Part shown: positions 1 to 64,000 of the stretch, piece after piece
Layout of the letters: each line of letters starts with the position of its first letter
Numbering within the stretch: position 1 is the stretch's first letter
Source: Antedon mediterranea
Lineage: Eukaryota > Echinodermata > Crinoidea > Comatulida > Antedonidae
Assembly: GCF_964355755.1 (NCBI RefSeq)
Contig: NC_092678.1
Location: 25,400,365-25,464,364, forward strand
Direction: 5' to 3'
DNA: 64,000 bases
Notes under the pieces: generated by a model
What the model was told of the DNA's origin: nothing
Databases searched by the model: none
Seen by the model: only the letters and a program-made list of their open reading frames with translations
Translations under genes and position numbers: made by a program

Positions 1-3
1 ATA

Positions 4-72
4 TTGCGCAAGAAAATCCTTGCGCAATTTCAAATTGCGCAAGAATTCTTTGCGCAATTTTAAATTGCGCAA
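4..72. repeat. Periodic TTGCGCAA palindrome array
   Basis: Five perfect TTGCGCAA palindromes start at 4, 20, 35, 50 and 65, so spacing is 15-16 bp. The array is cut by the window edge and lies in the intron before the first visible ACOX exon. The core matches the C/EBP-type bZIP palindrome, but binding is only inferred. Confidence 0.6.
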
Positions 73-233
73 ATCGTTCAAATCGCGCATAACACTAACA
101 CTGCATACGTTTCGCATTATTGTGGTTGTGTGTGAATTTGAATAAGTGAAACAAAAATGATGGGGTACTATTTCTGTGTAGATTTTAAAATTATGTTTTT
201 ATTTAAATAAATATATCAATTTCTTAATTTCAG

Positions 234-3200
234 AGAAACTTCTTCTTGAAGACCCAATATTTGATGAAAAAGACAGGTACCTGATTGGTCCAGAAGAAAA
301 GTATGACCTTTCAGTCAAAAGGTCACTGCACTTATCTAAACTTTTGAAGAAGCATAACATAAAACTAGATGGTGACGCTTTGCTTCTTATATCAAGGTTG
401 GTGTTTGTAGTGTGCAGTCAATTTTGACATAACCCACAAAAGTGACCAAAATGTCTTGCATACAACATCATGATAATGCATTTATTTTATTCACCTTCCT
501 ACTGTCCTTCCAATAATGTCATTCACCGTCTGAAAAACTCAATTTTGTATGCATTATTTGTTATTGAAATATATTGATAACGTAGTTTCCATAAGTACCT
601 CATTTAGGAAAAATTCTGTTTAATAGAATATTTCTCCTTTTTAACATAATTGGTTGTGAACTCAAGGTATGCATATATTTACCAGGGAATAATTTTACCA
701 ACGTAGCATAGCAAAAAGTACCTTACTGCTACACATTTATTTAACATTTGATTGCAAAAAAGTACAATACAATTTAACTATGTTTCTAAACTTAACATTC
801 AGTTTGATAAGCTAAATATTGTTAAGTATACTGAACACACATAACATAAGATAACTTTATTTCATCCACAAACAAGTGGAAATAATGATGCTTGTCTCAT
901 ACAAAGATAAAACATAACAGAAAAACAAATATCAAAAGAATTCTATCCTAAAGTTATCAATGTAAAGTCAAATCATCAACATAATGTAACACATTGTGTT
1001 TGTGTTATTGTAGGACTTTGAACTCCGATTTGGCTTTATCTATTCACTATCTAATGTTTATGCCGACTATCGAGAGGCTTGGAACCGACGAACAAAAAGC
1101 AAAATGGATAAAGCTTGCTAGTGAATTCAAAATAATTGGCACGTATGCCCAGACAGAGCTGGGCCATGGTGAGAAACTTGTTGAATTCTACTGCATAGAT
1201 AGCTAGGCCATGGTGAGAAACTTGTTGAATTCTACTGATAGACATTTTTTTTTTATAAAGAAAATAAATCAAACTGAACAAATATTATTTTATAAACAAG
1301 CTTCCTATTAATATCAAAGAAATCAAACATTTTGTTCAATTTAAGAAAGAATTAAAGAAACATCTTTTACTTAAATATCAAGCATTTTAATTATATATTA
1401 TTGTTCATTATTCTCACTTGTTCTTTATATTTTTTGTAACCATGTTACCGTCTGTCTGTCTCAACCTTGTCTGTCCATCATTTCACCGCTACTTATGTTT
1501 TCTAATAATCATCCAAAACTCGCCTTAAAAGTCAAACTATTTTGCATAATTTTCAGGAACATATTTAGGTGGACTTGAAACCACTGCAACTTATGATGCA
1601 TCAAATCAGGAATTTGTCTTAAATTCACCAACTTTAACATCTATGAAATGGTGGCCAGGAGGATGTAAGTATTGACTGGAATATGAGCTCACCTTCTAAT
1701 TTACAGTGATTTTCATACAGAAGCCCACCCACTATAATTACAGAATTAGAGGAAAGGATGTCGTAATGTATTGATATACCCAAATATGGTAGTGATATGC
1801 TCAAATATGGTAGTGATATGCTCAAATATGGTAGTGATATGCTCAAATATGGTAGTGATATGCTCAAATATGGTAGTGATATGACATGTCCATATATGGA
1901 TGGATGATTGATAGTGTACACAGAGCTTTACAGTTAAGTTTACCCATATTAGTTCAATTTCAATCTAGCTCCTAGTATAAAGTAACTTTTCTTTCACTTT
2001 TGACTTTATCTTTTATGTAGTGGGTTTAAGTTGCAATTATGCTGTGTTGTTGGCTCAGCTTGTGATTCAGGGTAAAAAATATGGACCTCATGCATTCTTG
2101 GTGCAAATACGAAGTCTTCATAATCATCAGCCACTCCCAGGTATGTATAACACCAGCCGCGCCCTGGTATGTGTAACACCAGCCACGCCCTGGTATGTGT
2201 AACACCAGCCACGCCCTGGTATGTGTAACACCAGCCACGCCCAGTAATGTTTAATATCATCGGCCACACACAAAGACCTTTGAACCTAATCTTTTGACCA
2301 TACAATCCACATCTTATTTTGAGAATATAATATTTTGAATAAAGAATTGTAAAAATAAAATTACTAATTATTTAAACTATTTTCATATTTCAGGAAGACA
2401 AATGGGTGACATTGGATTGAAATGGGACTATAGCACTGTAGATAACGGCTTCTTACGTCTTGATAACGTCAGAATACCCAGAGATCAAATGCTAATGAAA
2501 TATACTAAGGTTTGCTCAATTTTTCCAAAATTCATCTTCAATATTCATATTAAAGAATGATCATCTGTCACAAAATGTCTTCCGGATGTTTTGCTTAGTG
2601 TTAGCTCTGTCTACACTATCAAACTAAAAAATGTGATGTCATATCACTGGCATATTTGGGCACATCAAACCTTTTTTTTTTGTCAAACTAGTTTGATAGT
2701 GTAGACAGAGTTTTAAAGGGTTTTCACGAGTGTGGTATTGTGTCAGTACAGCCTCATATTTATAACAAGACCCATTTGTATTATGTAATTGTGATTGACC
2801 TCATTGTCTGACATGTGACCATGTTTCTATCACTGTCATTTTAGGTGGCACCAGATGGAACATACAGTACAACTGGCAATATCAAAGTAACATACGGTAC
2901 AATGATATCAGTCAGGCTCACAATTATAGCGTTCAGTTTCCTTGAACTTGCACGCGCCCTTACTATCGCTGTTAGGTACAGCGCTGTGAGGAGACAGGCA
3001 CCATTAGAAATTGGGTAAGTTTTAAATTGAATATATGAAGTAGAATTTATGATCCGATGTCATCAAAACTTCATCAGACATTGAACCCTTCTTATAAGAT
3101 ACAGAAGCCAGATGAAATTATTTTTATTCAATACAAATTCTTTATTCATTCCACATGGGGCAATTTCAATTCATATGTTATTATATAGAGTGTAGTTTAA

Positions 3201-6200
3201 GAATTATACTTTAAGTTAAACTTATGGTAAATGTTCTAACCCTAACCCTCTAATTATTGCTAGGCCTACACACCTAATATCTCACTTTTTTATTCCTATA
3301 TATCAAGAGGGGATGAAGTGCAAATTCTTGACTACCAAACACAGCAACAGAAGCTATTTCCAGGCCTAGCTACAGCATATGCATTTTGTTTTATTCATCA
3401 GAAAATCACAAAAATGTATCACAAAATGGAGACTGAAATAATGCAGGACAATTTCCAATCCTTGCCAGAGGTGGGTTAATAAATTAATTTTTTATGTTTT
3501 CAGTTTTACATTTAAATATACAAAAAAATATGTTTTGTTAATCTCCATTAAACTGCCATTTTCTTTTGTGTTTTTGAGCTGTCATCCATTCAGACTCTAG
3601 ATAATAATATAAAATCTTTGGTTTTTGAATGAAAGTTTTTACATTTCAGCTTCATGCTCTGTGCTGTGGGTTGAAGTCTTTTTGTACGTCTACTAGCGCT
3701 GAATTTATTAATATTTGTCGGTTTGCGTGTGGTGGCCAAGGATTACTGATGTCAAGTGGCCTGCCCTCAATATACGCAAGATTCTCAGCATCATGCACAT
3801 ACGAGGGCGACAACACTGTCATGATGCTGCAGCTTTCACGGTAAATTTGTGTAAATTATCTCACAATATTTCAAGATCCTTAGCATGCCAGCCTAAAGCT
3901 CTGTCTACACTGTCAAACTTTATGATAAAAGAGTGATGTTCCTAAATATGGTAGTGATATGCCTGAATATGGTAGTGATATGACATCATTGGTCCATATA
4001 TGGGCACATCACATAAAGTTTGATAGTGTAGACAGAGCTTAAGCTGACTATTAATTATATTGTATATTTTGTTGCATTGACATGTTTCAATATTTATACA
4101 TATTTGTAAATTACTTTAGATATTTGTTGAAGTGTTTGAGGAAAGCACAAGAAGGGGTGACAATAGAAGGCTCAGCTTCGTATCTATCTGATATTTCTGA
4201 TGATCAACTCACTACTTCTGATGACTGCTGGACTCAGCCTCAGTTCTTGTGCAATGCATTTAGAATAAGATCCTACAAGTATGTTCATTTTATTTTAATT
4301 ATTGATATTTGTTTCTTAAAATGTATCTATGATAAAGGCAAATGTCTGAAAACAATGACAATGTTGTTGGTATCAATGGCTGATGGAGATACAAAATAAA
4401 ATAAGCAAAAAGCTAAATCAAAATAGCCAGAAAAATGTGCAGAACTTCGGATAACACTAGCAACAGTGCAAGATAAAATATATATATGAATATAAATATA
4501 ATCATTTTATGTGTTCTCATGTTCAGAGTCAATACTGAACTGAAATCCTAAATCTTGTAGATACATATAATAATAGAGTTGTGTTTGTCATGCAAAGATT
4601 GTCCAACTCGTACAAGATTTAACTCAAATCTTTTAATAATAGCAGTAACTTTCTTTGATAGACTTGTGATGGCTGCTGGACAGAAGATTGGTGTTCTGTT
4701 AGCCAATGGCAAGACACCAGGTCAGGCCTGGAACGAGAGCCTGGTCCAGCTTGTCAACTGTGGAAAGGTAAGCATTTATTTGGTTGATGATTTAACTTTT
4801 TGACTTGTATTGATATTGATAACTTTAGGATAGAATTTTTTTGATATTTGTTTTTCTGTTATGTTTTATCTTTGTATGAGACAAGCATCATTATTTCCAC
4901 TAGTTTTGTTGGCGATCATATTATAATACAAATACAGATTGCATCGAATAAAAGGAAAATGATTTATATAAATTAAATATAATAATAATATATACACTCT
5001 TTCGTAAACTCTCTCATGTGCATTATTGAACTAACAACTTGTTTTGATTACCTTTGATTGTAGGCTCATATGCATCATGTGCATTATTGAACTAACAACT
5101 TGTTTTGATTACCTTTGATTGTAGGCTCATATGCAGTATTTTGTTCTAAGTAGCTTCGTAGAACGCCTTACAGATTTACAAACAACGTTTGCTATAAAAA
5201 CCAAACTAAATGAGCTATGCCAGCTATTTGGCTTGTACTACATAACAAGGAATAGAGCGGATTTTATGATGGTATGTACATGTAGTTACAGTCATCTTCA
5301 CTTCTAATGATGGTATGTACATGTAGTTACAGTCATCTTCACTTCTTATGATGGTATGTACATGTAGTTACAGTCATCTTCACTTCTTATGATGGTATGT
5401 ACATGTAGTTACAGTCATCTTCACTTCTAATGATGGTATGTACATGTAGTTACAGTCATCTTCACTTCTAATGATGGTAAGTACATGTAGTTACAGTCAT
5501 CTTCACTTCTAATGATGGTATGTACATGTAGTTACAGTCATCTTCACTTCTTATGATGGTATGTACATGTAGTTACAGTCATCTTCACTTCTTATGATGG
5601 TATGTACATGTAGTTACAGTCATCTTCACTTCTAATGATGGTATGTACATGTAGTTACAGTCATCTTCACTTCTAATGATGGTATGTACATGTAGTTACA
5701 GTCATCTTCACTTCTAATGATGGTATGTACATGTAGTTACAGTCATCTTCACTTCTAATGATGGTATGTACATGTAGTTACAGTCATCTTCACTTCTTAT
5801 GATGGTATGTACATGTAGTTACAGTCATCTTCACTTCTTATGATGGTATGTACATGTAGTTACAGTCATCTTCACTTCTAATGATGGTATGTACATGTAG
5901 TTACAGTCATCTTCACTTCTTATGATGGTATGTACATGTAGTTACAGTCATCTTCACTTCTTATGATGGTATGTACATGTAGTTACAGTCATCTTCACTT
6001 CTTATGATGGTATGTACATGTAGTTACAGTCATCTTCACTTCTAATGATGGTATGTACATGTAGTTACAGTCATCTTCACTTCTTATGATGGTATGTACA
6101 TGTAGTTACAGTCATCTTCACTTCTTATGATGGTATGTACATGTAGTTACAGTCATCTTCACTTCTAATGATGGTATGTACATGTAGTTACAGTCATCTT

Positions 6201-9200
6201 CACTTCTAATGATGGTATGTACATGTAGTTACAGTCATCTTCACTTCTTATGATGGTATGTACATGTAGTTACAGTCATCTTCACTTCTTATGATGGTAT
6301 GTACATGTAGTTACAGTCATCTTCACTTCTAATGATGGTATGTACATGTAGTTACAGTCATCTTCACTTCTTATGATGGTATGTACATGTAGTTACAGTC
6401 ATCTTCACTTCTTATGATGGTATGTACATGTAGTTACAGTCATCTTCACTTCTTATGATGGTATGTACATGTAGTTACAGTCATCTTCACTTCTAATGAT
6501 GGTATGTACATGTAGTTACAGTCATCTTCACTTCTTATGATGGTATGTACATGTAGTTACAGTCATCTTCACTTCTTATGATGGTATGTACATGTAGTTA
6601 CAGTCATCTTCACTTCTAATGATGGTATGTACATGTAGTTACAGTCATCTTCACTTCTAATGATGGTATGTACATGTAGTTACAGTCATCTTCACTTCTT
6701 ATGATGGTATGTACATGTAGTTACAGTCATCTTCACTTCTTATGATGGTATGTACATGTAGTTACAGTCATCTTCACTTCTTATGATGGTATGTACATGT
6801 AGTTACAGTCATCTTCACTTCTAATGATGGTATGTACATGTAGTTACAGTCATCTTCACTTCTAATGATGGTATGTACATGTAGTTACAGTCATCTTCAC
6901 TTCTAATGATGGTATGTACATGTAGTTACAGTCATCTTCACTTCTTATGATGGTATGTACATGTAGTTACAGTCATCTTCACTTCTAATGTATGTATGTA
7001 CATGTAGTTACAGTCATCTTCACTTCTAATGTATGTAAAGCTCTGTCTACAATATGTGTTGTGCTCATATATGGACATGATGATGTCCTATCACTACCAT
7101 ATTTGGGCATAACACTACCGTATTTAGGCATATCAAACTAGTTTGATAGTGTAGATAAAGCTTTAGATTGCTATTGCTATTAGGAAGGATTTTCTGTATT
7201 GTTTTACATAAATCACATTCATCATAAAACATAAAGTGGAGTTAAATCTCATTAAATGTGTAACTTTATATTAATGTTTTTGTCTGCATGTTATTATTAT
7301 CTACAAAAGCATATCAAATGTGCTAGTTGTGTTTTACACTAAGTTAGTTATGTAAAATGCGATTCATAACATTTTATAGGTGCTGTAATATAATCTATAA
7401 AATTACTCTATTAAATTTACAATTTACTTTTATCACTTTTTATTTATAATAATTATATTTGCTATAAGTTACTTTACAGCATTTACAAAAAAGACATTTC
7501 ATAAACGTATTCTATACATTTAATTTCTATACTTTTTCCCGTGGGAGATTTCTTACAAGTGTTTTCTCCAAAGAGAAATAAAAATGACTCAAGTTTGATA
7601 TTTATCTTCTGCTATCTTTGCACTGACATACTTATAGTCTAATCATTGCAATGTATTTCATCACAATATCAACATGTCTAGGAATTCACATCACAGCTCA
7701 AAATGCTCACTATAAGACATTACATTTACTACATGAATTACATTCCTCACATTAAAAGCAACATGTGATGTATTTGCCTACACAGATCTTTTCATATTAA
7801 CATTAAATTCAATGGTGGGCTAATATTAGATTATAATTGTTATTTATTAATTTAACTAGTTTTAGTGGGCCTCCTATCACAAACCCCTTGTGGTTTCTTA
7901 AAGGTCCCTTTTATCGTTAAAATTATGTTTTACTCCTTGCTTGTTTTTGTTGTTTGTGAGATGAATAAAGAGATTTATGTTATAGTAATTAGATGTAGTT
8001 ATTACCCACACACAAGATAGAATGAGTGTTATTACCCACACACAAGATAGAATGAGTGTTATTACCCACACACAAGATAGAATGAGTGTTATTACCCACA
8101 CACAAGATAGAATGAGTGTTATTACCCACACACAAGATAGAATGAGTGGGCTGGTGTATTTCTATATTATATACAGTTGGTACTTATTGATTGTTTAAGC
8201 TCTGTCTACACTATCAAACTAGTTTGACAAAAGTGTGACATGTCCATATATGGTAGTGATATGCTTAATATGGTAGTGATATGACATCATCATGTCCATA
8301 TATGGGCACATCACATTTTTTTGTCACATAAAGTTTGATAGTGTAGAATTTAAGTTGATAGTATTTTAAAATTTAGAGTTTGTTGATGTGTACACCAGAC
8401 TATAGTATTTGTTGGACTGATCAGGAAAAAATTTCATCTTAAAATTTTGTTTAGAAATATTGCTAATATAAACTGATGTTTGAGTCGAGAAACATAGTTT
8501 TCTATAGTATATTTTGCTACACAATTGTAGAATTGTGTAGCAAGAAGGTTGTTTTGTATAGCTTTTTGCTATGCTACACTGGCGAAATTATTCCCTGCTG
8601 ATATATATTTTCTACAAATTACACCATGTAGTCAGTACATCCACTTACTGTTGTTCAGTTTCATACAGCGACTTTGTACTGTCTCGTACTGTACACTTTA
8701 AGCTAAATCAGGAGCTAAGAAATAAAAACAACATTATTTATGAGCGCATTCATTAAATGACACTGATCCAATAATTACTGATTGTATGCCTTTATACAGC
8801 AGCAGGCTGATTAACAATCTCAAGTCTGTAGCACAGATTTTGGTTTCAACGTTAATTGGTTGGATTAATCTGTTTCTGACGATGACACTATTCTCTTAAT
8901 TATATTCACGGATCTTTATCCATTCTGTTGTCTTGGTCTCATATATACATATACCTTGCGGTTAGAATCTTTCTACGGTTTGAATATTTCTTCATTTCAT
9001 TTTTAATTATTTTAATTTTTCATTTCTTTATTTGACAACAAGCGGTCCAGGGGTTGCGACAGCAACAGAGCGCCATAACACATTTGAGTCCGCAACTCCT
9101 GTAACATACAACATAATACAAACAGAGCACCATAACACATTTGTGTCCGCAACTCCTGTAACATACAACATAATACAAACAGAGCACCATAACACATTTG

Positions 9201-10578
9201 TGTCCGCAACTCCTGTAACATACAACATAATACAATATATAAGCATAAACTATAGACACATTTTTTAGTGTTCAAATTGTTGTTTTGTAATTTGTTTTGT
9301 TACAGTAGGTTACAATCAGCAATCCAATATAATAATAATGCAATAAATATAATTCAACAACTTGGATTAAAAAGATCAAATTTTTATAAATGTCACAAAT
9401 AAAAATTAACATTTTACTTTACAAATAGTTTCTTTCCAGGAGCTATTAGAGCCTTAAACATCATGTAGACACTTTTTGTAATGTTTTTGTTTTGAGTTTG
9501 TGTTGTGTCCGTTGGATATTGTGCTCTGCCAACAGAGCAAACAGAATTTCTATGTTTTTTCTTGATAATAAATGATACTTGACTTAAATAATGTTAGTTT
9601 GGTTTGCTCGAAAAAACTGACTTGTCGCCACGGAGCCTAAAAAAAAAAAATGAAATAAATAAAATTCTTTCTGACAGATAGAGTGATACAATTTTTAAAT
9701 ATAATAGTATTATTAATATGATAATTTAATATTCAACATTCTGTCTTAATGCACTGTTTTGTTTCAGGATGGGTACTTGACCCAAGGACAGATTTCAGAA
9801 GCAACTGAAATATACCTTAAGGTGCTATCAAGTATAAGGTAAGGCAATGTCTGTGGTATGTCACTCTCAAAAAACAAAACAAAACCATTATTGTGTACAA
9901 TTAATCTATAATTAATCTAGATGTCAATGTCTACCAGATGTCTATATGTAAACGGTTACCTGAACCAGTAGCAATGTGCAAGACATGTTTCTAAGTCTCT
10001 ATGCTATCATAAGTTACCTACAAAAATAATGTATCCATTATACAGTGATGTTGTATGTACTTAACATGAATAATGTTGTATATAGGCCTGAAGCCGTCAG
10101 TCTGGTGGATGCGTTTGACTATCGTGATGAATGTGTACATTCTACATTAGGATGTTATGATGGCAATGCTTACCAACGTCTTTATGAATTCGCAAATAGA
10201 GGAGCAAGAAATCAGTCGCCAGTAAGATGCTTATTCTTATTCATATTGCTCTTTGACCCATGTCCCATAAGTTTACTAAAGGCCACCAAGATTTGATCAC
10301 AAGCGTGATTTTAAATCTTGTAGGCCTGTCATTTGTTGGAGAAATGTGTGGTAACAAATTGACCAAAATCTACTAAAAAAAATATATTCTGCACCATAAA
10401 TTTTAATTGTCAACTTATAAAAAAAATGTTTTAGGAAAGAATTTACCTTTGAGTTATTTGACATACTTTTTATACTTCCAGTATAAATGAGCAAATTTCA
10501 TTTTATTGTATACAGGTACATGAAACATATGACAAATACCTTGTGCAGCTCATCAAAGGAAAGCCATCTAAATTATGA
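234..10578 (+). CDS. ACOX1: Peroxisomal acyl-CoA oxidase, ACOX1-like (5' partial, 14 exons)
   Basis: Acyl-CoA oxidase catalyses the first, FAD-dependent, H2O2-producing step of peroxisomal beta-oxidation. Exons read from the sequence: 234-396, 1014-1168, 1557-1664, 2021-2140, 2394-2509, 2845-3014, 3308-3470, 3650-3840, 4120-4278, 4662-4767, 5125-5271, 9768-9838, 10086-10221, 10516-10578. They splice in frame to 621 residues plus stop, so about 40 N-terminal residues are off the window (animal ACOX1 is about 660 aa). Family motifs seen: [37 protein letters not shown], and [13 protein letters not shown], where the catalytic Glu lies by homology. The protein ends in PSKL, a canonical C-terminal PTS1 peroxisome-targeting signal. 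Tandem duplications overlap four of its splice sites (see findings). ACOX1 is preferred over ACOX2/3 on overall similarity, but I could not run an alignment. The family call is firm and the exact orthologue less so. Confidence 0.93.
1162..1237 (+). repeat. 44-bp tandem duplication spanning an ACOX splice donor
   Basis: The string GGCCATGGTGAGAAAC, containing the last exon bases and the GT donor of exon 1014-1168, occurs at 1162 and again at 1206. The second donor would extend the exon into a stop at 1204-1206. Confidence 0.8.
1771..1930 (+). mobile_element. MITE family A, left end lost, internal 20-bp unit expanded
   Basis: About six tandem copies of a 20-bp unit (CAAATATGGTAGTGATATGC) are followed by the family core CCATATATGG and a recognisable right end (TGATAGTGTACACAGAGCTT). 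No left terminal repeat is visible. It lies in an ACOX intron. Confidence 0.7.
2139..2240 (+). repeat. 26-bp minisatellite beginning at an ACOX splice donor
   Basis: About four units of 26 bp, each starting GTATGTGTAACACCAGCC, begin exactly at the donor of exon 2021-2140. Each unit boundary therefore re-creates a CTG or CAG followed by GTATGT. Confidence 0.85.
2602..2714 (-). mobile_element. MITE family A, internally deleted copy
   Basis: Starts AGCTCTGTCTACACTATCAA and ends with the inverted form GATAGTGTAGACAGAG. The internal part CATATTTGGGCACATC marks reverse orientation. Lies in an ACOX intron. Confidence 0.85.
3895..4042 (+). mobile_element. MITE family A
   Basis: Both terminal inverted repeats are present, with TATGGTAGTGATATG repeats and a perfect CCATATATGG core. 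Lies in an ACOX intron between exons ending 3840 and starting 4120. Confidence 0.85.
4335..4500 (+). repeat. Interspersed repeat shared with 43405-43610
   Basis: Shares AAAAAGCTAAATCAAAAT, AGCCAGAAA and neighbouring text with 43405-43610. A dispersed, unclassified element in an ACOX intron. Confidence 0.55.
5015..5135 (+). repeat. 61-bp tandem duplication containing an ACOX splice acceptor
   Basis: Positions 5015-5074 and 5076-5135 are near-identical and each contains TTTGATTGTAG plus GCTCATATGCA, the acceptor and the first exon codons. Only the second copy (acceptor AG at 5123-5124) opens into the ACOX frame; the first meets a stop within nine codons. Confidence 0.85.
5266..7035 (+). repeat. 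41-bp minisatellite (about 43 copies) seeded on an ACOX splice donor
   Basis: The array begins over the end of exon 5125-5271 and its donor (ATGATG then GTATGT) and continues for about 1.77 kb with a 41-bp period. Nearly every unit carries GATGGTATGTACATGTAG, so the donor sequence is copied about 40 times. Units differ mainly by A or T in TTCTAATG versus TTCTTATG. One unit has GTAAGT in place of GTATGT (about 5479). Confidence 0.95.
7036..7165 (-). mobile_element. MITE family A
   Basis: Starts directly after the last minisatellite unit with AAAGCTCTGTCTACA and ends TTTGATAGTGTAGATAAAGC. Contains CCATATTTGGGC in reverse orientation. Lies in an ACOX intron. Confidence 0.85.
7997..8150. repeat. 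30-bp minisatellite, five copies
   Basis: Five near-perfect copies of a 30-bp unit (ATTACCCACACACAAGATAG plus GAATGAGTGTT) in the large ACOX intron 5272-9767. The period is a multiple of three, so it stays open in translation, but nothing suggests coding. Confidence 0.85.
8196..8354 (+). mobile_element. MITE family A
   Basis: Left end AAGCTCTGTCTACACTATCA, one CCATATATGG core plus a second CCATATATGG near the left end, right end AAGTTTGATAGTGTAGA. Lies in an ACOX intron. Confidence 0.85.
9064..9235. repeat. 57-bp minisatellite, three copies
   Basis: Three copies of a 57-bp unit containing CAGAGCACCATAACACATTT and CCGCAACTCCTGTAACATAC. The period is a multiple of three, so several frames stay open on both strands; these ORFs are shadows of the repeat. 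Confidence 0.85.
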
Positions 10579-10690
10579 TGTCATTGTTGAAATCTGTGAT
10601 GTCATTGTTGAAGTCTTGATGTCATGGAAGTCTGTGATGTCATTGTTGAAGTCTTGATGTCATCATGGAAGTCTGTGATGTCATCACTTA
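10576..10690 (+). repeat. Short degenerate repeat at the ACOX stop and 3' UTR
   Basis: GATGTCATTGTTGAAGTCT-type units recur from the stop codon onward (about five degenerate copies). Possibly part of the 3' UTR. Confidence 0.6.
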
Positions 10691-13600
10691 GGATTATAAT
10701 TACCAATCAAAATTCTATTTTGTTATTACAGTGTTGCATTCGGTTTAGATTTTATTATTGGGGTTAAAAAAAATAAATATATTTTATCAATTTTTAATTA
10801 TATTTTATATTATAAAATATTCATGTGAACAAACAACTTCCTCGCCTTCATAATGTAATTTAGAATGAAATATTTTTCTCTGTCAATTAGTGTTTCCAAG
10901 AAAATTTGAAGCAAGTGTGTGGGTTGAATTATTGGAGATAATAAAGACATGATTGAATGATGTAGTATAATGTATGCAAATATGAAAGAGTGAAAAGTAC
11001 AAACGATGAAAAATGATGCGCAGGGGTGATTGGTGGGAGGGCGGGGGGGAGGGCGTGGCTTGTATTTGTTGTTAGGGATAAATTTTGAATTGAAAAATGT
11101 ATTGATAAATTAATTGAAAAATGTATTGATAAAATGATGATGAGGTAACTGAATTCAATACAATAAATATCGTTCAATGTTAAATTTAAATTATAATAAT
11201 TATGTTCTTCTGTAGTATTGTTACTTACATTTGTGTACCTCCGTTCAATGACACTTGTTATCAAGGCAGCAAACGTTAAACATCTCGTAATAAATATTTA
11301 CATTCAAAGTAGATTAGTTAGACACTATTAATTTAATGTCGTTAAGCAATACAGGCAATAACAATTCAGATTTAATGGTAAGGTTGCCTTCAAATTCTAG
11401 GGTTTTTGGTTCAAATCCAGCAAATACAAAATAACTAAATATTACACAATCACATGTGATAACATGTGTGACGTCGTATTACAGCATTTGCCTATGATAT
11501 TGTACACATTATAGATAGATACAGTTCTGCAAGAAAGTGGTCTTGCCTGCAAATCAGCGTTATTTTTTTCAATGCTTTATGCTATGTTTTGGACAACGTT
11601 TAGTTTGATATCGTAGTACACATGGTCTATCATATTTGTATTCCGCGATAATCGGTTTTAAATGCGACATTAGAAAAGGAGGACAGTGACCTTTATGCAA
11701 TAACAGTAAAGGATTCATTTTGACATTTTCAAATCAAAATCAAAACTTCGTAATAAATTAAAAGCTCGTTTTCTGGTGCGCAACGCAGGTTCGTACGCGC
11801 AATACACGTATTTTACCAATTACAAGCGGCAGTTCGGATATCTATTGCTTGTAAATCGTTGTTCCTACAAGCGACGGAACGCAATGACGTAACGTAACGT
11901 AATTTGGCCAATCACAAGCGATAGATTAATCGAACAGTGGCTTGTCATTGGTCAACTCGCTTGCGCTGCGCGTACGTCCTTGCGTTGCGTCATCGGAATC
12001 ATGTTTAAGATGGAAGAAATTCTTGATACATAGCTTTGCCATATATCTTGCGAGCCCTTTTTCAACAGGTCATAACAGGTGATACCCGTTTGAGCATTTT
12101 TACTCCCTGTTTATTTAGCTTCTATACTCTGCCATTTTTCATATCTTAGCTCTTGAGTGTATTAGATATTTTAGTTTGAAAGCCAACTGTCTGTAGATGG
12201 GGCCAGGTGGGTCCTTGTACTCAGTCCAACCATAAATTGGGAAGGCACGCGGGTTGATGAAGGCTGGACTGTTATGTCATATTGCTTATATACTGTACAG
12301 GTGATATTTTTAAAGTCACTAATTGCGTATACAATATCCTCATTGTAACACGTTTAGTTTATTTATCTGGGGTCAGTTTTAAATCGACGATTTAAATATT
12401 TCTCTTCTGTCAATCATCAATTAGGTCTTTTTTTCTGAGCTGATACATTTATTATACAGACTGCTCTTGAGCTTATCGTATGGTATCCTATCTTTTAAAA
12501 TTACGTATCGTATTCCTTTAAAGTTACGTATCCGAGCTTTTTAACGTTACGAATATATACAATAAATTATACCGTACGATATATTGCTCGTTAAAAATAC
12601 AATTTATTTCAAAATGAAAGGCTGTGTTACCAAAATGTCTTTTAAAATATTTACAGAACGACCGTTCAATAGTGCGTACTATTGCACGTCATATGACCCT
12701 CAATCGTCCAATCAAATTCCAGGAAAAGTTTTATATAACATTAAATATTAAATTCAAGGTTTAAATCTTATACTACTTCCATTCCGCAACTCGTGTTTAT
12801 ATTTGATTTGTCGACAGCTACTTGATAAATGAGCGAATACATAATAAAGTACCGGTACAAATAAACAGTGCAGTAGATAACGGAATAATATGACCACCTA
12901 TGGTCACATTTCGTCAGTGACACCAAGACTTGCACAGTTACGAGGAGCGCATTTTCAAAGACTCTGAGCTTTCGAACGCGCGCGTCACATTCATGTTGTG
13001 ATCGGTATTATAGTCTGCTGAAATGTACGAACTGTTAACATTCATCAAGATATTAGGTATAGCCTATAATACCTTGTTGTTCATAGTATGAAATACAGTA
13101 AGCTATAGCCTACACTACATGATCGGATTCTCAAAATGATGATAATCAGTTTTTGAACGCGCGCGTCAAAATCATGTTCCTGTTACGAATTATGTACATC
13201 ATCAATCAAGATTATACCTTGTTGTTCAGTTTGAAGTACAGGACACTAATGTATAATGAAACATATACTACTACGGTAATACAATTTAGAAATAATATAA
13301 ATATATAAATCTTGTAATCACCATTGTGAGCTCTATACTAAATGAAATTCCACTTAAAAAGGTGTAAGTACAGTAGTCTTCTAATTAGCACTATATTGTA
13401 CAGTGAATATATCTTCTTTAAAAATAGTTTAATACGTTAAATGTAATATAGCCCTATAGGCCTACATCGTTGTTGTGCGTGTCTCTTCAAAATACGCCAT
13501 GCGTTACACAAGTAAATAAGCTGACACGAAATTTAAGCATAAACGCGTTACAAAAGTGAACGTGTTTCCAACTCAATTTTTAGTGGCCAAACTTTCTTCA

Positions 13601-13856
13601 TTATAAAATAATAATCAAGGCAAATATTTCAACAATACATGAACAAAGCTTTGTCCTCCATCCATCCACATCATTCTGTGTTCGGCAACTCTCTGGTGGT
13701 CAGAGCAGCAGCAGCAGCAGCTGCTATCATAGACAACATCATTGTCCCCTGATCCATTCCTCAAACTTCTATTATGATGTTCATCAATTAAACTGATATA
13801 ATCGAATGTCCAGCCAATGGTCAGTTAATGTCCAGCCAATGGTCATTTATAAGCTC
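10691..13856. other. Intergenic region, no gene recognised
   Basis: ACOX 3' flank. It holds a G-rich tract at about 11035-11056, a palindromic family-B element at 11772-11995 and many CpG-containing patches. The longest ORFs show no recognisable domain and are interrupted by AT-rich low-complexity sequence. Confidence 0.5.
11772..11995. mobile_element. MITE family B, palindromic element
   Basis: Left arm GCGCAACGCAGGTTCGTACG is nearly the inverse of the right arm GCGCGTACGTCCTTGCGTTG. The internal CCAATCACAAGCG and TTGTCATTGGTCAAC resemble the copies at 16486, 36556 and 61425. Confidence 0.55.
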
Positions 13857-14159
13857 TCAATCATATACGTTCCAAAACTGATTATGGCCAATCAGTATCG
13901 GGGCCCCTTCACCGAATTCCTTTTCCGCCACTTTGTTAAACGGAATTGGCAGAAGAACATCGACGTTGTCTTGTGCGTCCATCCCTTTGCCCTGTTGGGC
14001 GTTGTCTAAATGTAGTTCCCATGGTAACCGGCATTGTCGGGTCTTTGATTCGCGCCGTCCGCCATAGTGGCAGATCCTAAGAACAATTACAATAATAAAC
14101 AACAGGAAGATGATACTACAGATAATTAGGAACGCCCAGACTGCCATGTGCAGTGCCAT
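13857..14159 (-). CDS. Possible small single-pass membrane protein, 100 aa
   Basis: I do not recognise this ORF. It starts at 14159 with a good initiation context (A at -3, G at +4). Residues about 4-28 form a strongly hydrophobic segment (VWAFLIICSIIFLLFIIVIV), followed by a basic stretch with R, H and K and a polar C-terminal tail ending FWNVYD. That layout fits a short type I or signal-anchored protein. No introns are needed and no neighbour suggests a role. It could be a chance ORF or the first exon of a longer gene. Confidence 0.35.
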   Translation of the reverse strand: MALHMAVWAFLIICSIIFLLFIIVIVLRICHYGGRRESKTRQCRLPWELHLDNAQQGKGMDAQDNVDVLLPIPFNKVAEKEFGEGAPILIGHNQFWNVYD

Positions 14160-16050
14160 TCTCTGTTATCTTTTTGAACAAGAATTGAGTATTTAAATAT
14201 TTTTTTCAAGACGGTTTATAGATCAGTTCCTCGTCGTGTGCAGTCTGCTTGATAACCGGTCACAGATATCTATAAATAAAACAGATAATGATATCATCGT
14301 AAATTTGTTCAACGCCTTTTAGACACGTGCGTGCCATTTTCATCCTTGCTTAAACGCACGCGTCGAATGTGTATTGTTTCACCATTCTTTGGTTTCACTG
14401 ACAACATTTCATATGTAAAGCTATCACTACTAGACATAACAGTGTTTACATTATGTATGAATCCTGCTATAATTAATACCGTATATGGATCATGGGCTGT
14501 GATACCTAAAAGCCTCAATAGGCCTATATTGACGATATGGACAGTAGCTTTACAGTGCAGCAGCTTACCGCCATTGAGAATTCTGTCCTATCGACTTAAA
14601 ATCTACAGTTTACTTACTTAGATTTAACGTTAAGGAATTAGCTCGTCAACCCGTCTACAGCTAGCCGTTCCGTCTTCGTTCGATAACAGATAATAAATCC
14701 CAGGATGGAACGAACGTGCGCTACGTCCTGTCCACACGACAGAATTGCAATTAAGACTTGACATAGAATCTGACGATATACCATATCAGACACTTTATAT
14801 TATAAAACATAAACATAGTACCTGCTGTTACATGGACGATTCTCGATCGTCAAAATGCGCCAGTCACATGATAACGTCTAAAAATCAGGATTGATTAATT
14901 AAAAATTAACAAGACATAACTATGTAATATTATACAATATGCGAAAGCAGACGATGGTAATTCGAACCAATGACATTTTCTCCCGCGCAAATATAATTTC
15001 ATTACAATTGAGTAGTTTATAATTATTCAACGATACTGTTAATAATACTATAGATTGAGACAATTAACAATGTTTCCTTTTATAGGCTTTCGGATAATGA
15101 AACATAATGTTATGATTGTATTCGGAGAGAAATAGAGGGGGTTAATCCAGCAAAGTATAAGAGAATGTTTTGCACAGATATCAAAATTAGTAATCCGACT
15201 CATACAATGGAGTACATGCCTATACTGGCTACTATGATGTGTAACTTAGATGAATCTTTTCATTACATTTTGTGTTGCAAAAACCGTAAAACGCAATGAC
15301 ACCACAGAATGCGCGTAACGGAAATGCGTTTCGGAAACGCGTACCAGAGAAATTAATTATGTGCTACGCGCGCGCCGGCGCCTGTTCAAGATCGTGATAG
15401 GATTGTCCTCCGTTGTTGCATGGTCCGGCGGTAAATACCAAAACAATTAATATTGTCCCTCTCCAATTTTGAGTTATAATTTATAATGAACTAACTAAGT
15501 CAAATACATTTATTATTCATTCACTTTTGGTATAATCAGAAACATGAGAGAGAATGTAGAACTTATCGACAATCGATATCGATCAATCACCAACCAAGAA
15601 CCAACCAACCGTGACCTTTTGGTAAATGTTTGATCATTGAACCGTGAAAGGGCTCAGAGAAGCAACAACCTTGTGTGCCACGCGAGCATCATTTTTACAC
15701 TAAAAAAGTAGGTAATTTTCTAAGCTTTTAAAAAAGCAATTTAAATTGTTGTATATGATTCTGTTGATTTTATTAATTTATAATATACAACTATATGGTA
15801 GAAGAACTTCAGTTAATTATAGTTAGGGCTAGAGGCTAGGCCTAGTGTGTGTGGGAATTTACTGTGAGCGAGCAGCACACATCACAGTAAAATTCCTAAC
15901 ACAGTACACTGGCTGCCTGGCACTGCACCGTCCATTTCTACCGCAGTATATGTAGTGGTAGTGGGGCCTAGCTCTGATTTTTGGGTGAGGAGAGAATTTC
16001 TAAAAGAGTGACCACTACTAATGAACTGAACATTTTGTTAACAATTTTAG
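14160..16050. other. PORCN: Intergenic and probable PORCN promoter/5' UTR region
   Basis: No convincing coding sequence. A splice acceptor (AACAATTTTAG at 16041-16050) immediately precedes the PORCN start codon, so at least one untranslated exon probably lies within this interval; its donor could not be pinned down. The rest is AT-rich with scattered CpG-rich palindromic bits near 15360-15380. Confidence 0.45.
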
Positions 16051-16055
16051 ACACT

Positions 16056-19000
16056 ATGGACATGCTGGATTATGGAGACTACCCCGATGATGGGGACTAC
16101 CCCGATGATTTGTACAATATGATGGGAGGTATGGGGGGAGATTACGGTGACTATGGCGACTATGCAGATTATGGTAATCAGAAGATGGAGCCACCAACGT
16201 ATGCGGAACTTGTTACCGAGTGCATGATACCAACGTTACAGCAAGGAGCGGCCATGCTTTCACATCTTGTGTTTTTTTGTATTAGTATTAATATTGTAGC
16301 TCAAGTTGGTAAGCTTCACGTTAAGCTCTGTCTACACTATCAAACTAGTTTGACAAAAAAAGTGTGACATGCCCAAATATGGTAGTGATATGGCCAAATA
16401 TGGTAATGATCATCATGTCCATATATAGGCACATCACATTTTTTTGGCATATAAAGTTTGATAGTGTAGACAGAGCTTTAACGCTCGGTTCCCACTAAAG
16501 ATGTGGCACAAGGCATCGATTACCAATGACAAGCAGTTTGACTAATCTGTGACTTGCATCCTTGCGTTTTGTCTCTAGTGCGAACCAAGCCTTAGCAAAT
16601 TGAAAAAGAATTATAAATTTATTTTTTAACCTTTAAACTTCAATGTTGAATAAACATACCATTAAAAGTGCACCACTAATGCTAATTTGTTCATTTTATA
16701 TAGCGAAAGTAAAACCAATTTTAACGTTTGCATGAAGAAAAAAGATATATAAAGGTTGAGAATGTCTCAATTTTCAATTTCAATTTATATTCACAATATA
16801 ACACATATAATATACAATAACATAATGATGAACTAGTTTGTTAATAGATAAAATTGCATATAAATACAATGAAAGTCAATTCATCATTAATACATCATTT
16901 AACTGGTCTGTTCTTTTTTCCTGCAGGTATGCCGTCCGTCGTCGTTCACATTTTGTCCATAGCAGTTGGATTCACAAGCGTTGCCATGGTTTTTGAGAAC
17001 TTAATACTACACATCATCTATCTGTCTGTATTAGGTTACACTCTTCTTCTGATCACATCACTCCTTGACATCAAACAAAAAGGTGCATATGTTGGTGTAG
17101 GCCTCGTTTGCTACCTAATCTTTTGGTAAGTATCTTTAAATTACTGTACTTACTGATGAACTAGCTTAATATTTTGATTGTGAGCACATGAAAGATGACA
17201 AACCTGTACATTAAACCGAGGCAATCTAACAACAGGACATTGAACTCGCCTTGCAAAGATAGGAACTCGTAACATTCCTTTGATCTTATGTCTGGCTGCG
17301 ACAAATACCAACAGAACTGTACTATGTACTTATTCTCCATTCTCTTCTTGATTAAACCAAGCAACATACATACATACATACATAGTTGCATACACATAAC
17401 GCCATACAGTAAATATCAAAGTATATTAGTTAAAAGCCATTCCATGAAAAAAATCCAGTCAGATTTGAACCAACACACTGTGATTGGGAGGCAAGCACTA
17501 TTAGTACCTAAGCTACAGTGCCATTCTGGTTATATAAAAAAAGGAATTTTCCCAAACTTTTTATTAATACATCATCAAAATGAAGTTTAGATTGTAACAT
17601 GTTTGACTTGTTTTTTAAGGGAATTCTTCATAGCAGAACCAGCAGAATGGCATAGAATCAGAGGTATAGTATTTCACTTTATTCAACTTAGTGCTTATCC
17701 TCTAAAGCACTAGTTTGCCAAAAAAAGTGGGATGTGCACAAATATGGTAGCGATGTACCCAAATATGGTAGTGATGTACCCAAGTATGGTAGTGATATGA
17801 CATCATGTCTATATATGGGCACATCACTTTTTTTTCACATAAAGTTTGATAGTGTAGAAAGAGCTTTAGTTTTTTAAACAAATAAAAGGTTAAAACCTTT
17901 TATTTGTTAAAACAGGACCATATGTAAAACAGGTACTACAACTAATGTGTTTTTGTCCTGTATAAATATGATTTAAATAAATAAATGGTTTAAGAAGTAA
18001 TTTCGTGTATTGCCATGATTTTAATTTGTAGGTGTTCAAATGGTGCTTGTGATGAAACTGATATCATTGGCGTTTGATTGTGATCATGGTGTGGTCAAAG
18101 AGATGCCGGACATTGTCCAGTTCTATGGCTACGTGTTCTTCCCAGGCACCGTCATTTACGGACCCTGGATGAGTTATTCAACGTATTGCAAACTTACAAA
18201 CATTCCAATAGTTGTAAGTTAATATATTGTTTGAATGTTTGCATGGCGACGATAGGAGATTGTCACTCCTGAAGACGATCAAAGTATATTGATTGAAACG
18301 TCAAAAAACACTTTAACTAAACTAAATATATGTGGTGTAGTACCGCAAACTTATAATCTTTATCAATCAGTGAAAAAATCAGCACTGTGGTCATGTCACA
18401 AGAGTTGTCAAAACAATATAGATTATCTGATAAACTCTTAGAAAGTAGGAAGCCTTATTTTAATATTCAATATTTTTATTGAATAATGTTTAACTCATTA
18501 TGCCAGGTACTGTCATCATTTTATGTCTTTTTGTAGAATTTTAATTGGGTTTGCAGTTTGTTCCTCACCTGTGTGAAAGCAATGCTTTGCTTACTCATAT
18601 CCACGTGTATAGCTACCACTATATTTCTAACATACGATTACAGGTTGGTTATCACTAAAGCTCTGTCTACACTATCAAACTTAATGTAACAAAAGAATGT
18701 GATGTGCCCATATATGGACATGATGATGTCACAGCACTACCATATTTGGGTATATCACTGCCATATTTGGTCACATCACACTTTTAGAAAGAAACTAAAA
18801 CATTTTAACCATTCTGTCTAACACAAACCACACATACATTAATTTTCTTCTATTTGGCCTGTTTGATATATACTCCTCAAGTAAACCTTCAACCCATATT
18901 GTACAATATCATTTATTGATATATATTTTTTCTCTGTAGATGGTTGCATGCATATCGTGATGCGTTATCATTCCGTTTTAGTCATTACTTCATCAGTTAT

Positions 19001-21249
19001 TTGTCTTCGTTAACTTGCATAGCATCAGGGCTTGGCTTCAAGTCAAATAGCGATTCAACAACTTGGTAAGTGTTTTAGAAACAACTTACAATTAAGCTTT
19101 AAGTACAGCCCAATGGTCTTTGTGTTTTTGCCTTTTAAATTGATAGTGAATGAGAGTGTTTAAAAGGTTATTTTGCTTTGTAGGGATTATCCCGTTAGTA
19201 AGCCGTCATTGGTGGAGATTCCTAGATCACTTGTAGAAGTAGTTACCAATTGGAATTTACCAATGCACACTTGGCTTAAGACATGTAAGTATCTATGCTT
19301 AGAGTTAAGACTGACTTAATTCTGGCTTCTGCACTGATCAATAAAACCCATCAACAGTGGTGTAACGTAGAGACCTAAGGCCCCTGGTTTAGGAACAGTA
19401 AGCTGTTTTCTACATATTTTAATGCCTGTTTTTTTCTATGGGCACTTCTCAGAGGCCCCATAAGCCCCACAGCCCCTGGCTATTTGTTTGATTGTACGAC
19501 ATAAGATTATCTGTCTGATCTTTGAAATTCCAAAATCTTTATTGTGTTTATCAAGTATATGGTACTGTATAAAATATGTTGTTGTTATTTCAGATGTTTT
19601 TAAAACTACGAAACAGTTTGGTAACTTTACAGCAATTCTAATGACCTATGCCGCCAGCTCTCTATTACACGTATGTTATTGTTTTATAGATCAAAATTTC
19701 AATTTCTTAATATAAATTAACTTTGCTATGATCGTTGGTGTTGACAGACAACCAAGTTTCATGAGGATGGTGAAATCTTGGAGTACCGTAATATGATAAT
19801 TAAAGCAATCTTTAGGTCAATCTGATATCTAGTTTGATAAATCAATTATTTTCTTTCACATCAGGGTCTTAACTTTCAACTTGCAGCTGTATTGCTTTCA
19901 TTAGGACTCTATACCTACATTGAATATGGTAAGACCTTTGACCTTTGAGTTATGTAACAACTAAACTACATTATAAGGATATAATATAAACATAATATGC
20001 TTTTCTAACTTGTGTAAGTCCTTGATTGACACCAAAGTGTTAAGGTGATGTCATGAATAATGTTGCCAAACTTGAGACAACATAATAAAATGTATAATAT
20101 GTTTTGTTTTAGTATAAGCAACACCACACCTTTCTCTCTTCTACCACTTTTTACAGCCAGTTTAACTCACTAATAATTGTTATAAGTTTTGTTGTTCTGT
20201 ACAGTTTTTAGGAAAAGATTATCTGAGATCTACAGTGCGTGTATTCAAGCAAAACGATGCAAGAAATGTGAACACAAATATACTTCTGTAAGTATGGTGA
20301 CATTTATGGATTTTTTTGTAGCAATACTTGTTATTATGGTTTTTTATTTCATACTCTTTGAAATAAAAATTGAATTGTGAGTAGAGAACAAATATATAAA
20401 AAATCAATGTAACATTTTAAAAGTTTCTAGCAGAAAAAAACCAACAATATAGTGATTTAAGGTTAAAAAGTAACATTAATAGAATAAGCTCTGTCTACAC
20501 TATCAAACTTGATGTGACAAAAAAGTGTGATGCGCCCATATATGGACACGATGATGTCATATCACTAACATATTTAATCATATCACTACCATATTTGGGC
20601 ACTAGTTTGATAGTTGACAGAGCTTTAGATTTACCATGTATATTGCACACACATTGTAGTAAGTAAATGTATTATTTCTTGCCTTTTTGCAGTCAAATGT
20701 ATTTGTCATATTAATAAATATACTGTTTGGCGCCCTCGCTATGTTTCATCTTGCTTATCTTGGCGTTATGTTTGACAGTGATCCTGAGAAAGAGGAAGAG
20801 GTGAGAGTTTATTTTACTGCAGTTATTGAAGTAACTACATTTGTTTTTAAAACCTGCTTAATCAATCACTTAGGAAGCTTTTTTATATATAAACACGCTG
20901 TTTATTGCAGTGACTGCATTTCATAAATACAAATTACAGTAAAAAAGGAAATTATTGTTTACATGTTTCCTAACGTACTAAGTATAAGGACCGTTCTTAC
21001 TGAAAATAAGCCTCTATACTTAATTAAACATGGAGGTTTGAAATAGTACAGATGTATTTTTAAAAATATATTTATTTAATCTATAAGTTTATTTGCCTTT
21101 CAATGTACAGTTACTGTATTATACTAATGTGACTGTTTTTCTTGTAGGGATACGACATGAGCCACACCCTTGCTAAATGGTCAGAATTGGGTTTTGCTAG
21201 TCATTATGTTGCCATAGCAACTTATATTTTCTACTGGTTGATCAAATGA
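16056..21249 (+). CDS. PORCN: Porcupine, Wnt protein O-palmitoleoyltransferase (12 exons)
   Basis: Porcupine is a multi-pass ER MBOAT enzyme that adds palmitoleate to a Wnt serine, which Wnt secretion requires. Exons: 16056-16308, 16927-17125, 17620-17663, 18032-18213, 18537-18643, 18940-19065, 19184-19284, 19594-19670, 19865-19928, 20205-20287, 20693-20800, 21148-21249. They join in frame to 481 aa (vertebrate PORCN about 460). Family motifs seen: [21 protein letters not shown]-like [12 protein letters not shown], and TYAASSLLH ending exon 8, whose final His (about residue 363) is the invariant MBOAT catalytic His. [16 protein letters not shown] and [11 protein letters not shown] follow near the C terminus. 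The N-terminal 40 residues are an unusual Asp/Tyr/Gly-rich repeat ([16 protein letters not shown]) before the usual QQG motif. The chosen ATG follows a splice acceptor by 5 bp; ATG 16062 is an alternative. Confidence 0.95.
16321..16482 (+). mobile_element. MITE family A with TTAA-like flanks
   Basis: Complete element in PORCN intron 1. The borders read GTTAAGCTCTG and CAGAGCTTTAAC, suggesting a TTAA target duplication. Contains perfect CArG cores in CCCAAATATGG and GCCAAATATGG. Confidence 0.88.
16486..16600. mobile_element. MITE family B
   Basis: Left end CTCGGTTCCCACTAAAGATG and right end GTCTCTAGTGCGAACCAAGC are inverted partners. The centre has ATTACCAATGACAAGC. It sits immediately after a family-A copy. 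Confidence 0.65.
17700..17868 (+). mobile_element. MITE family A, left end damaged
   Basis: Three tandem ATGGTAGTGAT units, then ATATATGGGCACATCAC and right end AAGTTTGATAGTGTAGAAAG. The first ~20 bp of the left terminal repeat are missing. PORCN intron 3. Confidence 0.75.
18658..18788 (-). mobile_element. MITE family A, one end truncated
   Basis: Intact end AAGCTCTGTCTACACTATCA, core CCATATATGG and CCATATTTGG, then stops in CACATCACACTTTT without the second terminal repeat. PORCN intron 5. Confidence 0.8.
20486..20627 (-). mobile_element. MITE family A
   Basis: Both ends recognisable (AAGCTCTGTCTACACTATCA and CTAGTTTGATAGTTGACAGA). Carries CCATATATGG and CCATATTTGG. PORCN intron 10. Confidence 0.85.
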
Positions 21250-22069
21250 AGATGAATGAATGTACGTCACAAAGAAGAAAAAGAGAAAAAATGACAAGAA
21301 TGAATAAATATGTTGCAAAAAAGAAGAAAAAAACAGTTTTCATATTATAGTTAACATTGGTTTCAAAGCAGTTGTGTTAGCTAGCCTGTCTTGTCAATTT
21401 TGTTGCTAATTTAATTTGCCTTGACTGAAAAATATACATGGTTTAATATAAAAAAAATGTGCCTTATAAATAATAGATATATTTTACCAAAAAAAATGTA
21501 TTTGTTTAAACTTTTGTATAAATACGTATAATGTATTGTTTATGTACGAGACCAAACTGTTTATTTATTCACGTAAATTAGCATACAGAATTCCTCTGTA
21601 TAAAAGTGTAAAATTTTCCCTCGTTTTTAGACCAAATTTTCTTTTATAAATCTGATAGTCTTTCAAGAATTTGTCATGTTCTGCTGGTGGAGGTTGATGC
21701 TATACTTTTTTGATTTGCTTAGTTTTTAGTTTGGACTACCAAAATAATGTTTTATTTTACAAAAATCATATGGACATCCAAAAATGGATTCTGAACATTT
21801 TTTATGATATGTTTTTATAAATTTTTTATTCGAATATATTTTTTAAAATTGCTCTTTTTTGGTCGTTGGAAACTCTCAATAAATAATTTCTGTGCCAAAA
21901 TATTTGATTATTTCTCATGATATTAATGTCTGCTGCCCTCTGTTGAACTTCTGTGATGACGTAAATGTTTACTAAAAACGCCCTCTTTACGTCAAGAATC
22001 GGTCGATTTCACGAATCAAAACAGACGGTATATCTGCAGCTGACTGTCGGGTGGCCAACATGGCAAAAG
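21250..22069 (+). other. PORCN 3' UTR and TBC1D30 5' flank
   Basis: AT-rich. AATAAATAATTTC near 21879-21891 is a candidate poly(A) signal for PORCN. From about 21900 the sequence changes to a less AT-rich stretch leading to the next start codon, so the two genes are only about 0.8 kb apart in the same orientation. Confidence 0.5.
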
Positions 22070-22083
22070 ATGGCAAATATTAG
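22060..22083 (+). promoter_or_regulatory. Short uORF overlapping the TBC1D30 start
   Basis: The ATG at 22060 in a very strong context (CCAACATGG) opens a seven-codon frame (MAKDGKY, stop 22081-22083) that overlaps the inferred main ATG at 22070. It could damp translation of the main frame. It would be irrelevant if translation starts at the in-frame ATG 21965. Confidence 0.4.
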
Positions 22084-25000
22084 ACGTAGGAGTTTGGATG
22101 AATTTTCACCAGAAGAAAGCTCAGAATTAGAAGACGAAGATTACATAAAAACACCTTTCGGTTCAGAAAGGAATTTTAAGAAATCAGAATGGACTCGTAA
22201 TACTTCAACGCCCAATCATTTTGGAGCGAATGACTTGCGCGCTAGGCCACCTCATCATCAAAGTTTAGAAGCAAACAGACCAGTCGCAACCCCTTTTCTA
22301 TACAGTGCAGATGCCAGTCAAATGGTGGTTCTAGATCTTGATGATGATGACAGTATTTTTGATGAAATTACCGATGAAATTGATGAAGAAGATTCGTCTT
22401 TTGATGAACATTTATCATCTATAGTTAGAGAAAATAGATTTAGTAAAGTTCGTAAAGAGTCTTCAATTGTTGATGATTTGTTGTCTGAAATTTATGATCG
22501 GTGTCAGCCGTCAAAATATGCAGTTGATAGTGATGGATATACGGAATATTCAAGTACTTCAGAGGGTGCATACCATAGTAGTAGGGGTGATGGGTTTGGT
22601 AGCAGTACACCTCGGTTAAGCCGAGCTGCTCTTGCTAACAAAGGTAATTTTAAAAGCCTAACAAAATAATAAGATAATTATTATAAATTATATTTATCAT
22701 TTTTTTATTTGTCAAAGTATGAATTGAATAAATTTTCCGTTTTTAATTTTCTACGAACAATTCATGAATTAACGAATCATTCAAAAGGGGCCAACTTAAT
22801 CAATTTTATTATTTTAAGAATTATTGCTATTTAAATTAATTTATCTTGTTTGCTTCAAATTGTGTAAATAATTAATTATTTTAATTTTCAGATGTAGATG
22901 AGCTTCGTGAGATGCTACAGCAGTTGAAAAACAGAGTTGGGGTCATGTCAGGTCGATTAATAAAACAATTAAAACGAAGGGATAAAAACCTAGCTAAGTT
23001 AACAAAGAACCAGGATGTAATAACGGCTATCCTTCAAGCCGTGTCACAAAAACGAAGTAAGTTTTAAAAAAACGTTACCTGAGATCTAATTACGTTCCCG
23101 CGTGAAGCCCCCCTAAAAAAAATAACATAATAATAAAGATTATTTTGAATACTTTAATTTTAAGCATTAATTTCATTTTAACTTTGCAGGAGTTGACACA
23201 CGGATTCGCTTTAGTATCAGACCAAGATCTGGAAAGAGAGCATTCAGACAGGTATGTATAACAACAAACAAAGATAATTTTTTAATATTAGTCTAGTTAA
23301 AGCTCTATCTACACTATCAAACTAGTTTGTGCCCAAATATGGTAGTGATATCATCATGTCCATGGGCACATCACAATTTTTTGTCACATAAGTTTGATAG
23401 TGTAGACAGAACTTCATAACAATTCATAATAATATTCATTTAATATTAATAAACTGCCTTTGGTTAGTTCATTTGTTGGATGACTTAAACTATTTTAATA
23501 ATTCTTAAAAGTCATCATTTTAATCTATTAAAGTAGTTTTAATGTAACTTTAATTTGAGGTCAATACAGTAGATCGATGAATATTGGGTTTTATTTTATA
23601 TTGTTTATTTCGTAGTATTTCAGTCTAGAAACATCTTGTCGTTATGTAATATGTCCGTAATGCATGTTATTGTGTAGTTATAGTGATGTGAGTAGATTCA
23701 ATATATTATGTGATTTTAGTCATCATTGAATAATAAACACAACATAAGGATATTATTTTGATTACCATCTGCTGCTAGAATAAAAGTACTGAATGCCTTT
23801 GCAAATATTTTAATTGTAATTTTTTAAATCAGATAATCACGTTTTATGTAACTGTTAATATCTGTGTGTACTGTATGCATCCATTTGTTAATTGTGTAGA
23901 TTGTTCATTTTCCATATTAAGGAATATGTAAAGTATCATGTTTTTGGTAAAAACAAAGATCTAACATTAACATTCTACCAAATTAATTTGATCAAAGTTT
24001 ACCATTTCATCAACCAACCAGCAAAAACAGCCTAGAGAGCCTAAGTAGAAATCTACTTCAAGAGTATTCCCATATGTACAATTGTATTTAAGGAGAACAC
24101 CTTATTTGCATTAGATATTTGTAATTAGCTGCAATTTGTTATGTAATGATTAATCAGAGAATGTTTTTTAATAGTGCGAGGTAACTGATAAAAATGACTG
24201 ACTGTGTACTTACTAGAAGGTTCAAATCATGTCATATCATTTTCGGGAGCCAATCCAGCGTTATAGATTTAGGGGGAGGTTAAATATTTCATAAATGATA
24301 AAACGATCCGTCAGGTTGCAGAAAAAAATAAAAATAGTCATTATTTTAATTAAAAAGACATGGCTGTTAAATTTTAGGTTAAAACCCCCGCCTAAATCCA
24401 TGGCTGATTGTCATAATTGTTGTCATATTTTCTGTATACTATTTACTGTACCAGAAACCGTTAATACATAATATAGCTACTGTATGTACCTGTATACAGT
24501 CATAAAACAAATTGATTTTTAAGTAATAAAATCCTATCATAAATTGCGCACCAACAAATCAGTTCCCAACACTTTACTATGACTGGATTACAAATCAGAT
24601 TAAAAGAACCATGTGACCACACCAATCCAGTCGCAGTCAAGGACAGGGCTTTGTTTTACACATACGAGTAAATATTAATATACAGATAGTAACTTGTTTA
24701 CAATAACAGGTGACAAATTTGTATGTGTCTGTTCGTTAAGGCGTAAACAAAATGGCCGTATGTCAATAGTTATCCCTCAAATGAGAATGAGCATTAACGA
24801 AATTAAACATGTTTTGCTATGATTAAAGCAAACCGCAATATTGTAAATGTTATTTGATTATATTCTACAGTAGATATAGGAGAGCAGTGGACACCTACAA
24901 TTCTTGTTTCTTAAAGTCCTGAGTTTTGTTAGTCCATTCTACTGTTTATTTAATATTCATAATTTACAAACACCACAGTGGATAAGCATAGGCGTTTGTC

Positions 25001-28000
25001 ACCACTGTTTTTCAGCAGTGCAGTCACGGCAACTATGTTTAATACACTGCATTATCAATTTTAAGCGGTGGAAAAAAATGTTCTAATTTGTTTTTCAATC
25101 ATACACAGTGATGTAGGCCAATCTTTTAAGAACAATTTACAGTAATTTTTTATCTCATACGATCCTCCATTCAGGAGTTACAATTTTTTAATTAACATGT
25201 CATTAAAACCCCTGAAAACGCTAATTTCTGTTGCTTATCCTTCCCTGCACAGCCTTATTTTTCATCGATCGAAGATGTCTTCTGTTTCCTGAAAAAGGGC
25301 TATTAAAATGTAAATAGTATTAATGTATCTATACAATATTAAGATATAATACATGTATTATTTATATTAACATAATATCTTTGTAGTGGTACGATGCCCT
25401 GAGAGCTGTTTCACGTCTTCCCAACGGCATTCCTCACAACATCCGTAAGGAAGTATGGCTAAGCCTAGCAGATAGACACATCAGCCATCTCAAGATTGAT
25501 TGGAAAAAGACCGTAAGGTTCGCATTCAACGACCACAGTAACCCTGACGACGATACACTTGGCGTGCAGATTGTTAAGGTAACATTTTATTGAACACAGA
25601 AAGTGCTTTTTTCTTTGGTAAAGATCTATCTACACTATCAAAATTTTTGTGACAAAAAAAATGTGATGTCCCCATATATTTTATTTCTTACTGTACTATT
25701 GTCTGGGCAAACAACTATGTTTCAAACCTCAACAAAATTTTTATTCTCCAAAAAAAAGCTATTCGCCTCATCTCTGGTGCGTCACGCCTAGATCACACTA
25801 GTGAGCTTTTCTCTGACCTTAAATTATTAACTGTCCAAAACATCAATATCCTCCAACAATGCACCTTCGTCTATGAACATGTCAACTGTCTACTTCCAAC
25901 CAAACTTTCTTGCAACTTTATAAAAAATAATAGCATTCATACCCATAAAACTAGATCCTCCTGTAATCTCCACCCTCCCCTTACCAAATTAACATTAATG
26001 CAACATAATATCCGTTATAGTGGCACCAAATTATTTAATGATCTCCCCGACGAAATTAAATTGGCACCTTCAAAAAATACATTTTCTTTTAAACTTAAAC
26101 AAATTCTACTCCATAAATAACTAATAATAATAAAACAACATGTTTATTCTGGGTTTTCTGTGCTTCCATAGTATTTTATTATTATTAATTTGTCATTTAC
26201 ATGTTTGTCTTGTTTTGTTTCTGTTTGTTTAAACTCCAATATGATTACAATTTCTTAACTGGCTACCCGTCACAAGTTTTTTTGGAGGGAAACCTCCAAA
26301 TGTTATTACTTTCTGGGTGTTGCCTCTTAATTATTTATATTTAAATTGTTATTTTGTTTACTTTGAAATGATAAGAAATAAATGTTATTATGAATGAATG
26401 AATGAATGAATATGGACATGATGATGTCGAATCACCACCATATTATTACACTTGTTTTGTCAAACTAGTTTGATAGTGTAGACAAATCTTAAAGCTCTAT
26501 CTACACTATCAAACTTTATGTGACATGATGATGTCATATCACTACCATATTTGGTAATATCACTACCATATTATTACACTTGTTTTGTCAAACTAGTTTG
26601 ATAGTGTAGACAAAGCTTAAGATCCATGCTTTTGCTTAATAAATGTGAACTTGAATTGAATACTCACCCACTCACAGCAATGTACTATATTATTAAAGCA
26701 ATGAAAAATGAATGTGTTGCAGTGATATTTTAAAACTATATTAAATTTATATCCTAAAGCTCTGTCTACACTATCAAACTAGTTTGACAAAATGAATGAT
26801 GTGCCCAAATATGGTAGTGATATGCTCAAATATGGTAGTGATATGACATCATCATGTCCATATATGGCACATCATATTTTGTTGTTACAAATTACATACA
26901 GTAAAGTTATAGTAGATAATGCAGACAGAGACTGAGCTTTAAGATCTGTCTACGCTATCATTATCAAACTTTATGTGACAAAAAAAATTTCTGGTGTTTT
27001 TTGGGCAAATCACTACCATATTTGGGCACATCACACATTTTGTCAAACTAGTTTGATAGTGTAGACAGAGCTTTAGGATATAAATTTAATATAGTTGTTT
27101 TAAAATATCACTGCAACACATTAATTTTTCATTGCTTTAATAATATAGTACAAGTGTAGGCAGAGTTTAAGAGTTAAAAAGTGTCTTTTATGAAAACACA
27201 GTTAAACTCATTTTTAGTGAATATTAAGTAGAACAGAATACAATTATACTGCCGTATATAAACCATTGATATGAATGCCACAAGTACCAGACTTAAGTAG
27301 ATTGACTTAGAAATTCTCAAAAGTTCAATTATTATTTTTATTATATATTTTTTGCAGTTTATTGAATGTCTATATTGTTATATACAGCAGTGACGCTGAT
27401 TATTTTAGTTAATGTAAGGTACTTTGTTATGGTCCACTGGTACAACAATTATATATTTTACTGAAGAAATAACTTGACTTCTTTTATACTTTTTAAATTT
27501 AATTCTAAATAAGTATTGTTCTCTCAAGTCATAATATAGGATTATTGGAAGGTCACACTTTGACCTATGCATTGACATAAGTACTTTATTGTGTTTGCTG
27601 ACCAGACTATGTTGAATTAGAGAATAAGAATATCTCTGATTATTAGAGTTAACTTGTCTCAATAGTAAAGCCTACTGGACTATATTATTTATATTGGCAT
27701 TTTTACTAAAGCACTGCATATTGTTTTACTACAATAATGAAATACAGTATTTCTAAAATTTTCAACGACACTTGAAATTTTTCCATTATAATCATCAGAC
27801 AAATCATAGATCAGGTGACCACCACTGACAAATTTTTCCCAGACTCATTGTTGTATTTCTTTCATTATTATTATTGTTATCATTATATTAGATTATTATC
27901 TGCTATAATACACTGTATACTTATTAGGTGTACTTTTAATCTCAGAGCTAAGCTCTCACAAAGGATTAGAATGTTCTGTCAATACCTTACAATAGTTCCC

Positions 28001-31000
28001 ACAAACAGGATGTGTTAAGTAAATAATAAATGTGCTTTGATTGGTTTTGTTTGTATAATTTAAAGGTGAACTTTTAGCAACCTTTTGTTTTTTATTGAAT
28101 TGTTGTAAGATAGTAACTAACTTGTATAGTGAATGTATTCCCACAGAGCCTAGATTACCGTATATCCTCTGGTATAATCGATAGTTTAATACCACTTCTG
28201 GTCTAATCCCATCCCTACTTTAATCCCACCCCTACTTTATGTCTGATTTCACAAACAGGTATATCCCATTTATTGACTTTTGGTCTGGATTTAGCCTCTC
28301 TCTAGCCAGTTCAGATGAGTTTTTACAAGAAATGCTTACCAATCATTTTTTTTTTTAGTGAACCAGGGTTTCCTCTGGTATAGTCCCACTCTCAAAGTCT
28401 GCCCAATTTTGTGTTCTGGTGGGTGGGATTATACCAGATGATATACAGTATACGGTATATTGTAGTTTTATGAATTATCTTGTACCTTTATGTTTCAATG
28501 TCGTCTGACTTTGTATAGTTTTTAAGAGGGCCTCTTCAAGTCAGCTGTAGAGCTGTTAGAGCTACCCTTTTAAAATAAATAAATGTACTTGTCTTGCAGG
28601 ATCTTCATAGGACTGGCTGCAGTGGGTTCTGTGGGCAGGAAGCAGAGGAAGACAGAGTGGTGTTAAAGCGTGTATTGTTGGCCTATGCACGTTGGAACAA
28701 GTCTGTTGGATACTGCCAAGGCTTTAATGTTATTGCTGCTTTGATACTAGGGGTCGTTGACCGGGCTGAAGATGACGCACTGAAAGTAAGATGATCAACC
28801 AATATCAAATTTTTAGAATTTTGTATTTTTAGTTTTAAGTACTTTCTGATTTAAAATTTAAAGTTTTAATTTATCTATTCTCGAATCACAGACATACAGA
28901 TGGTGTTTGTGAACTCACATTGTTGTTTTCTTTTTTTAGGTTATGATTTTTCTGATAGACCATGTGTTACCAGATAGTTATTTCGCAAATAATTTGAGGG
29001 CGCTGTCTGTTGACATGGCTGTTTTCCGGGAACTGCTTCGTTTCAAACTGCCTGAGCTTTCTCGTCATTTGGACCAACTGCAGAAAGCTGATCATGACCC
29101 TGCAACTGGTAAGTATTACAATTCTAACAAACAAAAAAAGTACAGTAGAAGGGCACTCAGAGAGTGCAAATCTCCGCCTAGGCTTTTGAAAATTGAAAGA
29201 CATGTTCCCATACAGCTATGAAACCATCCTTTAAACTCTTATGAAAATTGGGCAATCACTTTTTGAGTAATCCTACAACAAATATAGAAAGAAACACACA
29301 CACAACGCAAAAAACATGGCCTCCTTGGCGTAGGTAACTAAACAAAACTAGACTGGAGTACAATGTAATCATAATTTAGACAAGCACACATTTATGTGGA
29401 TTGTGGATTGCAAAAGAAACATTTACAGCATAATAATTGCTTACCATTTACATTTGTAAGACTGTTCTTGTTAGATTTGTTAGAGTGTTCTTGTTTTTAA
29501 TTTCCAAGACTATGTCTTAGAATGTTAATGGTAGACTCATCACTTGTGTGCACTTAAGAATGAACTAATTGTAGTACTTGAATTTCTAAGAATCATCTAA
29601 GTTACTGGTATTTGTTACATTTAAGGGCAATTGACGCAGCATTACTTTATAAGCACATATCTGGTTTCAAGCTCTCAAAAAATATACAGATATTGTAGAT
29701 AAATGTTACATGAATTTATTATTGGTCTATTAATAGTACATAAGTGTATATATATATTTCACGATCGTGCAATAGTATGTTCTATTGTACACCATGTGAC
29801 CTACAATTGTTCAATCAACTGAAAGGAATTGATTTAGGTATGTTATAGATCAGAATAATATTCCTTTCATTTCTACACAGGTTGTTATGAGCCTCCTTTA
29901 ACTAATGTCTTCACAATGCAGTGGTTCCTGACGTTGTTTGCAACTTGTCTACCTCAGTCCCTTGTGCTAAGAATCTGGGACTGTATCTTCCTAGAAGGGT
30001 CCGAGGTGCTTTTGCGTGTTGCCCTTGCCATTTGGGCTAAATTAGGACCGTAAGTTTTTTTAAAAATCTTTCTATGTTTTTATTATACATTTTTTTATTT
30101 ATAATAATACATTTTATGAACATAAAGGAAACAACAGACCTAAACGTTCAACGAAAAAAAAGTTTGTAATTTAAAAAAAAACAGCTAACATTATTACATT
30201 ATTATACATGGTAATGTAGTGTATTATAGGTGTCTTTTTATTATTATCATGTCCATATATGGACACTATCATGTCCATATATGGGCACATCACATTTTTT
30301 TGTCACATAATCATAATCATAATCATAATCAGAAATCATAGCACTGATTTTTCAATTATTTTGTAGACAAATTGAAGAGAACAATACAGCAGACGAATTC
30401 TACACAACAATGGGGATGATGTCACAAAAGATGTTGCACGAACACTACATCGATGCCGATGATCTCATCCAAGTAAGAACTACACTTAGTGTTGCTTGAT
30501 ATGCAGACCAATCCCAGAATTCTCAGGATTTGTCTCGTACCAAAAACAGCGCCATCACCTAAGCCCCATACTAGTTTATTTCATATCTTAGAATTAGTGA
30601 GTTTAAGCTATTGAGTGTGTGCTGAATATAACTAGGTAGAACAAACACTGATATATACATACAAATTAATTTTGACATATTTTCTTTCTTTTTTTTAGAC
30701 AATATATTCAATAGCCCCATTTCCTTTTCCCCACCTAAGTGAGATACGAGAGAAGTACATGTTCAGCATTACGCCATTCTCACCTGTTGGTTCCCTAGCT
30801 AAGTCATCCGAAGATGAGAAGGATAAAGGCAAGCCTACGTCACACAGTGATGAAGAGGCAGACAAGGACGAGGAGGACATTAATATTACATGTTTTACTA
30901 GTATCTTTCCGGTACCCATTACACCTCCCAAGTATAGCATTGAGCAGGGTAAGTTAATATAACATAAACGAATATTTGATTGGAGGATTGTGGGTCACAT

Positions 31001-34000
31001 GATGTTCAATAGACATACTATTGAACACTAAGTGTATTTTGTTTGTCCTTGTATCAAAATCAACTATAAGACTAAACTTTATTTTTAAGTTTAAGTAAAC
31101 CAAGAACTTAGAAAAATTAATTCAAGTAAACGATAATGAAATGTTAAAACAATTTAAGTAAAGTATTGCACAAACTGATGATGACAAAGAATCGTTTAAT
31201 TTATAACATTTTTAAGGTGAAAATGTAAACCAGTCAGCTGACAGCAACGACATAACTCGTGCAAGTCCTGGGGCATTTGGCGCCAACAGTGAGTACCAGG
31301 CTAACCAGTTCTCAGTAGCCATGTTGGAAAGAATGACCGTTGACATACAAGCATTGAAAAGACAGTATGGACGTATACAAAGGAGACAACAACAAGCACA
31401 TGTTATCTATGGTCCTGGCTCTAGGCTTAACACACAGCAACGAGGTGAGGCCAACACTTAACCACTTACCTACTTTTTCATTATCATTATACATTTTTCA
31501 TTTTGATAATATTGTATTAGCTTTTTAAAGCTCTGTCTACACTATCAAACTAGTGTGGTGCCCAAATATGGTAGAAATATGTCCAGATATGGTAGTGATA
31601 TGTCCATATATGGGCACATCACATTTTTTTGTCACATAACGTTTGATAGTGTAGACAGAGCTTAAGAGTTTTACCAGATATGAGTCGGTGTTACTTCTTT
31701 GGTGTCGGTACACATTCCCACCACTTAATGATTGAAAACTTAACTTTTACCCTTTTCATTTTTTTGGGATAGGGTCAGATTAACTACCGTTTATAAGTCT
31801 AGCCACAAATTGACCTTATTTTAATGACTAAGTTTTTTCAAGGTCATTATTATATTATAATTTTTTTTTAATTGTGCATGTTTTATTTAGTCCTACCATT
31901 TATATTTTTGTGGGAAAACTTTTGTGGAAATCCAAACAGGAATTGAGATATTCAAATATATCTTTAGTAGAAATTATCTGTGAATTGTTTGATAGGGCGA
32001 CTATTTAGTTTATTTTCACATCAACTACCAAAAATATACTTTTATTTTGGTTTATTGATTTTACCAAACTGCATAGTCAAAAGTATCACTGTACTGTGTG
32101 TGTTGTAAACAAATTATAATTACCTCACGATCAAAATTATAATTTTTAATTATCATTATGTTATGTTTATTTAGCTTTTCTTTGTTATCAGTCAACAACA
32201 ACATTTTATCAACCATTGTGTGTTTATTATTGCATCACCTTTCTCATCACCTTTCTTATCACCTTTTATTGATCATTCCATCATTTTTGGGCTGGTTATG
32301 GTATCACAGTTTTCTTTTTTCTTCACTTTGCTTTCTTTTGGTGGTGCTTTTAATCATTTATGTAGCTGATGCGTCAGAAGAACGCCACGTTACTGTGGTT
32401 GACAAATCGGACGGTAGGTTACGTTTTAAAAGTAGGCTGGTTACTAAACTAGATCCACTAAAATGTATGTTTATTATGAATGGAAGAAACACAAAATTTA
32501 GTCTGAACGCTTTTAATTTTTTTTGTCTGAGTGACAACCAATTGTGATTTTTCCAGTTGAGTTCATTACAATACTCCCCCAATTAAGCTTATTGATTTGA
32601 TAGCTTTTAGTGGATCATCATGTTATATGGTATAACCAGTCAACTGTGCATGTTCTCACTTATATTATAGTTGAGTATAATATCTATATGATGGTGTAAT
32701 CAAATCTCTCATTTATTATAAGTTATATTTTACAAGGTTATATAACACATTTGTGGTCCCGAAGAACAGTGGACGTATCCACCAATCACACTTGGGCTAA
32801 GTGAATCACTAACTAATTCTCCTAAATATCTTACTTAAGTGTGATTAATGAATACAGCCACAGGTATGGTAAATATAGTTCTGCTGTAGGGTTCCAAGAA
32901 ACTCAATAAGTCTCGTACTTAATGTCGAGTCTCGTACTTAATGTCGAGTCTCGTACTTAATGTCGAGTCTCGTACTTAATATTGAGTCTCGTACTTAATG
33001 TTGAGTATCGTACTTGGGAGCCGTTTTATAAAGGAATACAAAATCTTTGTAAATAACTATAAATATAAAAGAGAGGTTTGTAAGTGGTACTTAAGTGGTA
33101 CTTAGTAGTTGTGGTACTTAGTAGTTGTTTTAATTCACTTTTTTGCTGGTTTTGAATAATTTGTTTTTTAAATCATATTTGATTTTCCTAATTTGTTTTA
33201 ATGTGTTGTGTTATTTTATAGTTTAGTAATATTTGTTTACATGCTTCCCTCCAATTAAAGAATTTAAACTTAATTTGTCTTCTGAATAAACTGGAGTGTT
33301 TCATTGAAGGCATATAGTTACAGGTAGAAATTAGTGTTATATTAAAGATGTATTTTTCCCCAAAACATGAAGATTGAAAAATAAAGATTAATAAAATCAG
33401 ACTTTTAATGGCCATTTTGCAGTTTTAATAATGTTATTTACTTATGTCAAAAAAAACCAACAAAATAATTATTTCACTTATAAAAATACAAAGAAACAGT
33501 TAATGTTAACCAAAAACCATTGTCTGACAGACAATGTTAGGGTGACACTATATCTCTAAAGATATATATAATTGAAACTAGTACTAAAATACAAATTCTT
33601 TATAATGATTAATTACAGTAGTTTAGTTTAGTTATTTGTATACTGTACAGTATGTGGACTATACAGTACATACTTGTTATATGTTTTAGCATAATGTATA
33701 CTGAATATATTGTTTTGTTCATTATTTTGTCATGTGTGTAAATTAGTTATTTGACAATCAAAGCTGTTGGGGACTTAAATAGTATACAGTGCTTATTATA
33801 CTGTAACCATGGAGTTTGAATTAGATAGATAAATAACAACTCCTTGGTTACAGTATAATATAAAACAAATATAGCTTTTAACATCTCTGAAACAAAATGC
33901 TTATTCAAGTTTGATGGGATCTTATTATGGGATACCACCAATGCACAAATCTTTACCTTATTCCTGGTTGTCTACTTAGCCCTAAGCTCCACTTAAACTG

Positions 34001-35849
34001 TCATCTATATCAACTCTATACAGTATAAAGTGTATATCTAACTGTTAATAGCCCAGAGCCTAGAGTCCATTTTCTGGAGTGTAAAAACATTGCATTATAT
34101 GTTAACAGGTAGAAATGTTGGTTCTAAGAGAGGCCTGACGGCTAAGATTGAGACCCCAGCCGCCATGAATCACCTGTTTGTTGATAACCAAGGTAAGAAA
34201 TCTTCTCGGATAAGAACTTAAAACTGGAGGTCCAGTGTGCACATCTGGCTCGTGTGCACTTTAAAGAACCCAGTACATCTTTTGGAAGAGTAGGGTTACC
34301 CCTGTGTACTGGTCCATTCAACCCCTTGGTCAGCCATTTAGTGACAGCACTGGACACAAAGAGACCCTTATGGGAGTAGAAGTTGTGGTATGTGTCGTCC
34401 ACACCTGTGCGCAATTCAGCCCAGTAGGCTGCAAGTCACAGATTATTCCCATTTACATTTATTTTTAAATGAACGTTCATTTAATAATTATTATATAACA
34501 CGAACAAATTTACTTTTGCATATCCTTTTACACTTTTATTTTCTATAGGTCTGGGAGCTAAAAACATCAAAGTTACAGTTGGACCACATATATCTCCTGT
34601 TGTTGATATAGATGAAGTAATGAGTAGTCTCCATCATCCAGCAAGAAAGGTAAAAACATTCAAGGGTCTGGATAGAAGACTAGGCAGAGGCAGAAGTACT
34701 GGCAGTCTTTCACAGCAGTCCTCGGGTCAAGATTTCGGTAGCGGCAGTACACTGACCTCTTTGAATGATGACGATAGGTTGTCAATCACCACGTCAGGAT
34801 CGTCCTTAGATTGTAACACGTCCATGAACTCTGACCTGAGCACGGAGACGATGATGGCAGAAGCGGAGGAGATTATTGGAGAGGTTCTGAGGAGCAGCAC
34901 AGAAGAGGAGTCTGTTTGTGACCAGGTCACAGAGTGGTTGATTGATTTTGGGTTTGAAAGTGGTGAGAAAAATGAAGATGAAAACAGTGCTGATGGTGTA
35001 TCCGTGTCTGAAAAAACATCTAAAGAAAATGGAGATGAAAACGAAGAGATGAAAGAAAAGTATAAAAACAAGGAAGAAGAGAAAGTGAATGATAAAGAAA
35101 CAGAAAATAATTCCGTAAAAGATTCCAAGAAAATAGATAGTGGGAATAAATGTGAAGAAACAAATTCTAAACAGCAAAATACGATGTCTGCTATTGAGAA
35201 AGACACTTGCACTAGAAACCAGTTGGGTAATAGTTTGAATAATTGTAATGAGAAAACTAAGTTAGATACAAATCACAATATGAACAACTGTAACATAGGA
35301 TCAAAACATCGTAATCTGGAAACTGCCGGTAACCAGACAACTCCCAGTAACCAGACAACTCCCAGTAACCAGACAACTCACTGTAACCTGGCAACTGCTG
35401 GTAACCTGGCAACTGCCAGTAGTTTGTATGAAGCAAAAGTGACAAGTAAACCACCATTATCACGGACAAGTAGTCTTGATCGTCCTACTACACCTGTAAC
35501 GCCAGATGCGAGTACTTTTAATGTTTCTACAATGGGTTTCCAGCCTCAACTTGTTGACACACCTCAGGCGCATAAGTCGCATCGTATGCGTCCAAGATCC
35601 TCGTCAAACTGTAGCAGTCATAGTGGTGATAGTTTAGACGGCGATCCTTTTGTCCAAAAGTCTCCAGAATTTTATCCGTTTCCAACCAGAAAAACTAAAC
35701 ATGATGTCCAAAGGACTAAAAATGGCTTAAAAGTTGGGTTGTACCCTCCTGTTCACGACAAAAATGCACCAAAAAAATCTCAAGTAAATAAGTGTTTATC
35801 GCGAGAGTTGAATGCGCACTTGAGACACATTGTAGGATCAAAAAGTTAA
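22070..35849 (+). CDS. TBC1D30: TBC1D30-type Rab GTPase-activating protein (13 exons)
   Basis: TBC proteins stimulate GTP hydrolysis by Rab GTPases; vertebrate TBC1D30 is reported to act on Rab8 and primary cilia. Exons: 22070-22643, 22892-23056, 23190-23251, 25387-25578, 28600-28785, 28940-29108, 29881-30049, 30367-30472, 30699-30948, 31217-31444, 32366-32413, 34109-34192, 34549-35849. The sum is in frame, 1177 aa. Residues 1-190 are acidic and low complexity. A coiled region (exon 2) ends QAVSQKRRVDT, as in vertebrate TBC1D30. The TBC domain spans exons 4-8. Both catalytic fingers are present: Arg about 335 in KDLHRTG and Gln about 371 in GYCQGFN. MLERMTVDIQALKRQY follows. Exon 13 is Ser/Asn/Glu-rich with NQTTPS repeats. 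The ATG at 22070 has a good context; in-frame ATG 21965 would add 35 aa. Exon 11 (48 bp) may be optional. Confidence 0.93.
23299..23415 (+). mobile_element. MITE family A, shortened
   Basis: Begins TTAAAGCTCTATCTACACTA, contains CCCAAATATGG, ends AAGTTTGATAGTGTAGACAG. TBC1D30 intron 3. Confidence 0.82.
25619..25679 (-). mobile_element. MITE family A, first part, interrupted by a retrotransposon
   Basis: AAGATCTATCTACACTATCA through CCCCATATAT. The remainder of the same element resumes at 26413. TBC1D30 intron 4. Confidence 0.75.
25680..26412 (+). mobile_element. 5'-truncated CR1/jockey-type non-LTR retrotransposon 3' end
   Basis: An open frame from about 25683 to the stop at 26118-26120 encodes the C-terminal end of a reverse-transcriptase polyprotein. 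Motifs seen: IVWANNY, ILQKKAIRLISGA, GTKLFNDLPDEIKLA. A 3' UTR and a short GAAT tandem tail (26388-26412) follow. The 5' part is absent. It is inserted inside a family-A MITE. The clade is inferred from motif style. Confidence 0.8.
26413..26490 (-). mobile_element. MITE family A, second part
   Basis: Resumes with ATGGACATGATGATGTCGAA and ends AGTTTGATAGTGTAGACAAA. Together with 25619-25679 it makes one element split by the retrotransposon. Confidence 0.75.
26491..26622 (-). mobile_element. MITE family A, adjacent copy
   Basis: AAAGCTCTATCTACACTATC to GTTTGATAGTGTAGACAAAG. It abuts the interrupted copy without spacer and shares its TATTATTACACTTGTTTTGT variant, suggesting a local tandem duplication. 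Confidence 0.8.
26755..26940 (+). mobile_element. MITE family A, left member of the inverted pair
   Basis: Complete left end, CCCAAATATGG and CCATATATGG cores. The right end is rearranged (GCAGACAGAGACTGAGCTTT). Confidence 0.8.
26941..27076 (-). mobile_element. MITE family A, right member of the inverted pair
   Basis: AAGATCTGTCTACGCTATCA through CCATATTTGGGCACATCACA to GTGTAGACAGAGCTTTA. Confidence 0.8.
28155..28460. mobile_element. Palindromic TIR element (family C)
   Basis: Left end TACCGTATATCCTCTGGTAT and right end ATACCAGATGATATACAGTA are inverted partners, with TCTGGTATAATC/GATTATACCAGA cores. About 300 bp, in TBC1D30 intron 4. The TA at the outer ends would fit a Tc1/mariner-like target site. 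Confidence 0.55.
28526..28590 (+). repeat. Retroposon 3' tail shared with 63570-63660
   Basis: GAGGGCCTCTTCAAGTCAGC, GTTAGAGCTACCC and AAATAAATAAATG match 63570-63660. This is typical of the end of a decayed non-LTR element. Confidence 0.55.
30240..30310 (+). mobile_element. MITE family A fragment
   Basis: Two CCATATATGG cores and GGGCACATCACATTTTTTTG, then a short ATCATA microsatellite. No terminal repeats. TBC1D30 intron 7. Confidence 0.7.
31526..31666 (+). mobile_element. MITE family A
   Basis: Complete ends (TTAAAGCTCTGTCTACACTA and GTGTAGACAGAGCTTAA), CCCAAATATGG and CCATATATGG. TBC1D30 intron 10. Confidence 0.88.
32909..33018. repeat. 19-bp minisatellite, about six copies
   Basis: GTCTCGTACTTAATGTCGA repeated with a few changes. 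TBC1D30 intron 11. Confidence 0.85.
34195..34445 (+). mobile_element. SINE-like element, core shared with 47395-47560
   Basis: TCTTCTCGGATAAGAACTTA and TCCAGTGTGCACATC resemble TCTTCTCAGATATAAGAACT and TCCAGTGTACACACA in the elements at 47395 and 50057. The tRNA-like head is missing here. TBC1D30 intron 12. Confidence 0.5.
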
Positions 35850-35861
35850 GTGTTGGCAATA

Positions 35862-36020
35862 AAACGTGAGGAGGCCTCAAACTGAGACGCATTCCAAACC
35901 TGAAACGTGAGGAGGCCTCAACTGAGACGTATTCCAAACTTAAAACGTGAGGAGGCCTTAAACTGAGACACATTTCAAACTTAAAACGTGAGGAGGCCTC
36001 AAACTGAGACACATTCCAAG
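35862..36020 (+). repeat. 41-bp repeat in the TBC1D30 3' UTR
   Basis: Four units of AAACGTGAGGAGGCCTCAAA plus CTGAGACGCATTCCAAAC, starting 13 bp after the stop codon. Each unit contains the palindrome GAGGCCTC. Confidence 0.85.
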
Positions 36021-36555
36021 TCCGATCATAAAACCTTCTTGTAAAATATCAGAAAAATATATAATTTTTATCTGCATTCGAAAGTTAATTATATTTGAAT
36101 AGATTTAGATTATAAAAGCAATTACTGTATTTATTTTATGTGGGATAATATAAATTGTTAGTTGTTGGTCTTCTAATACATTACATACATAGGGATTATT
36201 AAGATAAATATTTATTTATGAAAGACTTTTAAACAAAAACTAATTACACTAATTAAATCATTTTAGATGTGTATGAATTTTTATTTTTTTTCATTTTTAT
36301 TACGTTTTATTCAAAAGCAATTTAAATTATTGAATTTATATTTTAATCTATTTAAGGTGTTAATTATGTGACTATTCCATAATCATTCCATTTTTGTGCA
36401 ATGAATTGAATGCTTGTTCCCTGGTAGTCCCAGATATTACCTCCAAGAAATATGGAATTATAGTCAAACCCCTCCTTTGGGACACGCCTATTAAAGGGAT
36501 ACTTTCTACGGGGCAATATATAAGATGTATAGTAAATCAGATCCACTGAATGATA

Positions 36556-36690
36556 TTCACTGTAATACTTGGTTTCCACTAGAGATGCAAGAGAGTTGAC
36601 AAATCACAAGCGATGAATTATTCGAACTGTCGCTTGTGATTGGTCAACACACTTACATTGCGTCTCTATGTTGGAACCAAGCTTAAGGTA
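36556..36690. mobile_element. MITE family B
   Basis: Ends CTTGGTTTCCACTAGAGATG and GCGTCTCTATGTTGGAACCA are inverted partners. The inner arms TTGACAAATCACAAGCGA and CGCTTGTGATTGGTCAAC also pair, so the whole element can fold into a hairpin. Confidence 0.75.
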
Positions 36691-37444
36691 ATATATTTTA
36701 TCCTAATTTAATGGTGACACTTAAAATAGAATTTGTGAACGCTTTTACTGAATCTAAATTAGTTTAGCAAGCAACATGCAGATATTTGATTGGATAACGC
36801 TTCATCTGGCCCTTTTTGGACCTCCATCATCACCTCATCATCTTGAATTATGTGTGCAAATAAGCGGGATAAAAAAAAAATTAAAATTGCATTGGTTGGT
36901 AATTTGTAACTGGTGGCTCATTTGCAACCCACTCCATTTGGTTGCATCCCTATCTAGGTCGCCTACATCTGGTTGCGGCTCCATCCAGGTCAGCTACATT
37001 ATCTACAACCAAAGGATCTGCTTTTCTCCAAATCACTTGACACAGGATCATCTGATTTGGATTTTGAAATTTATGACACGAACAAAGGAAGAAATCAGGA
37101 TTTTGTAGATTTAGATGAATTTGAATTTATTGGTATTAGGGATTAGTTAGATATCATACTGTGTGTCTGTGTAAGCCCACCCGGGGCTTATAACTGGGTC
37201 ATTAAGTAAATAACATAATAATACTGTAAATACAACAATATTATTTACTACTTGCACACTTAACCCACCTTCTTGGTTGTCCAATTTTGCTTGCTTTTCT
37301 TTTTTTTTTTTTTTTAAATTGATTTTATAATGAAAACATTTTAATTCAAGGTTAATTCAATTTGTAAAGTTTTTAATTTTTTATATAATTATTTTGAATT
37401 GGCAGTAAATTTGGGGGTATTTACAATTTTGCGTTTTTTTACAA

Positions 37445-37535
37445 ACCAGTGGCCTGCTCTCTTATCTTCAGATAACCAGTGCCCTACTCTCTTATCTTCA
37501 GATAACCAGTACCCTACTCTCTTATCTTCAGATAC
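37445..37535. repeat. 30-bp minisatellite, three copies
   Basis: ACCAGTGCCCTACTCTCTTA plus TCTTCAGATA, three near-identical copies. Confidence 0.85.
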
Positions 37536-37878
37536 TAATTTACATGTGTAAAGTATAAATGTGAAATATTAAATTATAAATATTAATTTATGAAAATTAG
37601 AAGAAGTAAAAATTGGTTTCATAATGAGAATCAATATTCATATGAATTCACTCTTTAAAACTAAATAATTGTTCTTTAGTGTGTGACAATATATTACTGT
37701 TTTGGTTCTTGTATGTTTTAATTGTAGAAGCTCTTTCTTTGAAAAATATGTAAACTGTAAGTTATTCATGAACAGTTTAGTTTATAGTTGTATGTCAGAT
37801 CCAGCAGTGGCACACTCTTGAGTGTGTAGTACTTAAGATTCATGTATACTTATTTTGTATTTACATTTAGATGCTATT

Positions 37879-38053
37879 AAGCGCTATCTACACTATCAAA
37901 CTAGTTTGACAAAAAAAGTTTGATGTGCCCAAATATGGTAGTGATATCATTATTATGCCCAAATATAGTAGTGATATGACATTATCATGTCCATATAATT
38001 ATGAGCACATCACATTTTTTTGTCACATCAAGTTTGATAGTGTAGACAAGGCC
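37879..38053 (+). mobile_element. MITE family A
   Basis: Left end GCGCTATCTACACTATCAAA, core CCCAAATATGG, right end AAGTTTGATAGTGTAGACAA. Confidence 0.82.
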
Positions 38054-38818
38054 TTGATTTCCGACGACTTAACTACGTCATATTAATTTATTTTGCGCAT
38101 GTGCAAAAGTTATGACATGATTTCTTGCTTCCCACCTCAAAATAGTTTTGTAATTTCTAGGTCCAGGAGGACCTGATCTAACTCAGTCCTAGCAAATCTT
38201 AAGCTCTCCAGACAGATGGTATTATTCTCATAAGTCAAAGTCTTGTAGCCTTAAAGTACACATATTTAATGCAAGCCCTTGTCATTGAGTACTAACTTAA
38301 TGTTGGGGTATGCCACTGATGAGATCAGGGATGGTCACTATGAGGGCGCAGTAACATGTAGAATACACCCTAACACTTAAAATACTCTACTTAATACTCA
38401 CAAACAATTTTCACTAATCCCAATGCATGTTGCCAATTTTTTTTGTAACTATATTATCACTTAAAAGTGTTTATTAATTTAATAATACAGTAGTCATATA
38501 TACATGTATAAACCACTGGATTGCATACATGATGGGATTTTGATTTAACCTCCCCTCCCAACCCATGGTGCTACAGAATTAATTGTACACTCTTTTGTCA
38601 AGTTTCTTTTAATTTTTTTGGCTTTGTTTCAAAGCCGTTTCATGTGATATTAATAATTATTTGTACTTTTGTCTTTATTGTTTGTGCAATAGCATTTATT
38701 GAAGAAGACAAAGATTAAACCACAATATATAATTTAGTTATTTGTCATACTTTTTTAATAGGTGTCATTATTTTTATAAACATATATTCTAGTCAATAGC
38801 ATACTTATACAACTTGTT

Positions 38819-38933
38819 TAAAGCTCTGTCTACACTATCAAACAAATATGATGTGCCCATAAATGGACATGATAATGTCCATTTGGCAACATCACACTTT
38901 TTTGTCTAACTTTGATAGTGTAGACAGAGCTTT
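38819..38933 (-). mobile_element. MITE family A, shortened
   Basis: AAAGCTCTGTCTACACTATC and TTTGATAGTGTAGACAGAGC ends. The internal CArG cores are degraded (CCATAAATGG is still a match). Confidence 0.82.
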
Positions 38934-39359
38934 CCATTCCGGAATTATTTTGGATAACGTTTCCAATGTAATGGATGACAACAAACACTAATAATTTGCA
39001 ATTCTTTATTTGTATGTATATTTAACTCCACTATTACAGAACATTCCTTGGCCATTTTTGATCGCCTATTCAGATTTTGGAGAATACTGTTGGTGTCGCT
39101 ACTTGATGTTCTTTCAGAACTTAAAAGTGGCGTCTCTTTACTTGGTATCCTTTCACATATTATTGTTCAAACTTTTAGAATATTGTGGTTAACTTGAAAG
39201 TGGCATCCCTTTTCCTGTCAAAATACTCTGAAATAAATATAGCTTAATACATTAATATCCCTGTTTAGAAGTAAAGGGCAACTTGAGCAGAGGGAGTAAC
39301 GAAATCTGTGACTGCTGAAATTCACTAAGCACTTGCTTAAACTTAAAAGATACGCTAAA

Positions 39360-41082
39360 TCAAGTACGTACATTTTGTGTTTGTTGAACACATGCATTAA
39401 ATGCTTTCACTTCATCTGAACATTTGAGTACTTGCTTAGGGTTGGCTTGGTAACAGTCTAACACGGCTTGCTGTAGGTTCTCACATATGCAAACATACTT
39501 ATCTTTCCTGTCATTCACAAAAACATTATATTTACTAAACACTGGCTTTACTTTGTTACAAGAATATGTTTTGTACATTTCAATCATTGTAAAAAAAACT
39601 ATTTTGTTTCTTGTTTAAACTTACATAAATTTTGCTTCTACTTTGTCTGCTGCCTGATTAAACTGTTCAGATGTTATTTGTGCTAGGTTGGCATTCTAAG
39701 AAAAAAATTATGCTGATTTAAAATCTGGTTTTCACAAAAGAAGGGTGTATAAAGACTGTTCTTAGGGAACAAACCAACATTTGTGGACGCCTGTGCTTTC
39801 TGAGGTTGGTTGCATTATTATTACTTGTAGGATGACAATTGACCCTCACCTTTTCCTCAGCCTTTCTTAGCCTCTCACTCCAGTGATCCTCAATTTGACG
39901 TAATCTTTCCTGCCACACCCTATCACTGTGGGTGTGTTGCTCATCCTGTTAATAAAAGTGTGTCCAAATATGGTAGTGGTATGCCCAAACACATCACATT
40001 TTTTTTTTCTTTAGAATCCTCTGCAGTATTATGAAATGTTTTATTTTTTTGGTACAATAGAATAATATAAATATTTATTTAAGGAGAGAAAAATGTTTAT
40101 ATTGTTTATGAACTTTTTATTCTTATTCTCCATAATTGCAATCTGGTTAATTTGCGGTTTCAGGTCTCTAAACTCTAAAATATTTTGAATTTGGCTTTTA
40201 ACTTTAAATTTTCACAAAAATACCTGTTGACTAAAGTCTGTCATGTTACCATGTTCATCTGTGAAAGAGAACACAATTTAATTTTATGCAAAAAAATAAA
40301 ATTATATTTCAAATAAATATGTAAATTACAATCAAACATCTCTTGAACACAATCATTATTTATAAATAATTACCCCTTCCCCCACATGGTATAAAATTGT
40401 CTATTACTTAGAAATAAGATAAATTTAAGTTTTATCTTCAAATAAATGTTTAAGTTTTACCTTGTACTTGAGAAGACTGTATCATTAATTTCAGAACATT
40501 TTCTGATATCTTAAATAAATAAAATAATAATTATTTTAAATTTATTATTAAATAGGCTATACTATGAATATGATGTTTTGTAGGCTACTTTGTTGTTGTA
40601 GGCCTAACCAAAATCTTTACCGGTATTTATTATACCTTACTAAAGGTAAGAATAGGCCTACTATCTAGTACTTTAGTAGGCCAAGCTAGTTAGTAGTAGT
40701 ACTGTAATTAGGGCCTAATTTAAATTATATGTAGCCTAAACCTAGTTTGCATTGCAAAGCGTACAATAAAAGAATAAGAAAAGGGTAAATTCCGATTTTT
40801 AGTGTTCTTGCAGGCCTATTAATGGCAGATTCTGACACCTACTACCTAGGCCTGCTGAACCAGGCCTACGTACGTATTATGCTGCTCGGGAGAACAGCAG
40901 AGAGCTTAGGCTAGTGAGTGTCCTTGCAGGTTTTAGATTGTGTGTGGCCTTAATAGCTAGGGCCTAGCTTAGAATATTAATTTCGCTAAGATCCTGTTAA
41001 TCATTTCTAACATTAATATTACCGTTATTGCACCGTCTCTTTCTTCTTCCAAAGTAATTGTTCTACTGCTACCGCCACCCAT
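39360..41082 (-). CDS. CHCHD3: MICOS subunit MIC19/MIC25-like CHCH protein (6 exons)
   Basis: MIC19/MIC25 sit on the mitochondrial inner membrane (intermembrane side) and hold MICOS, hence cristae junctions, together. Exons, 5' to 3': 41082-41023, 40509-40461, 40258-40224, 39945-39850, 39695-39625, 39507-39360. They join in frame to 152 aa, shorter than vertebrate MIC19 (227 aa), so an internal exon may be missed. The N terminus MGGGSSRTITLEEE has Gly at position 2, as in myristoylated MIC19. ISENVLKLM matches the family's LSENV motif. Exons 3-5 are charged and probably coiled coil (WQERLRQIEDHWSERLRKA), followed by TSEQFNQAADKVEAKF. The CHCH domain has two CX9C pairs (CENLQQAVLDC and CSDEVKAFNAC). 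The donor after exon 1 (GTAATA) is weak. It cannot be assigned to MIC19 versus MIC25. Confidence 0.83.
39950..40012 (+). mobile_element. MITE family A fragment
   Basis: TCCAAATATGGTAGTGGTAT and CACATCACATTTTT only, no ends. In a MIC19-like intron. Confidence 0.6.
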
Positions 41083-42020
41083 TTTCACCACTTTTCTGCT
41101 TTTGTGTTTTGTTTTTATTTCGCTTTTCAACTTTCGACAGGATTTATTTTTGAGAGTAGAGAAAAGAGTACTGCGCTGCTTGACCAAAACGCGTTTATTA
41201 CGCGTCAGCAAATAGGCTAGGTACTTAAACGCAAAAATAGGCCTACCGTTACCAGCCCTTTAAAAAACCATGAACATCGGGCGTATAGTATTAGAATACT
41301 ATAAGCCCATAAGAACTTACGATATTGGTTTGTTTCCTAATGATGTTACGACATGATTTGTTGAAATATGAAACAAAATATATAAGACTCATTAGGACCT
41401 CAGCTCCACCATGGTTGGGCTGAGATGAGAAGTTGAAAAATAGAGCTGCCAGGTCCCCGGAAACTATACTTTAATTACTTTATTGTCAACAAAAAAAGGC
41501 ATAAACATAAACAATCATCATTGACAAAAGTTGATAAGATTTAGTTGGAAACTAATTGCACGTATATACATTGATATATGAAACGAAATTATAATTCTAC
41601 AGTAATTGGGTGGAGCAAATAATTTGGAAAAATAGAGTTGCTAGGTGCGTGCCTGGAAATTGGACTTTGAAATATGGAAAGCATACAAGGCTACATGACC
41701 AGTCCCATGCCTATCCTAAATTAACTTAAAGTATCTCTCTTTCGAAATAAAAAAGAAAAACATTTTATATATATTATTTATAAAAAAAAAAAAAATCCGT
41801 AGAGATTCGAACCCCAGCTAGTAAACCTAAGAGAATTCAAACGATAGGTACTAGAGCACTACATGTTATGCCACAATGTACACGAGTAATGAAAGGTGTC
41901 AATAGTATATTCTTATACGCCTTTCATATTACGTCATTCTAATCGTTACGTCCTAAATATGCATATTCATGAGTGTTATTTTGAGGGAACGAAACTCGTA
42001 TTAACATTTCTATAAACCAG
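41083..42020. other. Intergenic region with a tRNA-B-box-like relic
   Basis: No gene recognised. 41795-41870 carries GATTCGAACCCCAGCTAG, an antisense B-box-like string next to an A-rich run, likely a decayed tRNA-derived element. Confidence 0.4.
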
Positions 42021-42021
42021 A

Positions 42022-42272
42022 GGGCCGGATAGCTCAGTTGGTAGAGCGTCGTGGAACACGATTATCATGGGTTCAAACCCCATGCCGGTCTCGGTGGAAA
42101 AGAGTTAAAGCTATGCGAGCTTCTGTGTTTGGGGTTCACAGATTTAAACGTCCCCCATTCCACCACGGCATTATGAAGCGATAACATCAAAGCATCTGAT
42201 GTCGTTACCCAAGGCTGTGAGAGGGCCTTACCGTGCTAGAGGCAAGGGAGCACACCAAATTTTTTTTTTGGC
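42022..42272 (+). mobile_element. tRNA-derived SINE
   Basis: The head reads like a tRNA: A box TAGCTCAGTTGGTAGAGC, B box GGGTTCAAACCCCATG with a foldable T arm, and acceptor-like GCCGG/CCGGT ends. The anticodon arm cannot form a normal 7-base loop (about TCGTG-GAA-CACGA), so it is not a functional tRNA. An unrelated body of about 180 bp follows, ending in a T run. Confidence 0.65.
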
Positions 42273-42665
42273 TTATTGCCTCTTTTCGATCTCATAAATT
42301 ATATGTTTGGCGCCCTCAATTTTAATAACATCTGCGTTGTCATGTGGTGTTGTGTAAAAAAAAATAATTGTTTTGACAGTTGACACGCACATGTTGACCA
42401 CCGCTTGGCGAATGCACGAAATAAAAACATTTTCGACGTAATAAATAAATTGAATTTAAATTACGTCATATCAACATTGTCAATATCAATGAAATACGGA
42501 TAGTTAAACACCTTTAAAAACTTGATAAATAAATACCACAACAAGTGTATAAATTTGGTCTGAAGTGAGACGTTTCGGTCAAAAAGTGGGCCGAATCGTC
42601 CTACCAAAAGGGAGGGGGGGGGAGGGGGCAGAATCGTCCCGGAATAACCGTAGAGCTCTCTAAAC

Positions 42666-42860
42666 CATGGAACTGTCTAAACTATCAAACTGTGTGACAA
42701 AAAAGTGTGATGTGCCCATGGTAGTGATGCCCAAATATGGTAGTGATATACCCAAATATGGTAGTGATATACCCAAATATGGTAGTGATATGATATAATC
42801 ATGACTGTGATCCATAATATTATTATATCAGACATTTTTTTGTCAGTATAGTCAATAAAA
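42666..42860 (+). mobile_element. MITE family A, right end decayed
   Basis: GAACTGTCTAAACTATCAAA, then three CCAAATATGG CArG cores in tandem 20-bp units, fading into AT-rich sequence. Inserted in the relic. Confidence 0.75.
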
Positions 42861-43145
42861 TTGATAATAAATAAATATTTCTAAATATTAATTAGAAAAA
42901 AACAATAATTCAAATTGTTACGTCAAAAAGTCGTGGCTTTTTTTGTAAAAAATCAAATATTCTTGTTTATCATCTATTCATGGTGTTTGCAAAGAATATT
43001 TTTGACAAAATACTGAGATTGTTTAGTTTTAATTCATGTAATTTTACTTTCTATCGGACCGTAAATTCCGAAATAAAAGATTGAATTGAATAATTGCAAT
43101 TGAACAAAACTATCTATTTCATTGTTTCAGAAATATAATCCATAT

Positions 43146-43215
43146 ACCGGTACCTTAAAACATAGAGATATTATAGTGTTCTTTTATAATATCTCTATGC
43201 TTAAAAATACCATGA
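43146..43215. repeat. Inverted repeat (hairpin)
   Basis: CATAGAGATATTATA and TATAATATCTCTATG, 15-bp arms with a loop of under 10 bp. Absent from the corresponding flank of the B-D copies, so it is a later insertion. Confidence 0.6.
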
Positions 43216-43404
43216 ACACTGGCGTCTAGACTCGTGAGTAGCACAGAAGACATAATTACAATAGGACAATTATAAATTGAATTCATCACAAACAAAAGGT
43301 AAGTTTTTTTATATACCCGTATTCAACATAATATTAAATGCCAGGCAAAAGGTTCAGCCTCTGGTTTGACTATATTACAGTATATATATATTTATTATAA
43401 ATCC

Positions 43405-43610
43405 AAAGGCAATATACTGAAAAAATGACAATGCTGTGGGAATCAGTGGCTGGATCTCAATGGAGATACAAAATAATAACTGAAGCAAAAAGCTAAATCA
43501 AAATTCAAAACAATAAAGTAAAATAGCCAGAAACATTATCAGAGCTCTCAGGCAACACTAACCCTTTATAAGTGCAAGTGTAAAATAACTATAATACAGT
43601 ATATATATAC
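43405..43610 (+). repeat. Interspersed repeat shared with 4335-4500
   Basis: AAAAAGCTAAATCAAAAT, AATAGCCAGAAA and GGCAACACTAACC correspond to the copy in the ACOX intron. Confidence 0.55.
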
Positions 43611-44148
43611 TTAAACATGGACTGGAAAACATGACGTTGTTGTCTAGGTGTAAACAAAAATCATACAAAATAGATTAGAAAAAAGAATCGTTTAGTTTGT
43701 TTTCAAGGATTTTTTTCACACAAAGAATTCCAAAAGAAGACGGAGGTCCAAAAAAAAGATTTTTTTGCTGATGGATAGTTGGAAATTTATTTAATCAGTT
43801 GATTGCTACACTCCAAGTGTACATGAATTTAAAAACAAATCATTATTAATTTAAGTTTTGTTTGTTATGGTTTTAATTTGTAAACACCTTTCAACTTTTG
43901 TATTGTTTTAGTTACATTCTACTTCTTTTATTTCTTTAATTGTTTGTTGTTTTTTGTAAATAGTTTTATATACTGAAACGGCCTTGTTAAAAACACTATA
44001 TTAAGCGGATCAAGTTTTCCGTTTTCAAATAAAGTTATTAATATTATTATTACTACTAGGCTATGTGCATATATTTCAAAAGCAATTTATGTTTCCTTCT
44101 ACATATCTTTTAAAGAAAGTTAATATTGGCTTCGGAGTGGTCTTGAGT

Positions 44149-45951
44149 TTACAGAGTACAAACCACGCAAGATAGCTCAAGATTATCTCCATACACCGAA
44201 CAATTCAATCCACCACCAGATTGATTGCATTTTCCCTCAACGAGGAACAACGTACTGGCTTCATCATCAGGAAATTGCGGACGGGCGCCATTACTATCAG
44301 GAACAACAGACTGGTTTTCATCAACGCATATGAACTCTGTACGCTTACGGTCGTCCCGAGAGGTCATTAAATATCCATCATATTCTTTAGTCCAACCGTT
44401 TGGACATTCTGTAACAGCTGGCATCATAAGTGTGACACTTCGTGGGGCTTGACAAACGGCACAAGGAACGTCATAATTGTGATTGTTCTTTAGCGGACTA
44501 AACTTCAAATCTCCGTACCTGTATTCTGTACCATAAACTGACCCTCTTTCGGTTTGAGATAATCCTACCGTAAACCTGTATTGTGGGTTGTCAGTCAGAC
44601 AGAGATAGTTTGCACCACTCCCACTTGAACCGTATGGTGGCCCTGCTGTCCTACCTAGGATTGTTAAGAGTTTTAAAATGCAGGAAATGGGATCATAGAC
44701 AATATAACAAATAAACAATATAGAAATTTAAAAGGAGCAATAATAATAAAATGTAAGAAAATACAACAAAAGCAAAATCATGGATGGTTGAATTGGCAGT
44801 GATGATTCAATAAGGTTTAATTTTATTTATTAAACCTTGTTTAAAGGGGTAACAAAGAAAAACAAAGAACTAAACAATTTACCTTTGTAGATCAATTCCG
44901 CAGTATTAGGACAGTTGGTACGCCCCCAACGAGTGAATAGAGTAATTTTAGTAGACTCAGGAACTGTGGGAACAAAGTAACAAAAACATGTAAATGTTGT
45001 ATTGATACTAAATACACAATTTATGATTTAATTTTTATTGAGGGCTTTGAATGATATAAAGACTGTGCTTGCCTCTGTGGTGTACCACAAAACATCTGAA
45101 CAAGCTAACCCAGCCTGTGCTTGCCTCTGTGCTGTACCACAAAACATCTGAACAAGCTAACCCAGCCTGTGCTTGCCTCATGTGCTGTACCACAAAACAT
45201 CTGAACAAGCTAACCCAAACCTTCCCTTTTGTATAAACTAATTTAAGACTAAACAAAGCAGCAATAGATGTTACTTTGTTTTAAAAATCTAACCCTACTG
45301 TTTAAGGATGATGATAAAATATTATTTACGTTGCCTGTATCATTGGTGTTCTGATATTGTTATTCAATATACTGTCCTGGTATGAAGCTTACCTTTAATT
45401 TGTGAATTTGGACCCGGCTTTAACACGTTTTCCTAAATTAAAGGCAACAAAATTAATAATCAATAACAATAATTTTAACGTCACATGCATATATAAAGCT
45501 TTTCAAATTGCAATGACCTAGAACAAAGTATTGTGTCTGGAATCTGCCAAAATTGTGTCAAAAAATCTTCTACTATAAAGTGTGTCACAATGTTCCTGTA
45601 TTTTCACAATAAATCAAACATAACATCTAAGCTTGCAAATCGAAAACCCTATTATTCTCAGCTGATCACATCTAAACTTACTTCGATTCTCGTAAGATGC
45701 TCAATGAAGGATTTCTGTGACTGGATAGTCATGATACTGAAAACTGCTACTACAATACATACAAGAATGACACATGCAACGGCAATACCAAGTGAAACAT
45801 GGTGTTGCTTCTGCTGTACAACCACCACTTGTTTTCCAGGAGGAACTGTATCAACATCACTATATTGACACTTGGCTATTCCTTTCTCTGTACTCTGGGT
45901 CCCCTCATTGCTCATTACTTCCATATACATATTATTATCCATCTCTGCCAT
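44149..45951 (-). CDS. Paralogue A: type II membrane protein with C4 short-chain-collagen-like ectodomain
   Basis: Exons, 5' to 3': 45951-45682, 45432-45393, 44963-44883, 44654-44149; in frame, 298 aa. The cytoplasmic tail carries YMEV and YSDV motifs. One hydrophobic helix (HVSLGIAVACVILVCIVVAV) follows, without a signal peptide, so a type II orientation is inferred. The ectodomain has TRWGRTNCP, GSGANYLCL, VPCAVCQAPRSV, CPNGW, FICVDEN and LSCVVCTL. These match the C-terminal non-collagenous domain of the short-chain collagen C4 family, known from sponges and other invertebrates. No Gly-X-Y triplets are present, so it is not itself a collagen. It is divergently oriented to B, with 838 bp between the two start codons. 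The ligand and function are unknown to me. Confidence 0.85.
45060..45218. repeat. Approximately 59-bp tandem repeat, under three copies
   Basis: TGTGCTTGCCTCTGTGCTGT and CACAAAACATCTGAACAAGC recur about three times in the second intron of paralogue A. Confidence 0.8.
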
Positions 45952-46789
45952 TCTTTGATTCTTTTTGTTGTTTGTCTGTCCCCACTAACAGTATTTATAC
46001 AAACAGCTAAACCGCATATTGAGGAACATCAAACTATTTAGCCTAATTTATAGGTAATAATGTGTAATTACTTATTGTACGTAGATTTTTTGTTTATACT
46101 ACATTAAAACAATGGATTTCCTCACTTCTACTAAAATGACCACAACACATTTTTTTTAAAGAGTTTTAATAACACACTAAAATGTGGTATATCAAGATTA
46201 AATTACTAGTTGGCATCTGTACATCCGTAGATTAATTTCCGATCGGATATTTGACACAAATTGAAATAAATTCTCAATTTTAATATACAATAATATCAGT
46301 TTTTGTTTGTTTTCTATGAAACATAATTTTGTGGTTCTTCTACAGGTAATGATTAGTTTTGATATAAAGTTTGCGGTACAGTATATTATAAAACTGGAGA
46401 ACGATCAAAGCAGAATGGCGTGATGTCTGAGTCTCGGTTTGTTTTTTTTTTGGCATGGTTGGAATGCCTTTTATTGTATTAGTTTATGTACAGCGCTAGG
46501 TTTCACAACATTAGGCGCTATATAAATCTAGGATATTATTATTATTATTATTATGTAGTACAATACTAACAGTAGTAAATTAAAAATCAATAATTAATTT
46601 CTTAGAAGGATGATGTTAATATAATATTTAAATAATAATTAATGGTTAATATTTCAAATATAATTGTATTACAGTATGATTATTAATAGATTTTTGTTTT
46701 ACGATTAACACATTTGTTCTTGAACCTGCTTCTTTGCTGTTTGTAGAACTACGTCTGTACTGCCTAAGGACAAACAACATAAGGAGGAA
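45952..46789. promoter_or_regulatory. Divergent intergenic region between paralogues A and B
   Basis: 838 bp between the head-to-head start codons. It contains a decayed retroposon end (46453-46556: CAGCGCTAGG, GGCGCTATATAAATC and a TTA tail). About 200 bp before B (from about 46620) are shared with the C and D upstream regions, including TTACGATTAACACATTTGTT. A shared promoter is possible but not shown. Confidence 0.5.
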
Positions 46790-48392
46790 ATGACACAGGA
46801 GGAAAATGTGTATATGGAAGTAATAGCCGGTGAGGAGATACAGAGTACAGAGAAAGGAATAGGCAAGTGTCAATATAGTGATGTAGATGCAGTTCCTCCT
46901 GGAAAACAAGTGGTGATTGTACAGCAGAAGCAACACCATGTTTCACTTGGTATTGCCGTTGCATGTGTCATTCTTGTATGTATTGTAGTAGCAGTTTTCA
47001 GTATCATGACTATCCAGTCACATAACGTAAGTGGGGTGCAATTATGACAGAAAACATTACAATACCTGTAAGTAGTATTGACAGCATGTTGTTGACAATG
47101 GTTACTAATGATGTACATGTAGTAGATCAGACAGTGGTTGTAAAAACAGGTTACCTATGTCAAGTACATAATTGACTAGATATAATAGAAATAACTTAAA
47201 CCAAATTTTAACATCTTGTATATTATAATATTTTTTTTGGCTTTAATCTAGGAAAAAATATGTTCACAAACTAAAGGTAGGCTTTTTTATACCCGTAAAA
47301 CACAATATTAAATAAGGTAAATAAAGGTTCAGCCCCTAGAATATGACAGTTTTAATTAATTAGCTGAGATCTTTTCCTCTTCAATAATATGAATGTGAGT
47401 GGCCGAGTGCTTAAAGACAGTGGAACCGTAACCCGGCCATAACATCGGCAGGGGTTCGAGGCTCACTCACTCTATGGTCTTCTCAGATATAAGAACTATA
47501 AACCGTATTTCCAGTGTACACACATGGTGTACATGGTCAACCAGTGTGGGGATCAAAACCCAGAATCGCAAATAATTTTGTATTAAAATTTAAATGATAA
47601 CAATTTTTTAAATTAATTTATAGTTTATACTTTATACACACGTTGGGGGCGCATGGATTGTCCAAGTACTGCTGAATTAGTATACAAAGGTATTTAAATA
47701 AAATGTTTTATTTAAAAATAAAATTGTAATTTTTGAAAAAATATCATGTTATTTTGAATATTCATCAGAAGATGATACTATGTCTTTGCAGAACATTGTA
47801 AATGATACCTATCAAAGTTTTGAGGTAATATTATATTGTATTATAATCCAATATTTAGGGTTTATTTATATTTCTAGGTGTCATGTCTGGTGCACCACAT
47901 ACCGGTAGTAATACTGGGAGTGGTGCAAACTATCTTTGTTTACCTGACCAACCACGATACAAATTCACAATGGCAGGCTATCAAACCACAAGGGGATCAA
48001 TCGCTGCTGTGGAATTCAGAGAATCAACAAAAATGTTCCAACCAACAAAAAAACTCCATGGTTTAAACTTTCCTTGCGCCGTTTGTCAAGCCCCACGAAG
48101 CGTCTCGTTACTTTTGCCAGCGGATACCGAATGCCCAATTGGTTGGATTACAGAGTTTAGCGGATACATGATGGCTTCTAAAAAGAACGAAAAACGTGCA
48201 GAATACGTCTGCGTAGATGAAAGTCCATCTTACATAAAGGGTAGACCTAATGCCGGTGATGCGGATGGGGTATCGGCCAGCTTTCTATTTCTTGTTGAGG
48301 GCCGATGCAATGCAGAAAATGTAGTTGGAGGGTTGCCTTGTCCACCGTATGTTGATGGTTATGAGTTGACTTGTGCAATTTGTACACAGTAA
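46790..48392 (+). CDS. Paralogue B: type II membrane protein with C4 short-chain-collagen-like ectodomain
   Basis: Exons 46790-47026, 47252-47276, 47624-47689, 47878-48392; in frame, 280 aa. Cytoplasmic residues 1-50 carry Y8-M-E-V and Y29-S-D-V. The transmembrane helix spans about 51-75. The ectodomain has TRWGRMDCPSTAELVY, GSGANYLCLPDQP, FPCAVCQAPRSV, ECPIGW, YVCVDES, EGRCN, LPCPPY and LTCAICTQ, giving at least ten cysteines. Exon 2 is very short (25 bp). The sequence from before exon 1 through about 49451 is repeated almost exactly as copy C, 2,662 bp downstream. The intron between exons 2 and 3 carries a SINE-like insertion. Intact by inspection. Confidence 0.87.
47395..47560 (+). mobile_element. 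tRNA-like (type II, Ser/Leu-style) SINE in paralogue B
   Basis: GTGAGTGGCCGAGTGCTTAA resembles a Ser/Leu tRNA A-box arm, and GGGGTTCGAGGCTCACTCAC contains a B box and a 3' acceptor pairing with GTGAGTG. The SINE body TCTTCTCAGATATAAGAACT and CCAGTGTACACACA follow. Present at the same place in C, absent in D. Confidence 0.6.
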
Positions 48393-49451
48393 TTTACTTT
48401 CCTTCGACACTGTATTGGTGATACTGGTGTCATAAGGTCCAATTTGTATTCTTCATTTTTATTGGTTTGTTGCAAGGGGTCTTGCGCAAACTTGTGTAGT
48501 TTGTACTCTGTATAAATTCACCTCTTGGAAGTTAACCTCTATAAATAACGAATATCATACTGCACTTTCTTAAAAAGATGTATATAATAGAATTTTGATG
48601 GTAAAGGTAAAATATTTATTCTGGTTCTCAAGCTTAAATTTGGGTTAGGCCTTCTGCGGACCCACAGCAGCCTACTACTTTGTTTGGCTATCTCCCATCA
48701 GGCTTCCCAGGATCTGTTCCATAGTGCTAAACAAATGTTTGATACAGTATAAAAGATTATAGGCCCTACAGGCATAGTCTAGCCTAGTAATAATAATGCT
48801 ATTTCCAGGTGCACTAGACTGCTATGAATTATTTAAAATGTTTTTTATATCTTGTATGTTTTCTATATCTACATGCTTTTCTTGCTTTGACATAATATTT
48901 TGTTTACTATATCATTAACAAAGTTATTAAAAAATTTCTGACGCAAAACCACTATTTTCATAAATTGTTTTTATTGTTTTACAATAAAATATGAATAGTT
49001 AAACACCTTTAAAAACTTGATAAATACCACAACAAAATTGGTCTTTCTATGGACCAGAGATTCCGAAATAAAGGATTGAATTGAATTGAATTATCGCAAT
49101 TAAAGAAAACACTAACCACTCTATTTCAAGTTGTTTCAGAAATAATATCCATATACCGGTACCTTTAAAAAACACATGAACACTGGCGTCTCTTAGACTC
49201 CAACAGAAGACATTTTAAAGGGCATTAAATTGAATTCGGTGTCAATGTTATTTTGTTGTGACTATTAATATTTTATGTATTTCTTAGAAGGATGAGTGCT
49301 TAATATTTAAAATATTATTGTTTTAAAGTATTACAGTATGATTATCTAAAAATGTTTGTTTTACGATTAACACATTTGTTGTTGAACCTGCTTCTTTGCT
49401 GTATGTAGAACTACGTCTGTACTGCTTAAGGACAAACAACATAAGGAGGAA
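48393..49451. other. Intergenic spacer B-C, repeated after C
   Basis: 1,059 bp with no gene. It recurs after copy C (57304-58362) with the same length and, by eye, almost no differences. Contains an old retroposon-like tail (GATTCCGAAATAAAGGATTG followed by AATTG repeats near 49065-49090). Confidence 0.8.
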
Positions 49452-50056
49452 ATGACACAGGAGGAAAATGTGTATATGGAAGTAATAGCCGGTGAGGAGA
49501 TACAGAGTACAGAGAAAGGAATAGGCAAGTGTCAATATAGTGATGTAGATGCAGTTCCTCCTGGAAAACAAGTGGTGGTTGTACAGCAGAAGCAACACCA
49601 TGTTTCACTTGGTATTGCCGTTGCATGTGTCATTCTTGTATGTATTGTAGTAGCAGTTTTCAGTATCATGACTATCCAGTCACATAACGTAAGTGGGGTG
49701 CAATTATGACAGAAAACATTACAATACCTGTAAGTAGTATTGACAGCATGTTGTTGACAATGGTTACTAATGATGTACATGTAGTAGATCAGACAGTGGT
49801 TGTAAAAACAGGTTACCTATGTCAAGTACATAATTGACTAGATATAATAGAAATAACTTAAACCAAATTTTAACATCTTGTATATTATAATATTTTTTTT
49901 GGCTTTAATCTAGGAAAAAATATGTTCACAAACTAAAGGTAGGCTTTTTTATACCCGTAAAACACAATATTAAATAAGGTAAATAAAGGTTCAGCCCCTA
50001 GAATATGACAGTTTTAATTAATTAGCTGAGATCTTTTCCTCTTCAATAATATGAAT

Positions 50057-50222
50057 GTGAGTGGCCGAGTGCTTAAAGACAGTGGAACCGTAACCCGGCC
50101 ATAACATCGGCAGGGGTTCGAGGCTCACTCACTCTATGGTCTTCTCAGATATAAGAACTATAAACCGTATTTCCAGTGTACACACATGGTGTACATGGTC
50201 AACCAGTGTGGGGATCAAAACC
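50057..50222 (+). mobile_element. SINE-like element in paralogue C (copy of 47395)
   Basis: Same sequence and position as in B, carried along by the 2,662-bp duplication. Confidence 0.6.
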
Positions 50223-51460
50223 CAGAATCGCAAATAATTTTGTATTAAAATTTAAATGATAACAATTTTTTAAATTAATTTATAGTTTATACTTTATACA
50301 CACGTTGGGGGCGCATGGATTGTCCAAGTACTGCTGAATTAGTATACAAAGGTATTTAAATAAAATGTTTTATTTAAAAATAAAATTGTAATTTTTGAAA
50401 AAATATCATGTTATTTTGAATATTCATCAGAAGATGATACTATGTCTTTGCAGAACATTGTAAATGATACCTATCAAAGTTTTGAGGTAATATTATATTG
50501 TATTATAATCCAATATTTAGGGTTTATTTATATTTCTAGGTGTCATGTCTGGTGCACCACATACCGGTAGTAATACTGGGAGTGGTGCAAACTATCTTTG
50601 TTTACCTGACCAACCACGATACAAATTCACAATGGCAGGCTATCAAACCACAAGGGGATCAATCGCTGCTGTGGAATTCAGAGAATCAACAAAAATGTTC
50701 CAACCAACAAAAAAACTCCATGGTTTAAACTTTCCATTAGGAGAACGAGCCCTATTTAGCGTGAGCTTTTGCCTCTGGCATCTTACTTGTTTATTTTTGC
50801 CTAAAGCCAGTCATTAATGTCTTAGGCAATTAATAAATCACGTAACACCTTGTTCATCTTCCAGGCTCAGCCTTCCTTGCTTCTGATTGGCTGCAATGCA
50901 CAGCCTATTTTGGAATTGGTCACTCATTGTATTTAGAAACCACCATTATACCATGGGTAAATTTTTTGCACACAAAATTAAAGAATGCAAGTGGCCTTGT
51001 GGTTAGCAAGGTCAGTTCTAATCTAACAGCAGGGAGCCAAAGAATGAACTGTAGAGATGAGTTTAAAATAAAAATTTGTGTTTTGTGCACCCAGACTAAA
51101 ATCGCTGGAAAAGCAAAAACTTTTGTTTTGAAATTAAAACTATATTTATAAACTATTTCATGTTCTTCAGCTGAGATCTCAAAATGATCTCTATGGATTT
51201 GCCACCCCTCTAATGTTAAATATATAGGCCTATAATAAATAGTACAGTAATACTATTTCAAATTATAAGCAAACAATTAAATACTGTATTTTATAATCAT
51301 ATTTTATATAATAGTTACTTTATGTCTCAATTATAAACCCCTTTTCTTGAGTATACCCCAATTGTATGCACATTTATGGAGGAAATATATATTTATGTTT
51401 TTCTCAATACATAATAGTTCAGTTTTTTTTTCACATTAATGTGAAATTTGTTTGTCTAAG

Positions 51461-52764
51461 CATGGATTAAAGAATAGAAGGATATGCATCGACGTGAGAT
51501 CAAGGGTTCCTTGACTCTCGCCGACAGACCGCGGACCGCCCACAATGTTACAGTTTAATTAACCGCATGGTAACAACGAAACGGTCGCGTGCCTAATATA
51601 TTGTTTACTGCACATGTGCAACGACATTTAACCTTGTTGGCTACTACGCTTCTTTCGCGCGTTCTTTGGTGGCATGATGTTTGTAGATGGTCAACTATTG
51701 ACTATGTTGGTTTCTGCCGCGATTGATCTACGCTAATGATTTTTTTATGATGATTAAAGTAGCATTTTATGACCTGTAGTAGCCCTACATCTGAGACAAT
51801 AACTATTAGTTGTCTCATTTGTTGTAAAATTACAAAATCAGCAAGAATGCTAGCCTAGCTAGGCCCAGGCCTTGTACTAACTAGGCTAAACTGGGCTAGT
51901 AAACCCTATGATTTGCCGACATTGATACTGCCTAGGTAGGCCTAGGCTAATCTTAAATACTCACCGTTGTCTTACTTCTTGTGTGAATAATAATAATAGG
52001 TAGGCCTACTTCGTTTGTTCGTGATCAAGTTTGCCCTGCGTGTACTTTTCAAAACGACCGCTAGGTAACGAATCGCAACTATACATAGCCAGCCAATCCC
52101 GGATCAGGGATCGCTGTTTTCATTCAATTAGGCCCGGTGATTGGATGTGATGTGGATGACATAACCACTAGCCAATCACCAGGCACTACAGTTTAAATAT
52201 AATCACATCGATAATTAAGGAGATTTATGAAGAAACCACTGCTTAGCCATATATTAAAAAACACGATTGTTGTATGTCTGAACACCGGCCACGCTAACAA
52301 CATACATGGTCAAATGCATAATTTAATATTCTATAGATTAACGCAATTTTTAATGACAGAAGATGGCAGGCAAATAATGATAATTCAAATATAAAAATGG
52401 CATATTTTATTAATATTACCAACTACCTAAAATTACCAGTCGTAAGAAAGTGAACTTTTCGTAGTCCGATTGTGATGAAACTAAAACAGAATTATTCAGC
52501 AATATATGTTTGTTATCAATTAATCATCGACGCAGACATGTCAATAGAACATTCAGACTGCGCATACGATTTCTACATGGTTACGTTTTGGTCTCAAAAA
52601 ATGTAACAGTTGATTCGCAGCGTTTTACAGAGGGCCGCGGTTAGAGACACGGAGTTCAATGAACGTGTTTGTTTGATTGGCAGCAGTGCTTTAGTATAGG
52701 CAAGCGCGTTGTAAAATCGTTTGATGTCACCGTCGATGCATATCCTTCTATTCTTTAATCCATG
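51461..52764. repeat. Long-range inverted repeat inside the insertion
   Basis: CATGGATTAAAGAATAGAAG and the 14 bases after it (51461-51494) recur perfectly inverted at 52731-52764. The 1.3-kb enclosed region has no recognised gene. It may be a nested element or a segmental inversion. Confidence 0.7.
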
Positions 52765-53186
52765 GTCTAAGTTGTGTGAAGTAATGATACCAAAAATGTT
52801 AACTCCTAATTGTAACTCCTGAATTGTAATCAATAGATTAGGTCTAAGTAAATATTAAAAAATGGTTGTTAATGTTACAGATGGAACATTTTTGTTATAG
52901 GCCAGGATATCATTATTTTAACGATTAACTAAAAAATCAGATACTGTAATTAATACACTGAATAAAATCTGTATGCATGTTATATATTTATTTTAATTTG
53001 AAAATTAACAATTGCCATGTAAACATATATTATGGGCCTAATTTGAATTAAATTTTATAGAGTATATATTCTTAAAAAATTCCTGTCCGTTAAAAAACAA
53101 GGCCAACAGCCATTAAGTCGCGTGCTACAATGCATAGTGATACCGGACCGACCGACAGACAGACCGACAGACCGACTGACATAGGG

Positions 53187-53993
53187 CGCGTTTATACAAC
53201 ACGCTATTACACGCATATTCTACACGCCTACGAGAAGTGTGTTGTATAACAACAAAGAGATTCCGTGTAATGAGATTTTAATTGCAAAAAAGGCTACTTG
53301 GCTGAATCCTAAAATTTGGTGGATTCCCGGTCGCCGTTACCGTGTTGGAAGTGTCCTCAGGGTATATTTTGACCGCTCGTTAAAACAGGTCGTAATATCA
53401 ATCATGTCATGCGACGTCTAACAAGATTGGGCCCATTTATTGCTGCTTCGCTGCCAGCAATCATCCTCCTACCACGTCTTACGCCTAGCCTGGTTGGGCC
53501 AACCAACTCGTAGTGGTAGTAGGCCTCTATAGACTATCGTTTCCCACTCCAAACAGAATAAAAAATAACATCGCAAAAATGGCATCTTCTTCCATAGTGT
53601 ATAGATGAAATAATGAAACCCTTAAAATAACTTTTATTAATTTAAATGAACCGAGAACAAATAAACAACAATGCAAACGTGAACGAATACAATAATGAAA
53701 ATGGTAAAAACCGCGCGAATACATCGGACAGCGAGGAGAGGCGACGATGATTGTTGCAGGGAGTTGTTGACAACTCCCTGATTGTTGACAACCCAGCCAA
53801 CAATTCAATTCAAGCGATCAACGATTTGACCTTTTATCCTAGCATGCACTGCGTGTTGATGAAACTTCCGGTACAACACGGTATCGTGATTTCTAGTATA
53901 ACAGCAAACGTTAAGGTGGGTTGACCTCGGTCCGAACAACACGCTAAAAATTAAAGCCGTGTTCAAATTTAGGGTGTTGTATAAACACGACCA
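53187..53993. mobile_element. Nested TIR element with ATA flanks
   Basis: Left end GGGCGCGTTTATACAACACG, right end TGTTGTATAAACACGACC in inverse. Flanks read GACATA and ATAGTGAAC, while an uninterrupted second copy of the flank (CTGACATAGTGAACTA at about 54600) shows the empty site. That implies a 3-bp ATA duplication of about 0.8 kb. The length of the target duplication and the ends suggest a PIF/Harbinger-like MITE, with low confidence. Confidence 0.6.
53757..53780. repeat. CAGGGAGTTGTT hairpin, copy 1
   Basis: CAGGGAGTTGTT followed by GACAACTCCCTG, a near-perfect 24-bp palindrome. The arm recurs at 56385. Confidence 0.65.
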
Positions 53994-54796
53994 TAGTGAA
54001 CTACTGAACATGTGTAAAAATGTTGAAATGTTTAAAAACATTTATATTTTTTTAATTTACACGTGCGTAGCCTGTCACTTTTGACGTGCTCATATAACGT
54101 AATTTCTAGTTGAAAAGTAAGTCAAGAAAACAGAAATCGGGCAAAAAGAGTGCGCAATAACATTTAACGCGCAGTGCGCGCGCAAAAATCTGCGCACTCA
54201 TGGCAATTTTGTAAACGCTTAAAATTGCCTGAAACGTACTCTTATTTCATCGAAAATAAATTTTGAAAATTTTAAGCGCGCGTACGCATGCGTTACATGC
54301 GCTACGCACGTAATTGTATTGCCATATAATGATTTATGCCCTGAAATTTATGAGTACCAAATTTTATTTAATTGTGATTCATGGTTGTGAAGATATGATT
54401 ACAAACGTGATTTCGTTAAATCGTGCGTAGACCGCGTAATTTTTTATTGCGCACCGTGAAAACATAACCACATCGATTCCTGGCCATAAGGAATATACTG
54501 TGAAAAATTGACTTAGCTAGATTAAACTGATATCAAGATAAGGTCAGAAAGCGATAACATGCATGGTGATACCGGACCGACAGACAGACGGACCGACCGA
54601 CTGACATAGTGAACTATAGAGTCGCGTGCACGCGACTAAAAATGTGAACCTGCATAATGCGATAAAGTATTGTTGGCACATATATTAAATCCCGTCACAG
54701 TATTATCTTGTATCCTTTAACATTTGGAATGAGTTGGTGCATGGTAAGATATAGGAATATGGATTATGAAGGGGATGAAAAAACGTGAAAAAGATA

Positions 54797-55620
54797 GCAC
54801 AATTTCTCAAATAGGTATACCGTACGTACAATTTCTCAAAGAAGTAGCACAACTTTCGTAATGGATTGCACAATTTCTCAAAGAGGTAGCACAATTTCCC
54901 GAATGGTTAGCACAATTTCTCAAAGAGGGAGCACAATTTCTCAAATGGTTAGCACAATTTCTCAAAGAGGTAGCACAATTTCCCGAATGGTTAGCACAAT
55001 GTCTCAAAGAGGTAGCACAATTTCCCAAATGGTTAGCACAATTTCTCAAAGAGGTAGCACAATTTCCCGAATGGTTAGCACAATTTCTCAAAGAGGTAGC
55101 ACAATTTCCCGAATGGTTAGCACAATTTCTCAAAGAGGTAGCACAATTTCCCAAATGGTTAGCACAATTTCTCAAAGAGGTAGCACAATTTCCCGAATGG
55201 TTAGCACAATTTCTCAAAGAGGTAGCACAAAATCTCCCGAAAGGATTGCATAATTTCTCAAAGAGGTAGCACAATTTCCCAAATGGTTAGCACAATTTCT
55301 CAAAGAGGTAGCACAATTTCCCGAATGGGTAGCACAATTTCTCAAAGAGGTAGCACAATTTCCCGAATGGGTAGCACAATTTCTCGAATGGTTAGCACAA
55401 TTTCTCAAAGAGGTAGCACAATTTCCCGAATGGTTAGCACAATTTCTCAAAGAGGTAGCACAATTTCCCGAATGGGTAGCACAATTTCTCAAAGAGGTAG
55501 CACAATTTCCCGAATGGTTAGCACAATTATTTCTCAAAAAGGTAGCACAATTTCCTGAATGTTGCATATTGCACAATTTCTCAAAGAGGAGCACACTTTC
55601 TCAAATGTAGGTAGCACAAT
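54797..55620. repeat. 21/42-bp dimeric minisatellite
   Basis: Alternating 21-bp units GCACAATTTCTCAAAGAGGT(A) and GCACAATTTCCCGAATGGTT(A), about 38 units in all. Because 21 is a multiple of three and the units lack stops in two frames, long ORFs appear on both strands (up to 155 codons). They have no start context and no non-repeat extension, so I treat them as repeat shadows. Confidence 0.9.
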
Positions 55621-56384
55621 ATTTCGTGATTGTATGACCACAATTGTACTGGGAAGGTTTTAAACTATATTTAAAAAAATCACAGTGTGCAGAGGTTAGA
55701 GGGGTTGGAGGCTTAGTGATTTGCTGGGGTTAGTATCAATGACCACATGAGTAATGTGAACTGGGGGTATGTTTTAACTGCATTTGAAAACCGTCATAAA
55801 GCCGGGGTGTGCAATAGAATTTGTACCAGGAAGTTTAACATTATAAGTTAAAAAATCCCCGAGTGCGGGTGTGTGTTGGGGAGGTGGGTGCATTTTAGGG
55901 CATCTGGATAATGAGTTATCAAATGATCGGGAATGTACTGTGAAGTTTTAAAACTACATAGGAAACCCGCCCGGGCGTGTATAATTGCTAGTCATCAATG
56001 TTTTAAAATACTAGAGTGCTAAAGTGAACATAATGTATGTAGGCCTATGTGCAGTTTTCTTAGAATAACATAAACAACTAAAATGAGGCATAATCCCTCT
56101 ATTATAATATCGTATAACATCAACTTGTTATTACACAATAAAAAAGATTGTTATTTATATGGGTTTCGTTTATGTTTATTAACATTCATTCAATTACATT
56201 TTTTTAAATAAAAAGATTTATTTTTTAGATTTTTTAGTATTATTAATTAATTCATATATCTGGTCCTATATACTAATATAGCGCAAACACTTTTTGGGAA
56301 GCGTATGGGTACCACCCCCTACGGCTACATTATTTTATTTGAATTTCCCGCTCATATTCTCAAAAATTGTAGGCCTACCTATAC

Positions 56385-56414
56385 CAGGGAGTTGTTATTA
56401 ATAACAACTCCCTG
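56385..56414. repeat. CAGGGAGTTGTT hairpin, copy 2
   Basis: CAGGGAGTTGTTATT followed immediately by AATAACAACTCCCTG, a perfect 30-bp palindrome. Confidence 0.75.
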
Positions 56415-57303
56415 CCTATACCTCAGCCCGAGTCTGATGTGATGGTGTACCTCTTGACATCCCTACCAAATCCCATCGCACCATCCCAGTTTATTTCAGA
56501 ATCCATTTGTAGTAGGCTATGTATTTCATTGGTAAATTAATAAAATTAAAATTATTCAATTGTAATTGGTTGATCGCTTGACTACTCAATCTAAGGTTGA
56601 ACTTTGTAGCTCCCCATACAATGTTGTTAAAATGTACAAAATCGAAAAGGAAACATGGAAATAAAGGCTTACTTAAATAATTATAAGGCGTGAAAAGGCT
56701 ATTATATAAATATTCATTTATTTCATGAAATCAAACTATTACCTAATCATTAAAACATGCTGTAACTGAAACCTGATGCTGTCGGTGATTGGCTGTTGGC
56801 AAACAAAGTGGGCTTGGCCTCTTTTAGTACCCAGATACTTTCCTGCATGATTGATGGCCACTGTTCTGTTAATTACCCATCAACAAGACTGATCAGGGTC
56901 AAAACAATTACAGGCAATTATAGTACCCCGGGTTAGGCGGGGTACTAAAAGCTCACGTTAAATAGGGCTCGTTTTCCTAATGCCTTGCGCCGTTTGTCAA
57001 GCCCCACGAAGCGTCTCGTTACTTTTGCCAGCGGATACCGAATGCCCAATTGGTTGGATTACAGAGTTTAGCGGATACATGATGGCTTCTAAAAAGAACG
57101 AAAAACGTGCAGAATACGTCTGCGTAGATGAAAGTCCATCTTACATAAAGGGTAGACCTAATGCCGGTGATGCGGATGGGGTATCGGCCAGCTTTCTATT
57201 TCTTGTTGAGGGCCGATGCAATGCAGAAAATGTAGTTGGAGGGTTGCCTTGTCCACCGTATGTTGATGGTTATGAGTTGACTTGTGCAATTTGTACACAG
57301 TAA

Positions 57304-58362
57304 TTTACTTTCCTTCGACACTGTATTGGTGATACTGGTGTCATAAGGTCCAATTTGTATTCTTCATTTTTATTGGTTTGTTGCAAGGGGTCTTGCGCAA
57401 ACTTGTGTAGTTTGTACTCTGTATAAATTCACCTCTTGGAAGTTAACCTCTATAAATAACGAATATCATACTGCACTTTCTTAAAAAGATGTATATAATA
57501 GAATTTTGATGGTAAAGGTAAAATATTTATTCTGGTTCTCAAGCTTAAATTTGGGTTAGGCCTTCTGCGGACCCACAGCAGCCTACTACTTTGTTTGGCT
57601 ATCTCCCATCAGGCTTCCCAGGATCTGTTCCATAGTGCTAAACAAATGTTTGATACAGTATAAAAGATTATAGGCCCTACAGGCATAGTCTAGCCTAGTA
57701 ATAATAATGCTATTTCCAGGTGCACTAGACTGCTATGAATTATTTAAAATGTTTTTTATATCTTGTATGTTTTCTATATCTACATGCTTTTCTTGCTTTG
57801 ACATAATATTTTGTTTACTATATCATTAACAAAGTTATTAAAAAATTTCTGACGCAAAACCACTATTTTCATAAATTGTTTTTATTGTTTTACAATAAAA
57901 TATGAATAGTTAAACACCTTTAAAAACTTGATAAATACCACAACAAAATTGGTCTTTCTATGGACCAGAGATTCCGAAATAAAGGATTGAATTGAATTGA
58001 ATTATCGCAATTAAAGAAAACACTAACCACTCTATTTCAAGTTGTTTCAGAAATAATATCCATATACCGGTACCTTTAAAAAACACATGAACACTGGCGT
58101 CTCTTAGACTCCAACAGAAGACATTTTAAAGGGCATTAAATTGAATTCGGTGTCAATGTTATTTTGTTGTGACTATTAATATTTTATGTATTTCTTAGAA
58201 GGATGAGTGCTTAATATTTAAAATATTATTGTTTTAAAGTATTACAGTATGATTATCTAAAAATGTTTGTTTTACGATTAACACATTTGTTCTTGAACCT
58301 GCTTCTTTGCTGTTTGTAGAACTACGTCTGTACTGCTTAAGGACAAACAACATAAGGAGGAA
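57304..58362. other. Intergenic spacer C-D, copy of 48393-49451
   Basis: No gene. Same length (1,059 bp) and nearly identical text as the B-C spacer, which fixes the duplication unit at 2,662 bp. Confidence 0.8.
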
Positions 58363-59943
58363 ATGACACAGGAGGAAAATGTGTATATGGAAGTAATAGC
58401 CGGTGAGGAGATACAGAGTACAGAGAAAGGAATAGGCAAGTGTCAATATAGTGATGTAGATGCAGTTCCTCCTGGAAAACAGGTGGTGGTTGTACAGAAG
58501 CAACACCATGTTTCACTTGGTATTGCTGTTGCATGTGTCATTCTTGTATGTATTGTAGTAGCAGTTTTCAGTATCATGACTATCCAGTCACATAACGTAA
58601 GTGGGGTGCAATTATGACAGAAAACATTACAATACCTGTAGTAGTATTGACAGCATGTTGTTGACAAAATATGATTACTTAGTAGATCAGACAGTGGTTG
58701 TAAAAACAGGTTACCTATGTCAAGTACATAATTGGCTAGATATAATAGAAATAACTTAAACCAAATTTTAACATCTTGTATATTACAATACTTTTTTTGG
58801 CTTTAATCTAGGAAAACATACGTTCACAAACTAAAGGTAGGCTTTTTTATACCCTTCAAACACAATATTAAATAAGGAAAATAAAGGTTCGGTCCCTTTA
58901 CAAATCTCATATATTTATTTATTATTTATTTACTTGATGTGTATAGAAGGCTGCTATGAATGCTAACCCTAAAAAAAGAAGACCAGGCTCCTATGCTGGG
59001 TTGTAAATGGGACTAAAATTTGCTTTGCAAATTGTCCCAGCTTAGGTGGAGCTAGCAGTCAGAGCATGATGTTGTGTGATCTGTAAAACTGAATAATTGG
59101 TTGTCTTGTTGTTTGACTTGAAATCAATTTAAAAAAAATGATCAGTCATGGTCGATCAGCGAGGGGATCAAAACCCAGAATCGCAAATGATCTTGTATTA
59201 AAATTTAAATGATATTAAATAATTTTGTTAATTTATAGTTTATAGTTTATACACACGTTGGGGGCGTATGTATTGTCCAAGTACTGCTGAATTAGTATAC
59301 AAAGGTATTTAAATAAAATGTTTTAAAATGTAATGAAGATACTATGGCTTTGCAGAACATTGTAAATAATACTTATTAATGTTTTGAGGTAATACTATAG
59401 TCCAATATTTAGGGTATATTTATATTTCTAGGTGTGATGTCTGGAGCACCACATAATGATAATGGGAGTGGTACAAACTATCTTTGTTTACCTGACCAAC
59501 CACGATACAAGTTCACAATGGCGGGCTATCAAATCACGAGAGGATCAATTACTGCTGTGGAATTCAGGGAATCACAAAAAGACTTTAAACCAACAAAAGA
59601 TCTCCATGGTGTAAACTTTCCTTGCGCCGTTTGTCAAGCTCCACGAAGCGTCTCGTTACTTTTGCCAGCGGATACTAAATGCCCAATTGGTTGGATTACA
59701 GAGTTTAGCGGATACATGATGGCTTCTAGAAAGGACGAAACACGTGCAGAATACGTCTGTGTAGATAAAAGTCCATCTTACATAAAGGGTTCAGATAAAC
59801 CTGATGGTGATGCGGACTGGGAAATGGCCAGCAGGCTATTTCTTGTTGAGGGCCGATGCAATGCAGAAGCTGCAGTTGGAGGGTTGCCTTGTCCACCTTA
59901 CGTTGATGGTTACGAGTTGACTTGTGCAATTTGTACACAGTAA
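58363..59943 (+). CDS. Paralogue D: type II membrane protein with C4 short-chain-collagen-like ectodomain
   Basis: Exons 58363-58596, 58812-58836, 59239-59304, 59432-59943; in frame, 278 aa. Same layout as B: YMEV and YSDV in the cytoplasmic tail, the transmembrane helix, then TRWGRMYCPSTAELVY, GSGTNYLCLPDQP, FPCAVCQAPRSV, CPIGW, YVCVDKS, EGRCN and LTCAICTQ. It is missing one Gln in the VVVVQKQ stretch. The ectodomain differs from B at scattered sites, mostly in the first 40 residues and around the KGSDKPDGDADWEMA loop, while exon 1 is almost identical. That uneven divergence suggests gene conversion or a recombination breakpoint in exon 1 or intron 1. The second intron has different insertions from B and C. 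Intact by inspection. Confidence 0.87.
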
Positions 59944-60763
59944 TTTACTTTACTTTGACACTGTAATGGTGATACAGGTGTCATAGGGTCTTGCATGCCA
60001 ATTTGTATCCTTCCTTTTTACTAGTTCGTTGCAAGGGGTCTTGCGCTAACTTGTGTAGTTTGCCAACTCTGTAAATAATAATGCTATTTCCAGGTGCACT
60101 AGACTGCTATGAATTATTTAATATGTTTTTTATATCTTGTATGTTTTCTATATCTACATGCTTTTCTTGCTTTGACATAATATTTTGTTTACTATAACAT
60201 TAACAAAGTTATTAAAATTTCTCACGCAAAACCACTATTTTCGTAAATCGTTTTTATTGTTTTACAATTGAGTATTTGTACATTTATATTCAGTCAACTT
60301 TCGTAAAAATGTTGCAAGACAAAAATATAGTTTTGATATTTTAGCATTGTCATGAACATAACCGTGTTTAAACCATCTGTATTAAGGGTCTTTTACAACT
60401 GTTCCAACACGGAGCCACGTGAAAACAAAACATTGACGTTCGGTTTGATTTGCCAGCGCTGGAGTGGAACCGTGCCGGAACGAGTGTGAACTTAAATTAT
60501 CGTACTGTAGCTAGTAGGCCTATACTTGTATCTTGTAGATGAGACCATCCATTTGTGTGCTTCGTACAAAATGATTTGTGATGTCATGAAAGTGACAACA
60601 TGATTACAAACAATTATGTTGTTACTAATCTAACAAAAACAATAGATATAGCATACCAAACCAAATGAATGCATGCTACTGTATGATTGCAAGGCGGGGG
60701 GGGGGGGGGGATGCCACCAAAGATGCCACCACAGTTTCATAATAATTTTTACAAAAGTGTACC

Positions 60764-60905
60764 AAAGCTCTCTGTCTACACTGTCAAACTAGTTTTAAGT
60801 GTGATGTGCCCAAATATGGTAGTGATATGACATCATCATGTCCATATATGGGCACATCACATTTTTTTTGTCACATAAACTTTGATAGTGTAGACAGAGC
60901 TTAAA
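60764..60905 (+). mobile_element. MITE family A, complete
   Basis: AAAGCTCTCTGTCTACACTG to TTTGATAGTGTAGACAGAGC, with CCCAAATATGG and CCATATATGG CArG cores. Confidence 0.88.
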
Positions 60906-61424
60906 CAATACATGTCTATGTAAAAATACATATCTGAGTACAATACAATTGAAACTACAATCAATTTCAGTGTAATTTTTTATTTACATAATCCACACTT
61001 TACAAATAACAAGGTATACAAACAGTTAATTATGATTATTTAAATAATTAATACAAAATAATAATTAAAAAAAAAGAACATAAAAATGAAAGAACTAGGA
61101 TTTTATTGTAATAAATAAGTTTGATTGATTGATTGATTGATTGATTCTTTATTTTTCACACAACATTCATAAAAATATAAATAAAAAATTAAGTACAATA
61201 AAGTGTGAAAATCAGGATAACCACAGTTAGTTGCTTGTTTAAAAAAAGAAGAGCTACCATTCGTTTTAAATAAAAATACAAATTAAAATGACACGATAAA
61301 GCTATATCACACATTCAGACAGCAAGCTTTTAGATTCTTTATATGTTTTTTTATTTAACAAGATGCAGTGTGAATTTAGCTTAATAATGCTAACAAATCC
61401 TTTCTCAATGTCAAAATACCGTCC

Positions 61425-61540
61425 TTAACGCTTGGTTCCACTTGCGCCGCAACATAACGCAATGCCCTTCCAATAATTGTGTTTGCCCCTGCCTGCATGA
61501 AATCAAAACTGCGATGTTTGTTGGGAACCATGCTTAAGGT
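61425..61540. mobile_element. MITE family B
   Basis: ACGCTTGGTTCCACTTGCGC and TTTGTTGGGAACCATGCTTA are inverted partners, as in the 36556 copy. The 66-codon ORF here is a shadow. Confidence 0.6.
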
Positions 61541-61804
61541 CAATTTACGCATACGACTGGTAATGGTAATAAACAAAGCGATGATGCGATTACTGTTTTA
61601 AAAATGTAATGTTTATAGCAGAAATGTAGCTATAGTTTTAATTTACTATAACTATGGTAAGTTTAAATATGGACACATTGGTTTTCTTAATTTATGTAAT
61701 TTATTACATTGACTTTGTTGGTTTCTATATTACAAGTAATATGGATACCATTAACATATAGCAATTTATATGCATAGCAAAATTAATTAAGTTATTGAGA
61801 AAAA

Positions 61805-61875
61805 GGAGGTCCATCTAGATTCGAACCCAGAATGCTTGATATGCAGATGTCCTACCATTAGACCATTATCATACA
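61805..61875 (-). pseudogene. tRNA-like relic
   Basis: On the minus strand TGGTCTAATGGTAGGACATC (D arm) is followed at normal spacing by CTGGGTTCGAATC (T arm). The 5' acceptor strand does not pair with the 3' side, so a working tRNA is unlikely. It may be a tRNA pseudogene or a SINE head. Confidence 0.4.
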
Positions 61876-62002
61876 TATGAAATATGAAATGACAAATTTA
61901 ACAAAAAAATCATAAAACATACCACCTTATAAAATAAACAATTTTAAATAATGATACTTTTGATAGACATTTAAATACCACCACCACAAACTATTAAGTA
62001 TC

Positions 62003-62168
62003 TACTGTAGAACCCCCTCTTAGGGACCCCCTATAAGGGGACACTTTCTAGTTAAATAAACAATGGATAATAGATGTTTTAAAACTAGGGCCAACTGCTA
62101 TTCAGGGGACACCTCTCTTGTTGTGGTTTCAAAGGTGTCCCCTTACAGTACCAACGGTTCTACTGTAT
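62003..62168. mobile_element. pogo/Tigger-like MITE
   Basis: Ends TACTGTAGAACCCCCTCTTA and CCAACGGTTCTACTGTA are inverted partners with TA at both outer borders, as expected for Tc1/mariner insertion. Inner GGGGACAC segments also pair. Confidence 0.65.
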
Positions 62169-62213
62169 CTGCCAACCTAAATCCATTGGTATAAAACTAA
62201 GTAAGTGACTTAC

Positions 62214-64000
62214 CACTCCACATGCTCTACAATGGTGTCTACGGCGTGTCAGCCCAAAATCAAGGGCGCACCGCATACACATGGTTGCTTCGTCATCTCG
62301 TATCCATCGAGGCGCACGCAAACCAAGATGAAAACTGTCCTCACCCGATTCGGTTACTGGCCGACTGTCCGTCTTAAAGAAAAAAATAAATAAAATTATT
62401 TTTTAAACACAGTAAAAATAAAGTGCTCTATAAACACAACCAAAATTATTATTTCAATGTATTTTAAAATTGTAAAACAAATAGATTTTTAACAATTCTA
62501 CATTGTTGAAAAAATAAATCAAACTTACTTCATCTTTATCTACTGATAACGCTTTAAACGTCTCTTTTCTTCTTAACAATTCTTGTATTGCACCGAGTAT
62601 TGCCTGAAATAAATGTCAATAAAAGTTGGTGAATCAAATTCATGACTCAGAAATAGAAGGAGTAGGCACATAATACAATTTGCTGTTGGTAAATACAATG
62701 TATAAAGTATCAAACCCCTGTTGCATCTGAACCTCTATTAAGGGGTGGGAAGATAATAATAATTTAGGTATTTGTATAGCACCAGAATCAACTAAACTGA
62801 AGTAAAAATCAAATAAAAATATTGGATGTTAAAAAGATGCCGTTTAAGTTCTTTTTTTTAAAAATAGCAATAGAAGTTGATTTAGTAAAATGACGAGGGA
62901 GAGAATTCCAAAGAGAAGCAGCAGAGAGGCCTCAGGCGTTTTTTAGCTTCTTTTACATATTCTAATGCCTGTTTTTCCTCTCTTTTTCCCATGAGCTTCG
63001 AAGCGCCTGGGTTTAGCCAGTGAGTGCTCATAGCCGTTACACCACTGGAAGGATATCTTTGAGATACCTTCACAGTCCTTGTTTGTTTCTCAGGTATGTC
63101 TCCCCTTATTACTGGAATGTTCCAATGATCTTACCCTCATCCATGATTCTTTCTCATCATCTGAACTCCCTTGTAACTCCAAAGTCTTTTGTTTGCTCTC
63201 AAGTCTAAATGTATGGTCATATTTGCTGTTTTCTCCATCAAAAATCTAGAAATATTATACAGTTACATTATTAAAAGTTTTACAATACTACTTTATGTTT
63301 CTGAAGAAAAGTATAAAATACAACATTTTAGTTTTCCCATAATAATGGCATTTTGAAAAAGAAATTATAAAATTGAAGCTGGGGTATATCCTGTCTTTAA
63401 TGAGGGTCGGTGGGTCAAGAAAGTTAAGTCATTAACTTATTAATATTGTTTAATATTTTATGAGGATAACAGGCAATCTAAACATATTTTATAACTTTTT
63501 TCAGACTTTAGGCCGAAGAAAGAGAAACATAAAAAGGAGAAGCTACACATGGGCAATACCATACATCATTGAGGGCCTCTTCAAGTCAGCTGTACTGCTG
63601 TAGTACAACTGTTAAGGCTACCCTTGTAAAACATAGTTGAATAAATAAAATAAATAAATACCTTCATTCCATCGATGTCTAACCGAGCCTTCACTTTGTA
63701 ACTTGACGTTCCTCCTGTGATTAGCTTTCGATTCTGAGTGCAGAACAGGACATCATTAAACTGAAATTAAAATCAATTGGTTAATTCAAGAGGTCATGTT
63801 TAATTCCATGGTATAGTTTTAATTGCAAGCTTGGCTTTCTATTGTCGTATGTTTAATTCCATGGTATGGTTTTCATCGCAAGCTTACTGTTTGCGCGTTT
63901 GTAGAGATGGTGCGGACTAGCGAACTTAAGTACCACTTACCAGGAACAGATATCGTTCCTGTTGGTCACCACTTCTTGCTGCTATCTTTGTGATCTTTCC
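62214..64000 (-). CDS. FGD-type RhoGEF, PH and FYVE region (partial, 5 exons visible)
   Basis: FGD proteins are Cdc42 guanine-nucleotide exchange factors with DH, PH, FYVE and a second PH domain. Exons, 5' to 3': 64000-63941 (continues off window), 63760-63662, 63245-63135, 62603-62529, 62372-62214. All junctions are phase 0. The translation reads through a PH domain ([64 protein letters not shown]) into a FYVE finger: [13 protein letters not shown], and the signature [10 protein letters not shown]. This resembles FGD1/2/4. The last visible exon ends just after CRACGV, so the second half of the FYVE finger, the C-terminal PH domain and the stop must lie at lower coordinates but were not recognised. 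The catalytic DH domain is off the right edge. Confidence 0.88.
63570..63661. repeat. Retroposon 3' tail shared with 28526-28590
   Basis: GAGGGCCTCTTCAAGTCAGC, TTAAGGCTACCCTTGTAAAA and an AAATAAATAAATA tail, in the FGD intron next to exon 63662-63760. Confidence 0.55.

Follow-up and report, generated by a model that had tools for sequence, protein, structure and literature searches.

Tandem genes for predicted type II membrane proteins with a spongin-type NC1-like domain in Antedon mediterranea

Results

A tandem gene cluster that overlaps the window (the whole stretch of 64,000 nt analysed) probably encodes type II membrane proteins with an NC1-like head, derived from a membrane-anchored spongin short-chain collagen (SSCC) and used for adhesion or recognition at the cell surface, this function being the one that family membership makes most likely. 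Turnover of the copies by tandem duplication, exon-1 shuffling or conversion and one mobile-element insertion can be read from the sequence itself.

Gene structure and extent of the cluster

Each gene has four coding exons, with splice phases agreeing among the copies examined (Table 1). The original prediction had assumed two exons, a model corrected here by the addition of exon 2, a linker of 25–40 nt, and exon 3, which is 66–81 nt long, encodes 'TRWGR..CP' as part of the ectodomain and is the source of the tenth cysteine of the domain.

Table 1 Exons of the four gene copies in the window and the inserted element (window positions).
Feature	Position	Strand	Content	Basis
Gene A exon 1	45682..45951	-	Tail (YMEV, YSDV), TM helix, HLTRIE juxtamembrane, phase-0 donor	ORF, sequence, alignment
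Gene A exon 2	45393..45432	-	40 nt linker ENVLKPGPNSQIK, phase 0 to phase 1	
Gene A exon 3	44883..44963	-	VPESTKITLFTRWGRTNCPNTAELIYK, phase 1/1, first cysteine of the NC1-type domain	
Gene A exon 4	44149..44654	-	Spongin/C4-type domain through stop	
Gene B exon 1	46790..47026	+	Tail (Y8 MEV, Y29 SDV) and TM helix	
Gene B exon 2	47252..47276	+	25 nt linker, EKICSQTK	
Gene B exon 3	47624..47689	+	VYTLYTRWGRMDCPSTAELVYK, part of ectodomain	
Gene B exon 4	47878..48392	+	Spongin/C4-type domain through stop	
Copy C exon 1	49452..49688	+		
Copy C exon 2	49914..49938	+		
Copy C exon 3	50286..50351	+		
Copy C exon 4, part one	50540..50734	+	Interrupted	
Element within copy C exon 4	50735..56982	.	6.2-kb, 36-bp inverted ends	
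Copy C exon 4, part two	56983..57303	+		
Gene D exon 1	58363..58596	+	Tail and TM helix	
Gene D exon 2	58812..58836	+		
Gene D exon 3	59239..59304	+	VYSLYTRWGRMYCPSTAELVYK	
Gene D exon 4	59432..59943	+	Spongin/C4-type domain through stop	

The cluster extends beyond the window, spanning ~80 kb (C9:25,444,519–25,524,606), and comprises 11 exon-1 places, a further exon-1 fragment and ectodomain sequence in 11 copies (C accounts for two of the 12 matches). Eight copies are apparently intact and four of the 12 are broken, namely C (split by the element), K (stops) and L and F (both incomplete). Within the window, the four like copies first described are confirmed for A, on the minus strand, and for B and D, on the plus strand, all three of which are intact; the description fails for C, in which a repetitive inverted-repeat element breaks exon 4 at 50734/56983. 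The end sequence of this element is found at 18 further places (95–100% identity), and the element contains a 42-bp tandem array (54828–55528). With the exception of F, every tail exon in the cluster has the same two exons, 3 and 4, downstream of it, and on this ground we discarded the reading of the tail as an unrelated gene of its own.

Ectodomain identity

By its cysteines, the ectodomain built from exons 3 and 4 is the known SSCC NC1-type domain. This assignment was made because the spliced domains of A, B, D and a relative on C11 each have ten cysteines and no HSQ, as reported for spongins, which have seven shared and three spongin-specific cysteines and lack HSQ (PMC5395295). The C4-type ectodomain proposed originally is borne out in the ORFs of A, B and D, and the nine cysteines of exon 4 are invariant across 22 paralogues. 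The domain search suggested with that proposal returned collagen IV NC1 domains as the top and only coherent PDB profile matches (E 0.06–0.65, individually not significant), and hhalign to the collagen IV NC1 of the same genome gave a probability of 87 over 36 columns covering the CAVC..CP.GW..GY core. Pfam and NCBIfam searches assigned no family, with no match to Pfam C4 (PF01413) above the curated cut-off in the window proteins or the 22 paralogues; when the genome was searched with PF01413, the only loci recovered were the two true collagen IV genes on C5. AlphaFold modelling of the exon-4 domain alone, with the 22 paralogues, gave a pLDDT of 30.

The claim that Gly-X-Y repeats are absent was confirmed by a run scan, with no runs of at least three inside the window genes and none of at least five on either strand of the window. 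The window genes therefore lack the short Gly-X-Y collagenous domain that is a trait of the SSCC family, and we class them for this reason as helix-less SSCC relatives rather than as collagens.

Tail motifs and exchange of exon 1

The YMEV and YSDV tail (Y8 and Y29 in B) and a single strongly hydrophobic segment are present as predicted in the ORFs of A, B and D. The tail and helix are also almost invariant, as first observed; this reflects recent exchange of exon-1 sequence, given an A–B dS of 0.04 in exon 1 versus 1.28 in the ectodomain exon. Among copies other than J, exon-1 dS is ≤0.15. Copy E combines a B-like ectodomain with a G-like exon 1, while copy H has an exon 1 identical to that of B and a D-like ectodomain. 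The recent duplication claimed earlier is supported, and exon-1 exchange is clearly exemplified by this young tandem family.

These results bear on the possibility, which we think unlikely, that, by analogy with type II C-type lectin receptors, the proteins are signalling or endocytic receptors whose paired YxxV motifs are phosphorylated and bound by SH2 proteins or act as AP-2 sorting signals. Apart from J, all intact tails retain the two tyrosines and the two +3 valines, the tail is intracellular in the predicted topology, an acidic +2 and a hydrophobic +3 residue suit some SH2 domains, and the motifs would formally fit the AP-2 YxxPhi form. However, the tails were too recently common for their conservation to indicate signalling constraint, as had been supposed, the chance of the four chosen positions all staying invariant being ~11%. 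Nor does the YxxV pair hold as a defining feature, since it is confined to the cluster, is lost in the otherwise intact J and is absent from the membrane relatives on C6 and C11; no convincing protein with this tail was found outside the cluster. The ITAM consensus YxxL/I-x(6–12)-YxxL/I is not matched, the +3 residue being Val and V11 being separated from Y29 by 17 residues, and the ITIM consensus (I/V/L/S)xYxx(I/V/L) is not matched in the window copies (NVYMEV and CQYSDV in B–D, NMYMEV and CQYSDV in A), where the −2 residues are N and C. A formal fit to ITIM is seen only beyond the window, where the first motif of E, G and I reads SMYIEV. Our literature search for an invertebrate YxxV/ITIM precedent returned nothing relevant.

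Diversifying selection on the ectodomain, for which the original prediction suggested a dN/dS comparison of loops, was also considered. In loop 121–146, pN does exceed pS in all three pairs, as a receptor would lead one to expect, but the excess of the loop over the rest is not significant (Fisher p 0.13–0.18). It is doubtful that the cluster is a lineage-specific family of cell-surface receptors derived from collagen, in which loss of the triple helix from a membrane-anchored spongin collagen was accompanied by acquisition of a signalling tail with two tyrosines and tail exons are now shuffled among diversifying NC1-type heads.

Membrane layout, relatives and origin

The proteins are predicted to be type II single-pass proteins of ~280–300 residues with a cytoplasmic tail of ~50 residues, one helix, a short linker and the disulphide domain outside the cell, so that the membrane layout proposed earlier is supported as a predicted topology. 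The sole hydrophobic segment, which is strongly hydrophobic, lies ~50 residues from the protein start and is followed by the cysteine-rich domain. The topology call combines hydropathy, the position of this segment and the assumption that the cysteine-rich domain is extracellular, the nearly balanced charges flanking the helix carrying small weight.

A predicted type II anchor with an NC1-type domain is a layout common to relatives in the same genome. The relative on C11, a different chromosome, combines a type II helix exon, a stalk, an RRRR site and two Gly-X-Y exons, followed by the same RWGR and domain exons that are phase 1/1 and match the intron phases of the window genes. Relatives on C6 have a related anchor without YxxV; for the C5 and C7 paralogues, a search of the flanks examined recovered no N-terminal exons. 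Taking the Gly-X-Y block out of the C11 layout leaves that of the window genes, which therefore probably descend from a membrane-anchored SSCC that lost its helix. The existence of a relative with the same exon order that carries Gly-X-Y argues against an unrelated receptor family and for membrane collagens in derived form. That Gly-X-Y was lost here, and not gained on C11, is inferred by parsimony within one genome.

A second alternative is that these are secreted or shed structural matrix proteins, with the hydrophobic segment cleaved during or after secretion and the domain an ordinary spongin-type matrix component. Described members of the spongin family are regarded as matrix collagens (PMC5395295, PMC12549020) and the RRRR site of the C11 relative could free its ectodomain; nevertheless, this alternative seems improbable for the window genes, whose linkers show no RxxR furin-like site, whose helix, at its depth, is too far in for a usual signal peptide and in which Gly-X-Y is absent. 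Despite the four broken copies, it is very unlikely that tandem duplication has left many members in decay and with no distinct function, given the open exons kept in eight copies, an ectodomain omega of 0.24–0.43 between clades and low pN around the cysteine core.

Under our preferred reading of a surface protein derived from collagen, the ancestor would have been a membrane-anchored SSCC like that on C11, with type II anchor, stalk, RRRR, Gly-X-Y and NC1, from which the phase-symmetric block of Gly-X-Y exons would have been lost to give the layout of the window genes. Collagen IV NC1 domains trimerise and also pair with neighbouring molecules, and the NC1-like domains may similarly act as self-associating adhesion or recognition heads at the cell surface. 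More speculatively, the two tail tyrosines could recruit adaptors.

Comparison with known systems

The window genes resemble type II C-type lectin receptors, which have a type II anchor and tyrosine motifs in the N-terminal tail and occur in tandem clusters, in all three respects, the anchor being a predicted one; they differ in their unrelated ectodomain and in a motif that falls outside the ITAM and ITIM consensus. Over the CAVC..CP.GW..GY junction the domain matches collagen IV NC1 consistently, if weakly; none of the 22 paralogues has a PF01413 match, and the domain has no HSQ and a partly different cysteine set. The predicted type II layout (judged in the window genes by hydropathy and segment position) and the short cytosolic tail resemble those of the MACIT collagens XIII, XXIII and XXV (PMC4678570). 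MACITs are, however, largely collagenous and have no NC1-type globular head, and their furin site and interrupted triple helix have no counterpart in the window genes; the C11 relative is closer to them, with RRRR near the membrane and Gly-X-Y.

SSCC-related or 'short-chain collagen C4-like' proteins (Exposito 1991; Aouacheria 2006) form a widespread invertebrate family, according to PMC5395295 and PMC12549020. A C-terminal NC1-like domain with ten cysteines and no HSQ is common to them and the window genes, but described SSCCs have a short Gly-X-Y stretch, whereas the window genes have none and carry a predicted type II anchor with a 50-residue tail. A literature search for a membrane-anchored spongin receptor yielded nothing relevant (the family paper of Aouacheria 2006 lying outside its scope). 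While the domain family is known, the helix-free membrane form with a common, exchanged tail exon looks like an undescribed variant. SSCCs have so far been described as matrix proteins; a series within one genome from a type II form with RRRR and Gly-X-Y to helix-less membrane forms would show a collagen head becoming a cell-surface module, by a route that the agreeing exon phases make testable.

Gene structure and extent of the cluster

Of the four copies in the region, A (minus strand) and B and D (both plus strand) are intact genes, and C is interrupted in exon 4. An ORF check of the window confirmed that the ORFs named in the original prediction are real. DNA reading combined with a splice-site search predicts four coding exons per gene, namely a tail and transmembrane helix exon (exon 1), a linker (exon 2; 40 nt in A and 25 nt in the other three copies), a TRWGR..CP exon (exon 3; 66 or 81 nt) and a domain exon (exon 4). 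The predicted protein of A has 298 residues, that of B 280 and that of D 278. Across the copies examined, exon 1 closes in phase 0, the length of exon 2 is one more than a multiple of three, and phase-1 introns flank exon 3 on both sides; this gene structure is established from sequence, as a prediction from DNA.

Across the wider cluster, searches with the tail located 11 exon-1 places plus a fragment; those with the ectodomain gave 12 matches, which amount to 11 copies because C was counted twice. When exon-1 places were paired with ectodomains, exons 1, 3 and 4 proved open in eight copies (A, B, D, E, G, H, I and J), with exon 2 of G and I yielding no match to the search pattern used. Four copies are broken: C (split), K (containing stops), L (lacking an intact exon 1) and F (exon 1 only, with no accompanying ectodomain found in the stretches read within the cluster). 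The counts cover those parts of the inter-copy DNA that were read and are lower bounds. The ectodomain exons of G and I are identical, as is the exon-1 coding sequence compared, with approximately 25 kb between the two; either they were duplicated very recently or the assembly has introduced an artefact.

Copy C is left out of the intact-gene count because its exon 4 is split by a 6.2-kb element, whose inverted ends show 94% complementarity. The first 166 bases of this element have full-length matches (95–100%) at 18 other places, most with a paired inverted end ~4 kb away, indicating a repetitive and recently spread element. The insertion in C is longer than the copies elsewhere (roughly 4 kb) and holds a 42-bp tandem array. 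Copy C is displaced by 2662 bp relative to B, and a single base distinguishes their exon-1 coding sequences.

Features in the 354-Mb genome (G000; window, G000:C9:25400365-25464364)
Feature	Location	Strand	Description
Genes A, B, D and copy C	window 44149-59943	A minus; B, D plus	Cluster part within the window
Copy C, exon 4	window, stops at 50734, resumes at 56983		Interrupted
Element	window 50735-56982		6.2 kb, 36-bp inverted ends; splits copy C exon 4
Tandem array	window 54828-55528		42-bp unit, 16.6 copies, 92% matches; within element
ORF	window 62160-62402	minus	Separate gene at window edge; FYVE zinc finger match, E 5e-11
Whole cluster	C9:25,444,519-25,524,606		Exon-1 and ectodomain matches
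Copy G (L044/L014)	C9:25483348-25485087
Copy I (L045/L015)	C9:25508207-25509964
C11 relative (L071, L024)	G000:C11, about 2.724-2.731 Mb	minus	Predicted type II membrane spongin collagen

Recent exchange of exon 1

Synonymous divergence between A and B is 0.04 in exon 1 versus 1.28 in the ectodomain exon. Their helix-coding DNA is identical for roughly 100 bases, while matched stretches downstream of the helix are 72–78% alike, except for two of ~30 bases near 84%. The A ectodomain is nearer to genes on contig C6 (dS 0.7–0.8) than to B, while its exon 1 is B-like; E combines a G-like exon 1 with a B-like ectodomain, and H a D-like ectodomain with an exon 1 identical to that of B. This mismatch in divergence, together with the mosaic copies A, E and H, indicates that exon 1 has shifted between genes recently, by either conversion or unequal exchange. 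Exon exchange and copy number are established at the level of sequence. The near-invariance of tail and helix in the original prediction is a real likeness, but it reflects this recent exchange. Conservation of the YxxV motifs (YMEV and YSDV) is weak evidence of function: with 21 of 51 tail columns variable, the chance that any four positions picked beforehand show no variation is ~11%. In J, both motifs are lost and the ectodomain is open.

Ectodomain identity and origin

Exons 3 and 4 together encode ten cysteines, with the nine in exon 4 invariant across 22 paralogues. Spongins and collagen IV have seven cysteines in common, three more being spongin-specific, and spongins lack the HSQ motif (PMC5395295); the window domain equals spongins in cysteine count and likewise has no HSQ. 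Collagen IV NC1 chains rank top in PDB profile searches (E-values 0.06–0.65), and an hhalign comparison with the genome's own two collagen IV NC1 domains gave a probability of 87 over the core. The Pfam search returned no C4 match. The C4-type ectodomain of the original prediction is upheld, its spongin family being assigned from sequence. We read the domain as two putative NC1-like lobes (CP..LVYKG / LCLP / CAVC, then CP.GW..GY / VCVD / CAIC); exon 3 would then be integral to lobe 1.

A further 29 domain matches lie on C5, C6, C7, C11 and elsewhere on C9, some being pieces of one gene. C5 and C7 carry more clusters of this domain family (L025-L038); the flanking DNA retrieved for these yielded no N-terminal exons. 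On C6, the genes have a helix exon that is recognisably related and terminates in HLTRNE, but their tail lacks YxxV. The C11 relative presents, 5' to 3', a helix exon (short tail, no tyrosine ahead of the helix), a KRRRR exon, two Gly-X-Y exons, an RWGR exon and a domain exon. Since its Gly-X-Y block is bounded by phase-1 introns at start and end, removal of the block gives the same phase pattern as in the window genes. Most simply, the latter would descend from a membrane-anchored spongin collagen that lost its triple helix, with loss of Gly-X-Y the probable direction by parsimony within this genome.

Selection, topology and comparison with known systems

Omega ranges from 0.24 to 0.43 between clades and is higher between close copies (0.14–0.84), the broken K being excluded. 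Around the cysteine core pN is lower than pS, while the loop at alignment columns 121–146 shows pN > pS in all three pairs, with no test on these three pairs significant.

A predicted helix ~50 residues in, followed by the cysteine-rich domain, suggests type II topology; the charge flanking the helix is near balance and decides little. The proteins would probably be displayed at the surface, where the NC1-like head may serve adhesion or recognition, and signalling or endocytosis via the YxxV pair could be speculated. The pair does not fit an ITAM by residue or by spacing, nor, in the window copies, an ITIM at -2. In the papers searched, spongins are treated as collagens of the matrix (PMC5395295, PMC12549020), and the MACIT group of membrane collagens is described as largely collagenous (PMC4678570). 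The domain family is already known, and we claim no priority for the gene form in the window.
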